DNA of 64,000 bases from Bremia lactucae (taxonomy: Eukaryota; Oomycota; Peronosporomycetes; Peronosporales; Peronosporaceae): the NCBI RefSeq assembly GCF_004359215.1, contig NC_090613.1, positions 6,127,092 to 6,191,091 of the forward strand, in the 5' to 3' direction. The translations under genes and the position numbers were made by a program. This document shows positions 1 through 64,000 of this stretch, in pieces (within the stretch, counting starts at the first letter, position 1; each line of letters opens with the position of its first letter). The notes beneath the pieces are model-generated. The model ran no database searches, had not been told where the DNA came from, and saw only the letters and a program-made list of their open reading frames with translations.

Positions 1-432
1 TTGTGGTGGGCGCGTTAGCGACCTCACCCAACACACTAAGAACTCTGGTTAAGTGTCGTCACGGGAGCAGTAATCCGTCTCCTCGTGCGCACTTACCAAG
101 TAGGAAGTAGTTTTCAGACTGATTTATATTTAATAGAATTAAATACGAAGACCTATTTTTACCAATTAAAATGATATCTCTATAGATAACATTTAATGTG
201 TATTGCGAGCGTATCTTTATAGATACCTCGCGTAACGGATGACGCTGGGCGTCATCCCTCCTAATGTGAATGCACCCATGTGCATCACATCCACAAGGGT
301 TGGTCACAAATGTGCACCACGCCCGAGTGTTGGGTCTAATTACTATTATTTAGTAATTAACCATCCTTTTTAATAACACCAAGTGTACTTAACGGGGACT
401 GTGTAACATAGGGGCAACTTTAGCCCGTCACA
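1..432 (-). repeat. Family A LTR (3' LTR of a minus-strand element), cut by window start
   Basis: This segment matches, in reverse complement, the 529-bp LTR at 56478-57006. It ends in the complement of the LTR start (TGTAACGGGC type, here with one change). The next ~110 bp also match the leader found beside other family A LTRs. The first ~100 bp of the LTR lie outside the window. It is read as the 3' LTR of a minus-strand A element whose body has been replaced by family C pol at about 543. Confidence 0.85.
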
Positions 433-540
433 CCACCCCCCTCTTTAAGAACGAATTTACATTTTTAAATTCGTCAAATAGGAGAGAGGAACTGCGAGCA
501 GCTTTACGCGCCGCTAGTTCACTCGATCACTCACAAGTAC
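433..540 (+). other. Remnant of the family A leader upstream of the antisense ORF
   Basis: It matches 63622-63745 and the reverse complement of 56346-56477, including the TTTACGCGCCGC block, then stops matching near 540. In other copies the MPPK antisense ORF begins just downstream. Here the ORF is absent and the sequence changes directly into family C reverse transcriptase. Confidence 0.7.
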
Positions 541-542
541 TT

Positions 543-1195
543 GCGATCAAAAAATTCGTTACCGATCGATGAAATGCGGACCCTGTAAGGAGTCAACCTC
601 CCCACATAGCTCTCCGCCCTTCTGTGTGTGAAAGGCCACAGGAGGGTTGCGGATGGTGCACGCAATCAATAAGTGAATGCTGCAACGGTACCGGCTCAAA
701 CGCTGATACCTAGGAAAGACGTAATCATAGGTGGTATGTCTAAGAGTACCATCTTTTCGTCTATGGATCTGATGGATGGATTTTATTAGATCCTAATGCG
801 AAAAAAAAGACATCCAGTACACAGAAGTGATCACTCCCAGTGGAGTGCTCTTGGAATGGCTAGTCATGCAATAGGGGCTTAGTAACACCACTGCAACATT
901 CAATAGATGCGTAAAGAATCTGTTGAGACCGGTGCGAGAATTTGCACCGAGTTATTTTGACGATGTATTCGTCCATAGCCGGGCTATGGACACAAAGACG
1001 GACGTGGAAGTTCATAAAACTCACGTTCGTCAGGCTCTTGAAAGCATAAGTTGCACGCAAATATCAAGAGATGTATATTCGCTGCAAGCGAGATTACCGC
1101 TTCTTAAGTGCATCTTCAGTAAACACGGCGTGCGCCCTGATCCCGAAAAAATCAAGGCAATTACCGACTGGCCTGTGCCAGTCGGTGTATAGGGA
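543..1195 (+). pseudogene. Family C Ty3/gypsy reverse transcriptase remnant
   Basis: Translation with frame corrections gives a Ty3/gypsy RT: the FCVRKATGGWR-like region, the PRKD region, MDLMDGFY, LWEWLVMPQGLS, then the catalytic block SYFDDVFVHSRAM (FDD box) at about 945-990 and CIFSKHGVRPDPEK near 1110. Stops and frameshifts are spread throughout, so no product is expected. The N-terminal part of pol, the protease and gag are missing because sequence upstream of 543 is a family A leader. This is the start of element C1, which continues to the LTR at 5388. Confidence 0.9.
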
Positions 1196-1795
1196 CTTTA
1201 TAAGTTCATCGGCTTAGCAGCGTTCTAACCTAAAAACTTCAGCAAATTTGTCGTATGACAGTACATATTTCTTATTAGTTGAGAAAATCTGTAAAGTGGT
1301 CATGGATCACTGATTGTCAGCGCTCCTGTAAAGGTATTAAGCAAAGCTTGATGCAATCGCCAATCCTGGCGATTGCGGACCAATTCCGACCAATTCATGT
1401 GGTCTGTGACGCAAGCGGCTGTGCGATAAGGCAATATGACACAGAAGGTGCAGAGCGCGTCGTCTGTTATCTATCGCATCAGCCTTAACCAGCTGAACGC
1501 GATTATTTAGAACATGACAAAGAGCTTTTTGCCATGAAATAAGCACTGGCAATGGTTAGGGTCTATCTCTTGTGGGATAGACGCTCATTGATTATACGGA
1601 TTATGCGTCTTTACGCACGGCCGTAAACAGCCCACACTTCTCGCAAAGAATAGCGAAGTTGCTAATCTTCTTCGCGGAGTATAATTTCTTCGTTGAATAT
1701 AAACCACGAAAACTTGATGTCGTCGCTGATGCGTTATCGCGTCAACCCGATTTCGAGTCGGCTGTGCATTCCAACAGTTAAAATAATCCCACTGT
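1196..1795 (+). pseudogene. Family C RNase H remnant
   Basis: It continues the RT above. The RNase H fold is recognised from HVVCDASG (first catalytic Asp), CYLSHQ, the KELFAMK block, and the end KLDVVADALSRQPDF just before the linker to integrase. Several stops and a short deletion break the frame around 1560-1660. In Ty3/gypsy elements this domain removes RNA from the RNA-DNA hybrid during reverse transcription; here it is dead. Confidence 0.87.
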
Positions 1796-1949
1796 TGCAA
1801 GACTCACTACGGGTGTTCCGTCATCAATTTGTTTGAAGACATAAAGAAAGCCTACACAGAAGATAATTTTTTTACTTTTTAATTGGATCATCTGATGAAT
1901 CCATCTAATAAATCTTTCAAAGATTTAACGACTTTATATCGATCGTCAT

Positions 1950-2700
1950 CCGATCGATGCACAACTCGAAACGGCTTACTGTAATAAATAGTCGTTGCCG
2001 GCGATACTCACGTGTCGTCGTCCCTACTCACAATGATTTGCGTCTGCGCATTATGTATGAGTGTCACGATGCACCAACAAGTGGGCATCGTGGACGTGAG
2101 AAAACTTATCTCACAGAAAGTCGCGACTTTTACTGGCCCCGCCAGTATCAGTTCGTGTGAAAGTACATTCGTGCTTGCGAGGTGTGGCAACGGGTAGAGC
2201 CTAGCTTTTTATCCCGTGCACCTCTTTAACCTCTATCACTCCCGGTAGTTTGCTGGCAGTCCGTTTCTATGGACTTCATCTTCCCATTTCCCGAAGACGA
2301 TCACAAAAACAATGGAATCCGTGTTTTTTGTAGACAGGTTCTGCAAGATGGTACATCTTGCAGCTGCACCAGGGTCAACCACGGCTCCGGGCTGCGCCCG
2401 TGTCTTTATCGACACGGTATTCAGACTCCACGGTTTACCCCGTGAACTGGTCTCAGAACGAGATCCACGATTCACGGCGGAGTTTTGGCAATCTGTGTTC
2501 CGAGAGATCGGAACACGGCTGACTTTCACAACTTCTGATCACCCGAAGATAGATGGTCAGACGGAACGCGAAAATCGCGTCCTCGAAAAGATACTTCGAG
2601 GTTACTTCCAATCGTATCCGAATTGAAGCGGGGTTTTACCGATGGTCGAATTTACCATCACTAATTCGGCGCGTGCGTCTATAAAGCATACTCACCCAAT
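1950..2700 (+). pseudogene. Family C integrase remnant (H2C2 finger and core)
   Basis: The H2C2 zinc-binding segment is visible at 1990-2190 (YECHDAPTSGHRGREKT, then RDFYW and a C-x2-C-like pair). The catalytic core is at 2270-2630: FVDRFCKMVHLAA with the first Asp, SERDPRFTAEFWQ with the second Asp, and TDGQTER with the Glu region. A 104-residue piece (2312-2626) is still open. The next bases encode a mutated MVEFTINNS block. Stops near 2160 and 2627 break it. It joins the RNase H remnant upstream and a decayed linker downstream. Confidence 0.9.
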
Positions 2701-3560
2701 TAGAGGGATCCTATAGTTTGAGGGGGGAGGGGGTTGGACTAGCAAAACCAACTCTGGCTCATGCTCATCACGCGTCGAAATAACCAACGACACGACTGAT
2801 GTCGATGTCGAAGCAATAGACAAAAGTAACGAAAGGTTTAATGGCAGTGCGCACAAAGCGCACTGAAAAGACAAAACAAATGAGTCAGCAGACGAATTTC
2901 TGCTGGCTTGAGAATCAGTAGTCAGTTTCGCACAGCATTCCATTGCTAACGCAGTGGACCGGCAGAAACGAAACGTAGACAAATATGGAATAGAAAATGT
3001 TCTTTCACTTAAAATCAATGCTCTAATACTACTGTCTACGGTAAATTTACCTAAGCATTAAATTACTATGTGGGAAATTGTAAACGGCTATCCAAGTTCA
3101 TTGGGCCTTTCCGTGTGCTGCATCGCTGAGGCAATGCGTACACAATAGATTGTCACGAAGGATGCGAACGCATCCTACGTTTAACGTTGGTCGACTCCGC
3201 TCGTATTATCAGTACGCGGTTTCTTCCGCAGACGGATCTGACCACCTCTTTCAAGAACCCCCAAAAGATTCTTGTGATCACGAACCAGACTCTGAAGTTG
3301 ATTCTTGATATTCTCATGCCGAATTCGAAGTTCCTCGAAATTGCGACTAGCTGACGATAACTTGTCACGAAGAGCGTGATACTTCTATTCTTGCTCCAAC
3401 ATAGAGTACGCACTCTTCAAACGGTCTTCCGAACGTTCTATACTGTGAGTCTGCACCGTCTGTTTCCAATAGGTGGCGCTTACCGCGCTCGTGACCAAGA
3501 TCCTTCTTTAATACATGGAAGTAGTGGTCGAGTTTGTCGATCTTTAACTCTGATTCCTAC
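2701..3560 (+). pseudogene. Decayed integrase C-terminal linker of element C1
   Basis: No clear domain is readable, but position between the integrase core and the chromodomain implies the integrase C-terminal region. Short matches to the expected HKVFIGPFRVL-type block occur near 3095-3125. The rest is full of stops in all plus frames. Open frames on the minus strand here have no recognisable content. Confidence 0.55.
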
Positions 3561-3574
3561 ACACGGCTCAGATC

Positions 3575-3835
3575 TAATTTTCCTCCTCCACCACAACCAT
3601 TGGTGAATATCCACGGTTGTCAACGTCTCCTTGTGGAACGTATTTTAAATCACCGTGACGCGAAGGAGCCGAGAACGAGTAATCTTTTTCGCTGGCGCAG
3701 TCATTTACCTTCGCATGACAGCTGGGAACCTCGTTCACAGCTTGTTGTTGACGTTGAGGGTCTCGTCCGTCAATATGACGAGACCCATCCTATGGATCAG
3801 AAGGTCATTAGAAAAAACGCGCGCCTCTAGCGCAT
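3575..3835 (+). pseudogene. Family C chromodomain remnant
   Basis: The segment encodes a chromodomain at the C-terminus of integrase: VERILNHRD, then a FRWR...PSHDSWEPRSQL block with the aromatic and W-E-P signature, and a final helix like GLVRQYDETH. The same region occurs at 60880-61100. Chromodomains target integration of chromoviruses to particular chromatin. Both strands are open in part of this segment, because an antisense ORF runs through from 4049. Confidence 0.85.
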
Positions 3836-4890
3836 TAAAATCGATTGAAAACGTGAATCGCATCGCGCGTCTCGATAGATATGCGGGCCCTTCCCTATGG
3901 CGAAAAAAGGCAATAAACATCCCCTTTAACCTGTTTCGTGTTGTCGACACAACACGGACAGGGACCACCCCACGAGAGGCATGGAAGCCCTGCCTAACCA
4001 GACAAACGATGCACTTTAAATCCTGTACCGGTTGAAGTTCATTTTTCAACTTAACGAAACCGCGTTAACTCTGTGAAGCTAGGCTTCGCGTTCAATGTCT
4101 TTGAAATTGCGAAGGAACGCATTTCAGGCTTGCATCAACGAGCGTTTATCTCTCTTGGTGTTGCCACTATTCCATCGATGCTTAAAAAAGCACCGAGATA
4201 AAAATCTTCCTCAGCACGAAAGTTTTTCACGCCGGAATCCAGGCCATAAAGCTTTGTCGCAATAAATAAAGCATAGGAGTAGTCTCTTCGGGCAAGCTAC
4301 CAACTAGCCTGTTGGGCAAAAGTCACGGCTTCTTCTAAAGGGAATGACGAGACATTTTACTGTCTGCAATCCACTGAGTCGTACCCAATGAAACAGGGGT
4401 ATTACAAGAGCTTTATTTACGATGGCTTACGCCATCGTCATCACTAAGCACAGGGATAAGTGCGGGTGACGGCTCGGGAGACGGTGCTGGCGATGAGGAA
4501 TCCTCCTCATCGTCGGAATCAAACATGCTATAGCGAACGCTATTAGCACGTCTATCCGATTGATCCCCCTCATTCGAAGGCTCATAGTCAGCCACCTCAC
4601 GACGTTCAGGTGACTGTTCTGCTCTCCCCGAGTCGGCCATTTCGTCCGACTCGCAGTCGTAGTCGACCGCCAAAGAGTGGTCGCACTCACGTAATTATTC
4701 ATCACGTGCACCCGCAACATCTAGTGTTGCGGGAGAAGATGATACTACGGCAGACAAAATATCTGCCGCAAGAGACAATTATGCGTCGCCCGCGGCTGCA
4801 TGTACCGCAGCTGAAGGTTCCGCACAATTCAACACCGCATGGACTCGTTAACCATTCGATAGAATTGAAAATTATGGTTCTGACCAATTA
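3735..4890 (-). pseudogene. Antisense ORF of family C, copy C1 (broken)
   Basis: On the minus strand, opposite to pol, a broken reading frame runs from about 4890 down to 3735. Its parts match the copy at 61139-62155: an Ala-rich start containing EPSAAVHAAAGDA, then ESDEMADSGRAEQSPERR, an acidic SMFDSDDEED and a Ser/Pro repeat SSPAPSPEPSPALIPV, and near 4049 a KNELQPVQDLKC block. Two stops and frameshifts interrupt it. Its C-terminal end overlaps the sense chromodomain. I recognise no known family. It lies between pol and the 3' LTR, where families A and B also carry antisense ORFs. Confidence 0.6.
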
Positions 4891-4965
4891 ACATCGTTTA
4901 GGTGGTCTAATATTGAAGCTCTTTTCAATGACATTCAGAGTGATTGTCGTTTAAGGGTGGGGTGA

Positions 4966-5388
4966 TACAACGGGGTGTATCGCTACATGAAATTAAGACT
5001 CAAGGTTGTTGATTAATGTATTATCTAAAAGGTAAATAATAGTTGAAGAATATTTCTTTACATAGTAATATTCGGAAAGCTTATCCATTAATAGATATAG
5101 ACCATTATATCTACTTGCTCCGCGGTCCAGTCAGCACTGGACACGCGCAAAGTGAGAGACAGATAAGACTTTATTACATGTTTTGTATAGTACATAATGA
5201 AGGTAGTAGTTAATCGATAGAAACAGAACAATTAAACTTAATACAGTTCACTTTTAACCCTCTTTAAAGCAAGTGTTTTAAAGAGAATCTTCCTCTGCAC
5301 GTATAAGTGACGTGTGGCACCACTTGCCTTGAAGCATTGGAAAATACACTTGTACTGGAGCAATACAAGTCGAAAGTGCCCCGTTACA
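4966..5388 (+). repeat. Family C 3' LTR
   Basis: It begins with a mutated TGTAACGGGGTGTATC (here TACAACGGGG) and ends in GTGCCCCGTTACA. The body includes the ATTATATCTAC block, a CCGCGGTCCAGTCAGCACTGG block and a late TGTACTG...CAATACAAG motif. The same LTR is found at 27725-28155 and at 62271-63183 (interrupted). It is the 3' LTR of element C1. Confidence 0.85.
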
Positions 5389-5818
5389 ATTACCAAAATC
5401 CCTTTTAATGACTCTCAATATAATAATTATTCAGAAAAAGTTTGCTGCATCATGCATGACCATCACTTATGACACCAGAATGTTGCTGAGATCTTTGATT
5501 CCTTAATATTGATTCATAAAATAAATGGTTTTTTCGGCTACAGTATTTTTACTAGACCTTTGACTTGATATAGTAATATTACTAATCATTGCAGCTTGAG
5601 TAAGTGAATCTGACCAAGCTTATTTATAAAATCCTCCATAGCTTATGTTCTTAAGCCAATGTACAGCCGGATACGACATTTTAAGATGCATACAGGTAGT
5701 ATTTCCTATTTTTGACATTGAGCTAATGGGAGCCAACCCACAATTTCAAAAGTCGGCATTGTGGTGGCGATGTCTAATAGTCTTTCTTTGGCTCAAGGAG
5801 CAAGGTAGCTCCGCTACA
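5389..5818 (+). repeat. Candidate family B 5' LTR (only its 3' end recognisable)
   Basis: The last ~27 bases (5792-5818, ending GTAGCTCCGCTACA) match the end of the family B LTR at 10941-11397. The rest of this AT-rich stretch does not visibly resemble that LTR, so most of it may be unrelated sequence or strongly diverged. I see no gene in it. Confidence 0.4.
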
Positions 5819-6360
5819 CCTGGGAGCACTTGTAGTCAATTTAAGCCTGAGTTTTTTAGACTTATTGACTTCGAGATGGAGCAGGATGTACCTATTTGGC
5901 ATTGAAGCCGCCAAGTGGTCTTGGACCTGCCCTCCAAAGGAAGTCTCATCTGGCATAAAGGCTTCCAGAATTTCTGTCCCCTACAACATATTGTGATCGA
6001 TATGAGTTGGCCTGAATGAGGTTTGAAGCTTGCCAAAAGCAACACGTCGCGTCTTCGAAAATTCAGAAAATTGCGTACCAGACTCCGAGCCCAACGCTCG
6101 CCCTCTTATTGTCGATGTCCGTATATACAAGGGCAAAGAAGCATAAGTCTCCTTCTTTGGCTCAGAAAAATAAACATGGGTATAGCTTCGGCCATGGTCT
6201 AAATCGAGCAACAAAAGATGGCCCTAGCCATCTTCAAGATCTGTGGTAGAGCCAGTGCGTGGGTTCTCACATGTAGCACTTCCATAGACGCTGCATTTTC
6301 CACATGGAACTTGGGAGTTAACTCGCTTGTTTGCGCCGCCTAATCAGGCTAATCGCGTGC
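5819..6360 (+). other. Family B leader, no gene recognised
   Basis: The sequence lies between the family B LTR end and the first gag codons. Short ORFs exist on both strands but none resembles a known protein. It probably holds the primer-binding site and leader of the element, but I cannot identify either. Confidence 0.4.
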
Positions 6361-6960
6361 GATGAGTCAACGTACCCAAGCAGACTATAACCAGGAATTG
6401 AGAACTCTTATTGCTGCCATCGCCAGAAGTCGCTCTATTAATCATCTTATGGAAAGTGTTAAGTTGGTGTTGCCCGAACGAAGCTATATCTTCCCATCCA
6501 GCTACTTTCGAAGCAGCGGTTGACGTTGCGTTTAAACGCGGAATACGACTTTAAGTCTTCTCGCGTTCGTTCTTATGGAAATCAAATTATCCCCTAACAG
6601 ACCGGACCCCATAGAGCTTAGCCTAACTACGGGAGAGAAAGGCTCCAAGCTGTAGTAAAGCCATGTAACATCCGTAGATGTTATACGTAGGGGAGCGCTA
6701 AGCATTTACGCCCGACTTGTCCATTGCGAAATTCGCGCAGATCTCGAAAAAAATCGACAATCCCGACCTATACAATAGATCAGGTACGGTGCGACAAAAT
6801 GTGGGTACCTAGTAGGGGCGGGACGCCCTACTGAAGAATACCTATGCTCTATTGAACTTTTGGAGGCGAAAAAGTAATCAGGACCTAAGCTTTGGAGAGT
6901 CATGAAAACACCTTTGCTAGACAACAAAATCGCTATTAACGCGAATCAATAACCGAATCT
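6361..6960 (+). pseudogene. Family B gag remnant
   Basis: An ATG at 6361 opens MSQRTQADYNQELR, followed by IARSRSINHLME. After a frameshift, a gag-like block with TFEAAVDVA, YDFKSSRVRSYG appears near 6490-6590; this resembles the capsid part of oomycete gypsy gags. A GTAGGGGCGGGACGCCCTAC block at 6813-6832, close to one at 13459-13481 in family E, marks the end of gag. Frame breaks and stops are frequent. Confidence 0.6.
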
Positions 6961-6999
6961 GTCTGTGTGCTAGACGTTGGACTTAAAAATGTCTGATTT

Positions 7000-7780
7000 A
7001 ATGTACTCCGATGTTGCAAACACTAATTTTGAGCCCGGCTCTGTAAAAGAGGGTGGAACGGCACGTACTCCGTCAGTTAAACTCCTTGCGATAACGAATC
7101 ATTGAATGCTGAAAGCATTGTGGGCCATGAACCTAGTCATGGAGGGTGTGCTATTTCTGAGGCACGTCTAAGTCCACCGAGTGTGGTCGGCCTAGGTGGC
7201 ACCATATTGAGTGTCATTAAGTGACACTATTGGCGGTTCGCCAGGGCATTTATAGTCAAAAACCTCAAATGCACATAAAGTGACACGTAAGGGGTCGCTG
7301 GACAAGAGAGTTGAATTACCTAACTCCTTGTCGGATGTTGAATTAGACACCAGCTCTGGTATAGAACTAATCCAGGCTGAAAAGTTCGGGGGCGTGAATG
7401 TCCCGGCCTCTAGAAGGCGTATTGTCTCCACTCCAAGACAGGATGGACACGAAGCGTGTTTACCCTCACAAAGTGATATGAGTGAGCAATTACACACGCT
7501 TGTAAATGGTATAACCGGTAACATTGAGAGGAAAATTAGCCTTGCGACAACCCCTTCGTTACATGCTCTTTTAGAGCTAGACAAAATGTCTATTGATAAG
7601 TTTGACCGAGCCTTAAGGGATGGCGGCAAATCTGAGATGGTGGTAATCGACCAACGATTGATTTAAGCTCAACGCCACTTCTGGACGAAGCTGCTCAGAT
7701 GACACAAAAGCTACACTTAGTGCGTGGAGCGGGTCATCGATCCGTGAAGATCCTACGGGTCCAGTTTATCCTTGATTTTG
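7000..7780 (+). pseudogene. Family B protease/linker region of pol
   Basis: The largest open piece (7280-7666, 128 residues) begins MTRKGSLDKR and includes a long hydrophilic stretch. It lies directly upstream of the RT N-terminus in the position of the protease-RT linker of oomycete gypsy elements. No DTG/DSG catalytic motif is readable, so the protease itself is not demonstrated. The minus-strand frame opposite it (7192-7629) is regarded as a shadow. Confidence 0.45.
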
Positions 7781-7829
7781 GAATTACAAGATGTGGTATG
7801 CTCCAAATTCACCATCTGTTCTACCCCCC

Positions 7830-8640
7830 AATTGAGGCGTCCGTCATGAATATGACTTGGTTCCAGAAATCAATTACTGTGTCACAAGACAATGGCCTTT
7901 ACCAAGGAAGCTGTGTGACGTCATCGACGATTTCTTCCGTTCTAAGTACGGGCTGGAATGGTACGAGGGAGCAAATCTCCTCATTCGACACCGACAATTT
8001 GTGTCAAAAAAACCAAATGGTCAATGGCGCATTGTACTGCTTATACTAAGCTTGACGCTGTCACTATACCAGCACAAACCCCCACCTCTAGAAAGGATGT
8101 TCTTCAGAACATTATGGTAGGATGTACAATGTACAGCGCACTTGACTAACTCGATGATTATACCAACTGCTTGTACAAGCTAGCGACATCTTGCTTACAG
8201 CGGTTAGCACCCCAAGTGGTCTGCTATGGAAGTGGTTGATTATGCCACAAGGGTTTTCAACGCCCCGCAATATTTGATCGTCTAGTGACGCGAGTGTTCC
8301 GCCCTCATCGAGGTTATGCACAGACTTGTTTAAATCTGATATTATTGTCCATAATCGTGCGGAGAGAGTCAGTCGTATGTGGTGAACCATATAGACCATT
8401 TGAGAGCAGTGCTATAGTACATAAATTGTATGCTTATGCATCTAAGTGCATTACTGGCGCAGAAGAATCTTCTTTCTTAGGGTGCTATATTGGGAAGAGA
8501 GGCTTAAAGCGGATCCTGCTAAGGTAAAAGATATAGTGAATGGCCAGTTTCTAGAAACCAAAAGGATTTGCGTAAGTGGTCGAGTCACGCCAATTAATTC
8601 CACAAATATAGCGAAAATTACGTTGATATGCTAGGCCACT
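7830..8640 (+). pseudogene. Family B reverse transcriptase remnant
   Basis: It reads as RT after frame corrections: VPEINYCVTRQWPLPRK at 7858, the FVSKKPNGQWRIV block near 8010, ALD at 8140, a LLWKWLIMPQGFS-like block near 8230, the catalytic FDD region destroyed by a frameshift near 8320-8345, CITGAEESSFLGCYIGK near 8447 and ADPAKVKDIV near 8514. Several frames are used in turn, so the gene is dead. It is followed directly by RNase H. Confidence 0.88.
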
Positions 8641-9135
8641 TTTTAACCTTCTTGAAAAGGATACAGATTGTTGCTGGACTAGCATCGATAATGATGCTTC
8701 TAAGCAGTCTTATCCATGCCACAATTTTGGCTCCGCCAAATCCAAACAAGCCTTTCTATAGTTTCTTTTTTTTGAATAAAACCTTTGGTGGTGTCGCCTC
8801 TGTCGCATCGGATTTTGCCATCGGCAGTGCTCGGTTGCAAGCAGATGACGATGGTCTAGACAGCTTAAGCTGCGGAAGAAATACCCAGTTCGTGACAAAG
8901 AGTCACTTGCAAAAAAGAATACTCTTGTCAAATTCAGTTTGTTTGCTTGGCTCGAAGCCGTTTGTGATATTTTCATATCACGCGAATTTTCCACTGCGAC
9001 TAAGTCGCCCCATCCTTCACAAAGAACGGCTAGATGGTTTTCGTTTGTCGCCGAAAATTCGAGGTGAAACATAAGCCTGGCAAGCAGAGTGCTTTGGCTG
9101 ATGCGTTATCATGCAGGCCGGATTATGAGATCTCT
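8641..9135 (+). pseudogene. Family B RNase H remnant
   Basis: Recognisable blocks are PDPNKPF-like near 8735, ASDFAIGSARLQADDDG at 8803-8855 (with the catalytic Asp context), GSKPFVIF near 8950, SHLAQRMARWFSF-like degenerate sequence near 9010, and KFEVKHKPGKQSALADALS at 9056-9110. Frameshifts separate them. The final block ends in CRPDYEI, typical of the RNase H-integrase border. Confidence 0.86.
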
Positions 9136-9199
9136 TATATAAATACTATGGCGTCATCAATTACTGGATTAATCGGTTCCGCGTTCGCCAAGGATGAGC

Positions 9200-10110
9200 A
9201 CTGTGTGGCTCTGTAGGTTTATGTATGCGCGGATACTCCACGCATCTGAGTACCTCATGATGAGAATTTAAAGTATCGAATCGCCTATGAGGAGTATTAC
9301 ACTATTCTTGGTCGTCATCTCGACCGAGAATAGTTCTACGGCTCCGTGAGCCAAAATTATTGATGACCCAAGCTCTACAAATGGGTAAGCACCTGCGTTC
9401 GCGCATGCGAAACTTGCTAAAGGGTTAAGCCCTCGGCTCACGCAACTGCGCCACTAGGCCACAGTGTGTTTGGCGTCCATTAGCATAGGCTTTATGTTTG
9501 GCCTAACCAATGATTCGGATGGCAACAAAAGCCTTGTGGTCTTCATTGATCGATTGGTTAAAATGGCACATTTGGCGGCTATGCCAGATATCGTTGATGG
9601 TGAAGGTACATGAAAGCTGTTCATTGATCGCGTGTTTCGACAACACGGTTTGCCTGTGGCTATTGTCTCGGATAGAAACCCTCGATTCACGGGTAAATTC
9701 TAAAAATAAATCAGTTTTCTCAGTGCTTCGCACCAGATTGGACATGTCCACAGCGGACCATATGCGGAGCGATGGTCAAATTTGAATTTGTTAATCGCGT
9801 CATTGAATACTATCTGCGCAGTGTGTATGCTGAAGGACCAAGGGCTGGAGCACAATGCTCCCAGTAGTGGAGTTTGCGTTACATATAGCTGTACATTCTA
9901 CTATAGGCTATTATCCTTTCTACGTAAACGATCTCACACACCTACGCGTTCTATTACCGATATCACTACGTGGTTTAGAGCTTGGTGGGGGAGAATTAGC
10001 CAATAAGTTTGCTGATATCGCCCTTGTTACCGTTCGGAAAATTGTAAGCGATTCTCGCAACTCGATTCAGTGTCTCAAGACTGGCTAGACAATCCTCGTT
10101 TTGAGGCAGA
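9200..10110 (+). pseudogene. Family B integrase remnant
   Basis: The catalytic core is at 9490-9790: DSDGNKALVVFIDRLVKMAHLAA-like with the first Asp, IVSDRNPRFTGKF with the second Asp, and a TADH...SDGQ block. It continues with a LPVVEFALHIAVHSTIGYYPF region (9855-9920) and a RGLELGGGELANKFADI block (9973-10020). One stop follows GKF at 9702. The H2C2 finger is too decayed to place with confidence. No chromodomain is visible downstream. Confidence 0.88.
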
Positions 10111-10429
10111 TGCGCCGGACATAACAGACCTTGGCCTTGAGCTTTGCGGATTCAAAGCGAAACATTCGTTCAAACAAACATCAGCCACATCCGCAGACTC
10201 TCATATAGACTAGATTTTGGGGAGGCGACGAACCTGAAGGACCCACTTCTCAAGCGAACAATCGTTTTTGCTTTCTAATTCGTTTGAAAATAACACGATC
10301 GGGATTTCCCATGTTGAGGTCACCGAGGCACCACATGCCTGATAACGCAAATGCGTCAAATATTGATATCGCTTCATTACCTTTGGCGTAAGGTATCGCT
10401 CATGAAGAGCATTGTGAGTAGCCAGCACC

Positions 10430-10850
10430 GAGCTCTTACGGCGTCTTTACCTTGGGTCTAGAGATCCAGATGGACAAGCCGCGATCCGTAACCATTTGGG
10501 ATCGCTCTTTCACAATAAGTAGAGTGAATCGATATTCACTGTGAGCTTTCGCTTTCGCAAAGGCTGCAGCTTGACGACGAGCTTGCTCCTTTTTGAGGAT
10601 TTCCTTCTCTTGCTCTTCAGTCGGCCTCGGGGATCGGTGTAGCTAAAGCATCCGCAGCACCACGTTCTTGCGGATTCGGGGCCCGACGAGATTTGTCCAC
10701 ACGACGAGGCGTGTAGGGTCGACGCTCCTTTCCCTCATTCTCTGATAGAGTGTGACTTCCATAGTTTACCATCTTCTCATCGTTGAGGAAGGAGCTAAAA
10801 GTCGGTGGCATCCGCTTAGTTGTCATCCGATAAAGGAAAGCAAAATACAA
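10430..10850 (-). pseudogene. Antisense ORF of family B between integrase and 3' LTR
   Basis: On the strand opposite to pol, a hydrophilic frame starts at 10850 (MYFAFLYRMTTKRMPP) and is open to 10617. One frameshift later it continues as TEEQEKEILKKEQARRQAA, a strongly charged helix likely to form a coiled coil, and stops near 10432. The opposite (plus) reading has many stops. No family is recognised. The location, downstream of integrase and directly before the LTR, is the same as that of the antisense ORFs of families A and C. Confidence 0.5.
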
Positions 10851-10940
10851 CCAAATAGTTCGCTTTTAAATTCCAACCTTAAAGAGGAAATGAAGCGAAT
10901 GTTGCCACACAGTACCAACAGTCTGATGGGGAGGAATCAA

Positions 10941-11397
10941 TGTTGCACACTTCGGTTGGTGAACCGTTGTTTTAATACATTACTTTATGAGCAAAAAGAA
11001 CTTTTGTTCTATTTTAAGAAAGTTAACCACCAAAATCTCATTTTATAATGGGTAACATATGTACCAGCCACCAGATGTAAATCTGGTAGCCGAAATATAC
11101 TGTAAATTAGTAAGGGTAAGGGTAAGATTTTTGATTTTTGAGTAATTTCAATAAAATTTAGCGTCCCTCTTTTTCTATAAGCGTCTAGTGCTTTCCTAAG
11201 GCTTGATCTCCGAGAGAAAGAAGCCTAAGATATATGCTCTCGGACACTAGTTGTCACTTGATTTTCCAAAACCCTAAATCTCTTGAACTAGGATTCATTA
11301 AGCTCTACGAGCTTGTACAACTCACTGAGTTGGTAAACCTATTAGATCTAAAGAACTGAGTGACTCTCTGACTTGGGAGCGTGGTAGCTCCGCTACA
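10941..11397 (+). repeat. Family B 3' LTR
   Basis: It begins near TGTTGCACACTTCGG (family form TGTAATGGGGCACAATTCGG) and ends GTAGCTCCGCTACA. It is the reverse complement of the solo LTR at 62430-62906, sharing the GGGTAACATATG block, the GACACTAGTTGTCACTTG block and the terminal segment. Confidence 0.8.
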
Positions 11398-12330
11398 GGG
11401 TGCGTATTGTTATCCCTGTTCAGCAAATGCGAAAATAGGCCGCAATATTTAAGCTAGTGCTCTGGATTAAATCTACTTACGCTTCTTCGGTCACAATTTT
11501 AATTATGTCAATTTGCATGATTCCTTAGATTAATGATCTTAACATACAATGAATTCGACGTAACCGTTTCTCGTAAGAATGCGTGGGCGAAAACTTCGGA
11601 AGCGCAATTTTTAGAGCCAGGCAGAACTAGTAGCTTGTTTTAGTATATTAATAAAGTTTTTTATTGATGCAAAATACCGGTAAGAGTACCTAACATCAAA
11701 TTTACTTATTTGATGGTGCCCAAAAACTTCTAGCTAAGGTTTCTATCAAAGCATACGAAAATTTTAAACAATGATACAAGCCTAAGCATCAATCAACAAA
11801 CGGAAAACCCTTAAATTTTACTTTTACGGCTGACGGAGCAGATAAACAAAAATCATTTTATAGGTTATATCAATCGAGCTCAACGGATTCCAACGTGAGT
11901 AGTTTTGGCATTTTAATAATTAAGAAGCAAATAGGATACCAGGTTGATGTATCATACCTCTTTATTATAGCCCATCGCATGCTTCTGTGCTACTATTGGG
12001 GAGCCAGAACCAGTTTAGCCAGTAAGCTATCGGCACGTAGATAAATAATTTTTATGAGGTCAGGGAGCCTATTCATACTTGGAGCTTTCAGAATTAATTT
12101 TACATATATTACGGACTTACACTACGCTTCATCATGTGCACGCGTACGCCAGGTAACGTTGCCCGAATCCGTTACACCTTGTAGCACTTAGTAGCTCATC
12201 CCACGACCGAGTTCGAGTGTTGAGCATCTCCCCGCTGTCGCCGACTCCAGAGATGACTCAATATCACACGGCCTTCCCTCATCTTTCGAGTATATAGTGG
12301 CAAGTATTCATCTTCTTCGCAGCCGTGTCT
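11398..12330. other. AT-rich intergenic stretch, nothing recognised
   Basis: No open frame above 60 residues and no repeat that I can match elsewhere in the window. It separates the family B 3' LTR from the family E gag remnant. Confidence 0.5.
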
Positions 12331-12339
12331 GGAAAGGGT

Positions 12340-13500
12340 ATGTCAAGTCACTACTGAGCTTAGCGGCGTCAGACCAACAATGACGAGTTCATGGACCGCG
12401 AGCTCGCCGATTCCCATTGGCGAGAATTGACCTCCGCGCGGTCTCCACGGAACGAGTCCGGGAAGATGGAAAACGCCTACCTTCTCTGGTGAAAGTAAGA
12501 ACCGTTTTCCCCTTCAGCGATGGTTTCAAGAGGTCGAAATTGCGATCCACTCGCGCTTGATGAAGTCGCCAATATCAAAGGTAAAGTTCCGTCTCGTCAA
12601 GTTTTACAGAAAGTACATGATGTGAGCTCTCTGGAAACTCGTTGTGGACGAGTGCGCGCTTCTGACTCTAGCCGTTAAACAAAAGACCTTTGTCTTGCCT
12701 TGGAGCCGTCTCACGACAAAATTTCGCGTGCTCGTTGATATTTTTGTGCTCAGCGAGAGAATATGTCTATGCGCTAAACCGCAACTACATCCAAAAGACA
12801 AGACAACTGGCCTCGTGCATTGGTAGCTCTTGAATCTTTTCCACAACCCGCATCTCTGCGTATATACGTGAAAATGAACCTCAACATCGATTAGGCTCAT
12901 TTCTGGGCCGTGAAAAGACATTATTACTAGTGTCAGAGGAATTTTAATGGCCACACTTATATAGATGGGTGGCCAACTATCTTCACTCTTGCGAACAGTG
13001 TCAGCGCATTAAGCATGCATGACGACAGATTTATTCCTATTTGAGGACTTCCTGTGCACGAAAGCCATTGACATGTCGTCTTAGTTTATACGTGTTGTGT
13101 TCGGCATGCGTGAGGGAATGCCTCACGCAAAAAGACTCATCTTCCTTGGAGGAATGATTGTCCTTGCGCTGCGCGAGAACTATATTGTGACGTCTTCGTA
13201 TGTACGAGTCACTCCGGTTGAGCACCTATTATCGAGATCAGACCCATGGAGATCGACGCTGTCGATTGTCGCATGAGCGATGTCATCCAAACCCTGATCG
13301 ACAGTCTGCATCGACTGACCGCCCACCAACCTGCTATTGTTGCCGCATTTATGAACGTCGTGCCGCTGAGTGCCGCGCCCTTGCTTCCGCCGTCAATCAC
13401 GCTGATGTAGATGGTCAATCGCCTCTGACCGAGCTACACTGTCCACAAGCAACAACGACAAGTAGGGTGGGACGCCCTACTGGTTAGAATCCACGCCCGT
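12340..13500 (+). pseudogene. Family E gag remnant, interrupted by an integrase fragment
   Basis: A gag of the retrotransposon-gag type is readable in pieces: a DREL...SHWRELTS start near 12390, then NRFQRWFQEVEIAIHSRLM near 12500-12555 and ISKVKFRLVKF near 12570. After a gap it continues with ENYIVTSSYVRVTP at 13170-13212 and DPMEIDAVDC at 13240. Between these, 12893-13015 is a piece of family A integrase. The end holds the AGTAGGGTGGGACGCCCTAC block shared with family B. Stops and shifts abound. Confidence 0.7.
12893..13015 (+). mobile_element. Family A integrase (H2C2) fragment inside family E gag
   Basis: It matches 38690-38795 (the GTGTCAGAGGAATTTT, TGGCCACAC, GGTGGCCAACTAT and CTCTTGCGAACAGTGTCAG blocks), which in family A encodes the zinc-finger part of integrase. 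It sits within the family E gag, which resumes after it. It has no LTR of its own. Confidence 0.75.
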
Positions 13501-13509
13501 GTAATCCGG

Positions 13510-13745
13510 ACTCCTAGCCCCAGCGTGCTTCACGCTTATTTGACTACCACGAATGTTGACTCGCGGTATACTATCATGAACTTTTATGTCGCCGGTTTCT
13601 GGCGACCTTTGCAGGTGCTCCTTGATACAGGAGCGACTAACAACTTTTTTCGCGCATCGTATATATCGTTGATACCAGCGCATGTTCCAGTCCGCGAGGG
13701 AACTGGCGAACGTTTGGTGAACTTGACTGATTGAGAGCCTCGTCA
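13510..13745 (+). pseudogene. Family E aspartic protease
   Basis: A 69-residue open stretch contains the retropepsin catalytic motif DTGAT preceded by VLL (13620-13640) and followed by NNFFRASY. The upstream IMNFYVAGFW block and downstream LIPAHVPVREG fit the Ty3/gypsy protease of these elements, which cuts the gag-pol polyprotein. A stop at 13732 ends the open stretch. Confidence 0.82.
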
Positions 13746-14600
13746 TTTTCAACGACGAGAAGTGATGTTGTCATAAACTTTCGATTATTTTAGCAGCAAC
13801 GACGACTTCTCAGTGATACCAATGAACTATACATTTGAATGTATCTGGGATATTCCGTGGCTTGTGCGATATCAACTCCAAATCGACTGGTTGTTCCGTT
13901 CTGTCAAAAGGGCCCGGCGTCAGCGAAGCGTTCACAAATCTTTTAGTCGCTCTAAGAGTTGGCCTCACGTGGCCGTGGTGGACAGTGCGGCTATGACATG
14001 GGCAGTTTACGTAGCGAGCGATGGCCCTCTTTGCACTCCTTGCGCAATTCTTCTAGACACCTCAAGCGATTCGCAAAGTTTGCGTCGCCGCGAAGTAAAT
14101 GCGACAGTGGTCGAGCAGAGGCTTCAACTTAACAATAGTGTTATCGAGCAGGGGCTTCCGCAATATTTTTTTGGTCAAGTAGGGCGACTCACATCACGTG
14201 ATGATACCAAACCTGCGATGCTTCAGTCACTTTTGTCCGGTGCAAATGGAGAGGGCGCTCCCTACCAAAAAGAGGTGATACACCGATATGTGACCACCGC
14301 CCGACAGACCAGGCGTCATATACGCGTTGGTATTCGTGGAAGGCAGTTTACGACACCGTCGAGTCTTGAAAGTCACACAACAACCTCATACTGGTTCCTC
14401 CATTCCACGGCTTCAAGGTCTGTCCTTAAAGCTTTTTTTCGTGACCTGAAGGCAACTTAATTTAGTGTGTTTGGTTGCAGAGAAGGCTACGGACAGCATA
14501 TTCTCGGTGAAAGCGGATGAACTTGCTTGCGTCCCAGAGCGCTAAGCCGAAGTCAGCGCGTGGTAAGCGATTCGCGGCTCAATTTAGGCGCATTACGCAA
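13746..14600 (+). pseudogene. Family E protease-RT linker (215-residue open piece)
   Basis: An open frame from 13813 to 14460 starts with a mutated form of the IPW L-RYQ-QIDW block (IWDIPWLVRYQLQIDW), the hallmark that follows the protease in Ty3/gypsy pol. The rest is a hydrophilic linker with no domain. It belongs to the same pol as the protease upstream and RT downstream, not to a separate gene. Confidence 0.7.
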
Positions 14601-14609
14601 ATTACGTGA

Positions 14610-14940
14610 TTCGGCCTGACATCGTCTAAGAATATGCAGACGCGACTCTTGATAAGATCTCATATGAGCTACCAGCTGATAGGAGAGTCTCATACGATGT
14701 TGATCCCGTGCCTTGGTCCAAGTAAAGTGTGATGCGGCAAGGCCGCTGCCGTGCGATCATTTTAAAGGCGGTTGATGATTTCTTCGAAAGCCACCGCAAA
14801 GCAGGCCATGTGCGCGGGAGTGTATTGCCCCATTCCAGTTCATCTGCTGTGTGAAGAACGCGACTGGCGGTTTGAGTATCGTCCACGCCTTATATAAGCT
14901 GACCGATACCACTATATCAGTGCAGTCATCGATCCTGATG
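14610..14940 (+). pseudogene. Family E reverse transcriptase, N-terminal fragment
   Basis: The RT start is readable across frames: a VDPVPWSK-VMRQ block near 14700, AVDDFFESHRKAGHVRGS at 14769-14820, and NATGGLSIVHALYKLTD at 14856-14905. After about 14940 the RT similarity stops, so the palm domain, RNase H and integrase are missing in this copy. Confidence 0.75.
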
Positions 14941-15720
14941 CTACGGGTGAATTTCACTGAATCTTCGATCAAATCGTTGACCACTCGGATCCACCGAGCG
15001 CGTCAGGTCATACGACTCACCGAGCTCAGAAAGCAAGGATTTCCCATGTTCGATCTTGTCTATGCCGATTAGGGCAGCTTGGAGAGTCAACATATCTCTG
15101 ACCGACCGCTCATGAAGATAGAGCTCCTTGTGATAGCATGTACGAGCATAGCCTTGGCAAAAAGAGTTACAACTGTTCGTGGTGGTTCGCATCGACTCCG
15201 CCGGGTCGTCGTCAGAGCGCTGCGTCTTACTTGCTTAAGATGGAGTCGCCGGAACGTCATCGGGACCTATCGTCGCCTCTGGGTGACCTGAGGCCTCTGC
15301 GACCGACAATGAGTTATCTAAAAACTCTCGAACTACAGCCGCAACGTCGCGAAGAAAGGAGGCTTAAGTTTCCCATGCATCTTTTGTCGGGAGGACACCC
15401 CTCGATCACGTGGACGAAGCAGAGGCGGTTCTCGTTCTAAGAATTCTCACACACTTTGTCGCGTAAGGCGTTGAGGGAATGATCAGCGCGAAGATCTCTC
15501 ATGTCGACCAGCCAACCGACAAAGCTGCACCCGCTCGACATCTTTCGGTTCGATCGCCGAATGAAGGCGTACCACAAAGTCTGAAACGCGTCGCATCCAA
15601 TTCTGTCGATCATCGTTCTGCACAGGCTACGGAAGCGCCGGAAATGATCTCGCTTAGTGTCAGGAGAGCTCGGAGCATCCGCTTCGGGGTATTTCGATTA
15701 AATTAGGTGTTCTTGGGTTG
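14941..15720 (-). pseudogene. Possible antisense ORF of family E
   Basis: The minus strand has several hydrophilic frames: SLLSELGESYDLTRSVDPSG at about 15000-15060, FLDNSLSVAEASGHPEATIG at 15265-15325, and a frame near 15500-15640 with DFVVRLHSAIEPKDVERVQL. The last loosely resembles, in my reading, the FLRRIQPHSDVMKQRSQR region of the family A antisense ORF. Frameshifts are frequent. It directly follows the pol fragment, as the antisense ORFs of A, B and C do. The assignment is tentative. Confidence 0.3.
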
Positions 15721-17855
15721 ACCAAGTGTAGAACACAAGACCAAGTTGGTTTGATAGTCCGATGTGTGCTTTTCTAGCCTTTAGCTGGGCGACTACATTA
15801 CATCATCTTGAGCCCAAATTATATTGGTGTAGATCAAAGAGCGAAGATAATTATCGTCTACAGTCCCGTCGTGAGTCACCCTCAATACAGCCTGTACTGA
15901 ATGAAAAGAAGTACTAATTGTCATTTTTCTTGTTACCACGTCGGCAGTCGATTCGCTAATGACGAGCATGAGACCATGTACGTCCTCATTCTGGCCAGTG
16001 CAGTAGGACCTTCCTTATGCAAGTTGAAGCAGGAGAATCTTCACGTTTGCTGGTTGGCGAAGCATGTACAATAACTGGCCGACGACGCCCGCCTTGTCAT
16101 GCTAAATTAAGAGCTACGTATGTGTCACTACTACTAGCGCGGTGGCAACAACTAAAAAATTAGTCATTTGTGAATTATAAATTATCCCGTATACAATATG
16201 TGTAATTTCTTTATGATGTGAATGGTGTAACGGTAAGGTTAGAAGAAATCATACAAATTAAAGTTTAGGCCATACACCTCCTACGCGTAGTTCCTCCTAT
16301 CGTCAATCTGAGAGCATTACAGTTATTTTGCCCATGTTTTTACCTACAAGCTATGCCACTCAAAGCACCACCTTCAGCGCAGCATCTTTCCTTGGAAGTT
16401 GCGAAAATCTTGGCGCCGTTTGCTAGAACTCAGGACTATGCCACGGCGCGTTTGCACTCAATAATAAATAAGCAGAAAAGGAGATCAGAAAAATTTGGCT
16501 CAAGTGCAGGCACGGGGGAAGGGCATAAAAAAGAAGATGGTCAGCGCCTGCATAAAACATTTCCATTCGTTCAGGTTGCCCATGAGAGGCAACCATATAG
16601 CTGAATGCTCGCATGCCTTTCAAGTAGCAAACAATTAGATAACAAAAAAGGGGCACTTTGAATGGCGTAATGCGTAGGTGAAGTCAGAAGCAAAACAATT
16701 ATTTTACTTGTCCGAATAGTATGGGGACAAGAGGATATTATACCAAAAGCCAAGCAAAACGCTTCAAAATATAAATGCATCTCCGTGTCCATAGCTAATC
16801 ACAGGGGTACACAACTACCAAAGGCGGGTGTGCATATAAGTGTGGCCTTAGTTTAACGTTACATGTTTCGTTCTAGCTTACAATGGATGGAAGAAGAGGC
16901 TGTGTTTGTCACTCAATACTAACTTTTTACTAATTATAAATTAATCTTTTCGATATGTATCTAATAAGGGTGCGACTATTGCCACAGACATTTTGACTAT
17001 TGTCATAGACAAAATACCTCTGAATGGCCAATCGGTGTAAACTAATATGACCGGGCGATTATTGGTTTTACGTAAGATACATTATAAATTTCGTGTTCTT
17101 CAAACTGGTTTTTACCATTGTGTATATTTGCATTCACTATTGCGGACGCATTTTTGCGAGCTTAGAATGCAGACGCAGCGCGCGCATTGCCTGCGTTGCA
17201 CGTTCTGCATCCGCAGCCCCGCGCGCTAATCTCGGGTGAAGCTTTTACGCGAAATGTCGTGTACACACCATTCGAAGAGCCCAAGCGGTCTCTTGACGCC
17301 TATGACATGCTCAATGGTGCTTCCTCTCTCGCTTGACTCATGCAAGAGCATTTGTATCAATTGTATTCTTTTTTTGTGTGTTGTCACTCGGTAAAGAAGC
17401 GACGGTTGTGGGCTCCATATTCACACAGGAAATGGCTTTCGTGATCGCAGACACGTGCGGATCTTGCTGCGAGAACAAGAGAAAATTCGCATCAAGACGT
17501 GACGGTGCTGCATATCAGTCGGCCTTTTAAAGGTGGTCTTGCGATGCAATGTTAGCAAAATTGACGTAGTGACGTTGCGCAAGTAAACGCAATTATAAAC
17601 GTGCGTTCCCGGAGAAAGAGCTCGCGTTTCATCAACTGGATGCAACAATTCGCCAAGTTCGATGCCTTTTCCATGGCTTTGCGAGAAACATAAATTACTT
17701 AAACAAGTGTTCGATTGGTAACTGCTTCTGACAGCAGATTCTTCAGTGTAACTGAATCCAATCTGTGCTTAAAAGCTGTTTTTATGGCGCAAATTGCCTA
17801 TTATTGTTTCATATTTAGGACAACTAGAAACGATTTAGCCAATCCGAGGTATTGT
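15721..17855. other. Intergenic region, nothing recognised
   Basis: Only short open frames occur (83 residues at most), and none looks like a known protein or transposon piece. It lies downstream of the minus-strand EFTUD2 gene. Confidence 0.5.
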
Positions 17856-17907
17856 GTCTGTGGCAAGAGTCACAACGTCTGTGGCAAGAGTCACAACGTC
17901 TGTGGCA
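17856..17907 (+). repeat. 21-bp tandem repeat, about 2.5 copies
   Basis: The unit GTCTGTGGCAAGAGTCACAAC occurs at 17856 and 17877, with a partial third at 17898. It lies 140 bp downstream of the EFTUD2 stop codon. Confidence 0.95.
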
Positions 17908-18046
17908 TTAGACCCAAAAAAGTCTAAAATCCACGCCGATTCATTCACAACCTTTTTATTTGTAAGTAAAAAACTATCAAGACGATTACGTGAAATCAAT
18001 CGATCCACTCGAAAACTGTTATAAATGATGCACCTCACGTACTGAC

Positions 18047-21000
18047 TTACAAAAGATGTTGCATCTCCAAATCGTGCCTCGCCAATTCCCGTCGCATGGG
18101 TTCTTCAAAGTACTTGCTCACATTCACGTCTTCACTCAATCCTTTTCGACGTCGTGTTTTGACCATAAACTCCCTTGCCAAGTCATTCACCGGCGCGGGT
18201 TCCAATGGACGCAATACCACACTCGTATCCAAGGGATCCCCCGGCACAAGAGCCCAATGATCAAACACTTGAGTGACAAAAGCTTGGCCCTGTGTAAACA
18301 CACGCAAATCCGTCTCAAGTCCAAACGATTCAATCACGGGGACAAACCCTCGCACCGTATACAATGGCGATCCTGCTTTCGGTGCGTCGTGGGTAATATG
18401 TCCCCGTCGTCGACTCAATACTTGATACAACGACGACACAGTATCCGCGGGACACTGAATCTCCAATGCATACATGGGTTCCAACATCCGTGGCGTCGCC
18501 GTCAAAAACGCCGAGTACGCGACTCGACGTGCGGTAGGAATCACTTGTCCCCCTCCACGATAAATCGATTCACTCGCCATCATGGCATCCACAAGTTTAA
18601 ATTTCGTATTTCGAATCGGTTCATCACAGAGTGGCCCTTCTCGACAACTCCATTGAAAACCTTGAATGAGACTCTCTTGTACACTCAAGAGCATGGTTTT
18701 ATCCACTTCCGACGCCAATGTATCGTCGAGCAACACATTTGGTCCGTTGTGTTCCGGTCCAAAAGCCCAGACCGAACGCGCGGCGAGGACATCCCATTGA
18801 TACTTTGTTTCAAAGAACGTCACAATGTCTTGCACGTTGTGAGATAAAGATACACGATTGGATTCAATGTCTTTATCAAGACCGACATCGAGAGGTTCCG
18901 AAATCATTGTAAACTTGTTCTTTCGATTCGGTGTTTCCGCAAAACATTGGACCGATGACTGTTCGATGACAGTCTCGCAAAACGCAACCACGGGGTCTGC
19001 GACTTTAATTTCAATGGCTGCGTACATGCGTCGCAAGTCGTGGAGGATACAGTCTGCTGCAAGTTCTCCAGTACACAGAATAATGTGTTCGCCACTTTCT
19101 TCGACTTTTGTCTGAACAAGTGGGTAACTTTTACTGATCTGGCGTAACCCTTCGAGCATTTTGGGTAACTCGGCGGGATTTAAAGGCTCGACGGCGAGTT
19201 TTACCACGGCAGATGTATAAAAGGCCAAGTGAAGGGGACGAAAGATTCCAACTTGTTCAGTTTGTAAGAGCATTTCGTCGGCATCGGTAATAGTCGCACT
19301 TTTCGTAATGGATGCATCGATACCTTCGAGCAACACCCAATTGCCAGCGGGAATCCGATTGACTTGGATATTGTATTGTCCTTCGGCAATGGCTACACTT
19401 TCAATCGTACGTGTACACATGTCCTCGTCGTCATCTGTACTGTACGACTCACCCAGGACTTTAACTTCCTTTAAAGCACAAACTTGGCCAGAATAAATGC
19501 GTCCAAAAGCACGAAACGTTGTCCCATCGGGCGACGAGTAGAGTTTGACAATATTAAGCATCAACGGAGCCTTGGGGTCGCACGATTGGATTCCTTGTAC
19601 AAGGCGCAGGTCTTTGGACTGGTTGCCAGTGTAAAGTTGCTCGAGTTTAGTTGCGGCGGTCACTAAAGGCGATGGCACGTAGCGCACAATCATGTCCATA
19701 AACCCGGTCGTAACGTTGCCAAAGAATTTGCCCAACACGAGCTTTAATAGGGGCCGAGGATTTAAATTTAATTCCTCTTTGCGTAAGCGCAATTTCATAG
19801 CACGAAGGGATGCAGACAATTCCTTGGGGTCTCCATTCAGGACTTTCGTGTACAATTTGTACAATGGCTCAAGTACGAATTGTACGAACGAGCGCAATGC
19901 GCCTGCATATGGCTACATTTTGGAATCATACAATAGGTTAAAATATATATATATATATGGTTTGATACGAGGTGGCAATTGATGGATACACACGTACCGG
20001 TTTGGTGGTAAATGTCCGCGTTTGGGGATTATAATACTTGTCCCCCCATAGACGAGTTGCGAGAGTCGATGGAGGAATCGACGGGTACGTGTCGGCGTAA
20101 ACGCTTGCAAAGGATTCAAGCGTAAAACTCCATCCATGTTGTCCCGAGGCAAAACAAACGTTCCCCAGCTCGGGCGACACGCGTCGAGTCTCATCCGTCG
20201 ACAGTGTGTTGGCCGTGATGATTGCATTAATCTCTTCGATTGTATGCAAGAGCTTGAAATACGCATCCGCAGGTGGCAACTTGAGTTCAATAATTAGTCG
20301 ATCTACTTTGTTCAACACCACCACAATGGCTACATTTGCCCGCAATGCTGCTTTTACCAATCTCTCGGTCTATAGAATTGTCAAAATTTATACTCGGTTA
20401 CACCTCGTTTCTAGAATACCAAATATTACAAATCTAGACACGTACATTCATCATCACACCTTCAATCGCATCGACTACGAGAACAGCGCCATCTGCCACT
20501 TGCAACGCTGCCGTCGATTCATCGGAAAAATTGACATGGCCTGGACAGTCCAAAATGTTTAGTAAAAAGTGTTTGCCTTTCGAAGTTGGCAGCACGAGCG
20601 ACACGGGTGTGCTCTTAATCGAGACTTTTCGATCCTGTTCGTCTTTTCGTGTATCAGTATAGCGTTTCTCGAGGGCGGGGTCCCATTTATCCACATGCGT
20701 TTGCTGGACCAGAAGATCTGTGAACAAAGTTTTGCCATGGTGCAGATCGCCCAAGATGGCTACATGTCGAATCAGTTGTGGGTGGTCCATTAAACTTGTC
20801 AAAAAGTGGGTTGAATAGGTTGTGCGAGGGATTTTTTGCTCCAAAACTGAAAAGGTTTTTATCTTTACGGGTTCAATCAGTGGCTGCTCAATTGCTTGAG
20901 CATCTTCCTCCATCACAAGCACTTCCGCATCGCCGTAAACTTCGTCAGCATCCGGATAATACTGTTTGTCTTCGTGGAGGACGATGGCATTGTCCTCGTC

Positions 21001-21174
21001 ATTGTGAAGCACGAGAGCATCCATTGGACGTCCTGCATCCTTTATTGCTTCTTCGCTCTCGTGATCACTAGTGGGATCGCTCTCTGACGCAGACGAGGAT
21101 TCATCCTCGCTACTGTGTAGCTCAGGGCCAATGTAGTTGCCAAATTCATCGTACAAAGACTCTTCCATGGTCAC
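18047..21174 (-). CDS. EFTUD2: U5 snRNP GTPase, EFTUD2/Snu114 (116-kDa component)
   Basis: The EF-2-like GTPase of the U5 snRNP controls spliceosome activation and disassembly. Three exons are proposed: 21174-20446, 20369-19998 and 19912-18047, with GT-AG introns of 76 and 85 bp, both phase 0, giving 988 residues (human form 972). The acidic N-terminus ([11 protein letters not shown]) is typical. GTPase motifs are present: P-loop GDLHHGKT at about residues 142-149, DCPGH near 212, and NKVD near 263. The C-terminal EF-2-like part is complete, including [22 protein letters not shown] and the end [12 protein letters not shown]. Frame and length are intact, so it is probably functional. The second intron holds a short AT repeat (19943-19958). 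The next gene ends 86 bp upstream on the same strand. Confidence 0.97.
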
Positions 21175-21260
21175 CTGGGCGCAAACTTTTACTGGATTGA
21201 GAAAGATATGCAGTTTGATTGGTTATAAAAAAGTGTCTTTGAAGAGGATATTATTAAATA

Positions 21261-24200
21261 TTAGAATTCGAGACAGCAATCGGCTTCCGCGAGTTGGACG
21301 ATGGGATTAAATAGTACGATTCTGGTGGAATAATATAAATCTTTGGAAACTATAGAGCGTGACGTTCGTCGTAGTGGCTGCTTCTTTTCAAGCGACCAGA
21401 TATTTACCGAGCCGTCAATTGCTCCAGACACGAGGATGGAGCCCGAGCTACTGATAGTGAGAGCGCTGATACTTGCAGCATGCGCTTGTGGAATTTCATA
21501 CACAGTGTTCATCCCTGCGGGTTCATGCAACCTCCACATCAGAATAGTGCCAGCAGTCGTGCCACCAACCGCATATTCACCATCGCTATCAAAGCATCGA
21601 ATTTGACCAGCTGTACGAATGTCCATACTCCATAACTTAATACCAAGAAGGTTAAATTGAGAAACTTCACTTTGAATATTGACACAAAAGTACGAGCGAT
21701 TGTCTTGTGCAAATACGACGGACGAGACACCCCCATTGTGCAACACATTCACTTGTCGTCGATTGTGAAAAATTAACTTTTGAAGGTTAAAAAGATAAAC
21801 GAACCCATTTCGAGTCCCAGCTGCACCATACTGGCCATTGCGACTGACATCCAAGCACAAAACAGACTCTTCACACTCGAAAAAAGCTCGAAGGGGGGTC
21901 TTGACGATACAAAATGGTGTAAAGCGCCAGAGTTTGATGCTTGAATCCCATGAGCTCGTCAAAATGCGACCAGGCAAGACACGAATAGCCGAGATGCCGT
22001 CCGAATGTGCCACGATTGTATCCAGTACAAGTCCACTAGATGTCGAATACATGGACACGCTATTGTCCCACGATCCCACAAACACAACGCGTTCATCGAA
22101 AGATACATCACAGCAAGACAAAGCAAATTTACTGGATACGATACGTTTTTGAGTTACATTCTCAACGGACGACAGCTTCAGTGATTGATCTTTGCTCGTC
22201 GTAAATAGGTACGAATTCTCGTGGGTCAGAATAGCACTTGTGACTTCACTTTGATGCAATTGATACGTTGAACGCTGTTTCCAGCTCCAGGAAGGAGAGA
22301 AATCGTACATGGTGGGCAATCTTGATCGCCACTTCCACTGCTTGAAGGGTTTTCGAGACATTTTATGGAACCATAATTGACGAGATACTTCTTTTAATGG
22401 CAGTAAAAGATCAAAATTCCAGCAAGTTTGAAAGCATTCGAAGTGGTTTAGAGAATTACTTTCCCAATCGTTTGTCGGTTTCTCAAGTTCCATGTCGTCA
22501 TCTGACTCGGCGTAATCTTTAAAAGTACTCGGCGTGGCATGGTTACGGTTATAAGGTTGCGTTTCAAGCATCATCGCATAAGTTTGTGAGATTTTTCGAA
22601 TGTGAGGAATAAGAACTCGAGGTGACAAAAGTAAATCCGGTGATGCAATTTGAATGGTTCCTTCTTTCTCATTTCGTGATGGATGAGGCGTCGAGAACAA
22701 AAGCTTTGGCGTTTGACCAAATTCTTGTATTTGTGATTCCAAGGAGCGTTTCAGCACGGAATCATTGATCGTATCTAAGTCGACCGATCCTTCGTATGAT
22801 AAATAATAAAATACTTTTTTAAATCTTAATATAATGAGAATTTAAGCAACAATCATCCAGCAAATACGTACAATTATTGGCGTTTATTGCTTCGTCCCCT
22901 TGTTGTTTGTACCCAAAAATCAAGTCAATCCAGTCGTGAAGATGTTCGGAGACGTAATCACTTTCCAATGCAGCACGATTTATTGTCACAAACTCTTCTG
23001 CATTGTCATGCGCCCAAGGTGGGAGTTCCACGTCATCAATGCGCTCAAAACTTTGCGTGAATCCCAGATCAAGATGTTTTGTATTGTTTAGCCACTCTGT
23101 TGGTGAAAGCGCACAATCGTAGAACTCGGGAATCAACTCTTTCACATCCGTGGGATTCGATACACAGCCTTCCCACGTTCCTTTAATACTCCGAAACAAT
23201 CGATCGGGTGCGTCAAACTTTCCATTTTGCAAACACAGCATGTACTCGGGTACTTTCCGGACGAGAAAGTAAAGGACGTACCCAGGAGTCGAGTAGTGTG
23301 TTCCATACAAAAAAGGAGGTGGCATTCCCTCAGCCTCATCACCACAAGGCATTTCTTCGTACCGTGCTTTAAAATAGTCAAGACGCTCTTGATTTAATGC
23401 ACCAATGGGTTTTGATAAATCTCGATACACACTTGGGTCGTTTAAATCTAACTTGAGGCTCGTAAAGTCCTGAAGAATCCACGGAAAAACCGGATACTGG
23501 GTCAAGTCATTACGTGTCCGACCCGAGGCATTATTAAGAAATTGCAGATACTCCAAATTTGAAAGCTCGCGACGTTGCCATTTGCGCATCATACTTAACA
23601 AGTCTTTCCGTTGACAGCGCTGAAGCTCTGGCTGTCCTACGAGAAGCGCATACAAGTCATTGCGTGTGTTGCGCGATTGAAACGAAAAGAAAAAACTATC
23701 GCCGCTTTGTAAGTAAATTTCTAACCCAATTTGCTGGAGCAAGTAGCGACGTTTATAGACTTGGTCAATCGCAGTGTATTCCCAATTCAGTACCGGATCC
23801 CACACATTATTCAGCGGTGCTGGCTGAAAATACAGTCGCTGCGTTGTAAGCATTAAACAGCCTGGAAATTTAAGTAACGGTTCAATGCGATTAACAACAC
23901 AGCCAGTTTTCATTAATAAGCGCTCGCGAAAATCTATTAACAAGCTTGGATCGAATTTATCCGTTAATCGTGGTACCAACACTGGTGCAAGCAAAGCTTC
24001 TTCATCAATTTTTATCATCAAATGACGTGGCAAATGCGACACTTCAAACAGAATGTGGATGCTGGCAAGAAATGCTTCGTACGTCACGTGCTGCAATGTA
24101 AACATATATTTTGCTGGGACCTCTCCTTCAAAGCTGTACATGCTGCGGCTTTGGGTATTACTGCCATAACCATCTGTTCGTTTAACTGTATCTTTGACCA

Positions 24201-24645
24201 CATAAGGGAGATCCATACCTCGTTCTCGCATCTCAATTACCTGCTTCGTTTGAAACATCACGTACACTAGCGCAACATCGTTTGGTTTTGAACTCGAGGC
24301 CTTTGAGTTTTCTGGAAATTCTTGAAAGCACTCCGCCATGGGCTCTGTTGTCATGCACCGAAACGGAAAGCGCAAGATCGGAAGTTGGAGGTCTTGAGGT
24401 ACGAAGAATAATCCACGAGTACAAACTTTGATTCGTCCTGGAACTTTACGATGCGTCAAGGTATTGGGCTCTAAGTACCGACACGCATTGTGATCCTTTG
24501 AATTTAATTTTAATAGACGTACTTTTAAAGAGTAGAAAAAAATGAGCAAAATACTTACGTCAAGGAAAAACTCGCCATTTTCGAGCAACAAGAGACTAAA
24601 TCGTGTCGTAGGTATGTTCTTATTGCTGCGACGACGCCCATGCAT
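21261..24645 (-). CDS. NSMAF: BEACH-WD40 protein of the FAN/NSMAF type
   Basis: It resembles human FAN, the adaptor coupling TNF receptor to neutral sphingomyelinase; its role in oomycetes is unknown. Proposed exons are 24645-24559, 24495-22872 and 22813-21261, with introns of 63 and 58 bp, giving 1087 residues. Order: N-terminal RFSLLLLENGEFF block, GRAM/PH-like region about 200-310, BEACH about 325-625 (RNDLTQYPVFPWIL, LYGTHYSTPGYVLYFLVR, VSEHLHDWIDLIFGYKQQG), an insert richer in acidic residues, then WD repeats about 755-1050 (SWDSSIKLW, SGAIDGSVNIW). The start at 24645 gives an N-terminus like that of human FAN; an in-frame ATG at 24762 is an alternative. Intron 1 is in frame and stop-free, so its removal is inferred from splice sites and homology. 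Length exceeds human FAN (917) because of the insert. Confidence 0.93.
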
Positions 24646-24962
24646 CGCCAAAAAAAAGGAATTCTCTTGGTATGACGTGAAGGCGCAAGTGCTGGAGAGA
24701 CGGTAGCGCAATCGTAGAAATGGGTTACGCGCCTGTTGCAACGAATAAATATTTTTGCGCAATATTATTGTCGCACGATTGGTTATACGCCGGTTGAAAT
24801 GAATATTTTAACACTGAAAGAAGTAACTCCAAGCGTTCTATTTTTCGTAACTTTGTAAGCTGCCCCTGGCTATAAATTACATTTATAAACTAAAAACTGT
24901 TTCAAAAAAAATAATGGTACCTCCAGCGAGAGGTAAATACTTGACAATGCTGCAATCCTGCT

Positions 24963-25985
24963 TCATCGGCAGCTGTTTCTCCTATCCAACTTGAGCGGTC
25001 CCAACGTCGTCATGTCGTCACATGCGTCTTCCTCGATCTCACCTTCTGGCACGGACGGTAAAATGCAAGAACTAGGGGCTGAACTCGCGCGTGGCCGCAA
25101 CCTTGACGTCGAAGTGTAGCCATCTCCCTCTCCCACGTAAGTGAGTCGAGTGAGCGAGTGTAGCCAATTGCGTTTCGAGCTTTTCGTATCAGCCGTAAAA
25201 ATCACGCGCTCGCCATTGGTCTTAATCACGTAAAACATCAGACAAATTTGGGTCGGCAAATGAGCTCCAAAAAGAGCAAATTTCTTCTTCATTGTCAGAG
25301 TTTGACAATCCTGTACACGCAATATTGTCATTTCGGTTTTATTGCTGGTTTTCTTCGTGGCATGAACTGCAGAGCTGTACAATTGAAGCGAGTGGCCTCG
25401 TAGTAGACAGTAGTATCGTTTGCTCTGAAAAAATGGGGCTTGCATGCGCAAACTCAAAAACCCTTGCTCTAAAATCGTGTCTCGTGGCTGGCCAGCAAAG
25501 CGTGATTCACGGTGCACGAACTGCTTAGCGATTGTCTCCATCTCACCCAGTTCCGTTGCCGAGTAATGATACGTCGCTTTTTCTTCCTTCGTGACCTCTG
25601 GTCGTTCATATTCTTCCACTTCGTTCTCCAAAAACTTCACACGACGTTGCGTCTTTTGCATGTCCTTACGGCCAATAGCTTTAAAACACGACGTCCACTT
25701 GACAGCAAGCGGAGTTTGAGACCGTTTGAGACTTGGAGCTAGCGGCGACACGGGAGTAGTGCGACGGATAATAGGAAGACTAAACGGTGCGCGGCGAACG
25801 TGGTGTCGTTGCTTCTCGTCTTCCGGGCACTCGTCCACATCTTGATGACTCAGATCGAGCCACTTTTTCAACTGCGACCGGCGCGATTCACGGCGTTGGT
25901 TCTCGCACTCAAAGCGTCGAGCTTCACGAATAAGGCGCATCGTACGGTTCGACAAACAACGAGATTTAGTAGACGTGGCTTGCAC
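24963..25985 (-). CDS. PH-domain protein of unknown function
   Basis: A single-exon frame of 340 residues. The N-terminal half is basic and charged (RRESRRSQLKKW, EDEKQRHHVRR) and contains KTQRRVKFLENEVEEYE, a possible short coiled coil. A pleckstrin homology domain lies at about residues 172-285: it starts ILEQGFLSLR, has the strands around KRYYCLLRGHSLQLY, and ends in the typical helix TKSSKRNWLHSLTRL with the conserved Trp. The tail is Ser-rich and acidic. PH domains bind phosphoinositides or proteins at membranes. The named function is not known. It stands about 320 bp upstream of the FAN-type gene, in the same direction. An in-frame Met at position 16 is an alternative start. Confidence 0.8.
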   Translation of the reverse strand: MQATSTKSRCLSNRTMRLIREARRFECENQRRESRRSQLKKWLDLSHQDVDECPEDEKQRHHVRRAPFSLPIIRRTTPVSPLAPSLKRSQTPLAVKWTSCFKAIGRKDMQKTQRRVKFLENEVEEYERPEVTKEEKATYHYSATELGEMETIAKQFVHRESRFAGQPRDTILEQGFLSLRMQAPFFQSKRYYCLLRGHSLQLYSSAVHATKKTSNKTEMTILRVQDCQTLTMKKKFALFGAHLPTQICLMFYVIKTNGERVIFTADTKSSKRNWLHSLTRLTYVGEGDGYTSTSRLRPRASSAPSSCILPSVPEGEIEEDACDDMTTLGPLKLDRRNSCR

Positions 25986-26043
25986 TAAGCAACGAGATCA
26001 ATAGGTACAAAGAACGTCTGTGTATTCGTAGTGGCTTGACAAA

Positions 26044-26286
26044 ATGGAGAATGAGGCTGTACACAACGAGGAAAAGCAGAAAAAACATGTGATGGCCACA
26101 TTACAAAAATCACGTCGGTTTTTGTCGGGCGATAAGGCTACGGGTACCAAAATTTAAGAACTTGGAAGCGAAAAGTTACAAGACCGAGATTCTAAATCTA
26201 CTGAAAAGAGGACACGTGGGCTTGGTAGAGCTCCTAAGATTATGCATAGAGCTCAACAGTTAATAATATCACATGGTGATTTTTGA
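26044..26286 (+). pseudogene. Small broken ORF, unknown
   Basis: ATG at 26044 opens MENEAVHNEEKQKKHVMATL, ending at a TAA at 26155. The same frame continues for 43 codons after it (ELGSEKLQDRDSKSTEKRTR) to a TGA at 26284. Both halves are equally hydrophilic, so one point mutation may have created the stop. It faces the PH-domain gene divergently, 58 bp from its start, and could be the remains of a first exon. No family recognised. Confidence 0.3.
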
Positions 26287-26289
26287 TTC

Positions 26290-27720
26290 GTGGATGCAAC
26301 TAGAATGGCCATGTCGTTATAATTGTCTTTGTCGAGCTTGGTAATAGGAAGCTACACCCCGACTAGAAAAGTTACGTCTACAATATATCATCGGGAAAGC
26401 ATGTCTACCTATTGTCGTGTTTGTACCCAGGTTCGGGTCAGATGAAAGCATTTTGATCAGCCATTCAAACAAACGAATAGAATTAAAGAGACAATCCATA
26501 TGGATATGGTCAGACAAAAATCCAGTTCATTATTAACGTTAAAGACTCGACATCTTATCTAACATTGGAGCTATCACAATCTAGAGTGTGGCATCACAAC
26601 CTGACGGCCATTTATTATTATTACAAAATAACTTTCATCACAGTGCTCCATGGCTTTTATACCACAGTGTCATCGACCACTCGCTTACAAACACTCCGCA
26701 AATAAAATAAACGGATCTCGGCCTTTTATCAGAATATATAAATGCTACTTATTTTGCCAAAGGCCAGGCTTAGTATTATTGATAAGAGGGAAACAGAGTT
26801 GAAGATCCAAATGCAACACTTCTCAGTCGATCGGTGTAGAATTGATACGACTCGCTTGCCACCAGAAGTAGCTTATGCCCAGTATGCAATAAAAACCGCA
26901 AAACTGGTAGATGTAGCGTTTTATTTAAGTATAAGTGAGCATCTGAGGCTAGGTTGAATTGGACGATAAGACCAAATAGTTTGACAGGCTATTCGTTTAC
27001 ACCTCAATCATTTATAAAGTATCTTTGCGTCTTTTACTATTCGACCGATACAGGCGACTGCAAGATTTTTCACTATCTTTGAGGACTCTGTGGGAAGAAT
27101 TTCTTACAGAATTTTTTGTATTTGCAGTTAGAGCTTAGAGATTTGGCTCACTATTCTATTATGTCCGATAACATGTGCAAAACACGATTTTTTTCTAGTT
27201 CCTTGTATCAAAGAATTTGCTCAAAAATTGAAAAGTAAGTTTGCGTTGCATTTCGAAAAGCAGCTTCGAAAAAATAGGTTTTGACCAACCGGTGGTATCA
27301 CCTTCTTCGCCTATGAGATGATATCAATAGTTCAGCGTCACATCTTCACGACGCGCCCACTATCAGAAATAAGATAAGGCGAGGCAACAGAAGCGTACGC
27401 TTGCCACAAAAGCTCAAAACAACTGAAAGATCTGAATCGAATGCTGCAGGGTCTCATATTGAGTCCGTATGTAGCCAGCACAAGGGCCGATCCAAAAAAT
27501 TTAGGCGAGTTGTGCGTCAAATTCGAGCTAGTCCAGCGTTGCAACCCGATTTAAGATAGTCGATCTTTTTTGGCTACGAACGGAAAGTAAGTCTCCAACC
27601 CCGAAAGTACACGAGTGGATCCCAAGGTTTGCTACGTAAATATCTTTCCTAAAAGTGGAATAACTTATATTATTTCATGCAAGAGAAAAAAATTAAGATG
27701 TACAAAATTATTATCATTTA
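26290..27720. other. AT-rich intergenic stretch, nothing recognised
   Basis: Only short frames without recognisable content occur. No repeat matched elsewhere in the window until the family C LTR begins at 27725. Confidence 0.5.
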
Positions 27721-27724
27721 TTTA

Positions 27725-28155
27725 CATCGTTTCATGAAATTAACACTCAAAGGTTGTTAGATAATATGTTATCTGAAAGGTAGAGAATATTTGGAGGATA
27801 TTACTTTAAATAGTAATGTTCAGAATTCTTATGTATAGACCATTATATCTATTGTTCCGCAGACTAATCAGCTGTAGATGTAAACAAAAGAGACAGACAG
27901 ATAAGAGAAGAGAAGAATTCAATTGCATGTTTAGTATTAGTATGTAATTAAGTTAGCATAAACAAGATAGATAGAAGAGATACTTAATTATATTAATACA
28001 GTTTTCATTTAACCCTGTTTAAGCTAGCTGTCTGAAAGAGAAGTCTTTCTCTGCACGTGCTAGTGTACGTGAAATAACGTAAGGCACCACTCGCAACTGA
28101 AGCAGTGCGAGGTGGACTTGTACTGAAGCAGTACAAGTCGTAGTGCCCTGTTACA
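27725..28155 (+). repeat. Solo family C LTR
   Basis: It starts at GTTTCATGAAATTAACACTC (about 12 bases of the usual LTR start are lost) and ends GTGCCCTGTTACA. It shares the full order of blocks with 4966-5388. No family C internal sequence flanks it directly, so it is a solo LTR or a remnant. Confidence 0.8.
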
Positions 28156-28812
28156 ATAACCATTTACTGTAATATTGTAGCAACAAGACAACAGTTCGAT
28201 TGATTGTTTATTAAAGGTTTAAATCAACGCCGCCAAACGCTGCAAGAAGCATGAATAAGCGGTGCAGAATTCGAAGCTTTATACTACTATATTCAAGTCT
28301 GACAATAAGTAGGCCGTTACGTAGGAACAAATATACTTGTAACGTTTTGTCCCGTTACATCAAGATTATTTCCTATAAGAGAAACGAAATAATTATTTTC
28401 ATCTATGAGAGAAAAAAATGAAGAAGTATAAAATTTTAATATTTTATTAATTTTAACTTGAAAGTCCCAATATTACCAAATTTTGTAATATTGATGCAAT
28501 CAGACATCCGTTCAATTAATTGGTTAGTTGATTAAAGCTTAAATTAACCCCGCCAATCGTTACAAGACACGAATAGGCGTCGCGCAAGGAGGCGCATTGC
28601 ATATTGAGTCATTAACATATTATAGACATGACATAGAAGATATTTATAAAAGAACTTAACATATTAATACACTTTTACTTTTATCCTATTTTAAGCCTTA
28701 GAATTTACCCTTAGTAGCTAAGACTTCTTAGCTGCTTAGAAAGTTCCTCTGCACGTTGTGTACGTGAAGTAGTCGAGGCACCCCAACTTCACATTGATCA
28801 GTGTAGGCTGAC
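28156..28812 (+). repeat. Fragments of another LTR family (D)
   Basis: Two related AT-rich pieces follow each other: each has a TGTAATATTG start and a short AACNCCGCCAA block (near 28173 and 28488). The end portion (28640-28812, with CTTAGTAGCTAAGAC-like and CTCTGCACGTTGTGTACGTGAAG blocks, ending CAGTGTAGGCTGACTA) matches 57010-57185. Sequence before and after the solo C LTR (27660-27720 and 28375-28440) looks alike, which suggests that the C LTR sits inside a D LTR. Confidence 0.6.
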
Positions 28813-29480
28813 TATAAAAGCTCATCGTATCAGTGATGATGCGACGAAAGCAAAATTTGGCACGTCCAATTTAGCCGGACGCGCTAAATTTTGGGCCTTG
28901 GAGCTCAAGCTTCACGACCGATTAGTCTTTGGGTCGTATGAGGTCTTTAAGACCCGTCTCAGACAAACATTTGAGCCACCACGTGCCAAATTCAGGGCTC
29001 GAGCCGAGCTCCTGAATTTGAAGCAGGGCAAGCGTGACATTCACGTTAAGCCCAACATACACAATACCTGGCCGGTTGTATCGTGAGTCATCTCAGACGG
29101 TCCTGTTAAGACCCACCTGTTCCGGCTTGGATTTGAGACGCTTGACCATGCGACTTCTGTAGCGGAACAGGGGGGGGACTTTAGCCTTAATCAGGCTTTT
29201 GTCCACTCTTTAGCTGATCAACCACCGAGACGACAAGAAAACAGAGGTCCAGAACCTATGGATTTCTCGTGTGCAGCGAGCAAAAAACCTCGCTTTTCAA
29301 GTTTGACGCTAACGGCTGGCCCATGTACAACCGATCTCATGCGTTCGATCGCCATCCATTCAAGGTCAATCAGATGAGTGAATTTTTCACGAGTTGCGTA
29401 ATAGCCTTTTTGAGGGGCCCGAAAGCTCTCTTCTTCTTCATCCAACATGTCCATGTTTGATGACGGTGCTTAGGCCGTTA
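28813..29480 (+). pseudogene. Family C gag remnant
   Basis: It encodes the retrotransposon gag capsid core: KAKFGTSNLAGRAKFWALEL, LVFGSYEVFKTRLRQTFEPP, RARAELLNLKQGKRDIH, and later PVKTHLFRLGFETLDHA and GPEPMDFSCAASKKPRF near 29250. The first part is open for about 85 codons; a stop at 29084 and later frame changes break it. The N-terminus is lost at the junction with the D LTR end. It belongs to the same element (C3) as the pol at 29740-32160. Confidence 0.82.
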
Positions 29481-30900
29481 AACGGCCTACGAAGTGCTCT
29501 TAGGTGTAACGGGGCACCTTTTGCCAGTACTGAACATAACTAGTGCCCCACGCCCAGTGCCTAAAATCACTGAACGAACGATCGACCTCCCGCTAAGAAC
29601 AGCGGAGGACGCGGCTTGATGATGTTGCGAAGTCGAAACGGTGAGGTAGATCGTCAAAAACGGTCGGGGTCAGTAGGTGCGGGGGCGCCTTACTGATCCA
29701 ACAACGTCAGAAGAATTTGCAGGCCTTTTGACTACAGATGCTCCTCACACAGAAATATTGTGAGTAATTTGAGAATATTACTGGCAAATATGTTGCTACT
29801 AAAGCCCCAATTCGTTTGTTGGGCGTCGAACAATTATATTCGACGCCAATCGCTAGAAGATCGCAGACTCAAATTTATTGAGCGCGATAATTGTCTAACG
29901 AGGATGACAGTGCGCTTAGCAACAGGCGCATCTGTAACAGTTGAGAAACGTGTAGTTGGTACCCAAAACACGTTATAGGGTAAACATTACGATGATATTT
30001 AATAATACTAGATTTGGATGACAAATTTGCTGTCATCTTTGGGTTATCATGGATCAGAAAGTACGAGACATGCATCAGCAAACAGTAACAAGTCGTGACG
30101 ATGCCTGCCTCTCATTCATCAGAGGGTCATCGGATGCACGTCTTGAAGCGTCTACAAGGGTGTGGATGTCCTACGAGTGAGGCGATGGCCTTACTAGTGG
30201 TTCGATCGTTTGCGCGACTGCTCAAATCCTCCGTGTGACAATCCATCACACTGTGGAGTTGGATTCTGACGGCTGTGCACAAGCACATGCAGCGTCCAAG
30301 TTTGATCACTCGAAAAAGTTGAGTGGTACGAAACAAGGATACTTGCCTAAAAAGAAACATACAAGAAAATTTGAAACGCCTGTATATGAGAGACACGGCG
30401 GCGAAACTCCTAGATAGACTGGAGAGTCGATCGTAAAAGATCCCGCTGTGGTTGCGCAACCACAGCTCGAGTTTGTTAGGGAGGATATTCCCCAAATAAA
30501 ACTTGAGGGAATAAGCCCCCAGAAACCTGTGGTCAAAGTTTCCCAGGTACCTTTGGAAATAAGTTCCAAAGATGAAACTGAGGCATTGAATGTCTTTGTA
30601 AACAACGGATCAAGTGGTTATACACACGATCTGATAGCGCTTACGAAGTCAACTTCGGAGATAACTGAATTGCCAACGCTAGAACTGAAACGGTTTTTGT
30701 GTGATCTGCGTAGTGTCAAAGTCAAGCAGATCTGCGTACGTGCCACAGATGACGAGTACGTGGCCGAAATTCGGTCGGCATAGTCTTTTCTGAAAACAAA
30801 CGGGTTCTCAGCAGCTCATCAATGGACGAAAGAGTGCTTGATCAGAAGACTCGGATTGAACGTCTTACATCTTAATTCTGGAAGTCTTTAAAAGGCAAAC
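29481..30900 (+). pseudogene. Family C protease and protease-RT linker remnant
   Basis: Near 30010-30065 the LDLDDKFAVIFGLSWIRKYE block is readable, the signature that follows the protease in Ty3/gypsy pol. The DTG/DSG motif itself is not visible in 29740-29990. The linker follows in several frames: HTVELDSDGCAQAHAASK at 30244 and an open 111-residue piece at 30448-30783 (VAQPQLEFVREDIPQ, VPLEISSKDE, LELKRFLCDL). Stops are frequent. Confidence 0.65.
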
Positions 30901-32160
30901 CTTAATATAAGAATTTGGTCGAATTCAACTTAATCCCTGACTCCGTACCGTGCGAGTTGTCTAAGGATAAAAGCACTAGACATTATAGCGACCTGGTACC
31001 ACGTTCAAAATACTGTGTCATGACACAGTGGCCATTGCCTCGTGAACAAGTATTAGCGATCGAAAATTGTTTGCCGATCGCTTTAGCAGCGGGCCACGTG
31101 AGGTAGCCAACCTCTCTACATACCTCTTCGACCTTCTGTGTGCGTAAGGCCACAGAAGGGTGGCGGATTGTGCATGGGCTCAATAAAATGAACGCTGCAA
31201 CGGTACCGAGTCAAACGCCGATACCACGAAAAGACGTAATCATTGAAGGTATGTCAAAGAGTATTATCTCTTCATGGATGGATTCGATCAGATCCTAATG
31301 CGTGAACAGGATATTCCTTTCGCAGCAGTAAGTGCCCAAGCGGTATGCTATGGGAGTGGCTAGTTATGCCACAGGGGCTTAGTAATGCCCCTGCAACATT
31401 CAAAATGTGTAATTGGTTTTTTAAAAATGGTGCGGGTTTCGCACCGAATTGCTTTGATGACGGCTTCGTTTATAGCAGAGCCATGAATTGAAAGTCGGAC
31501 GTTGATGTATTTCGTACCCACGTCCGAAAGGTTATTACTCTTTTGCGTACGCATTTGTTGTATGCAAACCTCAAGAAGTGTATATTCACAGCAAGCGAAA
31601 TGTCACTTCTTGGGTGAATCGTGGGTAAATACAGTGTTCGCCCTGATCCAGAAAATATTAACGCGATCACCGACTAGCCTGTGCCAATCGATCTAAAGGG
31701 ACTTTAAAACTCTTCGGCTTAGCGGCGTACACTCCCGCAATTATGCCGAAATGACAGTACATATTTCTTCTTTGTTAATGAAAAGTGTAAAATAACCATG
31801 GAACGCTGGTTGTCAGCTTCCCTTTGAGGGGGGTTCAAGCAAAGCTTGATTCAATCGCCAATTTTGGGATTGCGGACCAAGACAGATTATTTCATTTGGT
31901 CTGTGGTGCTAGCGATTTTGCACTCGGCTGTGCGTCAATGCGATCTGACAGAGACGGCGCAAATCGCGCGTTGTCTGTTAATAATTGCGTCAGTTATTTT
32001 GTGCATGACAAAGGACAATTTGCAATGAAATATGCACTATCTAAGTTTAGGTTCTTTCTTTGCGGAGTACAACTTCTCTGTGGAATATAAACCAGGACGA
32101 CTTAATGTCGTCGCTGATGCCTTTTCGCGCCGGACAGATTTTAAGCTGGCTGCGCAAAAC
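30901..32160 (+). pseudogene. Family C RT and RNase H remnant
   Basis: The RT begins at SKYCVMTQWPLPREQVLAIE (31005-31065), followed by TFCVRKATEGWRIVHGLNK, PSQTPIPRKDVIIEGMSKS and a broken FDD region near 31450-31475. RNase H is readable at 31824-32090 (IADQDRLFHLVCGASDFALG, FVHDKGQFAMKYALSKF) and 32080-32130 (VEYKPGRLNVVADA-like). The element ends here without integrase; a solo A LTR lies 250 bp downstream. Confidence 0.87.
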
Positions 32161-32414
32161 AACAGTGAGAAGATTAAATAATACATGTCACAAATTTCAT
32201 TTTGTCGGATGTTTAATGCAGTCAATAATAGAATCGGTAGCGACAGTCACAGGTGCGACGCACGCTCTGTATATGGACGATGTCCATATGGCCGGAGTTC
32301 TTTACCTTGGCAGGAGTCGCTCGTAGAACAGGGCCAGCAGTTGATGTCTCAAATGCGTATATTTAAGTGGAAGTATTAGTAATCAACAGTTCAGAAAGAT
32401 AACTTTGAATTTTC

Positions 32415-32895
32415 GTAACGGGCTAAAGTTGCTTCAAAGCTAGACAAACCAGTAAGTACACTTTGTGTACTTAACGGGAGGGTAAATCACTTAATGTAAA
32501 GTAATTAGAACCTGCTACTTGGGTGTGGTGCACAAAGTGGCCCAACCTTGTGTATGTGATGCACATGGGTGCATTCACATTGGAACGGATGACGGCTAGC
32601 GTAATCCGTAAGCCGACGTATTCAGATAATACGCTCGCCACGGAGGGGTGCACATCTGCAGAGACGGCATCTATTGATTAGTTGGAGGTATTTATATTTA
32701 ATTCAAATAAATATAAATTTGTCTTAAAACTTCTTCCTAGTTCACAAGTACGCACGTGATGCCGGATTACCGCTTCCGTGACGACACTTGTACCAAGGTA
32801 ATTAGTTTGTTGTGAGGTCGCTTAGGCGGCCACCAACAACCTCACTGTGCCTGAAGGTGTGTGTTATAAGGGAGCTTGGCTTGCGCTCGACTACA
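32415..32895 (+). repeat. Solo family A LTR, plus orientation
   Basis: It starts with a mutated TGTAACGGGCTAAAGTTGC (TCGTAACGGGC) and ends near GCTCGACTACA. Internal blocks are GTACACTTTGTGTACTTAACG, TGATGCACATGGGTGC and GATGACGGCTAGCG, all shared with 41480-42005. No A internal sequence lies next to it. Confidence 0.82.
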
Positions 32896-34447
32896 ATTTG
32901 GTCTAGTATATCCGTAGCTAGTGCTGTGTAATTCCGTCACAATTTAGCTTCGAATGGCTCGTCATTCCGCACATGCTCCCCTTTCGACAGCTTCAACTGC
33001 CGGCATGAACATTCACATTCTAGCTGTACGAGCTGTCGTTAGCAACGTGGCCTCTGCTGCTGGGATATGTGAGCTATTCATGGACCCGATAGTTCTGAGA
33101 GATGCATGGGCTTGTTTATTCTAGGAGATGCAGACATGGCCATTTCAAGTCACGAACAATAAAGAAAATTGCACCACCAAACTCATTATACATTTATATT
33201 CCCATCATCGAAGGCTTATTGCATTACGCTAGCATTAGTGTCGTAATCATTTGCGCATGATGACGATTGTACTGTTCTAGAATTGACCGTTACGCTTAAA
33301 TCGGACAAATTTGCCTCGAAATTTACAATGGCTGGTTGCAATTTCGTTTCGCGCCTTAAACAATATGCATTCATCCACTAATCTTACTTTAACATAGTTT
33401 CGAACCGATTCTTACAATGATTTGATTCGTATTTTCTTGAAATCTCAGTTCAAGTAATATAGATATCATAAAGCTCACGTGCAGCCCATTTAGGTCTGGT
33501 GCATAGCATCTTGTTCTAGTGTAATGTAGCTCAGAATACATTGACTAGCAGAAATTTATATAATTGGGCGTTCGAATATGCGGATAACAAATCGCAGCCC
33601 GTCGATTCAATCTTACTTTTAAGGCCCAATTATGTCTTGCAGAGCGAATATGAAAAAGTGGATGTATTTGACAAGAGGCAATAGCGGGTAAAGTGTTTTA
33701 TTTGATATTGTCAAGGTGTCCAACTAGCACGCTAAATTTTGTCACAAATTTGATATTCATGAAGTATACTTTCAATTCGCCACCGGTTGGCAGTGTCTGT
33801 CCAAAATTGAGCTGGATAAGGTCGAACTTTCAGCGAGCCTGGGATAAGAGCCTCATTTAATGCCTCATTCTGGATTTTCCTATCAGGACGTGACATTTCA
33901 AGCCCATGCACAAAGTACTTTACTGTAATGAAATATCCGCACATGGTTCAGATGAGATGTATTCTGACACACATGCTAAAATGTGTGTTTGAAAGCATGG
34001 AAGAGGATAAGCTCTTCATCATCATGACAAGCTAATATTGGTGTAACCAAATCATATTATTTATGGCAATCACGCTACGCAAGCCGGGATGTTGTTATTT
34101 TCTTATAGGATTATCTATTTCGTAGATTTAAAATGACTTAAGCAGATACTTTTGAATATTTTTGTATATCTCTATAGATATAGCCAAGACAACACGATAC
34201 CACCCGCTACCCCTAATTAAATGCAGAGTGACAGTAGCATCAAGCCACAGGCTGCATAAGTCTACTTCTCTGATGAAATAGGTATCTCACAGTAAGGTTC
34301 TTTTGACATCTTCACAGCAGATTTTTGTCACCTTGATCGATCTTCCCCGCCCTACGTCACCGAGGTATGCCGGCCACCAATCTGCTTCTCAACCACATTT
34401 TACGATATGCACCTTGGTATCAAGCACTTGGGATCATACTGCTCGCT
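32896..34447. other. Intergenic region, nothing recognised
   Basis: No open frame above 70 residues and no match to the elements described here. The SINE candidate begins at its right end. Confidence 0.5.
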
Positions 34448-34465
34448 GCTCTATGAAAAGCAGAC

Positions 34466-34718
34466 CTCAGTGGTCGAGGGGTTAAGCACTGGAACTGGAA
34501 CCGCGAGGTACGTGGATCGATTCCCGCGGAGGGCGGTATGATGACACATCGCCGGAGATAGACTTATAAGCAGACGAGCAACCATCCAATAGATGGCCGC
34601 CCTGCCAACTTGCACCGAAGGTGTGTGATAGTTGGGTGGGAGGAGGCCCTGTAGCCAAAATTCCCCACAGTGTAATGAGGGGTGCGGGTTCCAATAAGGG
34701 AACTTCGTCAAAATTGAA
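34466..34718 (+). mobile_element. tRNA-derived SINE with 18-bp target-site duplication
   Basis: RNA polymerase III promoter boxes are visible: A box TGGTCGAGGGG at 34471 and B box GGATCGATTCC at 34514, 43 bp apart as in tRNA genes. The tRNA-like part does not fold into a complete acceptor stem, so it is not a tRNA gene. The 253-bp unit is flanked by GCTCTATGAAAAGCAGAC (34448-34465) and GCTCTATCAAAAGCAGAC (34719-34736), an 18-bp direct repeat with one mismatch, as expected for LINE-mediated insertion. tRNA-related SINEs are known in Phytophthora; the family here is not identified. Confidence 0.8.
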
Positions 34719-35094
34719 GCTCTATCAAAAGCAGACAGTCCAAGAACGAGGCGTCGTCTAAGTTTAGAGTTCAGTTATCTTGTTTTTACAATTAAGTTTT
34801 ACCGTAGCTTGAGATTCACGAGCTATAAATCATAAACCGCTTGCAATGTCCAGCTTTTTATGTCTGGCGTTCGCTAACAAAATTGAGCGTAAATTTATAT
34901 AATTTTTGACCAAGACAAGTCGAATGCGTAACGGGCTAAAGTTGCCCTGAGAAATAAATACCCGTTATGTACACTTAGTGTACTTAACGGAATGGTCAAT
35001 TAGCTCATGTGACGTACGTAAACCTGCCACTCGGGTAAGGTTCACATAGAGACCCACCCTTGTGTATGTAATGCACATAGGTGCGTTCGCATTT

Positions 35095-35770
35095 GGGTGG
35101 TTTTGCTTTTAAATTTGTATTCCTTTTTTAAAGATTATTGTTTGTAACCTGTCGGCGACCAGTTTGATTGCTTAAGCGTTTAAGAAATACAAATTAGTTT
35201 AGAGTAAGTCGGATTCCTCTAACGTACACTGAATTAACTTTTATTTCCGCTTCGGCTTGATAATGTGGTGAACCGTAGTTATGAATGATGATCTTTGAAT
35301 AGGAAAAGCGAGTTTAAAGTTTGTTAGTAGCAGCCAGTCGGCGATCACTTTGAATATTAAAGTCTTGAGATATTTTTAAATTCGCAGTTTAATTAGCTTC
35401 AGTTAATGAAAGCGGCTTGTTAAAATTTGTTTCTACTGCAATATGATAATTGGTGCACCGTAGTTGTTGTTAACACTATCCTTAAATATGTTCTTATTTG
35501 TTTTTAAAGTTGTTTTTATGGCAAGTCGGCGATCGATTTGTAGACTGTAGCATTAAGGAGATTATAATTAATTTGCGGTATGGTTGGCTTCGGCTGAACA
35601 ATGCGCTTATTGACTTTAGTATCGGCAGCGGTCTTAATAATTGATGAACCGTAGCTTTAAGACTTTGATTTTAAATTTGTAGACCATTGTGAAGTAGAGT
35701 GGCAGCTTCGGCTGTCGAGAAGTCGATCCATTTGGGAAATTAATGTGTACCTCGGTATGCATCTCAGTTG
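35095..35770 (+). rRNA. ITS2 spacer fragment with ~186-bp sub-repeats
   Basis: This is the spacer directly upstream of 28S. GTCGGCGA(C/T)C occurs at 35151, 35337 and 35525, and ACCGTAG(T/C)T at 35272, 35457 and 35648, so a unit of about 185-190 bp is repeated at least three times with divergence. Extended repeat-bearing ITS2 is documented in several downy mildew genera. The 5' end is cut at the LTR junction; no 5.8S gene is present. Confidence 0.85.
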
Positions 35771-36511
35771 GACCTGATATCAGGCAAGATTACCCGCTGA
35801 ACTTAAGCATATTAATAAGCGGAGGAAAAGAAACTAACAAGGATTCCCCTAGCAACGGCGAGGAAGCGGGATGAGCTCAAGCTTAAAATCTCCGTGCAAA
35901 TTTGCATGGCGAATTGTAGTCTATAGAGGCGTGATTAGCGTAGGCACTTGGGGCAAGTTCCTTGGAAGAGGACAGCATCGAGGGTGATACTCCCGCCCCC
36001 CCCCGAGTTGCTTATGCGTATAATCCGTTTTCTTTGAGTCGCGTTGATTGAGAATGCAGCGCAAAGTAGGTGGTAAATTCAATCTAAAGCTAAATATTGG
36101 TGCGAGACCGATAGCAAACAAGTACCGTGAGGGAAAGATGAAAAGAACTTTGAAAAGAGAGTTAAAGAGTATCTGAAACTGCCGAAAGGGAACCAAATCG
36201 TTTTCAGTATCTATAATCCGCGGCATATTTCATTGGCGAATGTGTGCGTGCATGTACTATGGCAGCGGCTTTTTGCTGCGCCTTGTGTGTGTTTCGCATT
36301 TTCTCGCTGGTGCTCTGTACTGTGGTGGGACGTCAATGTCGGTTCGTATGCTGCGGGAAATGACTGCCGAGGAGGTAGGGCGAACGCTTGCGTTTGTCTG
36401 TTACATCTGGGCGGACTTAGTAGTCGTGGTTGGGACTGAGGTGCCTATAATGTGCTTATGAGTGGGATCGAATCTCCATGTGCGCCGTGTGCGGATAGCT
36501 TGCTATGCGTA
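35771..36511 (+). rRNA. Partial 28S rRNA (D1-D2 region), displaced copy
   Basis: It starts at GACCTGATATCAGGCAAGAT and contains the universal blocks ACCCGCTGAACTTAAGCATA, ATAAGCGGAGGAAAAGAAAC, AAGTACCGTGAGGGAAAGATG and AGAACTTTGAAAAGAGAGT, then the D2 domain, and breaks off inside 28S. A run of ten C at 35995-36004 and differences in conserved parts suggest drift, so it is a non-functional fragment embedded in an A LTR. Short ORFs here are meaningless. Confidence 0.97.
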
Positions 36512-36776
36512 ATGACGGCTAGCGTCATCCGTAAGCCAAAGTATTCAGAATAAAACGCTCGCAATATAGGGCTGCACATCTACAGACGTGGCATCCATTT
36601 ATTAAATAGTAGGTTTAAATTTAATTAAATTATAAATAAATCAGTCTTAAACTACTTTCTATAAAAAAGTGCGCACGTGAAGCCAGATTTCCGCTTCCGT
36701 GATGACACTTGTACTTAGTTACTTAGCTCGTTAAGTGAGGTCACTTAGGCGCCCACTAATAACCTCACTGCAAGTA

Positions 36777-39036
36777 AGAAAAGAAGGAAAGATCCACAAA
36801 AAAGTCACACCAGTCCCAGAAGAGGACTTCGTTGACTGTTGCTCATCGTCCACAATGGACGAGAGCGTCCTAGAATATGACAAAAAGAAACGATTTGCTG
36901 CTCAAGGCTGGAATGCCTTGAGAGCCAGTCCGTTCTTTGAGGTTCTGTGGCAACATCGCGAGGTGTTCCCAGAAGAAGTGCCAAGCCGCCTACAAGCAGA
37001 TAGGGGCATCAGCCACGAATTTGACCTCGAACCTGGCATTAAGTATTGCGTGACCAGGCAGTGGCCATTGCCAAAAGAACAAGTCGATTATATCGATGAG
37101 ATTTACGACAAGCGAGCCAAGGCGGGATATGTCCGTGAGCGCAAGTCTCCTCACCGCAGCCCGACCTTTTGTGTGCGTAAAGCCACGGGTGGATGACGCG
37201 TAGTTCATGCTTTCAATAAGCTGAACACGGTTACCATACCGGCGCAAACGTCAATCCCACGGAAATATGTTTTTTTGAATGGCTATATCCGATAGGTTTT
37301 CAAAGTGCATTTTTCGTGGTGCACTCCATGGGAAGCAACTATCTTCTCCACGTTGGATTTAAAAGATGGTCACTATCAGGCGCTCATGAGAGAGTCCAAT
37401 ATAGCCAAAATGGCAATTAGCACTCCAAGCTCTATACTTTGGGAGTGACTTGTGATGCCCCAAGGTTTGAAAAGCGCACCAGCAACATTTAACCGAGTGG
37501 TGGCTCACGTGACGCGTCAGCACGTGCCTACGCGCCTCATTACTCTGACGATGTATTCGTGCATAGGAGGGCCGAGTACGGACTGAGCGTCATAGAGTCG
37601 CACAATCGTCATTTAGACGTTGTGTTGCAAACTCTGGAGAACGCCCAATTGTACGTCAACTTGCAAAAGCGCGTCAAAGGGGTCCCTGAGATACTTGTGC
37701 TGGGCTGCATCGTAGGTACATGGTGTACGAACAGACCCAGCTAAGATAAAATCAGTAAAGAAATGGCCAGTCCCACGACAAGTGAGGGATTTGCGTTGAT
37801 TCCTAGGGCTCGCTAATTTCTTGCATAAGTATAGCAAGAATTGTGCTGAGCAAACTAAACCATTATCTGACCTTCTAAAAAAGGATGCAGAGCGGGTTGG
37901 TCAAAGGAACAAGTAGATGAATTTAAAAAGGAGGAAAGCGATCTCTTGTAGAGGCACCGGTCTTGGCATTTCCAGACGCGGATAGGCATTTTAGCATCGT
38001 CTGCGATGCAAGTAATTTTGCAATCGGCAGCGCTCATGCAGGAGGATGATGACGGCGTTGATCGTGTCATCTCTTATCGGTCCCGGCTTTTGAAAGCCGC
38101 GGAACTAAATTCCCCTGTGCATGACAATTGCTACGTTCAATAAAATATGCTCTTGTCCATTTTAAGTGCACCGGTTGGGCACCGAACCATTTGTGGTTTA
38201 AATGGATTGCACATCACTGCGGACCGCAATAAAGTCACCGCACCCATGCCTAGAATGGCAAAATGGCTCGCATTCTTCCCTGAATTTAATTTCAAAGTTG
38301 AGTATAACCCGGGTAAGACGAATGTCTTGGCTGACGCTTTATCGCGCAGACCAGGCTTCGAGGTAAGATACCACGAGAATGCGTCTCGTGCTAAAGCACA
38401 AATTGAGTCGTCAACGTTGGCAGCCATAAAGGCATACCATGTGACGAACGCATTGGCCTCCGAAATAAAGGAGAGCTACCGTTACGACAAACATTGTCGC
38501 CTGCTGTTGGATCACTTTGGTGGACTAAAGGAAGTCTCTGCCGCACCTAATGGTTAAGCTTAATCGCTTTAGCTCAGCGATGGCCTATTATGGCATCAGC
38601 TGTCACCTTTTGATCCCTTGAGAATCTTTGTACAGATCTCAAGCTGATGATTCTTCACGAGCTCCATGATGCGCCATCAAGTGGGCATCTGGGCCGTGAT
38701 TAAGCATTCTTACGAGTGTCAGAGGAATTTTGGTGGCCACACCTATATCGTTAGGTGGCCAACTATATTCGCTCTTGCGAACAGTGTCAGTTTTGCTCAG
38801 CAGTGCGCCACTGAAGCCGCTACCAATCCCAAAGGATTGTTGGAAGTCAGTTAGTCTGGACTTTATGTTTGGCATGCCGCCTGACCATAAGGATTTGACG
38901 GGGCTTGTCGGCTTTGTAGACAGACTGATCAAGATGGTGCATTTCGTTAGCACCATGCAAAATATCGATCAAAGGTGAGAGGTAGTTCTCTTGTTCCTGG
39001 ATCATGTGTACCGACTACATCGTATCGGACCAGGTC
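36777..39036 (+). pseudogene. Element A1 pol: RT, RNase H and N-terminal integrase
   Basis: Pol begins in the protease-RT linker (SSTMDESVLEYDKKKRFAA) directly after the truncated LTR, so gag and protease are deleted. RT follows: PGIKYCVTRQWPLPKEQ, SPTFCVRKATGG, and the catalytic HYSDDVFVH block near 37540. RNase H is seen at 37975-38350 (AMQVILQSAALMQEDDDG; KVEYNPGKTNVLADALSRR). An open piece (38147-38557) runs into the integrase zinc region (LHDAPSSGHLG-like near 38655), and the core appears at 38840-39036 up to the IVSDRD block. Stops and shifts are present. Confidence 0.9.
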
Positions 39037-39745
39037 CTCGTTCGGAATAAACGAGTGCGTCGCTCCTAGAAGCGCTACTCTTAATGCTCATTAATTATTA
39101 TGACATCTATAATTTAAGGTAGGAAGAAAAATACTTAGTCGTGTTTCTTCGGTCCCGGTCGTGTTGCATTCGAGTAAATCAACCGACCATTACGAAGCGA
39201 AATTCCTGCGCCGCTTTCAGCCACATTCCGTTTCGGCGAAACAACAATCGCAGCGACTTAACTTCGCTCGCTTGCATGTGATCGAAATCATGCCGGTCTT
39301 GTACCCCCTGTTTCTTCTCATCATGCCGCTCTTGCTTGTCCATTCGGAATAAGCGGAGCGACAACTGGTGCTCCTTCTCATAGGCAGGCACCAGACTCAT
39401 TTTTTTACGTCGACGCGCAGGGCGTCAACCGGTTCCTACGATCCAAAACTCTTTGATTTCTTCTCCGCTGAACAAGGACTTTAAGCTTCTGCTGCACGGA
39501 GCGGTGGGCAACCAACCTTCCAACAAGGAAGCGTTAGTTCTCAGCAGCATCCATTAATGCAGATGGCGCGACAGGAGCGGCATTTTCACCCATATACTCG
39601 ATGCAGCCTATCCCATATCCGTTCAGTTGCAGGCATTGAGCGGTGCTGAACGACGGATCGGGGATCTCGAAAGTCAAGTCTCGTGACTGACTTCGGATCT
39701 CAACGATGTCCGCGCGAAGGATCGCCAGATTTATTTCCCCTTGAC
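39037..39745 (+). pseudogene. C-terminal half of the family A antisense ORF (A1, inside the inversion)
   Basis: Readable blocks are PGRVAFE-like near 39155, AKFLRRFQPHSVSAKQQSQR at 39193-39255, LNFARLHVIEIM, SSHHAALACPFG, and the coiled-coil segment AERRIGDLESQVS and LTSDLNDVRAKDRQ at 39650-39730, with one TGA between the last two. It overlaps the minus-strand chromodomain. The N-terminal half lies at 40769-41332 in the opposite direction because of the inversion. Confidence 0.65.
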
Positions 39746-40768
39746 CCTTTAGAAAAGCTGATACTGAAAAAAATCGCGTTATGCTTGCGCTTTTCCCCAC
39801 TCTCCAAATCCATATCGCGGTCGGATGAATAATTTGGCTGGAAGTCTTTCACCTTCCCCGTCTTCCTCAGCCGACCGACGCTCGACTCACAGTCGGCGTT
39901 ACCATCGTTTTTTTGTAAATGAAAGTATGCGATCTCTTCTGGGTCTACATATCGCTTGATACAACCCATGTAAAATACAGGGTGCGTCTTTATATACGGG
40001 GGAAGGGTGAGCTCATAATATAGATCTCTAACCTCTTCTACCACCGTAAAGGGCCCAATGAAATGAGGCAACAGCTTCGTAGTACCTCCAGGTAGCACAG
40101 AGATTGTATTTTAGGTAGAATAGCAGTACTTAATAAGACTTTGAAATCCACTCTAAAGCGTTCATTGTTTTTGCGACCATTTGGGTCCGCATATTTTTTT
40201 GCTTGTCCTGTGCGCTTGCCATTGCGTCACGGACTTTTTGTGTGATGGCTAAGCGCTCATCCACAAAGTGATGAGCCTTGCTCACGCTCTTAGCATCAAA
40301 CTCGCCTAGGACACCGCCGAGAGGTCAGTCATATGACGTAGTTTATCGACCACTGCTAAATTGGCAGGGTCACTAGGGCAAGTTTCTGTCGTTGAGATGA
40401 TACCCCTCGCGTGTCATCGTTATATTGACGAAACTATGTCCCTCTTTCGCACCGAGCATAGTGAGGGGCCCTCCCCCACTAAGTCTTGGCCTGCGCACAA
40501 CGAGACCGGCGTCCGAGGATGGCGCAGTCCGTTAATTAAAATCGGTGTCTCGCCCATCCTGGCATGGAGACTGTCATTTATCGCGATCTCCACGAAGGGC
40601 ATGCTTGCTCCATTCTTTGGAAGTCGCTACCCTACGCAATACCCGCCACGACTTGATTGACACGATTTTTTTGGCCATCGGTCTAGGAATGATCGGCTGT
40701 AGATATGTGGAGCTTGTTACCCAGCAGCTCACAAACACACGACGCCAAATATCCGACGCACAACGTGG
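39037..40768 (-). mobile_element. Inverted internal segment of element A1
   Basis: Relative to the pol upstream, this segment is flipped. On the minus strand it encodes, from right to left, the rest of the integrase core (from WRRVF at 40750), an integrase C-terminal domain (LLPHFIGPFTVVEEVRDL at 40075-40025; HPVFYMGCIKRYVD) and the chromodomain (39590-39360). On the plus strand, 39037-39740 holds the C-terminal half of the antisense ORF. The integrase sequence continues without loss across the two breakpoints (IVSDRD | PRF), and so does the antisense ORF, which shows a simple inversion of about 1.73 kb. Confidence 0.85.
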
Positions 40769-41332
40769 GCATTCGAATGGAGGTGAGATCGGTGGTAACC
40801 TAGCCACGCTCAATGCGACGGGCTTGTGACACCGACTCGACATGTTCACGTGTCGTCGGTGGAGCTTTAGCTCAAGCTTCCCGCGTCAGACCCATTGCGT
40901 ATGATGGTCTGAACGACATGTATTGTGGTTCTTCCTAATTGAAATGCAGCTGCACCTTTATGGGTAGCGCTCTCATGAATGGTCGCTGCGCTAGCTTTCG
41001 CAGACGACGAGACATTTGCTTTTGATGAAAGGCCAGTTGGCGTTCGCAACATCGTTCGTCTCCATGCTAGAAGCAATACGTGAAGTTTAAATGGGTACTA
41101 AAGCGCCATCATCCTTCCTCATTAGCTTGCTGTATTCATCACGACTATGAGATGATTGCAGCGTTGTTGACTCATTGTAGTAAACAATGAGCGACAGCAC
41201 CTTCAGTAGCTGTCAGCGTTGCAACTAAGGTACCAAGTGATGGCGGCGTTCTGTCGATGCGCGTGCGCTGGTGTGTTGTTATGGCGGTGTCTCCGTAGAC
41301 GACCCACCAGCTTTGCCACTCTTTGGTGCCAT
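40769..41332 (-). pseudogene. N-terminal half of the family A antisense ORF (A1)
   Basis: The ATG at 41332 opens MAPKSGKAGGSSTETP, matching the MPPKMGHGGGSSMKTP start of copy A5. Downstream blocks match 55760-56345: the N-E-S-A region near 40990, and ERTCRVGVTSP-like (RERAQSVSQA in other copies) near 40830. It is frame-broken and stops matching at the inversion border near 40769. Confidence 0.65.
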
Positions 41333-41479
41333 GTCAGGCGCCGCGTGATGACAAAACTGTGCATACATTGGTCGCTGAGAGTATTTGAGAGGACTAAAGC
41401 GCGCGTAAAACCTCTCGCAGTACCTCGTTCATTAGGGTGACATTGTATAAAATGCAAAATTCATTCTTAAAGAGGGTGG

Positions 41480-42005
41480 TGGTATAACGGGCTTAAGTTG
41501 CCCTATGTGACACAAACCGGTTAAGTTCACTTGATTTACTTAAGAAATGGTCTACTACTTCATGTGAAGTACTTTGACCTGCCACTCGAGTGAGGTTCAT
41601 ATAGTGACCCACCCTTGTGTATGTGATGCACATAGGTGCGTTCACATTGAAAGGGATGACGGCTAGCGTCATCCGTAAGCCGAAGTATTCAGAATAACAC
41701 GATCGCAAATAGGTGTGCACATCTACAGACGTGGCATCCATTGATTGGATAAAAGGCTTATATTTAAATCGATTTAATATAAATGTCTGAAAATTACTTC
41801 CTACTTGGTAAGTGCGCACGTGAAGCTGGATTCCCGCTTCCGTGACGACATTTGTACTCAGGTACTTAGTTCGTATGGTGAGGTCGCTTAGGCGCCCACC
41901 AATTACCCCACCGCACGTAAGAGAAGAATGTCGAACCGCTTCCTCGCTGTGCTTGAAGGTGTGTGCTTAAGTAATACGTGGCAGCTGTAGAAGCGCCCGC
42001 ATACA
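41480..42005 (+). repeat. Family A 3' LTR of element A1
   Basis: It starts TATAACGGGCTTAAGTTGCC (TGTAACGGGC with one change) and ends GCGCCCGCATACA. It is about 526 bp, in the same orientation as the split 5' LTR at 34927-36776. Confidence 0.88.
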
Positions 42006-42309
42006 CAATTGAATCAAGTATTTCAAATGCCCGTTCTCGAGGCACATACATATTTTTGAAAAAGACCCACCTATATGAAGTCAAGGCCAACGAAGATTTA
42101 GAGCTGTGATCTATCATCATGGCTGTACGGTAAAACTCGAAATCCCATCATCTCATGGAATCTGATTTATTCGGGTTTATGGCCATGATATCGAATAAAT
42201 CGAAAAAGTTGGTTCAAAATTGTTATCGTAACATTTTCGCGACAGAGTTCGCGATGCTAGGTACACAAATATGGAATCGCTCTGTAAAATATTTGCAGTG
42301 GGCATTTAA

Positions 42310-43700
42310 AGCTTGGAGATTTTGAAGGTCAAAATGTTTGAGCTCAAACAACACGGCTTTATTATTAATTTTCAAGATCTACTATCCCAATCAAAATTGG
42401 TCATCGCGGACTGGACAAGCGTTCTTTTACCAGAACGCATTGGCTATGAGTCATCGACATGATGCAATGATGATGGAAATCCGGTGTCATAAAAAAATTC
42501 AGATAGATTCAGATTTCGAGTTTGCGCATTTTGTTGGCAAGTCCAACAGGCTTTTGAAGTGCAAAATGAATCCGCTAGGCCAAGCCGCAACACCGCGAGA
42601 TGACGAAGTCGAAGAGAGACAGAGCTTGACCCGCCAAAAGAACATTCTCTTCCAAGAATTATGACAAAGATAGCTAGAATAAATAAGTGACTTGCCACAA
42701 GTGCAAGCGGAAAGGACATGTATCACCAAATTGGTCAACGAAAGAGGCTAACCACATTATGGTTGGCGCCCGTAATGCCGATTTAGAAGTTCAATCCCTT
42801 GCTTACGACAAGCAGTCAAACAAGAAGAGCTTTTCCATGTTTATAGAAAATGGATGTAGTTTGAACGGTATCACGACTAATTCAGCTGAATATTAGACCT
42901 CAAAGTAAACGTAGACGAGAAGTATACGGTGGAAATTGACCTCGAAATCTGTGGACAAAGCCACGAAGTACAGCAGACATGACCTTGGAAACTCCTGATT
43001 TTTCTGCTGTTAATTTTCTACCTTCCAGGTCATATCAATTCCAAAATATAAGCATGTTATACTTGGTAAAATCTGGCTAAAAGAGCAGAACCTAAGATCG
43101 ATTGAAGAACATTGAAACTGTCACCGCGTGTGGAGTCCGACGGTGAAACTTCTTACATGCTGCCGACCCCTCCAAAGCGCCCTGCGCGGTTCGTGGCGCA
43201 TTGTCGCCGGGACAGACTTAAACAAAATCAAAGTTTTTGTTACATTTCGTCGACAACACGGTAATCAAGGAGGTTTTTGCCACACTAAGCTGATATCCAT
43301 TAAACAGTCTACCGAAGACATAGGCGAAGGCAAATTGAGTTTGTCTTCAGGGAAATTCTCACGGCTTTAACATATGTGTTTTCAATCAGCAAAGATGGGA
43401 TGCTCTGAAGGACAATTCAACATTCGATTTTCAATGGAAGCATCTCGAACTGAAGGACAATTCAACATTCGATTTTCAATGGAAACATCTCGAAATAGTA
43501 TTTTGTACAGAGTTACCAAATGCAGTTTCACCAGTCCGCAAAGAAATTGAACATGTCATCAAACTTTATCCGAAAACGAAATCAGTGAAAGTTTCTTAGT
43601 GGCACCAGAGCCCGGAACAAGGACCTGTCATTCATCGCGCATTTGGTTATCGGTCGACGATGCCTGATTGTATCATTTCCACAATTCGGTTTGATATAAA
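42310..43700 (+). pseudogene. Family F Ty3/gypsy gag-protease-pol fragment
   Basis: A different lineage from A-E. A gag end with a zinc knuckle-like CHKCKRKGHVSPNW (C-x2-C-x4-H-x4-W, the last Cys replaced) lies at 42693-42735. A protease region FSMFIENGCSLNGITTN at 42826 has lost its D-T/S-G. The KHVILGKIWLKEQN block at 43055-43090 is the post-protease signature. KHLEIVFCTELPNAVSPVRKEIEHVIKL follows across 43480-43570, leading toward RT, which is not present. The fragment lies between the 3' LTRs of A1 and A2. Confidence 0.65.
43405..43494 (+). repeat. 45-bp perfect-length tandem duplication in family F
   Basis: The unit starting CTGAAGGACAATTCAACATT occurs at 43405-43449 and again at 43450-43494, with one or two base differences. 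The unit length is divisible by three and duplicates 15 codons (LKDNSTFDFQWKHLE). Confidence 0.95.
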
Positions 43701-43856
43701 AATAAAAAAAATCCACGGAATTATCGATTCATCTTCCCGACGGAATTTCATATGTATTGGAAAGACCAGGAAGTTTTGTCTGTCTGGCCTCATTACGCTG
43801 ACAAATCTCACATATAGTCACAAATCATTAGATGTACTTTGACATATTATGCCAAT

Positions 43857-44386
43857 TGTATGCGGGCACGTCATAATGCGGCCACGCTATACTTAAGCAC
43901 ACACCCTAGCACAGCGAGGAAGAGATTTGACCGTCTACTCTCGCGTGCAGTGATGTTGTTATGGTGGGCGCCTTAGCGACCTCACCCAACGCACTAAGTC
44001 CTTGGTATGCGTGTCGTCACGGAAGCGGTAATCCGGCTCCTCGTGCGCACTTACCAAGTAGGAAGTAGTTCTCAGACTGATTTAGATTAAAGCGCATTAA
44101 ATATAAATACCTACTTTTTACCAATCATAAAATATCATCTCTGTAGATAACACTAACATGCATTGCGAGCATATCTGGATATATCGCGTAACGGATGACG
44201 CTAGCCGTCATCCCCACTAATTTGAATGCCCTCTGTGGCATCACATACGCAAGGATGGGTCACAATGTGAGCCACACCCAAGTGTTAGGTCCAATTATAT
44301 TGCTTAAGTAGTTGACCATCCCCTTAAGTACACTTTGTGTGCTTAACGGGGACTATGTGATATTAGGGCAACTTAAGCCCGCTACA
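43857..44386 (-). repeat. Family A 3' LTR of element A2
   Basis: In plus reading it runs TGTATGCGGGCACGTC to AGCCCGCTACA (530 bp), the reverse of the plus-oriented A LTRs. Element A2 reads on the minus strand, so this is its 3' LTR. No 5' LTR is found at the other end near 50745. Confidence 0.9.
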
Positions 44387-44517
44387 CCATCCTCCTTTAA
44401 AACCAAATTTACATTTTAAATTCGTCAAAAAGGAACGAGAAATTGCGAGCTACTTTACGCGCCGCTTAGTTCTATCAGTCACTCTAGCGATCTGTGTCCA
44501 TATACACGGCGCCAAAG

Positions 44518-45720
44518 ATGCGACATAGAAGGGGCAACTTTGGTGGGTCGTCGCTGAGACACCCACTCAACCATGCGGGAAGCGCACGCGCCGCGTTGAC
44601 ACGCCCACCGTCGCCAGTGCCACATTTACAACCTCGACATCCACTGCTACTGTCGCTTTAACTGGGCTTAATGATCCATCCCACTTAAACAGTGAGGATG
44701 GCGATTAGTCGCTCGATGTCGCCTACAATGAGTCGACACCGTTGCCTTAATCTCATAGTAGAGATGTGGACAACGAGCTAATGAGGAAGGATGATGGCGC
44801 TATGTTGCCCATCCAAACTTCACTCATTGCTCCTAACATGGAGACAACAAAGTTTTCCAATGACGTCTTTTCGTCTGCGCTGGCTAGCGCAGCGACCATT
44901 AATGAGAGCTCTGCCCCTAAAGGCGCAGCTGCTTCTCCATTGGGTAAAACCACAACGGCTAATGCCCAGACCATTAGTCATGAAAAATTCTGACATAGCT
45001 GAACCTGAGCGTAAAGCTCCGCCGACGGCACGTGAACGTGCCCAGTCGGTGTCACAAGCCAATTGTTCCGAACGTGGCTATGTGACGGGTGGCATACCAC
45101 TTATGCTCCCTCCATCTCAATGGCCTCATGCCAATGGGCCGAGAGCATTGCTCCTAGAGCGAGCTACTGTAGACGCACGTCTTTATAATGGCGTCTATGA
45201 TGCATGGAACGCTTTAAGGAAATCGTTTGGTCGTATTTTCTCGATCCCGGTCGTGTTGCGTTCGAATGAAACGCCCGAATCAATACGAGGCGGGTTTCAC
45301 GCGCCGCAATCTGCATTTGGTCACCAAGCCGGGCACGTCAATCTGTAGGGTACCGATCGGTCACAAGAGTCGAAACTCTTCGAATAACCTCGCCATTGGA
45401 TGAAGATCTGATACCTTTGCCTCACAGAGCGGAGGGCAAGCAAACTTTCAACAAGAAAGCGTTCGTTCCCACCCGCATCCATCAGTGCAGGCGGTGCCCG
45501 ATAGGAGTGGTGATCTCGTCCGCCTACTCGCGGCTGTCTTACCTTCGTCCGTTCAATCGCAGGCAATAAAGGCTGCCGAAAGACTTATTGTGGATTTCGA
45601 GGGTCAAGTTTTGCGACTGACCTCGGATCTTTAGGAGTTCGCGCGAAGGATCGTAAGGGTTACGAACGCCTGTAACTTCAGCTTCACATCCTGGAGAAGT
45701 TGATGTAGAAGGACCCGCAT
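44518..45720 (+). pseudogene. Family A antisense ORF, copy A2 (broken)
   Basis: The ATG at 44518 is at the same place relative to the LTR as in A5, but the frame is lost early. From 44766 it is readable: NELMRKDDGAMLPIQTSLIA, NMETTKFSNDVF, APPTARERAQSVSQANCSER (45015-45075), LRSNETPES at 45258, then VPDRSGDLVRLLAAVLPSSV (45496-45555) and the coiled coil AERLIVDFEGQVLRLTSDL at 45575-45630. One base lost there shifts the frame to VRAKDRKGYERL. It converges on the minus-strand pol and overlaps the chromodomain. No known family is recognised. A basic N-terminus and coiled-coil C-terminus are the main features. Confidence 0.65.
45321..45600 (-). pseudogene. Element A2 chromodomain
   Basis: The minus frame includes RQPRVGGRDHHSYRAPPALM, GNERFLVESLLALRSV, YQIFIQWRGYSKSFDS and a C-terminal end like RVDVPGL, the chromodomain fold with its aromatic residues. 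It follows the integrase at the end of pol. The plus strand of the same segment is part of the antisense ORF. Confidence 0.85.
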
Positions 45721-47215
45721 TACGTGCGCGACATACCTCGCTCTATTGGTCCTTATCGTGGTGGTAGAAGTCATTCGGCTGAAAGTTTTCACCTTAACCG
45801 TCTTCCTCACCCGATCGACGTTCTACTCACAGTCGGCGTCATTATCGGTCTCCTTAGACGGATGGGGGTATTTGACCTCATTTGGGTCTACATACAGCTT
45901 CAGACAACCCACGTAAAATACAGGGTGCATTTTCATATAAGGAGGAAGGGTGAGCCTATAATTTAGGTCTCTAACCTCTTCAACCACCGTAAAGGGCCCA
46001 ATGAAACGCGGCAACAACTTCGTAGTACCTCAAGGTAGTCCAGAAATCGCATTTTTAGTAGGGTAGCAGTACTTAATAAGACTTTTAAATCCACTCTAAA
46101 GCGTTCATTGTTTTTGCGACCATTTTGGTCCGCATATGTTTTTGCTTGTCCTGTGCGCTTGCCATCGCGTCACGGACATTTCGTGCGATGGCTCATCGCT
46201 CATCCACAAAGCGTTGAGCCTCGCTCACGATCTTAGCATCAAAATAGCCTATGATACCGCCGAGAGGTTGGTCATAATGCGCAGTTTTATTGACCACTGC
46301 TAAACTGGCAGGGTCACTAGAGCAAGTTTCTGTTGTTGAGATGATACCCTCGCGTGTCATCGTCATATTGCTGAAACTATGTCCCTCTTTCGCACCGAGC
46401 ATAGTGAGAGGCCCTCCCCCACTTAGACTTGGGCTGCGCACAAACGCGACTGGCGTCTGAGGATGGCGCAGTCCGTTAATTAAAATCGGTGTCTCGCCCA
46501 TCCTGGCGTGAAGACTGTTATTTATAGCGATCTCCACGAAGGGCATGCTTGCTCCATTCTTTGGAAGTCGCTACCGTACGCAATACCCGCCAAAACTCGA
46601 TTGACACGATTCTTTTGGCCATCGGTCTGGGGATGATCTGCGGTCGACATGTGGAGCTGCTACCAAGCAGCTCAAACACATGTCGCCAAAAACCAGACGT
46701 AAAACGTGGATCCCGGTCCGATACTATAGACTCGGGCATCCCGTGTAGTCGGTACACATGATCCAGGAACAAGAGAATTGCCTCTTACCTTTGATCTATG
46801 TTTTACATGATACTAACGAAATGCACCATCTTGATCAGTACGTCTACAAAGCCGACAAGCCCCGTCAAATCCTTATGGTCAAACGGCATGCCAGACATGA
46901 AGTCCAGACTAACTGACTTCCAACAATCCGTTGGGATTGGTAGCGGCTTCAGTGGCGCACTGCTGGACAAAACAGGCTTAACGCCCTGACGCTGTTCGCA
47001 AGAGCGAATATAGTTGGCCACCTATCGATATAGGTGTGGCCACCAAAATTCCTCTGACACTCGTAAGAATGCTAAATCACGGCCCAGATGCCCACTTGAT
47101 GGCGCATCATGGAGCTCGTGAAAAATCATCAGCTTGAGATCTGTACAAAGATTCTTAAGGGATCAAAAGGTGACAGCTGATGCCATAATAGGCCATCGCT
47201 GAGCTAAAGCGATTA
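45601..47215 (-). pseudogene. Element A2 integrase
   Basis: Minus-strand blocks in order: H2C2 zinc region near 47050-47130, YIRSCEQRQGVKPV and PLPIPTDCWKSVSLDFMSGM at 46880-47010 (with VDVLIKMVHFVS for the first Asp region), HGMPESIVSDRDPRFTSGFW at 46755-46700 (second Asp), DGQ-like at 46620, EIAINNSLHARMGETPILIN at 46540-46480, and the C-terminal barrel LPRFIGPFTVVEEVRDLNYR at 46013-45955. Frameshifts break it. It is nearly a mirror copy of the A1 integrase. Confidence 0.88.
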
Positions 47216-48960
47216 AGCTTAACCATTAGGTGCGGCAGAGACTTCCTTTAGTCCACCAAAGTGATCCAACAGCAGGCGACAATGTTTGTCGTAACGGTAG
47301 CTCTCCTTTATTTCGGAGGCCAATGCGTTCGTCACATGGTATGCCTTTATGGCTGCCAACGTTGACGACTCAATTTGTGCTTTAGCACGAGACGCATTCT
47401 CGTGGTATCTTACCTCGAAGCCTGGTCTGCGCGATAAAGCGTGAGCCAAGACATTCGTCTTACCCGGGTTATACTCAACTTTGAAATTAAATTCAGGGAA
47501 GAATGTGAGCCATTTTGCCATTCTAGGCATGGGTGCGGTGACTTTATTGCGTTCCGCAGTGATGTGCGATCCGTTTAAACCACAAATGGTTCGGTGCTTA
47601 ACCGGTGCACTTAAAAATGGACAAGAGCATACTTTATTGAACGTAGCTCTTGTCATGCACAGGGGAATTTAGTTCCGCGGCTTTCAAAAGCCGGGACCGA
47701 TAAGAGATGACACGATCAACGCCGTCATCATCCTCCTGCATGAGCGCTGCCGATTGCAAAATTACTTGCATCGCAGACGATGCTAAATGCCTATCCGCGT
47801 CTCGAAATGCCAAGACCGGTGCCTCTACAAGAGATTGCTTTCCTCCTTTAAATTCATCTACTTGTTCCTTTGACCAACCCGTTCTGCATCCTTTTTTAGG
47901 AGGTCAGATAATGGTTTAGTTTGCTCAGCACAAATCTCGCTATACTTATGCAAGAAATTAGCGAGCCCTAGGAATCAACGCAAATCCCTCACTTGTCGTG
48001 GGACTGGCCATTTCTTTACTGGTTTTACCTTAGCTGGGTCTGTTCGTACACCATGTACCTACGATGCAGCCCAGCACAAGTATCTCAGGGACTTCTTTGA
48101 CGCGCTTTTGCAAGTTGACGTACAATTGGGCGTTCTCCAGAGTTTGCAACACCGCGTCTAAATGACGATTGTGCGACTCTATGGCGCTCAGTCCGTACTC
48201 GGCCCTCCTATGCACGAATACATCGTCAGAGTAATGAGGCGCGTAGGCACGTGCTGACGCGTCACGTGAGCCACCACTCGGTTGAATGTTGCTGGTGCGC
48301 TTTTCAAACCTTGGGGCATCACAAGTCACTCCCAAAGTATAGAGCTTGGAGTGCTAACTGCCATTTTGGCTATATTGGACTCTCTCATGAGCGCCTGATA
48401 GTGACCATCTTTTAAATCCAACGTGGAGAAGATAGTTGCTTCGCATGGAGTGCACCACGAAAAATGCACTTAGAAAACCTATCGGATATAGCCATTCAAA
48501 AAAACATCTTTCCGTGGGATTGGCGTTTGCGCCGGTATGGTAGCCGTGTTCAGCTTATTAAAAGCATGAACTACGCGTCATCCATCCGTGGCTTTACGCA
48601 CACAAAAGGTCGGGCTGCGGTAAGGAGACTTGCGCTCACGGACATATCCCGCCTTGGCTCGCTTGTCGTAAATCTCATCGATATAATCGACTTGTTTTTT
48701 GGCAATGGCCATTGCCTGGTCACACAATACTTAATGCCAGGTTCGAGGTCAAATTCGTGGCTGATGCCCCTATCTGCTTGTAGGGGGCTTGGCACTTCTT
48801 CTGGGAACACCTCGCGATGTTGCCACAGAACCTCAAAGAACGGACTGGCTCTCAAGGCATTCCAGCCTTGAGCAGCAAATCGTTTCTTTTTGTCAGATTC
48901 TAGGACGCTCTTGTCCATTGTGGACGACAAGCAACAGTCCACGAAGTCCTCTTTCTGGAA
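47216..48960 (-). pseudogene. Element A2 RT and RNase H
   Basis: RT is at 48940-48020: PGIKYCVTRQWPLPKNK, SPTFCV-like, and the YSDDVFVHRRAEYGL block near 48230-48190 with the catalytic DD. RNase H and the linker are at 47900-47219 (ASDFAIGSAHAGG-like; FKVEYNPGKTNVLAHALSRR; ENASRAKAQIESSTLAAIKA). The 47219-47656 piece is open for 145 codons and differs little from 38147-38557 in A1, so A1 and A2 are close relatives. Confidence 0.9.
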
Positions 48961-49075
48961 CTGGTGTGACTATTTCGTGGATCTCTCCCTCCTTTACTTC
49001 GATAAGAAATAGATCTCACGACATCTTTGAAAGAATTACTATCTCCTCGGCAGATTTAAAGACTTTTTGTAGGAC

Positions 49076-49965
49076 CTAATCTGTGAATGCATCCGCAATA
49101 TCGTCTTTGGCGGCCTCGAATGCCTCGTATGAAGACCCGTCGTCTTTAATAGGATCTGGTCCAAAGGTCACTCGTTTATAAGTGCCTTTGAACGTCCTAA
49201 TTTGTCGGGTACTCGGTCTTCGAGTCATTACAACCTTCGACTGAGAAGCGGGTGCCGTCGCTCTCCTAGCTAACGCACCCCTTCCAACCGCACTAGGCTC
49301 TAGGCACTGTGCCGGCTCATGCGACGCTTGACTTCCTGTCAGTTTGCTGTCTACTGCTACAGGATTTCGCTTCTGTGGAGGACATTCGGACGCATGAACA
49401 CTTGTCATCTTCCTTTGCACTACCTCAGTCTCCACGAGCTGGGTTTGTGTTTGTGTCACCTGACATCCAGTCGGTGCACTTCCAACTTCACCAAACTTAG
49501 GGCTCTGGGTAGAATTTTGCGACGTTTGACATCCCGTCAACGCGCTCTCAACTGTGTTCGACATGACATCAGTTGCATAGGCCTCTCGCAGGAGCACATC
49601 CTTTCCGGTGTCCTGCGTAGAGTTTGCAACTGTGCGTGTACGCCAGTCTATCCATGGTAGGTGTTTTGCCAACCGTGGCATGCCTAGGATGAGGTCATAC
49701 GGACTCTCCATACCTAGCACTGTAAACTTCTCTCTACAGGAGAAGTCACTAACACTGAAGGCGAGTGCAACTTGAATTCCTTTAGGTCTTACGAGCGCGC
49801 CGCTCTCTATTTTAAAGCCGCGAGTTTTACAAAATTCTGTGATGCACCCGAATCTACGACGAGGGTCATTGCCTTGTCATAGCTTCGCCCTTGAGCGCTA
49901 GGGTTGAGGTCCAAAATTTCGGTACCTCAAGGACTATGCTACCCATTGGTTCGACCAGTCTGAAC
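49076..49965 (-). pseudogene. Element A2 protease and protease-RT linker
   Basis: The protease active-site block VVDSGASQNFVKLAALK is read on the minus strand at about 49866-49816, with DSGA at 49854-49843. The following signature SPYDLILGMPRLAKHLPWID starts at 49708. The rest, an open 214-residue piece (49076-49720), is a Thr/Ser-rich linker with the repeated LTGCQ/LTGSQ phrase (three to four times), which suggests an internal repeat. Confidence 0.82.
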
Positions 49966-50745
49966 TTTGGGGTAGTTAGAGCCCGCGCCTACCGCACTCC
50001 TGCAGTTCCCGATTCCTCAGTGGTCGATTCAGAAATCATGATGAGTCTTGCACGCTGGTTCTTGCCATCGCCTTTTTGTAAGGGAGTCCTCTTGCTGGGC
50101 GTCTTTGCCCCGGCAGGGACCCTGGCATAGCAGCGAGCAATCATATGGCCGCGCTTGCCAAATTTAAAGCAGACAACGTCTGCATTGCCCAACTTAATAG
50201 AAGTTGTGTTGTATCTATCCTTTCGGATGACGGCTTACACCAAGCTGTTGTCGAGGCACTGTTGCAAGTCTGCTTCTCAACTAAGGCAATTTCGATTGCC
50301 TCTTCCATCGTTGACGGCTCCTTTGTGATAAGGGCCTGTCACGATGTGCCATGCCGTAGTCCGTTCATAAACGTGGGTACCTTATTGTGCTCCGGAATCG
50401 GACCTACGGTAATGGACGCCGACAGCGAGTGCATCTTTTGCACATACTGTTGCAGATATCGCTTCGCCTGTCGCGCCTCAAAGCAGCGCGCTTGAAGCAA
50501 CATCTCGTTGTTCGGCGGGCTGATTCATGGCGCGAATCTTTGTCATAATGATCGCTCATGAAGGGAACGCTTTAGCGTCCGCCACAAAAGCCGAGTATAC
50601 CCGCTCTGAGGCCTTACTGCGCAAATACGGCATTGCACCGACACCGTTCGGCGGTCGTCCTCAATGAGCTACGTGACACCGCATTACTTCACGGCTAAAA
50701 GCCAGTGCAATCGTGTACGCTGCAGTTCTATCGAACTTACAAACT
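49966..50745 (-). pseudogene. Element A2 gag (5' truncated)
   Basis: On the minus strand the capsid end is readable: TVGPIPEHNKVPTFMNGLRH near 50410-50360 and PSTMEEAIEIALVEK near 50320-50275. The zinc knuckle VVCFKFGKRGHMIARC at 50177-50130 has Phe in place of the second Cys. The same gag is at 58500-58958 in A4. Similarity ends near 50745 (FDRTAA block), so the gag start and 5' LTR are missing. Confidence 0.82.
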
Positions 50746-50890
50746 ATTCGAAATGCAAAACTGGATGAGTTCAACTGACTGAACCATAATCAATCCACCA
50801 CCCAACAGAATTTTACACAAAAAACGGGTGCTGAACTCGGAAAAGTGATTCCTGTCTAAGAAACGGAAATGTTACAGTAATTAAAAATCT

Positions 50891-51193
50891 GTGCAAAAGT
50901 TTTTTACAATTGCTCAAATTGTGGATATTCAATTTTTAGGAAGGTTACGTGATAGGGTACAGTTTTATTCATTTAAGTATCCAGAGTGTATACTTGAGAC
51001 AGCCATGGTTTTGCGTTTGCCATCCGTTTGGCATAATCTCGCAGACTGGACGACAACAAAAGAGCCCGTAGTTTTGAATTCGGAAGTTGAAATTTTATTT
51101 TGGTCAAGCGACGACGAAACACCTCCGATTCTGGTGTTGAGTCTATTTTGCTTGTCTCCGGTGAAAGGAGGACGCGGCCAACGACCTCTATAA
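50891..51193 (+). CDS. Unrecognised ORF, possibly the 3' part of a truncated gene
   Basis: A 100-residue frame, beginning MQKFFTIAQIVDIQFLGRLR and ending PVKGGRGQRPL. It has a mixed, protein-like composition with an acidic EILFWSSDDETPP segment. I do not recognise it. It stands 71 bp before the start of the membrane protein gene and about 145 bp from the edge of element A2. The upstream part of the gene may have been removed by that element; no clear splice acceptor is certain. Confidence 0.4.
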   Translation: MQKFFTIAQIVDIQFLGRLRDRVQFYSFKYPECILETAMVLRLPSVWHNLADWTTTKEPVVLNSEVEILFWSSDDETPPILVLSLFCLSPVKGGRGQRPL

Positions 51194-51264
51194 ACTTTTT
51201 TGTACCATCGACGCTCGTTGAATTTCTTGGCGACTAATTTTTAAAGAGGCCTTGTCGAGGTGAC

Positions 51265-52120
51265 ATGGCGTGGGTTACTGATAATGTTGGCTACATTGCG
51301 TGGCTGGTGCCAATTATTGGCATTTGTACCATGTTTGGGACCGAAGTACTCGCCTGTTTGTACCATTTTACATGTTCCAAGAACTACCCAACACTGTCGT
51401 ATGCGGCTACGTTCAAACCAGAGGCTTATGTCTTTACAAGCGGTATGAGCCTCACAGCTCTTTGCATCTTGGTATCGGTCTTGCTCTTCTTCTGGTACCT
51501 CCAGATTCATCATAACGAGCATAAGAGCACACCAGACAATACAGTGGCAGCAAAGGTCTATCTTGGCTTTGGCGTCACGTCAGCTTTCTCGCTCTTTGGA
51601 CTTGCGGTCATGGACATGCGCTATCATCATGTTGCGCATCTATGGTTTACCATTGTTTTCTTTCTCTCGACATGGGTCATGTTACTGACAGCACAGCTTG
51701 TCAGGAAGCGCATTTTGCAATTCGAAAATTGTGACAATTTGGCTTTGACACGCCGTCCATTCACCGTCTTACGTCAACAATCCTTCTGGCGTGTTTTGTG
51801 TCGTTCAAGAAGACTCGATAACGTTACAGCATACGTTTTGGGTCATTTGTTCGTGTGTACTGGCTTGGCGTCGACGCTATTGTGTACGTTGCTCTTATTT
51901 TGTTCTTTTGTCGTCATTTTAATTGCTCTCTTTAGTTGCTATCTTTTTCCTCTGCGCAAATGATATGTGGCCAAACCCACTTGGATTGACAGCGCTTCAA
52001 GAAGCCTTTTTTGAAGCGCTCGCGATCGTGTGTCAGCTATTTTTCATGGGTACGTTATCGTGTGAGTTAGCGCAACTTCATCAACGTGAAGAATTTAAAA
52101 ACAATGCAATAAAGGTGTAA
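51265..52120 (+). CDS. Frag1/DRAM/Sfk1-family membrane protein
   Basis: Two exons (51265-51883 and 51936-52120) joined through a 52-bp GT-AG intron give 267 residues. The protein is mainly hydrophobic, with about six membrane segments, for example AWLVPIIGICTMFGTEVL, LTALCILVSVLLFFWYL, FSLFGLAVMD and LWFTIVFFLSTWVMLLTAQL. The order and the FKPEAYVF region after the first segment fit the Frag1/DRAM/Sfk1 family, known for roles in autophagy induction and GPI-anchor or lipid handling. The function here is unknown. The second exon ends with a short polar tail, HQREEFKNNAIKV. It is convergent with KTI12, whose stop lies 39 bp away. Confidence 0.82.
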
Positions 52121-52159
52121 GTAAGAAGTGAATAGACGTTATAATATTATTGGATTTGT

Positions 52160-53120
52160 TTACCCCTGCTGGTTCAAATATTCAATAAAATGGTCTCCGA
52201 TTGTAGCGACTACGCAGGGTCTCATGCACGTGATCTTAATAAATTGACGACGGTGACGTCGAGCCTCCGCAATGGACAATGGACGACTGATGCGAAGCTC
52301 GTTCTTGACACTATGCGGTGGCACTCGCACGCCGTCAGCGACCCCAACATCGTGTTGGTGAGTCATTAAGGCTGTTACAATAGCATTGGTTGTGTCTTCC
52401 AAAGCCTGGAGGAAACTCGTTTCTGCAGTAAGTGGCGCTTTAGTTGCCAGACCGGCCTTGATTGTCTTTCCAAATCGTATTGCCTCCGTTATTGCATCTA
52501 AAGGTAGCCCAGTACCATCTTTTTGGTATTCATCTGGAGTTAGTCGAAAAAGAGGACGATCCCACCGATTCTTGGCCATCGGAACCTCAAATCGAGCTGC
52601 GAGCTCGTTCAACAGCTTCGATTCTAAGCCATGGGCTATCGCTGCATTGCGTTCGAGAGCTTTTTGTACGGGTGTGTCTATATAGACCTATCACAATGTT
52701 CTTGATACACATCATTGCAAGCTTGAGATAATTTAACGTACCACGCAGTACGTTGTGTTCTCTGCTTTGGCAATGCAAAAAAGTTCGTATCTTTCGCCCT
52801 TGGTGTAATTCAGTGCATCGAGCACTACGATCGTTTGAGAATTTACTGCTTTCTCGACTGCAGCTTTCAATGCACTTCGAGTATTTTTCTCTGCTCTACT
52901 ATCTGCATTCATACATTGGTTTAAATAAAGACCAAAAGTCAAGCCATTAAATCCGTCTAGTCGTACCAGCGTATCCCTTCGTCTTGTCCACATTGACGGA
53001 AGCCGGCGAAATGCACGTGACTTCTTGGTCCGGCAATAATTGCAATAAATGGTCGATTAATTTTGTAGTTACAATTGTCTTGCCAGCCGATGGGATCCCG
53101 CACACGACGACAAGGGGCAT
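52160..53120 (-). CDS. KTI12: KTI12 (Elongator-associated P-loop protein)
   Basis: KTI12 is a P-loop ATPase related to PSTK that regulates the Elongator complex, which makes wobble-uridine modifications on tRNA. Three exons, 53120-52967, 52902-52742 and 52687-52160, with introns of 64 and 54 bp, give 280 residues (yeast 313, human 354). The Walker A motif GIPSAGKT is at residues 8-15. Joining exons gives KGYADSRAEKNTRSALKAAV, then IVVLDALNYTKGERYELFC, and in the last exon RFEVP..KNRWDRPLF and RRHRRQFIKIT, all family hallmarks. The ATG at 53120 is preferred since it yields the MPLVVVCG start; an in-frame ATG at 53135 lies in retroelement-derived sequence. Confidence 0.95.
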
Positions 53121-53176
53121 GATGCAGTGCACCACGAAAAACGCACCTAGGAAGTCTATCGGATATAGCCATATGT
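53121..53176 (-). mobile_element. Family A pol (RT) fragment abutting the KTI12 start codon
   Basis: GTGCACCACGAAAAACGCACCTAGGAAGTCTATCGGATATAGCCAT in the plus strand matches 48450-48493 in the A2 RT with few differences. It begins one base upstream of the preferred KTI12 ATG and continues to about 53173. No LTR or other element sequence flanks it. Confidence 0.75.
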
Positions 53177-54155
53177 CAAAAGTATCTGGATTAAGTGTAC
53201 TCGATGTTTTAATTAGAAAGAAATTATATCCAATTCTTCAAGTTATCAGTGTCCAAACATAGTAAATATTTACTATAATTGGGCAATAAAAATACTCTAT
53301 AAGTCAGCAATACTTTTTCGATAACCAAAACCTTATAATTTTTAATATTTTAGCTTTCTTCCATCATTAGATAATAATTAAGCTTATAAAATGTAGTACA
53401 ATTAGCTCTTTATAATTATCTTCTATATTAAGTACTGTTATTAAATTTTTGATTAAATATATAATAAGCAAAATGTACATCTATAAAACGCTCAGAGATA
53501 ATTTAATACATGACTTTATTATTCAAGATTAATAAAAATATATATATCATTGTTTTTATACATGACATATCAATCTAGCCTTCTCCGTGACTTGGCAGCT
53601 ACGATACATCAAAAATCTGTTTTCAATCTACATCTGGGCATTTTGACAAATAAAAGAAATTTTCCAGTGCCAAATTTTCGTCATTTTCATGGCTGATGTC
53701 GCATGACGGACATCGACCCGAAGGTACCGCATTCTGAGAGGTCATACGTCGTCAGAAGGTATGATCAAAAATTTCTAGTTTTCCCCCTCCTACTATTTAA
53801 GACCACTTTTTTGGTAAATGACCTTGGGTACTTTTGGATTGTTTTTGAGTTTGTCCATGTACAATAAAGCTCAACAGAAGTAGCAGTAGGTGTGTTTTCT
53901 ATCTAAATAATCATGACCTTTGATTTCCAAAATACTTAAGATTTACGCTGCGTATAGCTAAAGTGACAGTTACGAGCGAGATGTCGCCACGTTACAAATA
54001 TATTCCGACAAGAAAAATTAATGTACGGCAATTTAATTACATGCAACTTTAAATCGAGACTGAATATTAAAAAAGTTGCATAAAATGCAACAATATTCAT
54101 ATATGTATGCAATAAGACACTAACATCCTAGGATACAATTTCTAGTGATTTTTAT
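53177..54155. other. AT-rich intergenic stretch between KTI12 and the F-box gene
   Basis: The two genes are divergent, so both promoters should be in here. I see no long open frame and no repeat matched elsewhere. No promoter element could be assigned. Confidence 0.5.
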
Positions 54156-55135
54156 ATGGAATTGCTGCCACTTGCCTTGCAGCGTGAGATCTGCTCTTTC
54201 ACAGCAGCAACCGAGCTCATACCTCAGGAAATTGATGCGTTTCTTGACAACCACCGGGTCAGAAACTTCGCAACGCACTTCACCGAGCCGTCCGCGTCCA
54301 ATCTCCAGCGTCTGGCGCGTGTGTGTCGCAACTGGCGAGACATCGTCAAGACACTGTGTGCAGAACATGAGGCTTCGCGCGTACTAACAATCCGATTTAC
54401 AACAGGTCACGAGCTTCAACAGCAAAAGCAAATTATTAAGCGCTTGGCTACTAATGAACAGGGCTTTGCGGTTTTGGATTTGAGAATTATTTTGACAATC
54501 GAAAAGAGACGACTATGGTGGGACTTGGACCCCGAGACACAGAATACTAATGAAGAAATTGTTGCAGGTATTAATCATTTTCAAACGATCGACTGGGGCT
54601 TAATATTTGCGCTTTGTCCAAATCTACAACGACTGGACTTATCAGGAATGCCACTCCACCACTTGGCACTACGGAACGTGCTCGATAAATCGTCAAAAAC
54701 TTGCAAACACTTGGAAGCGTTGATTCTACCCAAGCGAGACAAAGAGCTTGAAAATACACGAGCGGACATAAATGGTCGGGTATTTTGTGCTTTGCATATG
54801 GCATTACACAGATGGAAAATAGCGTCCGAAGGAAAGGGATTGCGGCAATTGACCGTGCCATCTTGGAGACAATTTGATCTGAATCATAAGTCGAATGAAT
54901 ATCTTACCATGGTAAGGATAACGTGTCCAAATTTAGAGTATCTAGATGGATGGAAACGTTTGTACAGTGAAGGAACGAATTTCGTGACGTCTGAAGAAAG
55001 TCTACGTGTGTCTTTAGTTGTGTGGCAGAAATTTTGCGCCTCTTGTCTTGCATTGAGAGAATTTAGCTGGATTATTGTGCCATTCTCAGACGATTTTTTT
55101 CTCTCATTTGGCCACGCTGTGAAGCCATTTCTAAC
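54156..55135 (+). CDS. F-box-like leucine-rich protein, 3' end missing
   Basis: Open from ATG 54156 for about 326 codons until an undetermined base at 55136, after which retroelement sequence follows. The first ~70 residues look like an F-box: MELLPLALQREICSF, then SNLQRLARVCRNWRDIVKTL. Residues about 150-330 hold leucine-rich-repeat-like segments (LCPNLQRLDLSGMPL, TCKHLEALILP, TCPNLEYLDGW, ALREFSWIIVPF). F-box proteins recruit substrates to SCF ubiquitin ligases; the substrate is unknown. The C-terminus is absent in this assembly, either by transposon insertion or by a scaffold join at the N. Confidence 0.68.
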
Positions 55136-55136
55136 N
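55136..55136. other. Undetermined base (N) at the F-box/retroelement border
   Basis: A single N lies exactly where coding sequence of the F-box gene changes into family A element sequence. This may mark an uncertain assembly join. Confidence 0.99.
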
Positions 55137-56345
55137 CTCGAGATCCGCAATACGTCGTTCAGCAGCATGCGACTGAACGGACGAAGGTAAGGCAGCCGCG
55201 ATTAGGTGGGCGAGATCGCCGCTCCTATCGGGCGCCACCGGCACTAATGGATGCGGGTGGGAATCAACGCTTCCTTGTTGGAAGGTTGCTTGCCCACCGC
55301 TCCGTGACGCAAGGGTACCAGATCCTCGTCCAATGGAAAGGTTACCCGAAGAGTTTTGACTCTTGGGAACCGATCGATACCCTACGTATTGATGTGCCCG
55401 GCTTGGTTGCTGCCTATGAAAAGGAGCACCAGCTGAGGCCACTTCGCTAGTCTCAAATGGACTAGCAGAAGCAGCGTAGTGAGAAGAAACAGGGGGTACA
55501 GTACCACCCATGATTTCTTTCACACGCAAACGGGCGAAATTAATTCGCTGCGACCGCTGTTTCATCACATCGGAATGTGGTTGAATGCGGCGCAGAAATT
55601 CCGCCTCGTATTGGTCGGGCGTTTCATTTGAACGCAACACGACCGGGAAAATACGCCCAAGCAATTTTCCCTGAGCCCTCCATGATTGAAAGACGCCATA
55701 ATAGTTGTGTGCGTCTAGAAGAGCGCTCTAGGAGCGACGCTCTTGGCCCGTCTAAACGAGGCCATTTAGATGGAGGGGGCATCTTTGGAATGCCACCCGT
55801 CACATAGCCGCGTTCTAAACGACTGGCTTGTGACACCGACTGAGCACGTTCACGTGTCGTCGGCGGAGCTTTAGGCTCCGAATCCTCACTGTCAGAACCA
55901 TTATGAATTATGGTCTGAGCATAAGGCGTTGTGGTAATACCCAACGGAGAAGCAGCTGCGATTTTATGGGCAGCGCTCTCATTACCTGTTGATGGGACAG
56001 CATTCGTAAACGATGCTGTCTCCATGTTGTGAGCCATGAGAGACGTTTGGATGGGCAACAATGCCGCATCATCACTCTTTATGAGCTCGTTGTCCGCATC
56101 ACTACTATGAGGTGACGGCAACGGTGTCGACTCATTGTAGTCGACAATGAGCGACGGATCAACATCCTCACTGTTAAAGTGGGATGGATCCTTTAGCCCT
56201 GTTAACGCGACAGCCGCAGTGGCTGTCTGCGTTCCGACTAAGGCATTTGACGCGGCCGGCGAATTAACGCGGCGCGTGCGCTTAGTGCGAGGTGAGTGGG
56301 CGTCTTCGCAGACGACCCACCAACGTGGCCCCTTTTAGGTGGCAT
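55137..56345 (-). pseudogene. Family A antisense ORF, copy A3 (two frameshifts, otherwise long and open)
   Basis: The ATG at 56345 opens MPPKRGHVGGSS; one missing base near codon 18 shifts the frame. From 56121 it reads MPSPHSSDADNELIKSDDAA, NMETASFTNAVPSTGNESAA, APPTTRERAQSVSQASRLER. After a second shift near 55664 come VVLRSNETPDQYEAEFLRRI and QPHSDVMKQRSQRINFARLR, then 100 further codons open across the antisense of the chromodomain, ending RSGDLAHLIAAALPSSVQSH and AERRIADLE at the N. Unknown function; N-terminal basic segment, disordered Ser/Ala middle and C-terminal coiled coil. Intact apart from the two shifts. Confidence 0.7.
55145..55450 (+). pseudogene. Element A3 chromodomain
   Basis: The plus frame at 55199-55450 reads RQPRLGGRDRRSYRAPPALM, GNQRFLVGRLLAHRSV, YQILVQWKGYPKSFDSWEP and DVPGLVAAYEKEHQLRPLR then a stop. 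It is the best-preserved family A chromodomain in the window. Upstream pol is absent, because the F-box gene or the assembly break lies at 55136. Confidence 0.88.
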
Positions 56346-56477
56346 CTTGGGCGCCGTGTATAGAAACACGTGCGCGAGAGTGATCGAGTGAACTAGCGGC
56401 GCGTAAAGCTGCTCGCAGTTCCTCTCTCTATTCGGTCGAATTTAAAAATGTAAATTCGTTCTTAAAGAGGGGGATGG

Positions 56478-57006
56478 TGTAACGGGCTAGAGTTGCCCTA
56501 ATGTTACACAGTCCCCATTAAGTACATTTGTTGTACTTAAGGGGATGGTCAATTACTAATAATAGTAATTAGACCCAACACTCGGGTATGGTGCACATTT
56601 GTGACCAACCCTTGTGGATGTGATGCACATGGGTGCATTCACATTAGGAGGGATGACGCCCAGCGTCATCCGTTACGCGAGGTATCTAGAAAGATACGCT
56701 CGCAATACATATTAAATGATATATATAAAGATAACTTTTAATTGGTAAAAATAGGTATTTGTATTTAATTCTATTAAATATAAATCAGTCTGAAAACTAC
56801 TTCCTACTTGGTAAGTGCGCACGAGGAGACGGATTACCGCTCCCGTGACGACACTTAACCAGAGTTCTTAGTGTGTTGGGTGAGGACGCTAACGCGCCCA
56901 CCACAACTGCCTCACTGCACGCAAGAGAAGCAAGTTTAACCTCTTCCTCGCTGTGCTAGGGTGTGTCTAAGTAGAGCGTGGCCGCATTACGACGTGCCCG
57001 CCTACA
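56478..57006 (+). repeat. Family A 3' LTR of element A3
   Basis: It runs TGTAACGGGCTAGAGTTGCC to GACGTGCCCGCCTACA, 529 bp, with perfect TG...CA ends and short terminal inverted repeats (TGTA...TACA). It is the reference copy for family A used here. Confidence 0.92.
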
Positions 57007-57190
57007 TGAAGGAACTCAATATATTAATACAGTTTTACTTTTTTCCCTATTTTAAAGCCTTAAAATTTACCGTTAGTAGCTAAGACATCTTAGCTTACTT
57101 AGAATCTCCCCCTGCACGTTGTGTACGTGAAGTAGTCGAGGCACCCGACCTTCACTGTAATCAGTGTAGGTTGACTAGTGGTACAAAATA
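57007..57190 (+). repeat. Family D LTR 3' portion
   Basis: It matches 28640-28812 (AACTCAATATATTAATACAG, CTGCACGTTGTGTACGTGAA, ending CAGTGTAGGTTGACTA). It starts directly at the end of the A3 LTR. The next bases (57190-57245) resemble a D LTR start in the reverse direction. Confidence 0.65.
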
Positions 57191-57245
57191 ACAGAACTGT
57201 TGTCTTATCGCTTCAATATTGCCAAATACGGTATTATTGGAACCA

Positions 57246-57616
57246 TTAAGAAAAAAATACTTATGGTTATAATTTACACTTCTTTATTATTTACTTATGA
57301 ATGATATAACATTTATAAACGGGACACCGTTTCAATTTTCATCCTTATATAATTATATAAAACCAGTATTAGTAATTTTGGCAAATTTTAAAATGTGATA
57401 AATGATCTTATAAAGTGTCGTTTACTGGAATTAAATTAGTTCCCAAAAAGGCGGAAATTAAAATAGGTTATTTGGTCCATTACAAGCAAGCCACCAGCTC
57501 TAGACGGCTTTATAGCTTTCGTGACTCTTTGATTAGTCATACAGCTTGCTGATGCATCTTAATAATCGAAAATCATGCGGCTTATACTTGTCGACTGTAA
57601 CGTTGCAGTGCGAAAT
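57246..57616. other. AT-rich stretch, nothing recognised
   Basis: No open frame and no clear repeat. It separates the D fragment from the A4 5' LTR. Confidence 0.5.
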
Positions 57617-58146
57617 GTAACGGGCTTATGTTACACACCCGTTAAGTGCACTTAACGGGAAGCCAATTACTTTATATGAAGTAGTATGACCTGCCCCAAG
57701 AGTGAGGATCACAAAGTGACCTCCCTTGTTTATGTGATGTACATAGGTACATTCACATTAAAAGGGATGACGTCTAGCGGCATCCGCGAGCAGAGGTATT
57801 CGAACCATACGCTCGCCACGTAGGGATGCACATTCACAGAGGTTGCATCTATTGATTGGTTAAAATATTCATTATATTAAGTCTAATAAATATAAATCAG
57901 TCTTAAAACTACTTCATTGTTATCAAATGCGCACGTCAACACAGATAACCGCTTCCATGACGACACTTGTTCTAAGGTACAATTTCGTTGTTAAAGGTCG
58001 CTATAAGCGCCCACCAAGTACCTCACTGCACGTGAGTAAGGACGACAAAATCGCTTCCTCGCTGTGCTTGAAGGTGTGTGGTTGTAGCTTTAGAATCCTC
58101 GCCTCTTCTAAGTAGCACTTGAAAGCCTTCCCACGACCCGCATATT
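57617..58146 (+). repeat. Family A 5' LTR of element A4
   Basis: It starts TGTAACGGGCTTATGTTACA and ends near CACGACCCGCATA. The blocks and their order are those of 56478-57006. gag begins almost directly after it, with no leader space, so a short deletion is likely. Confidence 0.85.
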
Positions 58147-58163
58147 TAAGTGTATCAGTGAGG

Positions 58164-58958
58164 ATGAGCCTCAATATGAATTCGGCTCATTTCGCACACC
58201 TCTTCGAACATCATTGGGAGGTAGCTGAGCACTTGGCGCAGGGACTTTGTGGGCAAGCCCTGGCCAGGCTCTTGGGCTGTCCTCATGAGCAAAATAATGC
58301 TCATTTGGAACGGTTTGAGGCGTTTGTTCTCGGACAGCGAAAGGCCGCGTCCGAGACACGAAGCCATCCCGCGGCGGAGCCTGTCCTTAAGGCTCAGGAT
58401 GAGCTAAGGCGTGAGCAGGCTCGGAACAAGGCCCTCAACAAGACTGTTGAGACGCTCTCCGCCCGGTCGTAACAGCCGAGGCTTATTCGGATGGACTCGC
58501 CCATATTCGATAGAACTGCAGCACACACCATTATACCCCGGAAGAGCCGTGAGGCAATGCGTTAGGCGCAGCTCATAGAGGACGACACCCCGATGGTGTC
58601 GTACGCCATGTCGCCTATGCGCGGTAAGGCCTCAGAGTGGGCTTACTCGGCACTTGTGGCAACAGGTAGGCGTTCCTACATGTGCGATCTGTAATACAAA
58701 GATTTGCGCCACGTATCAGACGCCGAACAACGAAGTGTTGCTTCGGGCCCGCTTCTTTGGATCGCGACAGGTGAAGCGATCACCACTGAATATATGCAGG
58801 AGATGCACTCGTTGTCGGCGTCCATTATTGTGGGTCCGATACCACATTAAGGTGCCCACGTTTATGAACGGACTACGGCATGGCCCATCGCGACAGGCCA
58901 ATTTCAAAAAGGTGCCGTCGACGATGGAAGAGGCAATCCGAATTGCCTTAGTTGAGGA
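58164..58958 (+). pseudogene. Element A4 gag
   Basis: The ATG at 58164 starts MSLNMNSAHFAHLFEHHWEV, with a heptad-like AQDELRREQARNKALNKTVE at 58393-58450. After a stop at 58470 it continues with the FDRTAAHTIIP block, APLIEDD-like, MRGKASEWAYSALVATGR, and the capsid end VPTFMNGLRHGPSRQANFKK (58856-58915) and STMEEAIRIALVEE. At about 58958 it is joined to the end of RNase H, so zinc knuckle, protease, RT and most of RNase H are deleted. Confidence 0.82.
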
Positions 58959-60460
58959 GTACAACGTGACAAGCTCGTTGGCCTCCGAATAGAAGGAGAG
59001 ATCAATCAGGAAGAACATTTTCGCCTTCTGTTGGACCACTTCGGTGGACAAAAAGTCTTTCTTGCGTCGCACCTGAAGTCTAAGCTAAGTCGGTTCCACT
59101 ACAGCGATGGCCTGTTATGGCATCAGCTGTCTCCTTGTGATCTCTTGAGAGTACATGTCCCTCATGACACAGATATTAAGCTGAAGGTGCTTCACGAGCT
59201 CTATATTGCTCATCGAGTAGGTATCTGGGCCTCAAAAAACATTCTTACGATTGTCAGAGGAATTTTGGTGGCCACACCTATATTGATGGGTGGCCAACTA
59301 TATTCGCTCCTGCGAACAGTGTCAGCCTATAAAGCCTCCACCGTCCAGCAGTGCGCCATTGAAGCCGCTACCGATTCCAACAAATTGTTGGAAGTCGGTC
59401 AGTTTGGAATTGATGCTTGGCATGCCACCTGACCACAAGGGTCGGACGGAGCTCGTCGTCTTCGTAGTTAGAGTGAGCTAAATGGTGCATTTGGCACCAT
59501 GTAGAAGCCCGATCTCAGGAATGGAGGCAGCCTCTTGTTCCTGGATCACGTGTATCAACTACACGGGACACCCGAGTCCATTGTATCCGATCGGAATCCA
59601 CGTTTTACGTCGAGTTTTTGGCGTCATGTGTTTGACCTGCTGGGGAGCAAGCTTCACATGTCGACAGCCGATCATCCCCATACCGATGGCCAAACGGAAC
59701 GAGCCAATCGGGTCGTGGCGGATGTATTGCGCATGGTAGCGACTCCTTAATAATGAAGCAAAAGTTGCCCTTCGCGGAAATCGCAACTAATAAAATTGTC
59801 CACGCCATTACGGGTGAGACACCGTTTAATATAAACGGACTGCGCCATCCTCGGACGTCAGTCTCGTTTTTGCGCAGCCCGAGTCCTCGTGGGAGATGGC
59901 CCCTCCCTACCCACGATGGGAAAGAGGGGCATTGTTTCACCGAAATGACAATGACCCATGAGGGTATCATGTCTACGGCAGAAACTTGCCCTAGTGCCAG
60001 CTTGGCAGTGGTCACGACATCGAAGAGTGTCACTGTAAAGTCACGGCAAGGAATGCATGTGCTCCTAAACAATAACGACGTTTCGCTATTGGCAAACTAC
60101 GTCTCCATGACCGACCTCTCTGCGATGTCATAGGCGAGTTTGATGCTAAAAGCGTGAGCGAGGCTCAACGCTTTGTGGATGAGCGATTAGCCATCACACG
60201 AAAAGTCCGTGTCGCGAAAGCAAGCGCACAGGACAAGCAAAAAGAATATGCGGACCGAAATGGTCGCAAAAATAATCAACGCTTTAAAGTGGGTGAAAAA
60301 ATGCAATTCAGTACTGCTACCCTACCTAAAAATGCAGTTTCTGTACTACCTGGATGTACACAAAACTACTGCCACGTTTCATCGGGCCATTTTACGGTGG
60401 TCGAGGAGGTTTAAGACCTAAATAATATGCTCGCCCTCCCGCCGGATATCCTGTATTTTA
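58959..60460 (+). pseudogene. Element A4 integrase
   Basis: It starts in the RNase H-integrase linker (LASE, LLDHFGGQ near 59030), followed by the zinc-binding region (LHELYIAHRVGIWA, IRSCEQCQPIKP at 59300), a core with PLPIPTNCWKSVSLE, the FLDHVYQLHGTPESIVSDRN block (59535-59594), FTSSFWRHVFDLLGSKLHMS and TDGQTERANRVVADVLRM (59685-59740), then FAEIATNKIVHAITGETPF and a C-terminal part with FKVGEKM and HFTVVEEV at 60380-60414. Frames vary; several stops. Confidence 0.88.
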
Positions 60461-60851
60461 CGTGGGTCGACTGAAAAGGTATGTTGATCGAGAAGGGATC
60501 ACATTTTCCCATCCATCTAAGGAGACTGATGGTGACGCCGACCGTGAGTCGAGCGTCGTTAAGCAGCGCTCTTCGCCTCAACGGTAGCAGATTAGGCTGC
60601 CGCGAGTAGGTGGGCAAAATCGCCACTCCTATCGGACGCCGCCTGAATTAGTGGATGCTGCTGGGAACAAACGCTTCCTTGATGACAGGTTGCTTCCCCA
60701 CCGCTCCGTGAAGCATAAACTTCAGATCCTCCAGTTTAGAGGTTGCCCGAAGCGTTTTAATTTTTGGAAACTAGTCGACGCCCTGCGCGTTGACGTGCCG
60801 GATCTGGTGTCTGCCTATGAAAAGGAGCATGAGTTGGAGCCGCTCCGCTAG
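60461..60851 (+). pseudogene. Element A4 chromodomain
   Basis: After a YVDREG...HPSKETDGDAD linker, the plus frame 60651-60851 reads GNKRFLDDRLLPHRSVKHKL, a LQILQFRGCPKRFNFWK block (a mutated WRGYPKSFDSWEP), and DVPDLVSAYEKEHELEPLR with a stop at 60849. The sequence after the stop is family C, not the A antisense ORF. Confidence 0.85.
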
Positions 60852-61100
60852 ATCCGACACATAGGTTAAATTCAATATTCCCTCCTTAACCACAACCATT
60901 GGTGGAATACCACGGTGACCAACGTTTCTTTGTGAAACGTATTCCAAACTACCGTGATGTGAAGGGGCAGCGAACGAGTTATCTTGGTCACTGGCGCGGT
61001 TATCCACCTTCGCATGACAGCTGGGAGCCTCGTTCCTAGCTGGTTGTTGACAATGAGGGCCTCGTCCGTCAGTATGTCGAGACCCATTCATGGATCAGAA
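60852..61100 (+). pseudogene. Family C chromodomain fused behind element A4
   Basis: It matches 3558-3835: the CCACAACCATTGGTGG start, then VKRIPNYRDVKGQRTSYLGH, WRGYPPSHDSWEPRS and GLVRQYVETH. One stop interrupts it after EPRS. The element therefore has two chromodomains in tandem, from A and from C. Confidence 0.83.
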
Positions 61101-62155
61101 TGTCCATCAGAAAACTGCGCGCCCCTGGCGCTTGTAAATCGATTGAAAACGTCAATCTCATCGCGCTTCTCGATAGAGATGCGAGCCTTTCCCCAGGGGG
61201 AACTAAAAGGAAATAGACATCCCCTTTCACTCGTTTCGTGTTGTCGACACAACACGGACAGGGATCACCCCACGTGAGGAACAGAAATCCTGCCTCACAA
61301 GTCAACTGATGCATTTAAATCCTTGCACCGATTCGAGTTCGTTTTTCAAACTTAATGCGAATCGCGTTATGGCTTTGAAGCCAGGCTTCGCGTCCAATTT
61401 CTTTGATATTGCGAACAAACGCGTTCCAGGCTTGCAGCAACGAGATTTTGTCTCGCTTGTTGTTGCCACTATACGATCGATGCTTGAGAAAAGCATCCAG
61501 ATAATAGGCATCCTCAGCGCGAAATACCTTTGCGCTGAAATCAAGGCCGCAATTAGTAAAATATATTTTTATTGTGAGGAGTAGTCTCTCCAGACAAGCT
61601 ACTGACTAGCCTTTCGGGCAAAAGCCAAGGCTTTTTCGCAGGGGCAAGACGAGACATTTTATTGTCTGCACTCCCCTGTATGGTACTTACTAAAGCGGGG
61701 GTGCCACAAAAACTTTTATTACGATGGCTTTCGCCATCATCATCACCACCCACAGAAATAAGTGCGGGTGACGGCATGGGAGACGGTGCTGGCGATGAGA
61801 AATCATCTTCATCGTCGGAACCAAACATGCTATAGCGAACGCTATTAACAGTCTATCCGATTGAGCCCTCTCATTCGAAGGCTCATAGTCAGCCGCCTGA
61901 CGATGATCGGCAACTGTTCTGTTCTCCCCGAATCGCCCATTTCGTCCGACTTGCATTCATAGTCGACCTCCAAGAGGGGTCGCATTCACGTGGTGTATCA
62001 CCACGTGCACCCGCAGCATCTAGTGTTGCGGGAGAAGATGATACTATGGCAGACGTTCCATCTGCCGCAAGAGACAATAATGCGTCGCCAGCGGCTGCAT
62101 GCACCGCAGCCGAAGGCTCCGCACTATTCGCTGACCGCATGGACTCGTTAATCAT
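61101..62155 (-). pseudogene. Antisense ORF of family C, copy C4 (broken)
   Basis: Minus-strand frame from ATG 62155: MINESMRSANSAEPSAAVHA, ATLDAAGARGDTPRECDPSW, then with shifts SMFGSDDEDDFSSPAPSPMP, SPALISVGGDDDGESHRNKS (61828-61720), LAPAKKPWLLPERLVSSLSG, MISAQRYFALRMPIIWMLFS and AISKKLDAKPGFKAITRFAL with KNELESVQGFKC (61325-61420). A last piece, 61314-61069, overlaps the chromodomain. The acidic Ser/Pro stretch and the Ala-rich start are shared with C1, while surrounding bases differ. No family recognised. Confidence 0.62.
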
Positions 62156-62270
62156 GCGATAAAATTGAAAATTCTGGTTCTGACCAATCTACATCGTTTT
62201 TAATTAAGTGGTCTTATAATGATCACTCTTTTTAATGCAGTCAGAGTGATTGTCGTTTAAAATACGGTGA

Positions 62271-63183
62271 TGTAACGGGGTGTATCCGTTTCATGAAATT
62301 AACACTTAAAAATTTTAAATTTATATATATTCCAAAAGGCTGATGATATGTAGAGAATATTACTTTACATAGTAATATTCGAAAATTTAATCCATTGGTA
62401 GATATAGGCATTATATCTACATTTTCCGCTGTGGCGGAGCTACCTCGCTCATTAAGTCAGAGGAAGACTCATCAACTTAAAGAGTCACTTAGTTCAATAG
62501 AAATAATAGGTTAAAAACTCAATGAGTCTACAAGCTATTAAAGCTTGGCGAACACTAGTTCAAGGAACTTAGATGTTCGTAGAACTAAGTGACAACTAGT
62601 GCCCAAGAGTATACCTTAGAAAGAGATCTATCTCTTACAGATCAATGCGCAAGCCTCAGGGAGGCACCTAACGCTTTAAGATTAAAAAGGGGAACTGAAC
62701 TTTATTTACTAATTTAAATCTAAGCCCTATCCGAGCTAATTAAAAATAGATATTCAGCGCCAGATTTATATCTGGCGGCTGTCACATATGTTACCCATCA
62801 TTAAAGGAATTTTAGTCATCACCTTTTTAAATTATAACAAGGGTTTTTACCCATAATGTAAATGATTCACGACAACGGTTCTTTAACCGAATTGTGCCCC
62901 ATTACATTCGCGGTCCAGTCAGCACTGGACGCGCGCAAAGAGAGACACAGATAATACTTTATTATATGTTTTGTACTAGTTTATAACTAAGTTAGTATCA
63001 AATGGATAGAAGCAGAAGAACATAATTATATTAAAAACAGTGTCGTTTTAACCCTTTTTAAAGCAAGTTTTTGAAAAGTGTCCTCCTCTACAAGTACTAG
63101 TGTACGTGAAGTGACGTGTGCCACCCATTGCACTGAAGCAGTGCAAAGTGGACTTGTACTGAAGCAGTACAAGTCGTCAGTGC
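62271..63183 (+). repeat. Family C 3' LTR, interrupted and truncated
   Basis: The LTR starts TGTAACGGGGTGTATCCGTT at 62271, is interrupted at 62430-62906 by a family B LTR, resumes at GGTCCAGTCAGCACTGG (62912) and stops at AAGTCGTCAGTGC (63183), about ten bases before its normal end, where an A LTR begins. Confidence 0.88.
62430..62906 (-). mobile_element. Solo family B LTR inserted in the C LTR
   Basis: In plus reading it runs TGTGGCGGAGCTACC to TTGTGCCCCATTACA, 477 bp, the reverse complement of 10941-11397. It is flanked by TCCGC (62425-62429) and TTCGC (62907-62911), a 5-bp target-site duplication with one change. Removing the LTR and one repeat restores the CCGCGGTCCAG block of the intact C LTR. 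Confidence 0.9.
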
Positions 63184-63621
63184 TGTAGGCGGGCACGTCT
63201 TAATGCGGCCACGCTCTACTTGGACACACACCCTAGCACAGCGAGAAAGCGGTTAAACCGGCTTCTCTTGCGTGAAGTGAGGTAGCGCCCTAGCGACCTC
63301 ACCCAACGCACTAAGAACTTTAGTAAAGTGTCGTCACGGGAGCAGTAATCCGGCTCCTCGTGCGCACTTACTAAGTAGAAAGTAGTTTTCAGACTGATTT
63401 ATATTTAGTCGTTTTAAATTTAAATACGTATTTTATCAATCAAAAATGTCATCTCTATAAATAACAATAATATGTATTGCGATAGTATATCTTTCTAGAT
63501 ATCTCGCGTAACGGATGACGCTAGCCGTCGTCCCTCCTAATGTGAATGCACCTATGTGCATCGCATACACAAGGGTTCGTCACAATGTGAACCAAATTAC
63601 TTTATTAAGTAGCCCGTTACA
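63184..63621 (-). repeat. Family A 3' LTR of element A5
   Basis: In plus reading TGTAGGCGGGCACGTC to AGCCCGTTACA, 438 bp; about 70-90 bases shorter than other copies, missing part of the segment near its plus-strand right end. It cuts the C LTR close to its end, so it is a nested insertion. Confidence 0.85.
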
Positions 63622-63753
63622 CCATCTTCCACTTGAAGAACGAATTTACATTTAATATTCGTCAAAGAGGAACGAGTAACTACGAGACGCTTTACGCGCC
63701 GCTAGTTCACTCAATCACTCTAGCGACCTGTGTATTCATACACGGCGCCAAAG

Positions 63754-64000
63754 ATGCCACCTAAAATGGGCCACGGTGGTGGGTCGTCTATGAAGACGCC
63801 CACTCAACCTCACACTAAGCGCAAACGCCGCGTCAACTCGCCGGCCGCGTCCAATGCCTTAGTCGAAATGCCGATAGCCACTGCTGCTGTCGTGTCAATG
63901 GGGCTAAAGGATCCATCCCAATTTAACAGTGAGAATGCTGATCCGTCGCTCATTGTCGACTACATTGAGTCGACTAAAATGTGTCGACATCGTTGCCGTC
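63754..64000 (+). CDS. Family A antisense ORF, copy A5 (open to the window end)
   Basis: The ATG at 63754, 132 bp inside the LTR, opens an uninterrupted frame of 82 codons to the window edge: MPPKMGHGGGSSMKTPTQPH, then TKRKRRVNSPAASN with a basic NLS-like KRKRR, followed by SMGLKDPSQFNSENADPSLI and VDYIEST. Compared with A3 and A2 this copy retains the frame at the point where they are shifted. A short duplication follows IEST (AAAATGTGTCGAC). The function is unknown. Confidence 0.6.
   Translation, partial: MPPKMGHGGGSSMKTPTQPHTKRKRRVNSPAASNALVEMPIATAAVVSMGLKDPSQFNSENADPSLIVDYIESTKMCRHRCR

Follow-up and report, generated by a model that had tools for sequence, protein, structure and literature searches.

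A probable protein-coding antisense accessory gene overlapping the end of pol in a Ty3/Gypsy retrotransposon family of downy mildews

Background

Antisense accessory genes have so far been reported from the LTR elements of plants and of Botrytis/Sclerotinia, and from retroviruses. Their role in retrotransposons is considered an open question (PMC7264820). The plant genes, termed aORF-3R, include Grande gene23, RIRE2, the Retand TRP28/Smc ORFs and PvRetro13; they are described as lying antisense between pol and the 3' LTR and as being kept across species, the Grande protein is reported to be nuclear, and the Retand and PvRetro13 ORFs match Smc, which is of the coiled-coil type (PMC7264820, PMC11963269). 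The region between pol and the 3' LTR of Retand measures 2.9-6.6 kb, and the main text describing it does not use the word overlap (PMC11963269). The brtn gene of Boty from Botrytis cinerea, likened here by description only, is likewise an extra gene on the antisense strand of a Gypsy element, its bearer being a filamentous microbe (PMC7264820, PMC8365987). In HTLV-1, HBZ is an antisense gene beside the 3' LTR whose nuclear, bZIP-bearing product is reported to lower viral expression (PMC10186651). Among oomycetes, Gypsy elements account for 58.6% of the contig sequence of Bremia lactucae (PMC6570648), and the Chronos elements are Gypsy retrotransposons with a chromodomain behind the integrase and a second, archaeal-type RNase H; the main text of the Chronos paper does not mention antisense (PMC5348765). 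No report of an antisense retrotransposon ORF in oomycetes was found in a literature search that missed most subscription literature, so that one may exist.

We analyzed such an ORF in a stretch of 64,000 nucleotides of B. lactucae (the window; NC_090613.1, positions 6,127,092 to 6,191,091). Like the plant aORF-3R genes, it reads against gag-pol in the interval from pol to the 3' LTR; in addition, it overlaps the end of pol. As in the plant elements, it recurs in many family copies and in several species (genome copies; proteins of Peronospora effusa and P. farinosa). It differs from them in having no match to TRP28 (the transposase 28 domain, PF04195), Smc or any other Pfam family, and from Retand, a non-chromovirus lineage, in that it enters pol. 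With HBZ it shares the position of an antisense gene beside the 3' LTR; however, the predicted protein is a long helix without a bZIP match, and the hosts are different. In its presumed mode of action it most resembles the antisense accessory ORFs of Grande/Retand and Boty, or HBZ, although no homology to any of these antisense products was found. We consider it highly probable (about 0.88) that the ORF is a genuine protein-coding accessory gene of the retrotransposon, with the final ~190 codons overprinting the linker and chromodomain of pol; a working accessory gene is more probable than chance because relatives among the downy mildews have conserved the protein. Oomycetes would thus add an independent lineage to those known to carry antisense accessory genes, and the overlap would be an unusually clear example, within a cellular genome, of coding regions that overlap in antisense.

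The antisense ORF and its setting in copy A3

The initial annotation had placed an ORF that adjoins the 3' LTR and reads against pol in an element copy termed A3, where it is indeed present in the following setting (window coordinates).

55137..56345, minus strand: antisense accessory ORF of A3, with at least two frameshifts and truncated at the N at 55136
55450..56345, minus strand: part of the A3 antisense ORF past the pol stop, approximately codons 1-300, with the N-terminus and conserved core
55259..55450, plus strand: chromodomain of A3, which forms the C-terminus of pol and lies opposite the ORF (Pfam stretch 55277-55423)
55137..55258, plus strand: leftover of the A3 pol linker, antisense to the ORF; the remaining pol is absent from A3
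56478..57006, plus strand: A3 3' LTR, beginning with TGTAACGGG behind a purine-rich tract and matching the A2 LTR; edges approximate

The start codon is the ATG at 56345 on the minus strand and, as the 3' LTR spans ~56478-57006, it lies about 130 bp from the LTR. The protein motifs quoted earlier were recovered in two frameshift-separated frames of 236 aa (55624-56334) and 198 aa (55131-55727). The chromodomain said to lie opposite the ORF is real (PF00385, E = 1.2e-9 in a Pfam scan), and the overlap reaches further than first described, since the ORF also lies opposite the integrase-chromodomain linker and the full gene has 493 codons. The A3 copy stops at 55136, the sole N in the window. At this N the truncated copy is joined to an F-box-like frame (54132-55136; PF00646, E = 6e-4, just under the cut-off), and the junction could reflect an assembly join or a host gene that has been truncated. 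At the start of the window (1-440) lies another LTR fragment, which shares 94% identity with the A3 LTR and points the opposite way.

Copies in the window and across the genome

Three of the four copies originally listed, A2, A3 and A5, were borne out (A2 and A5 by blastn/tblastn), and the fourth, A1, had to be corrected to a rearranged composite, because the C- and N-terminal parts of its ORF sit on opposite strands (matches at 39113-39671 on the plus strand and 41194-40764 on the minus strand, respectively).

44518..45720, plus strand: antisense ORF of A2, decayed by stops and frameshifts
45321..45584, minus strand: chromodomain region of A2 pol, decayed and without a Pfam match
43857..44392, minus strand: A2 3' LTR
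63754..64000, plus strand: start of the A5 antisense ORF, open up to the window end
39054..39671, plus strand: C-terminal part of the antisense ORF in the rearranged copy A1
40764..41332, minus strand: N-terminal part of the A1 antisense ORF, on the strand opposite to the C-terminal part

A2 represents an old lineage, with approximately 80-83% identity to its nearest matches. The A1 region (36820-41483) has plus-strand pol pieces abutting oppositely oriented antisense-ORF and pol pieces, an inside-out rearrangement.

Searching the genome (115.9 Mb, 220 contigs) with the A3-region DNA returned at least 45 matches, 40 candidates having been scored out of 2,535 at first look. Of these 45 matches, 35 (query included) span no fewer than 1,120 of the 1,209 bases. 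Protein queries returned at least 95 and at least 92 matches. Intact relatives found elsewhere are 480-493 codons long. In one copy (L044/L049) the antisense frame is open for all 493 codons, from the MPPK start to the SR-rich tail, and its pol frame has a stop inside the overlap; in another (L070) both frames are open across 190 codons. Among 58 genome copies chosen by similarity, not at random, the whole antisense frame is open in one, and in three more it is open as far as the sequence is readable.

The elements that carry the ORF form a Ty3/Gypsy LTR retrotransposon family of downy mildews and bear a chromodomain; for this family the chromovirus label is unproven and membership in Chronos is not claimed. 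The chromodomain stands at the pol C-terminus both in A3 and in the pol homologue P0039 (PF00385), and a GPY/F-type integrase C-terminal domain (PF24626) was identified in P0039, aligned to copy L070. RT_RNaseH_2 was found in an A2 piece (47634-47903), and no RNase_H family was detected at E up to 0.01 in ten pol-region pieces, which are broken and cover pol in part. In A1, judging from the ORF list, only ~480 nt seem to separate the end of the gypsy RNase H from the integrase core. The family resembles Chronos in its chromodomain behind the integrase but may differ from it, as the second RNase H of Chronos was not detected in the pieces scanned.

Anatomy of the gene and predicted protein

The 493-codon ORF has ~302 codons beyond pol, 62 codons (303-364) opposite the chromodomain and 129 codons (365-493) opposite the linker of ~130 residues that joins the GPY/F-type domain of the integrase to the chromodomain. 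Pol codon positions 1, 2 and 3 stand opposite antisense positions 1, 3 and 2, respectively. The protein is predicted to combine a helical core with a coiled coil of ~70 residues and to be disordered at its ends: an AlphaFold2 model built with 32 homologues has helices at residues 190-269 and a single long helix at 365-435, with the coiled coil predicted at high confidence. Mean pLDDT in 10-residue blocks reaches 97 and is mostly below 50 outside the helices, the model as a whole being mostly disordered (mean pLDDT 55.7, pTM 0.25). S, R and P are abundant in the final 60 residues. No Pfam family matched the protein at E up to 1, and no significant match was found among PDB sequences; Foldseek returned 3 matches from PDB and 30 from BFVD at E up to 10, but not one at E <= 0.001, and a search of IMG/VR viral contigs with the protein alignment gave 41 pattern matches and zero relatives.

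Conservation between genera and the overlap with pol

Coding sequence in general often has an open antisense frame opposite it, and the frame described here could accordingly be a by-product, held open by the conserved pol opposite it, with an unselected flank and no protein made. Conservation in other downy mildews argues against this explanation. In searches scored among the ~8,000 candidates sharing most words, a single sequence retrieved at least 15 homologues and a profile at least 36. The oomycete relatives that the initial annotation had proposed to seek are therefore at hand: an organism name is attached to 12 of the 36, all Peronospora effusa except for one P. farinosa, and these are 38-53% identical to the query. 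The conserved core is 58-60% identical between B. lactucae and the homologues P0006, P0007 and P0008, and all 27 invariant columns of a 16-sequence alignment fall in codons 157-299, outside pol, although invariant columns are hardly possible in the C-terminal part because several homologues are truncated there.

The overlap is itself common to different genera. For 11 pol C-terminal proteins and separately retrieved antisense proteins, we asked whether one DNA can encode both. P. effusa P0045 (pol) and P0007 (antisense) are compatible over 54 consecutive residues in the observed phase, P0044 and P0006 over 63, and P0039 and P0008 over 30, compared with longest compatible runs of 11 (60 shuffles) and 13 (200 shuffles) in controls; most remaining pairs gave short runs, as expected of different copies. 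Runs in the wrong phases reached 34, and 17 at most once P0009 was set aside, the longer ones arising because its frameshifted tail reads antisense to the integrase C-terminus in another phase. In four of five pairs, including B. lactucae, the last antisense residue stands opposite pol YVDP plus 13 residues; in the fifth it is YVDP plus 12. When paired with P0008, the distant pol homologues P0046 (469 aa, from an ENA contig of 6,977 bases) and P0048 (from Lagenidium giganteum) were compatible over 8 and 10 residues, which does not exceed chance; the DNA of these two could help to establish when the overprinted gene arose.

In the linker (codons 401-493), antisense identity between genera is 57-66% (P0006, P0007, P0008), with 58% for P0010 and 45% for P0009 with its frameshifted tail, and pol identity is 31-49% (P0038, P0039, P0041, P0044, P0045), the pol and antisense rows coming mostly from different copies. 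Pol is thus the less conserved frame in the linker, which counts against the by-product explanation. In the chromodomain, pol identity is 59-65% (P0038, P0039), 41% in the distant P0046 and 19-24% in P0041 and P0044, both of which change frame there, and antisense identity is 40-52%. The division between the two frames is plainer in this comparison of genera than in the branch counts given below.

Selection on the antisense frame

Antisense stops are also fewer than synonymous permutation allows if the frame were a by-product. In three pol pieces, which are related copies and hence not independent, 1, 0 and 0 antisense stops were seen versus 5.5, 4.8 and 5.0 expected under synonymous permutation (P = 0.0076, 0.0016 and 0.002; with resampled synonymous codons, P = 0.029, 0.0076 and 0.0016).

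We estimated dN/dS from parsimony counts on tree branches against a trinucleotide-matched null. Besides the 58 genome copies, the 65 rows of the tree included A2, A3 and five additional copies; the rearranged A1 and the short A5 were omitted. Single-copy branches mostly record how dead copies decayed, and on them the antisense frame evolves neutrally (0.99, n = 2,597). Where a branch has at least three descendants, dN/dS is 0.59 for the whole ORF (n = 153; 0 of 2,000 randomisations). For the linker it is 0.54 (n = 68, P = 0.001), against 1.58 in the pol frame of the same stretch, and for the part outside pol 0.70 (n = 78, P = 0.049), which is a modest signal. With at least two descendants, the values are 0.77 for the whole ORF (P = 0.015), 0.84 outside pol (P = 0.19) and 0.74 in the linker (P = 0.0135). 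The power of the test is limited, as selection is not clearly seen in a positive control, a pol-only stretch (0.90, P = 0.32, on shared branches). An earlier run with 60 rows was stronger (0.58 outside pol, 0.48 in the linker); with the five extra copies and the trinucleotide-matched null, the outside-pol value on branches with at least three descendants rose from 0.58 to 0.70, and the whole-ORF and linker signals survived. Constraint in the linker falls on the antisense frame, not on pol.

In the chromodomain no antisense constraint is visible (dN/dS 1.63 and 1.97, n = 7 and 23 changes), a point in favor of the by-product explanation, and the pol frame there is about 1; a hint of pol constraint in the smaller run (0.30, n = 10) disappeared in the larger one (1.06, n = 7). 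Outside the overlap, the frame that has the third positions of the ORF gave 0.76 (P = 0.049; 0.57 in the smaller run). These common third positions explain the apparent constraint on alternative frames, and no frame lacking them showed any. The codon-level constraint anticipated for the antisense strand is accordingly present in the ORF as a whole and in the linker, modest outside pol and lacking within the chromodomain. Taken with the conservation between genera, these results largely refute the by-product explanation, to which we give only a very small chance.

Other explanations and possible function

Slightly less credible still is that the antisense RNA matters and not a protein, with dsRNA formed with the genomic RNA feeding silencing and the open frame incidental. 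Such a role has been proposed for antisense ORFs in general (PMC7264820), and Gypsy elements of Phytophthora infestans are reported to have sense and antisense small RNAs along them (PMC3522703); however, neither the amino-acid-level conservation between genera nor an antisense-frame dN/dS below 1 is expected of an RNA. The two roles could coexist. It is equally improbable that the ORF is a passenger, either a host gene picked up by the element or another element that inserted in reverse orientation, for although LTR elements are known to capture genes (PMC7264820), the protein has no Pfam, PDB-sequence or fold match, none of the 36 homologues is recognizable as a host or other gene (so that the misplaced fragment of another gene considered in the initial annotation finds no counterpart), and the interlocked overlap with pol has one phase and register common to different genera; an ancient capture, now beyond recognition, may nevertheless lie behind codons 1-302.

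If the ORF is a protein-coding accessory gene, a nuclear regulatory role is conceivable on the basis of its anatomy and of analogy, at somewhat less than even odds. The antisense RNA would start in or beside the 3' LTR. The protein would enter the nucleus by means of a KRTRR-like basic stretch and may associate with itself through the coiled coil, and its basic N-terminus and SR-like tail may bind nucleic acid or chromatin. It might then exert control over the RNA or the pre-integration complex of the element itself, in line with proposals for Grande gene23, the Retand TRP28 proteins and HBZ. In a fuller version, which we offer tentatively, the gene is dual-coded, with selection acting on the antisense frame in the linker (where pol would be the by-product) and the roles swapped in the chromodomain, and its product is an HBZ-like regulator of the element. 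The protein would then be a candidate for controlling the type of element with which downy mildew genomes are filled.

Other frames in the window

Two further protein matches lie between A2 and A3. A frame of 241 aa (51238-51963) that adjoins the A2 element matches the Frag1/DRAM/Sfk1 family of membrane proteins (PF10277, E = 5e-12). On the minus strand at 52160-53237, a KTI12 chromatin-associated protein is found in pieces (PF08433, E = 1e-28 and 1.5e-7), its fragmentation possibly reflecting introns or decay.
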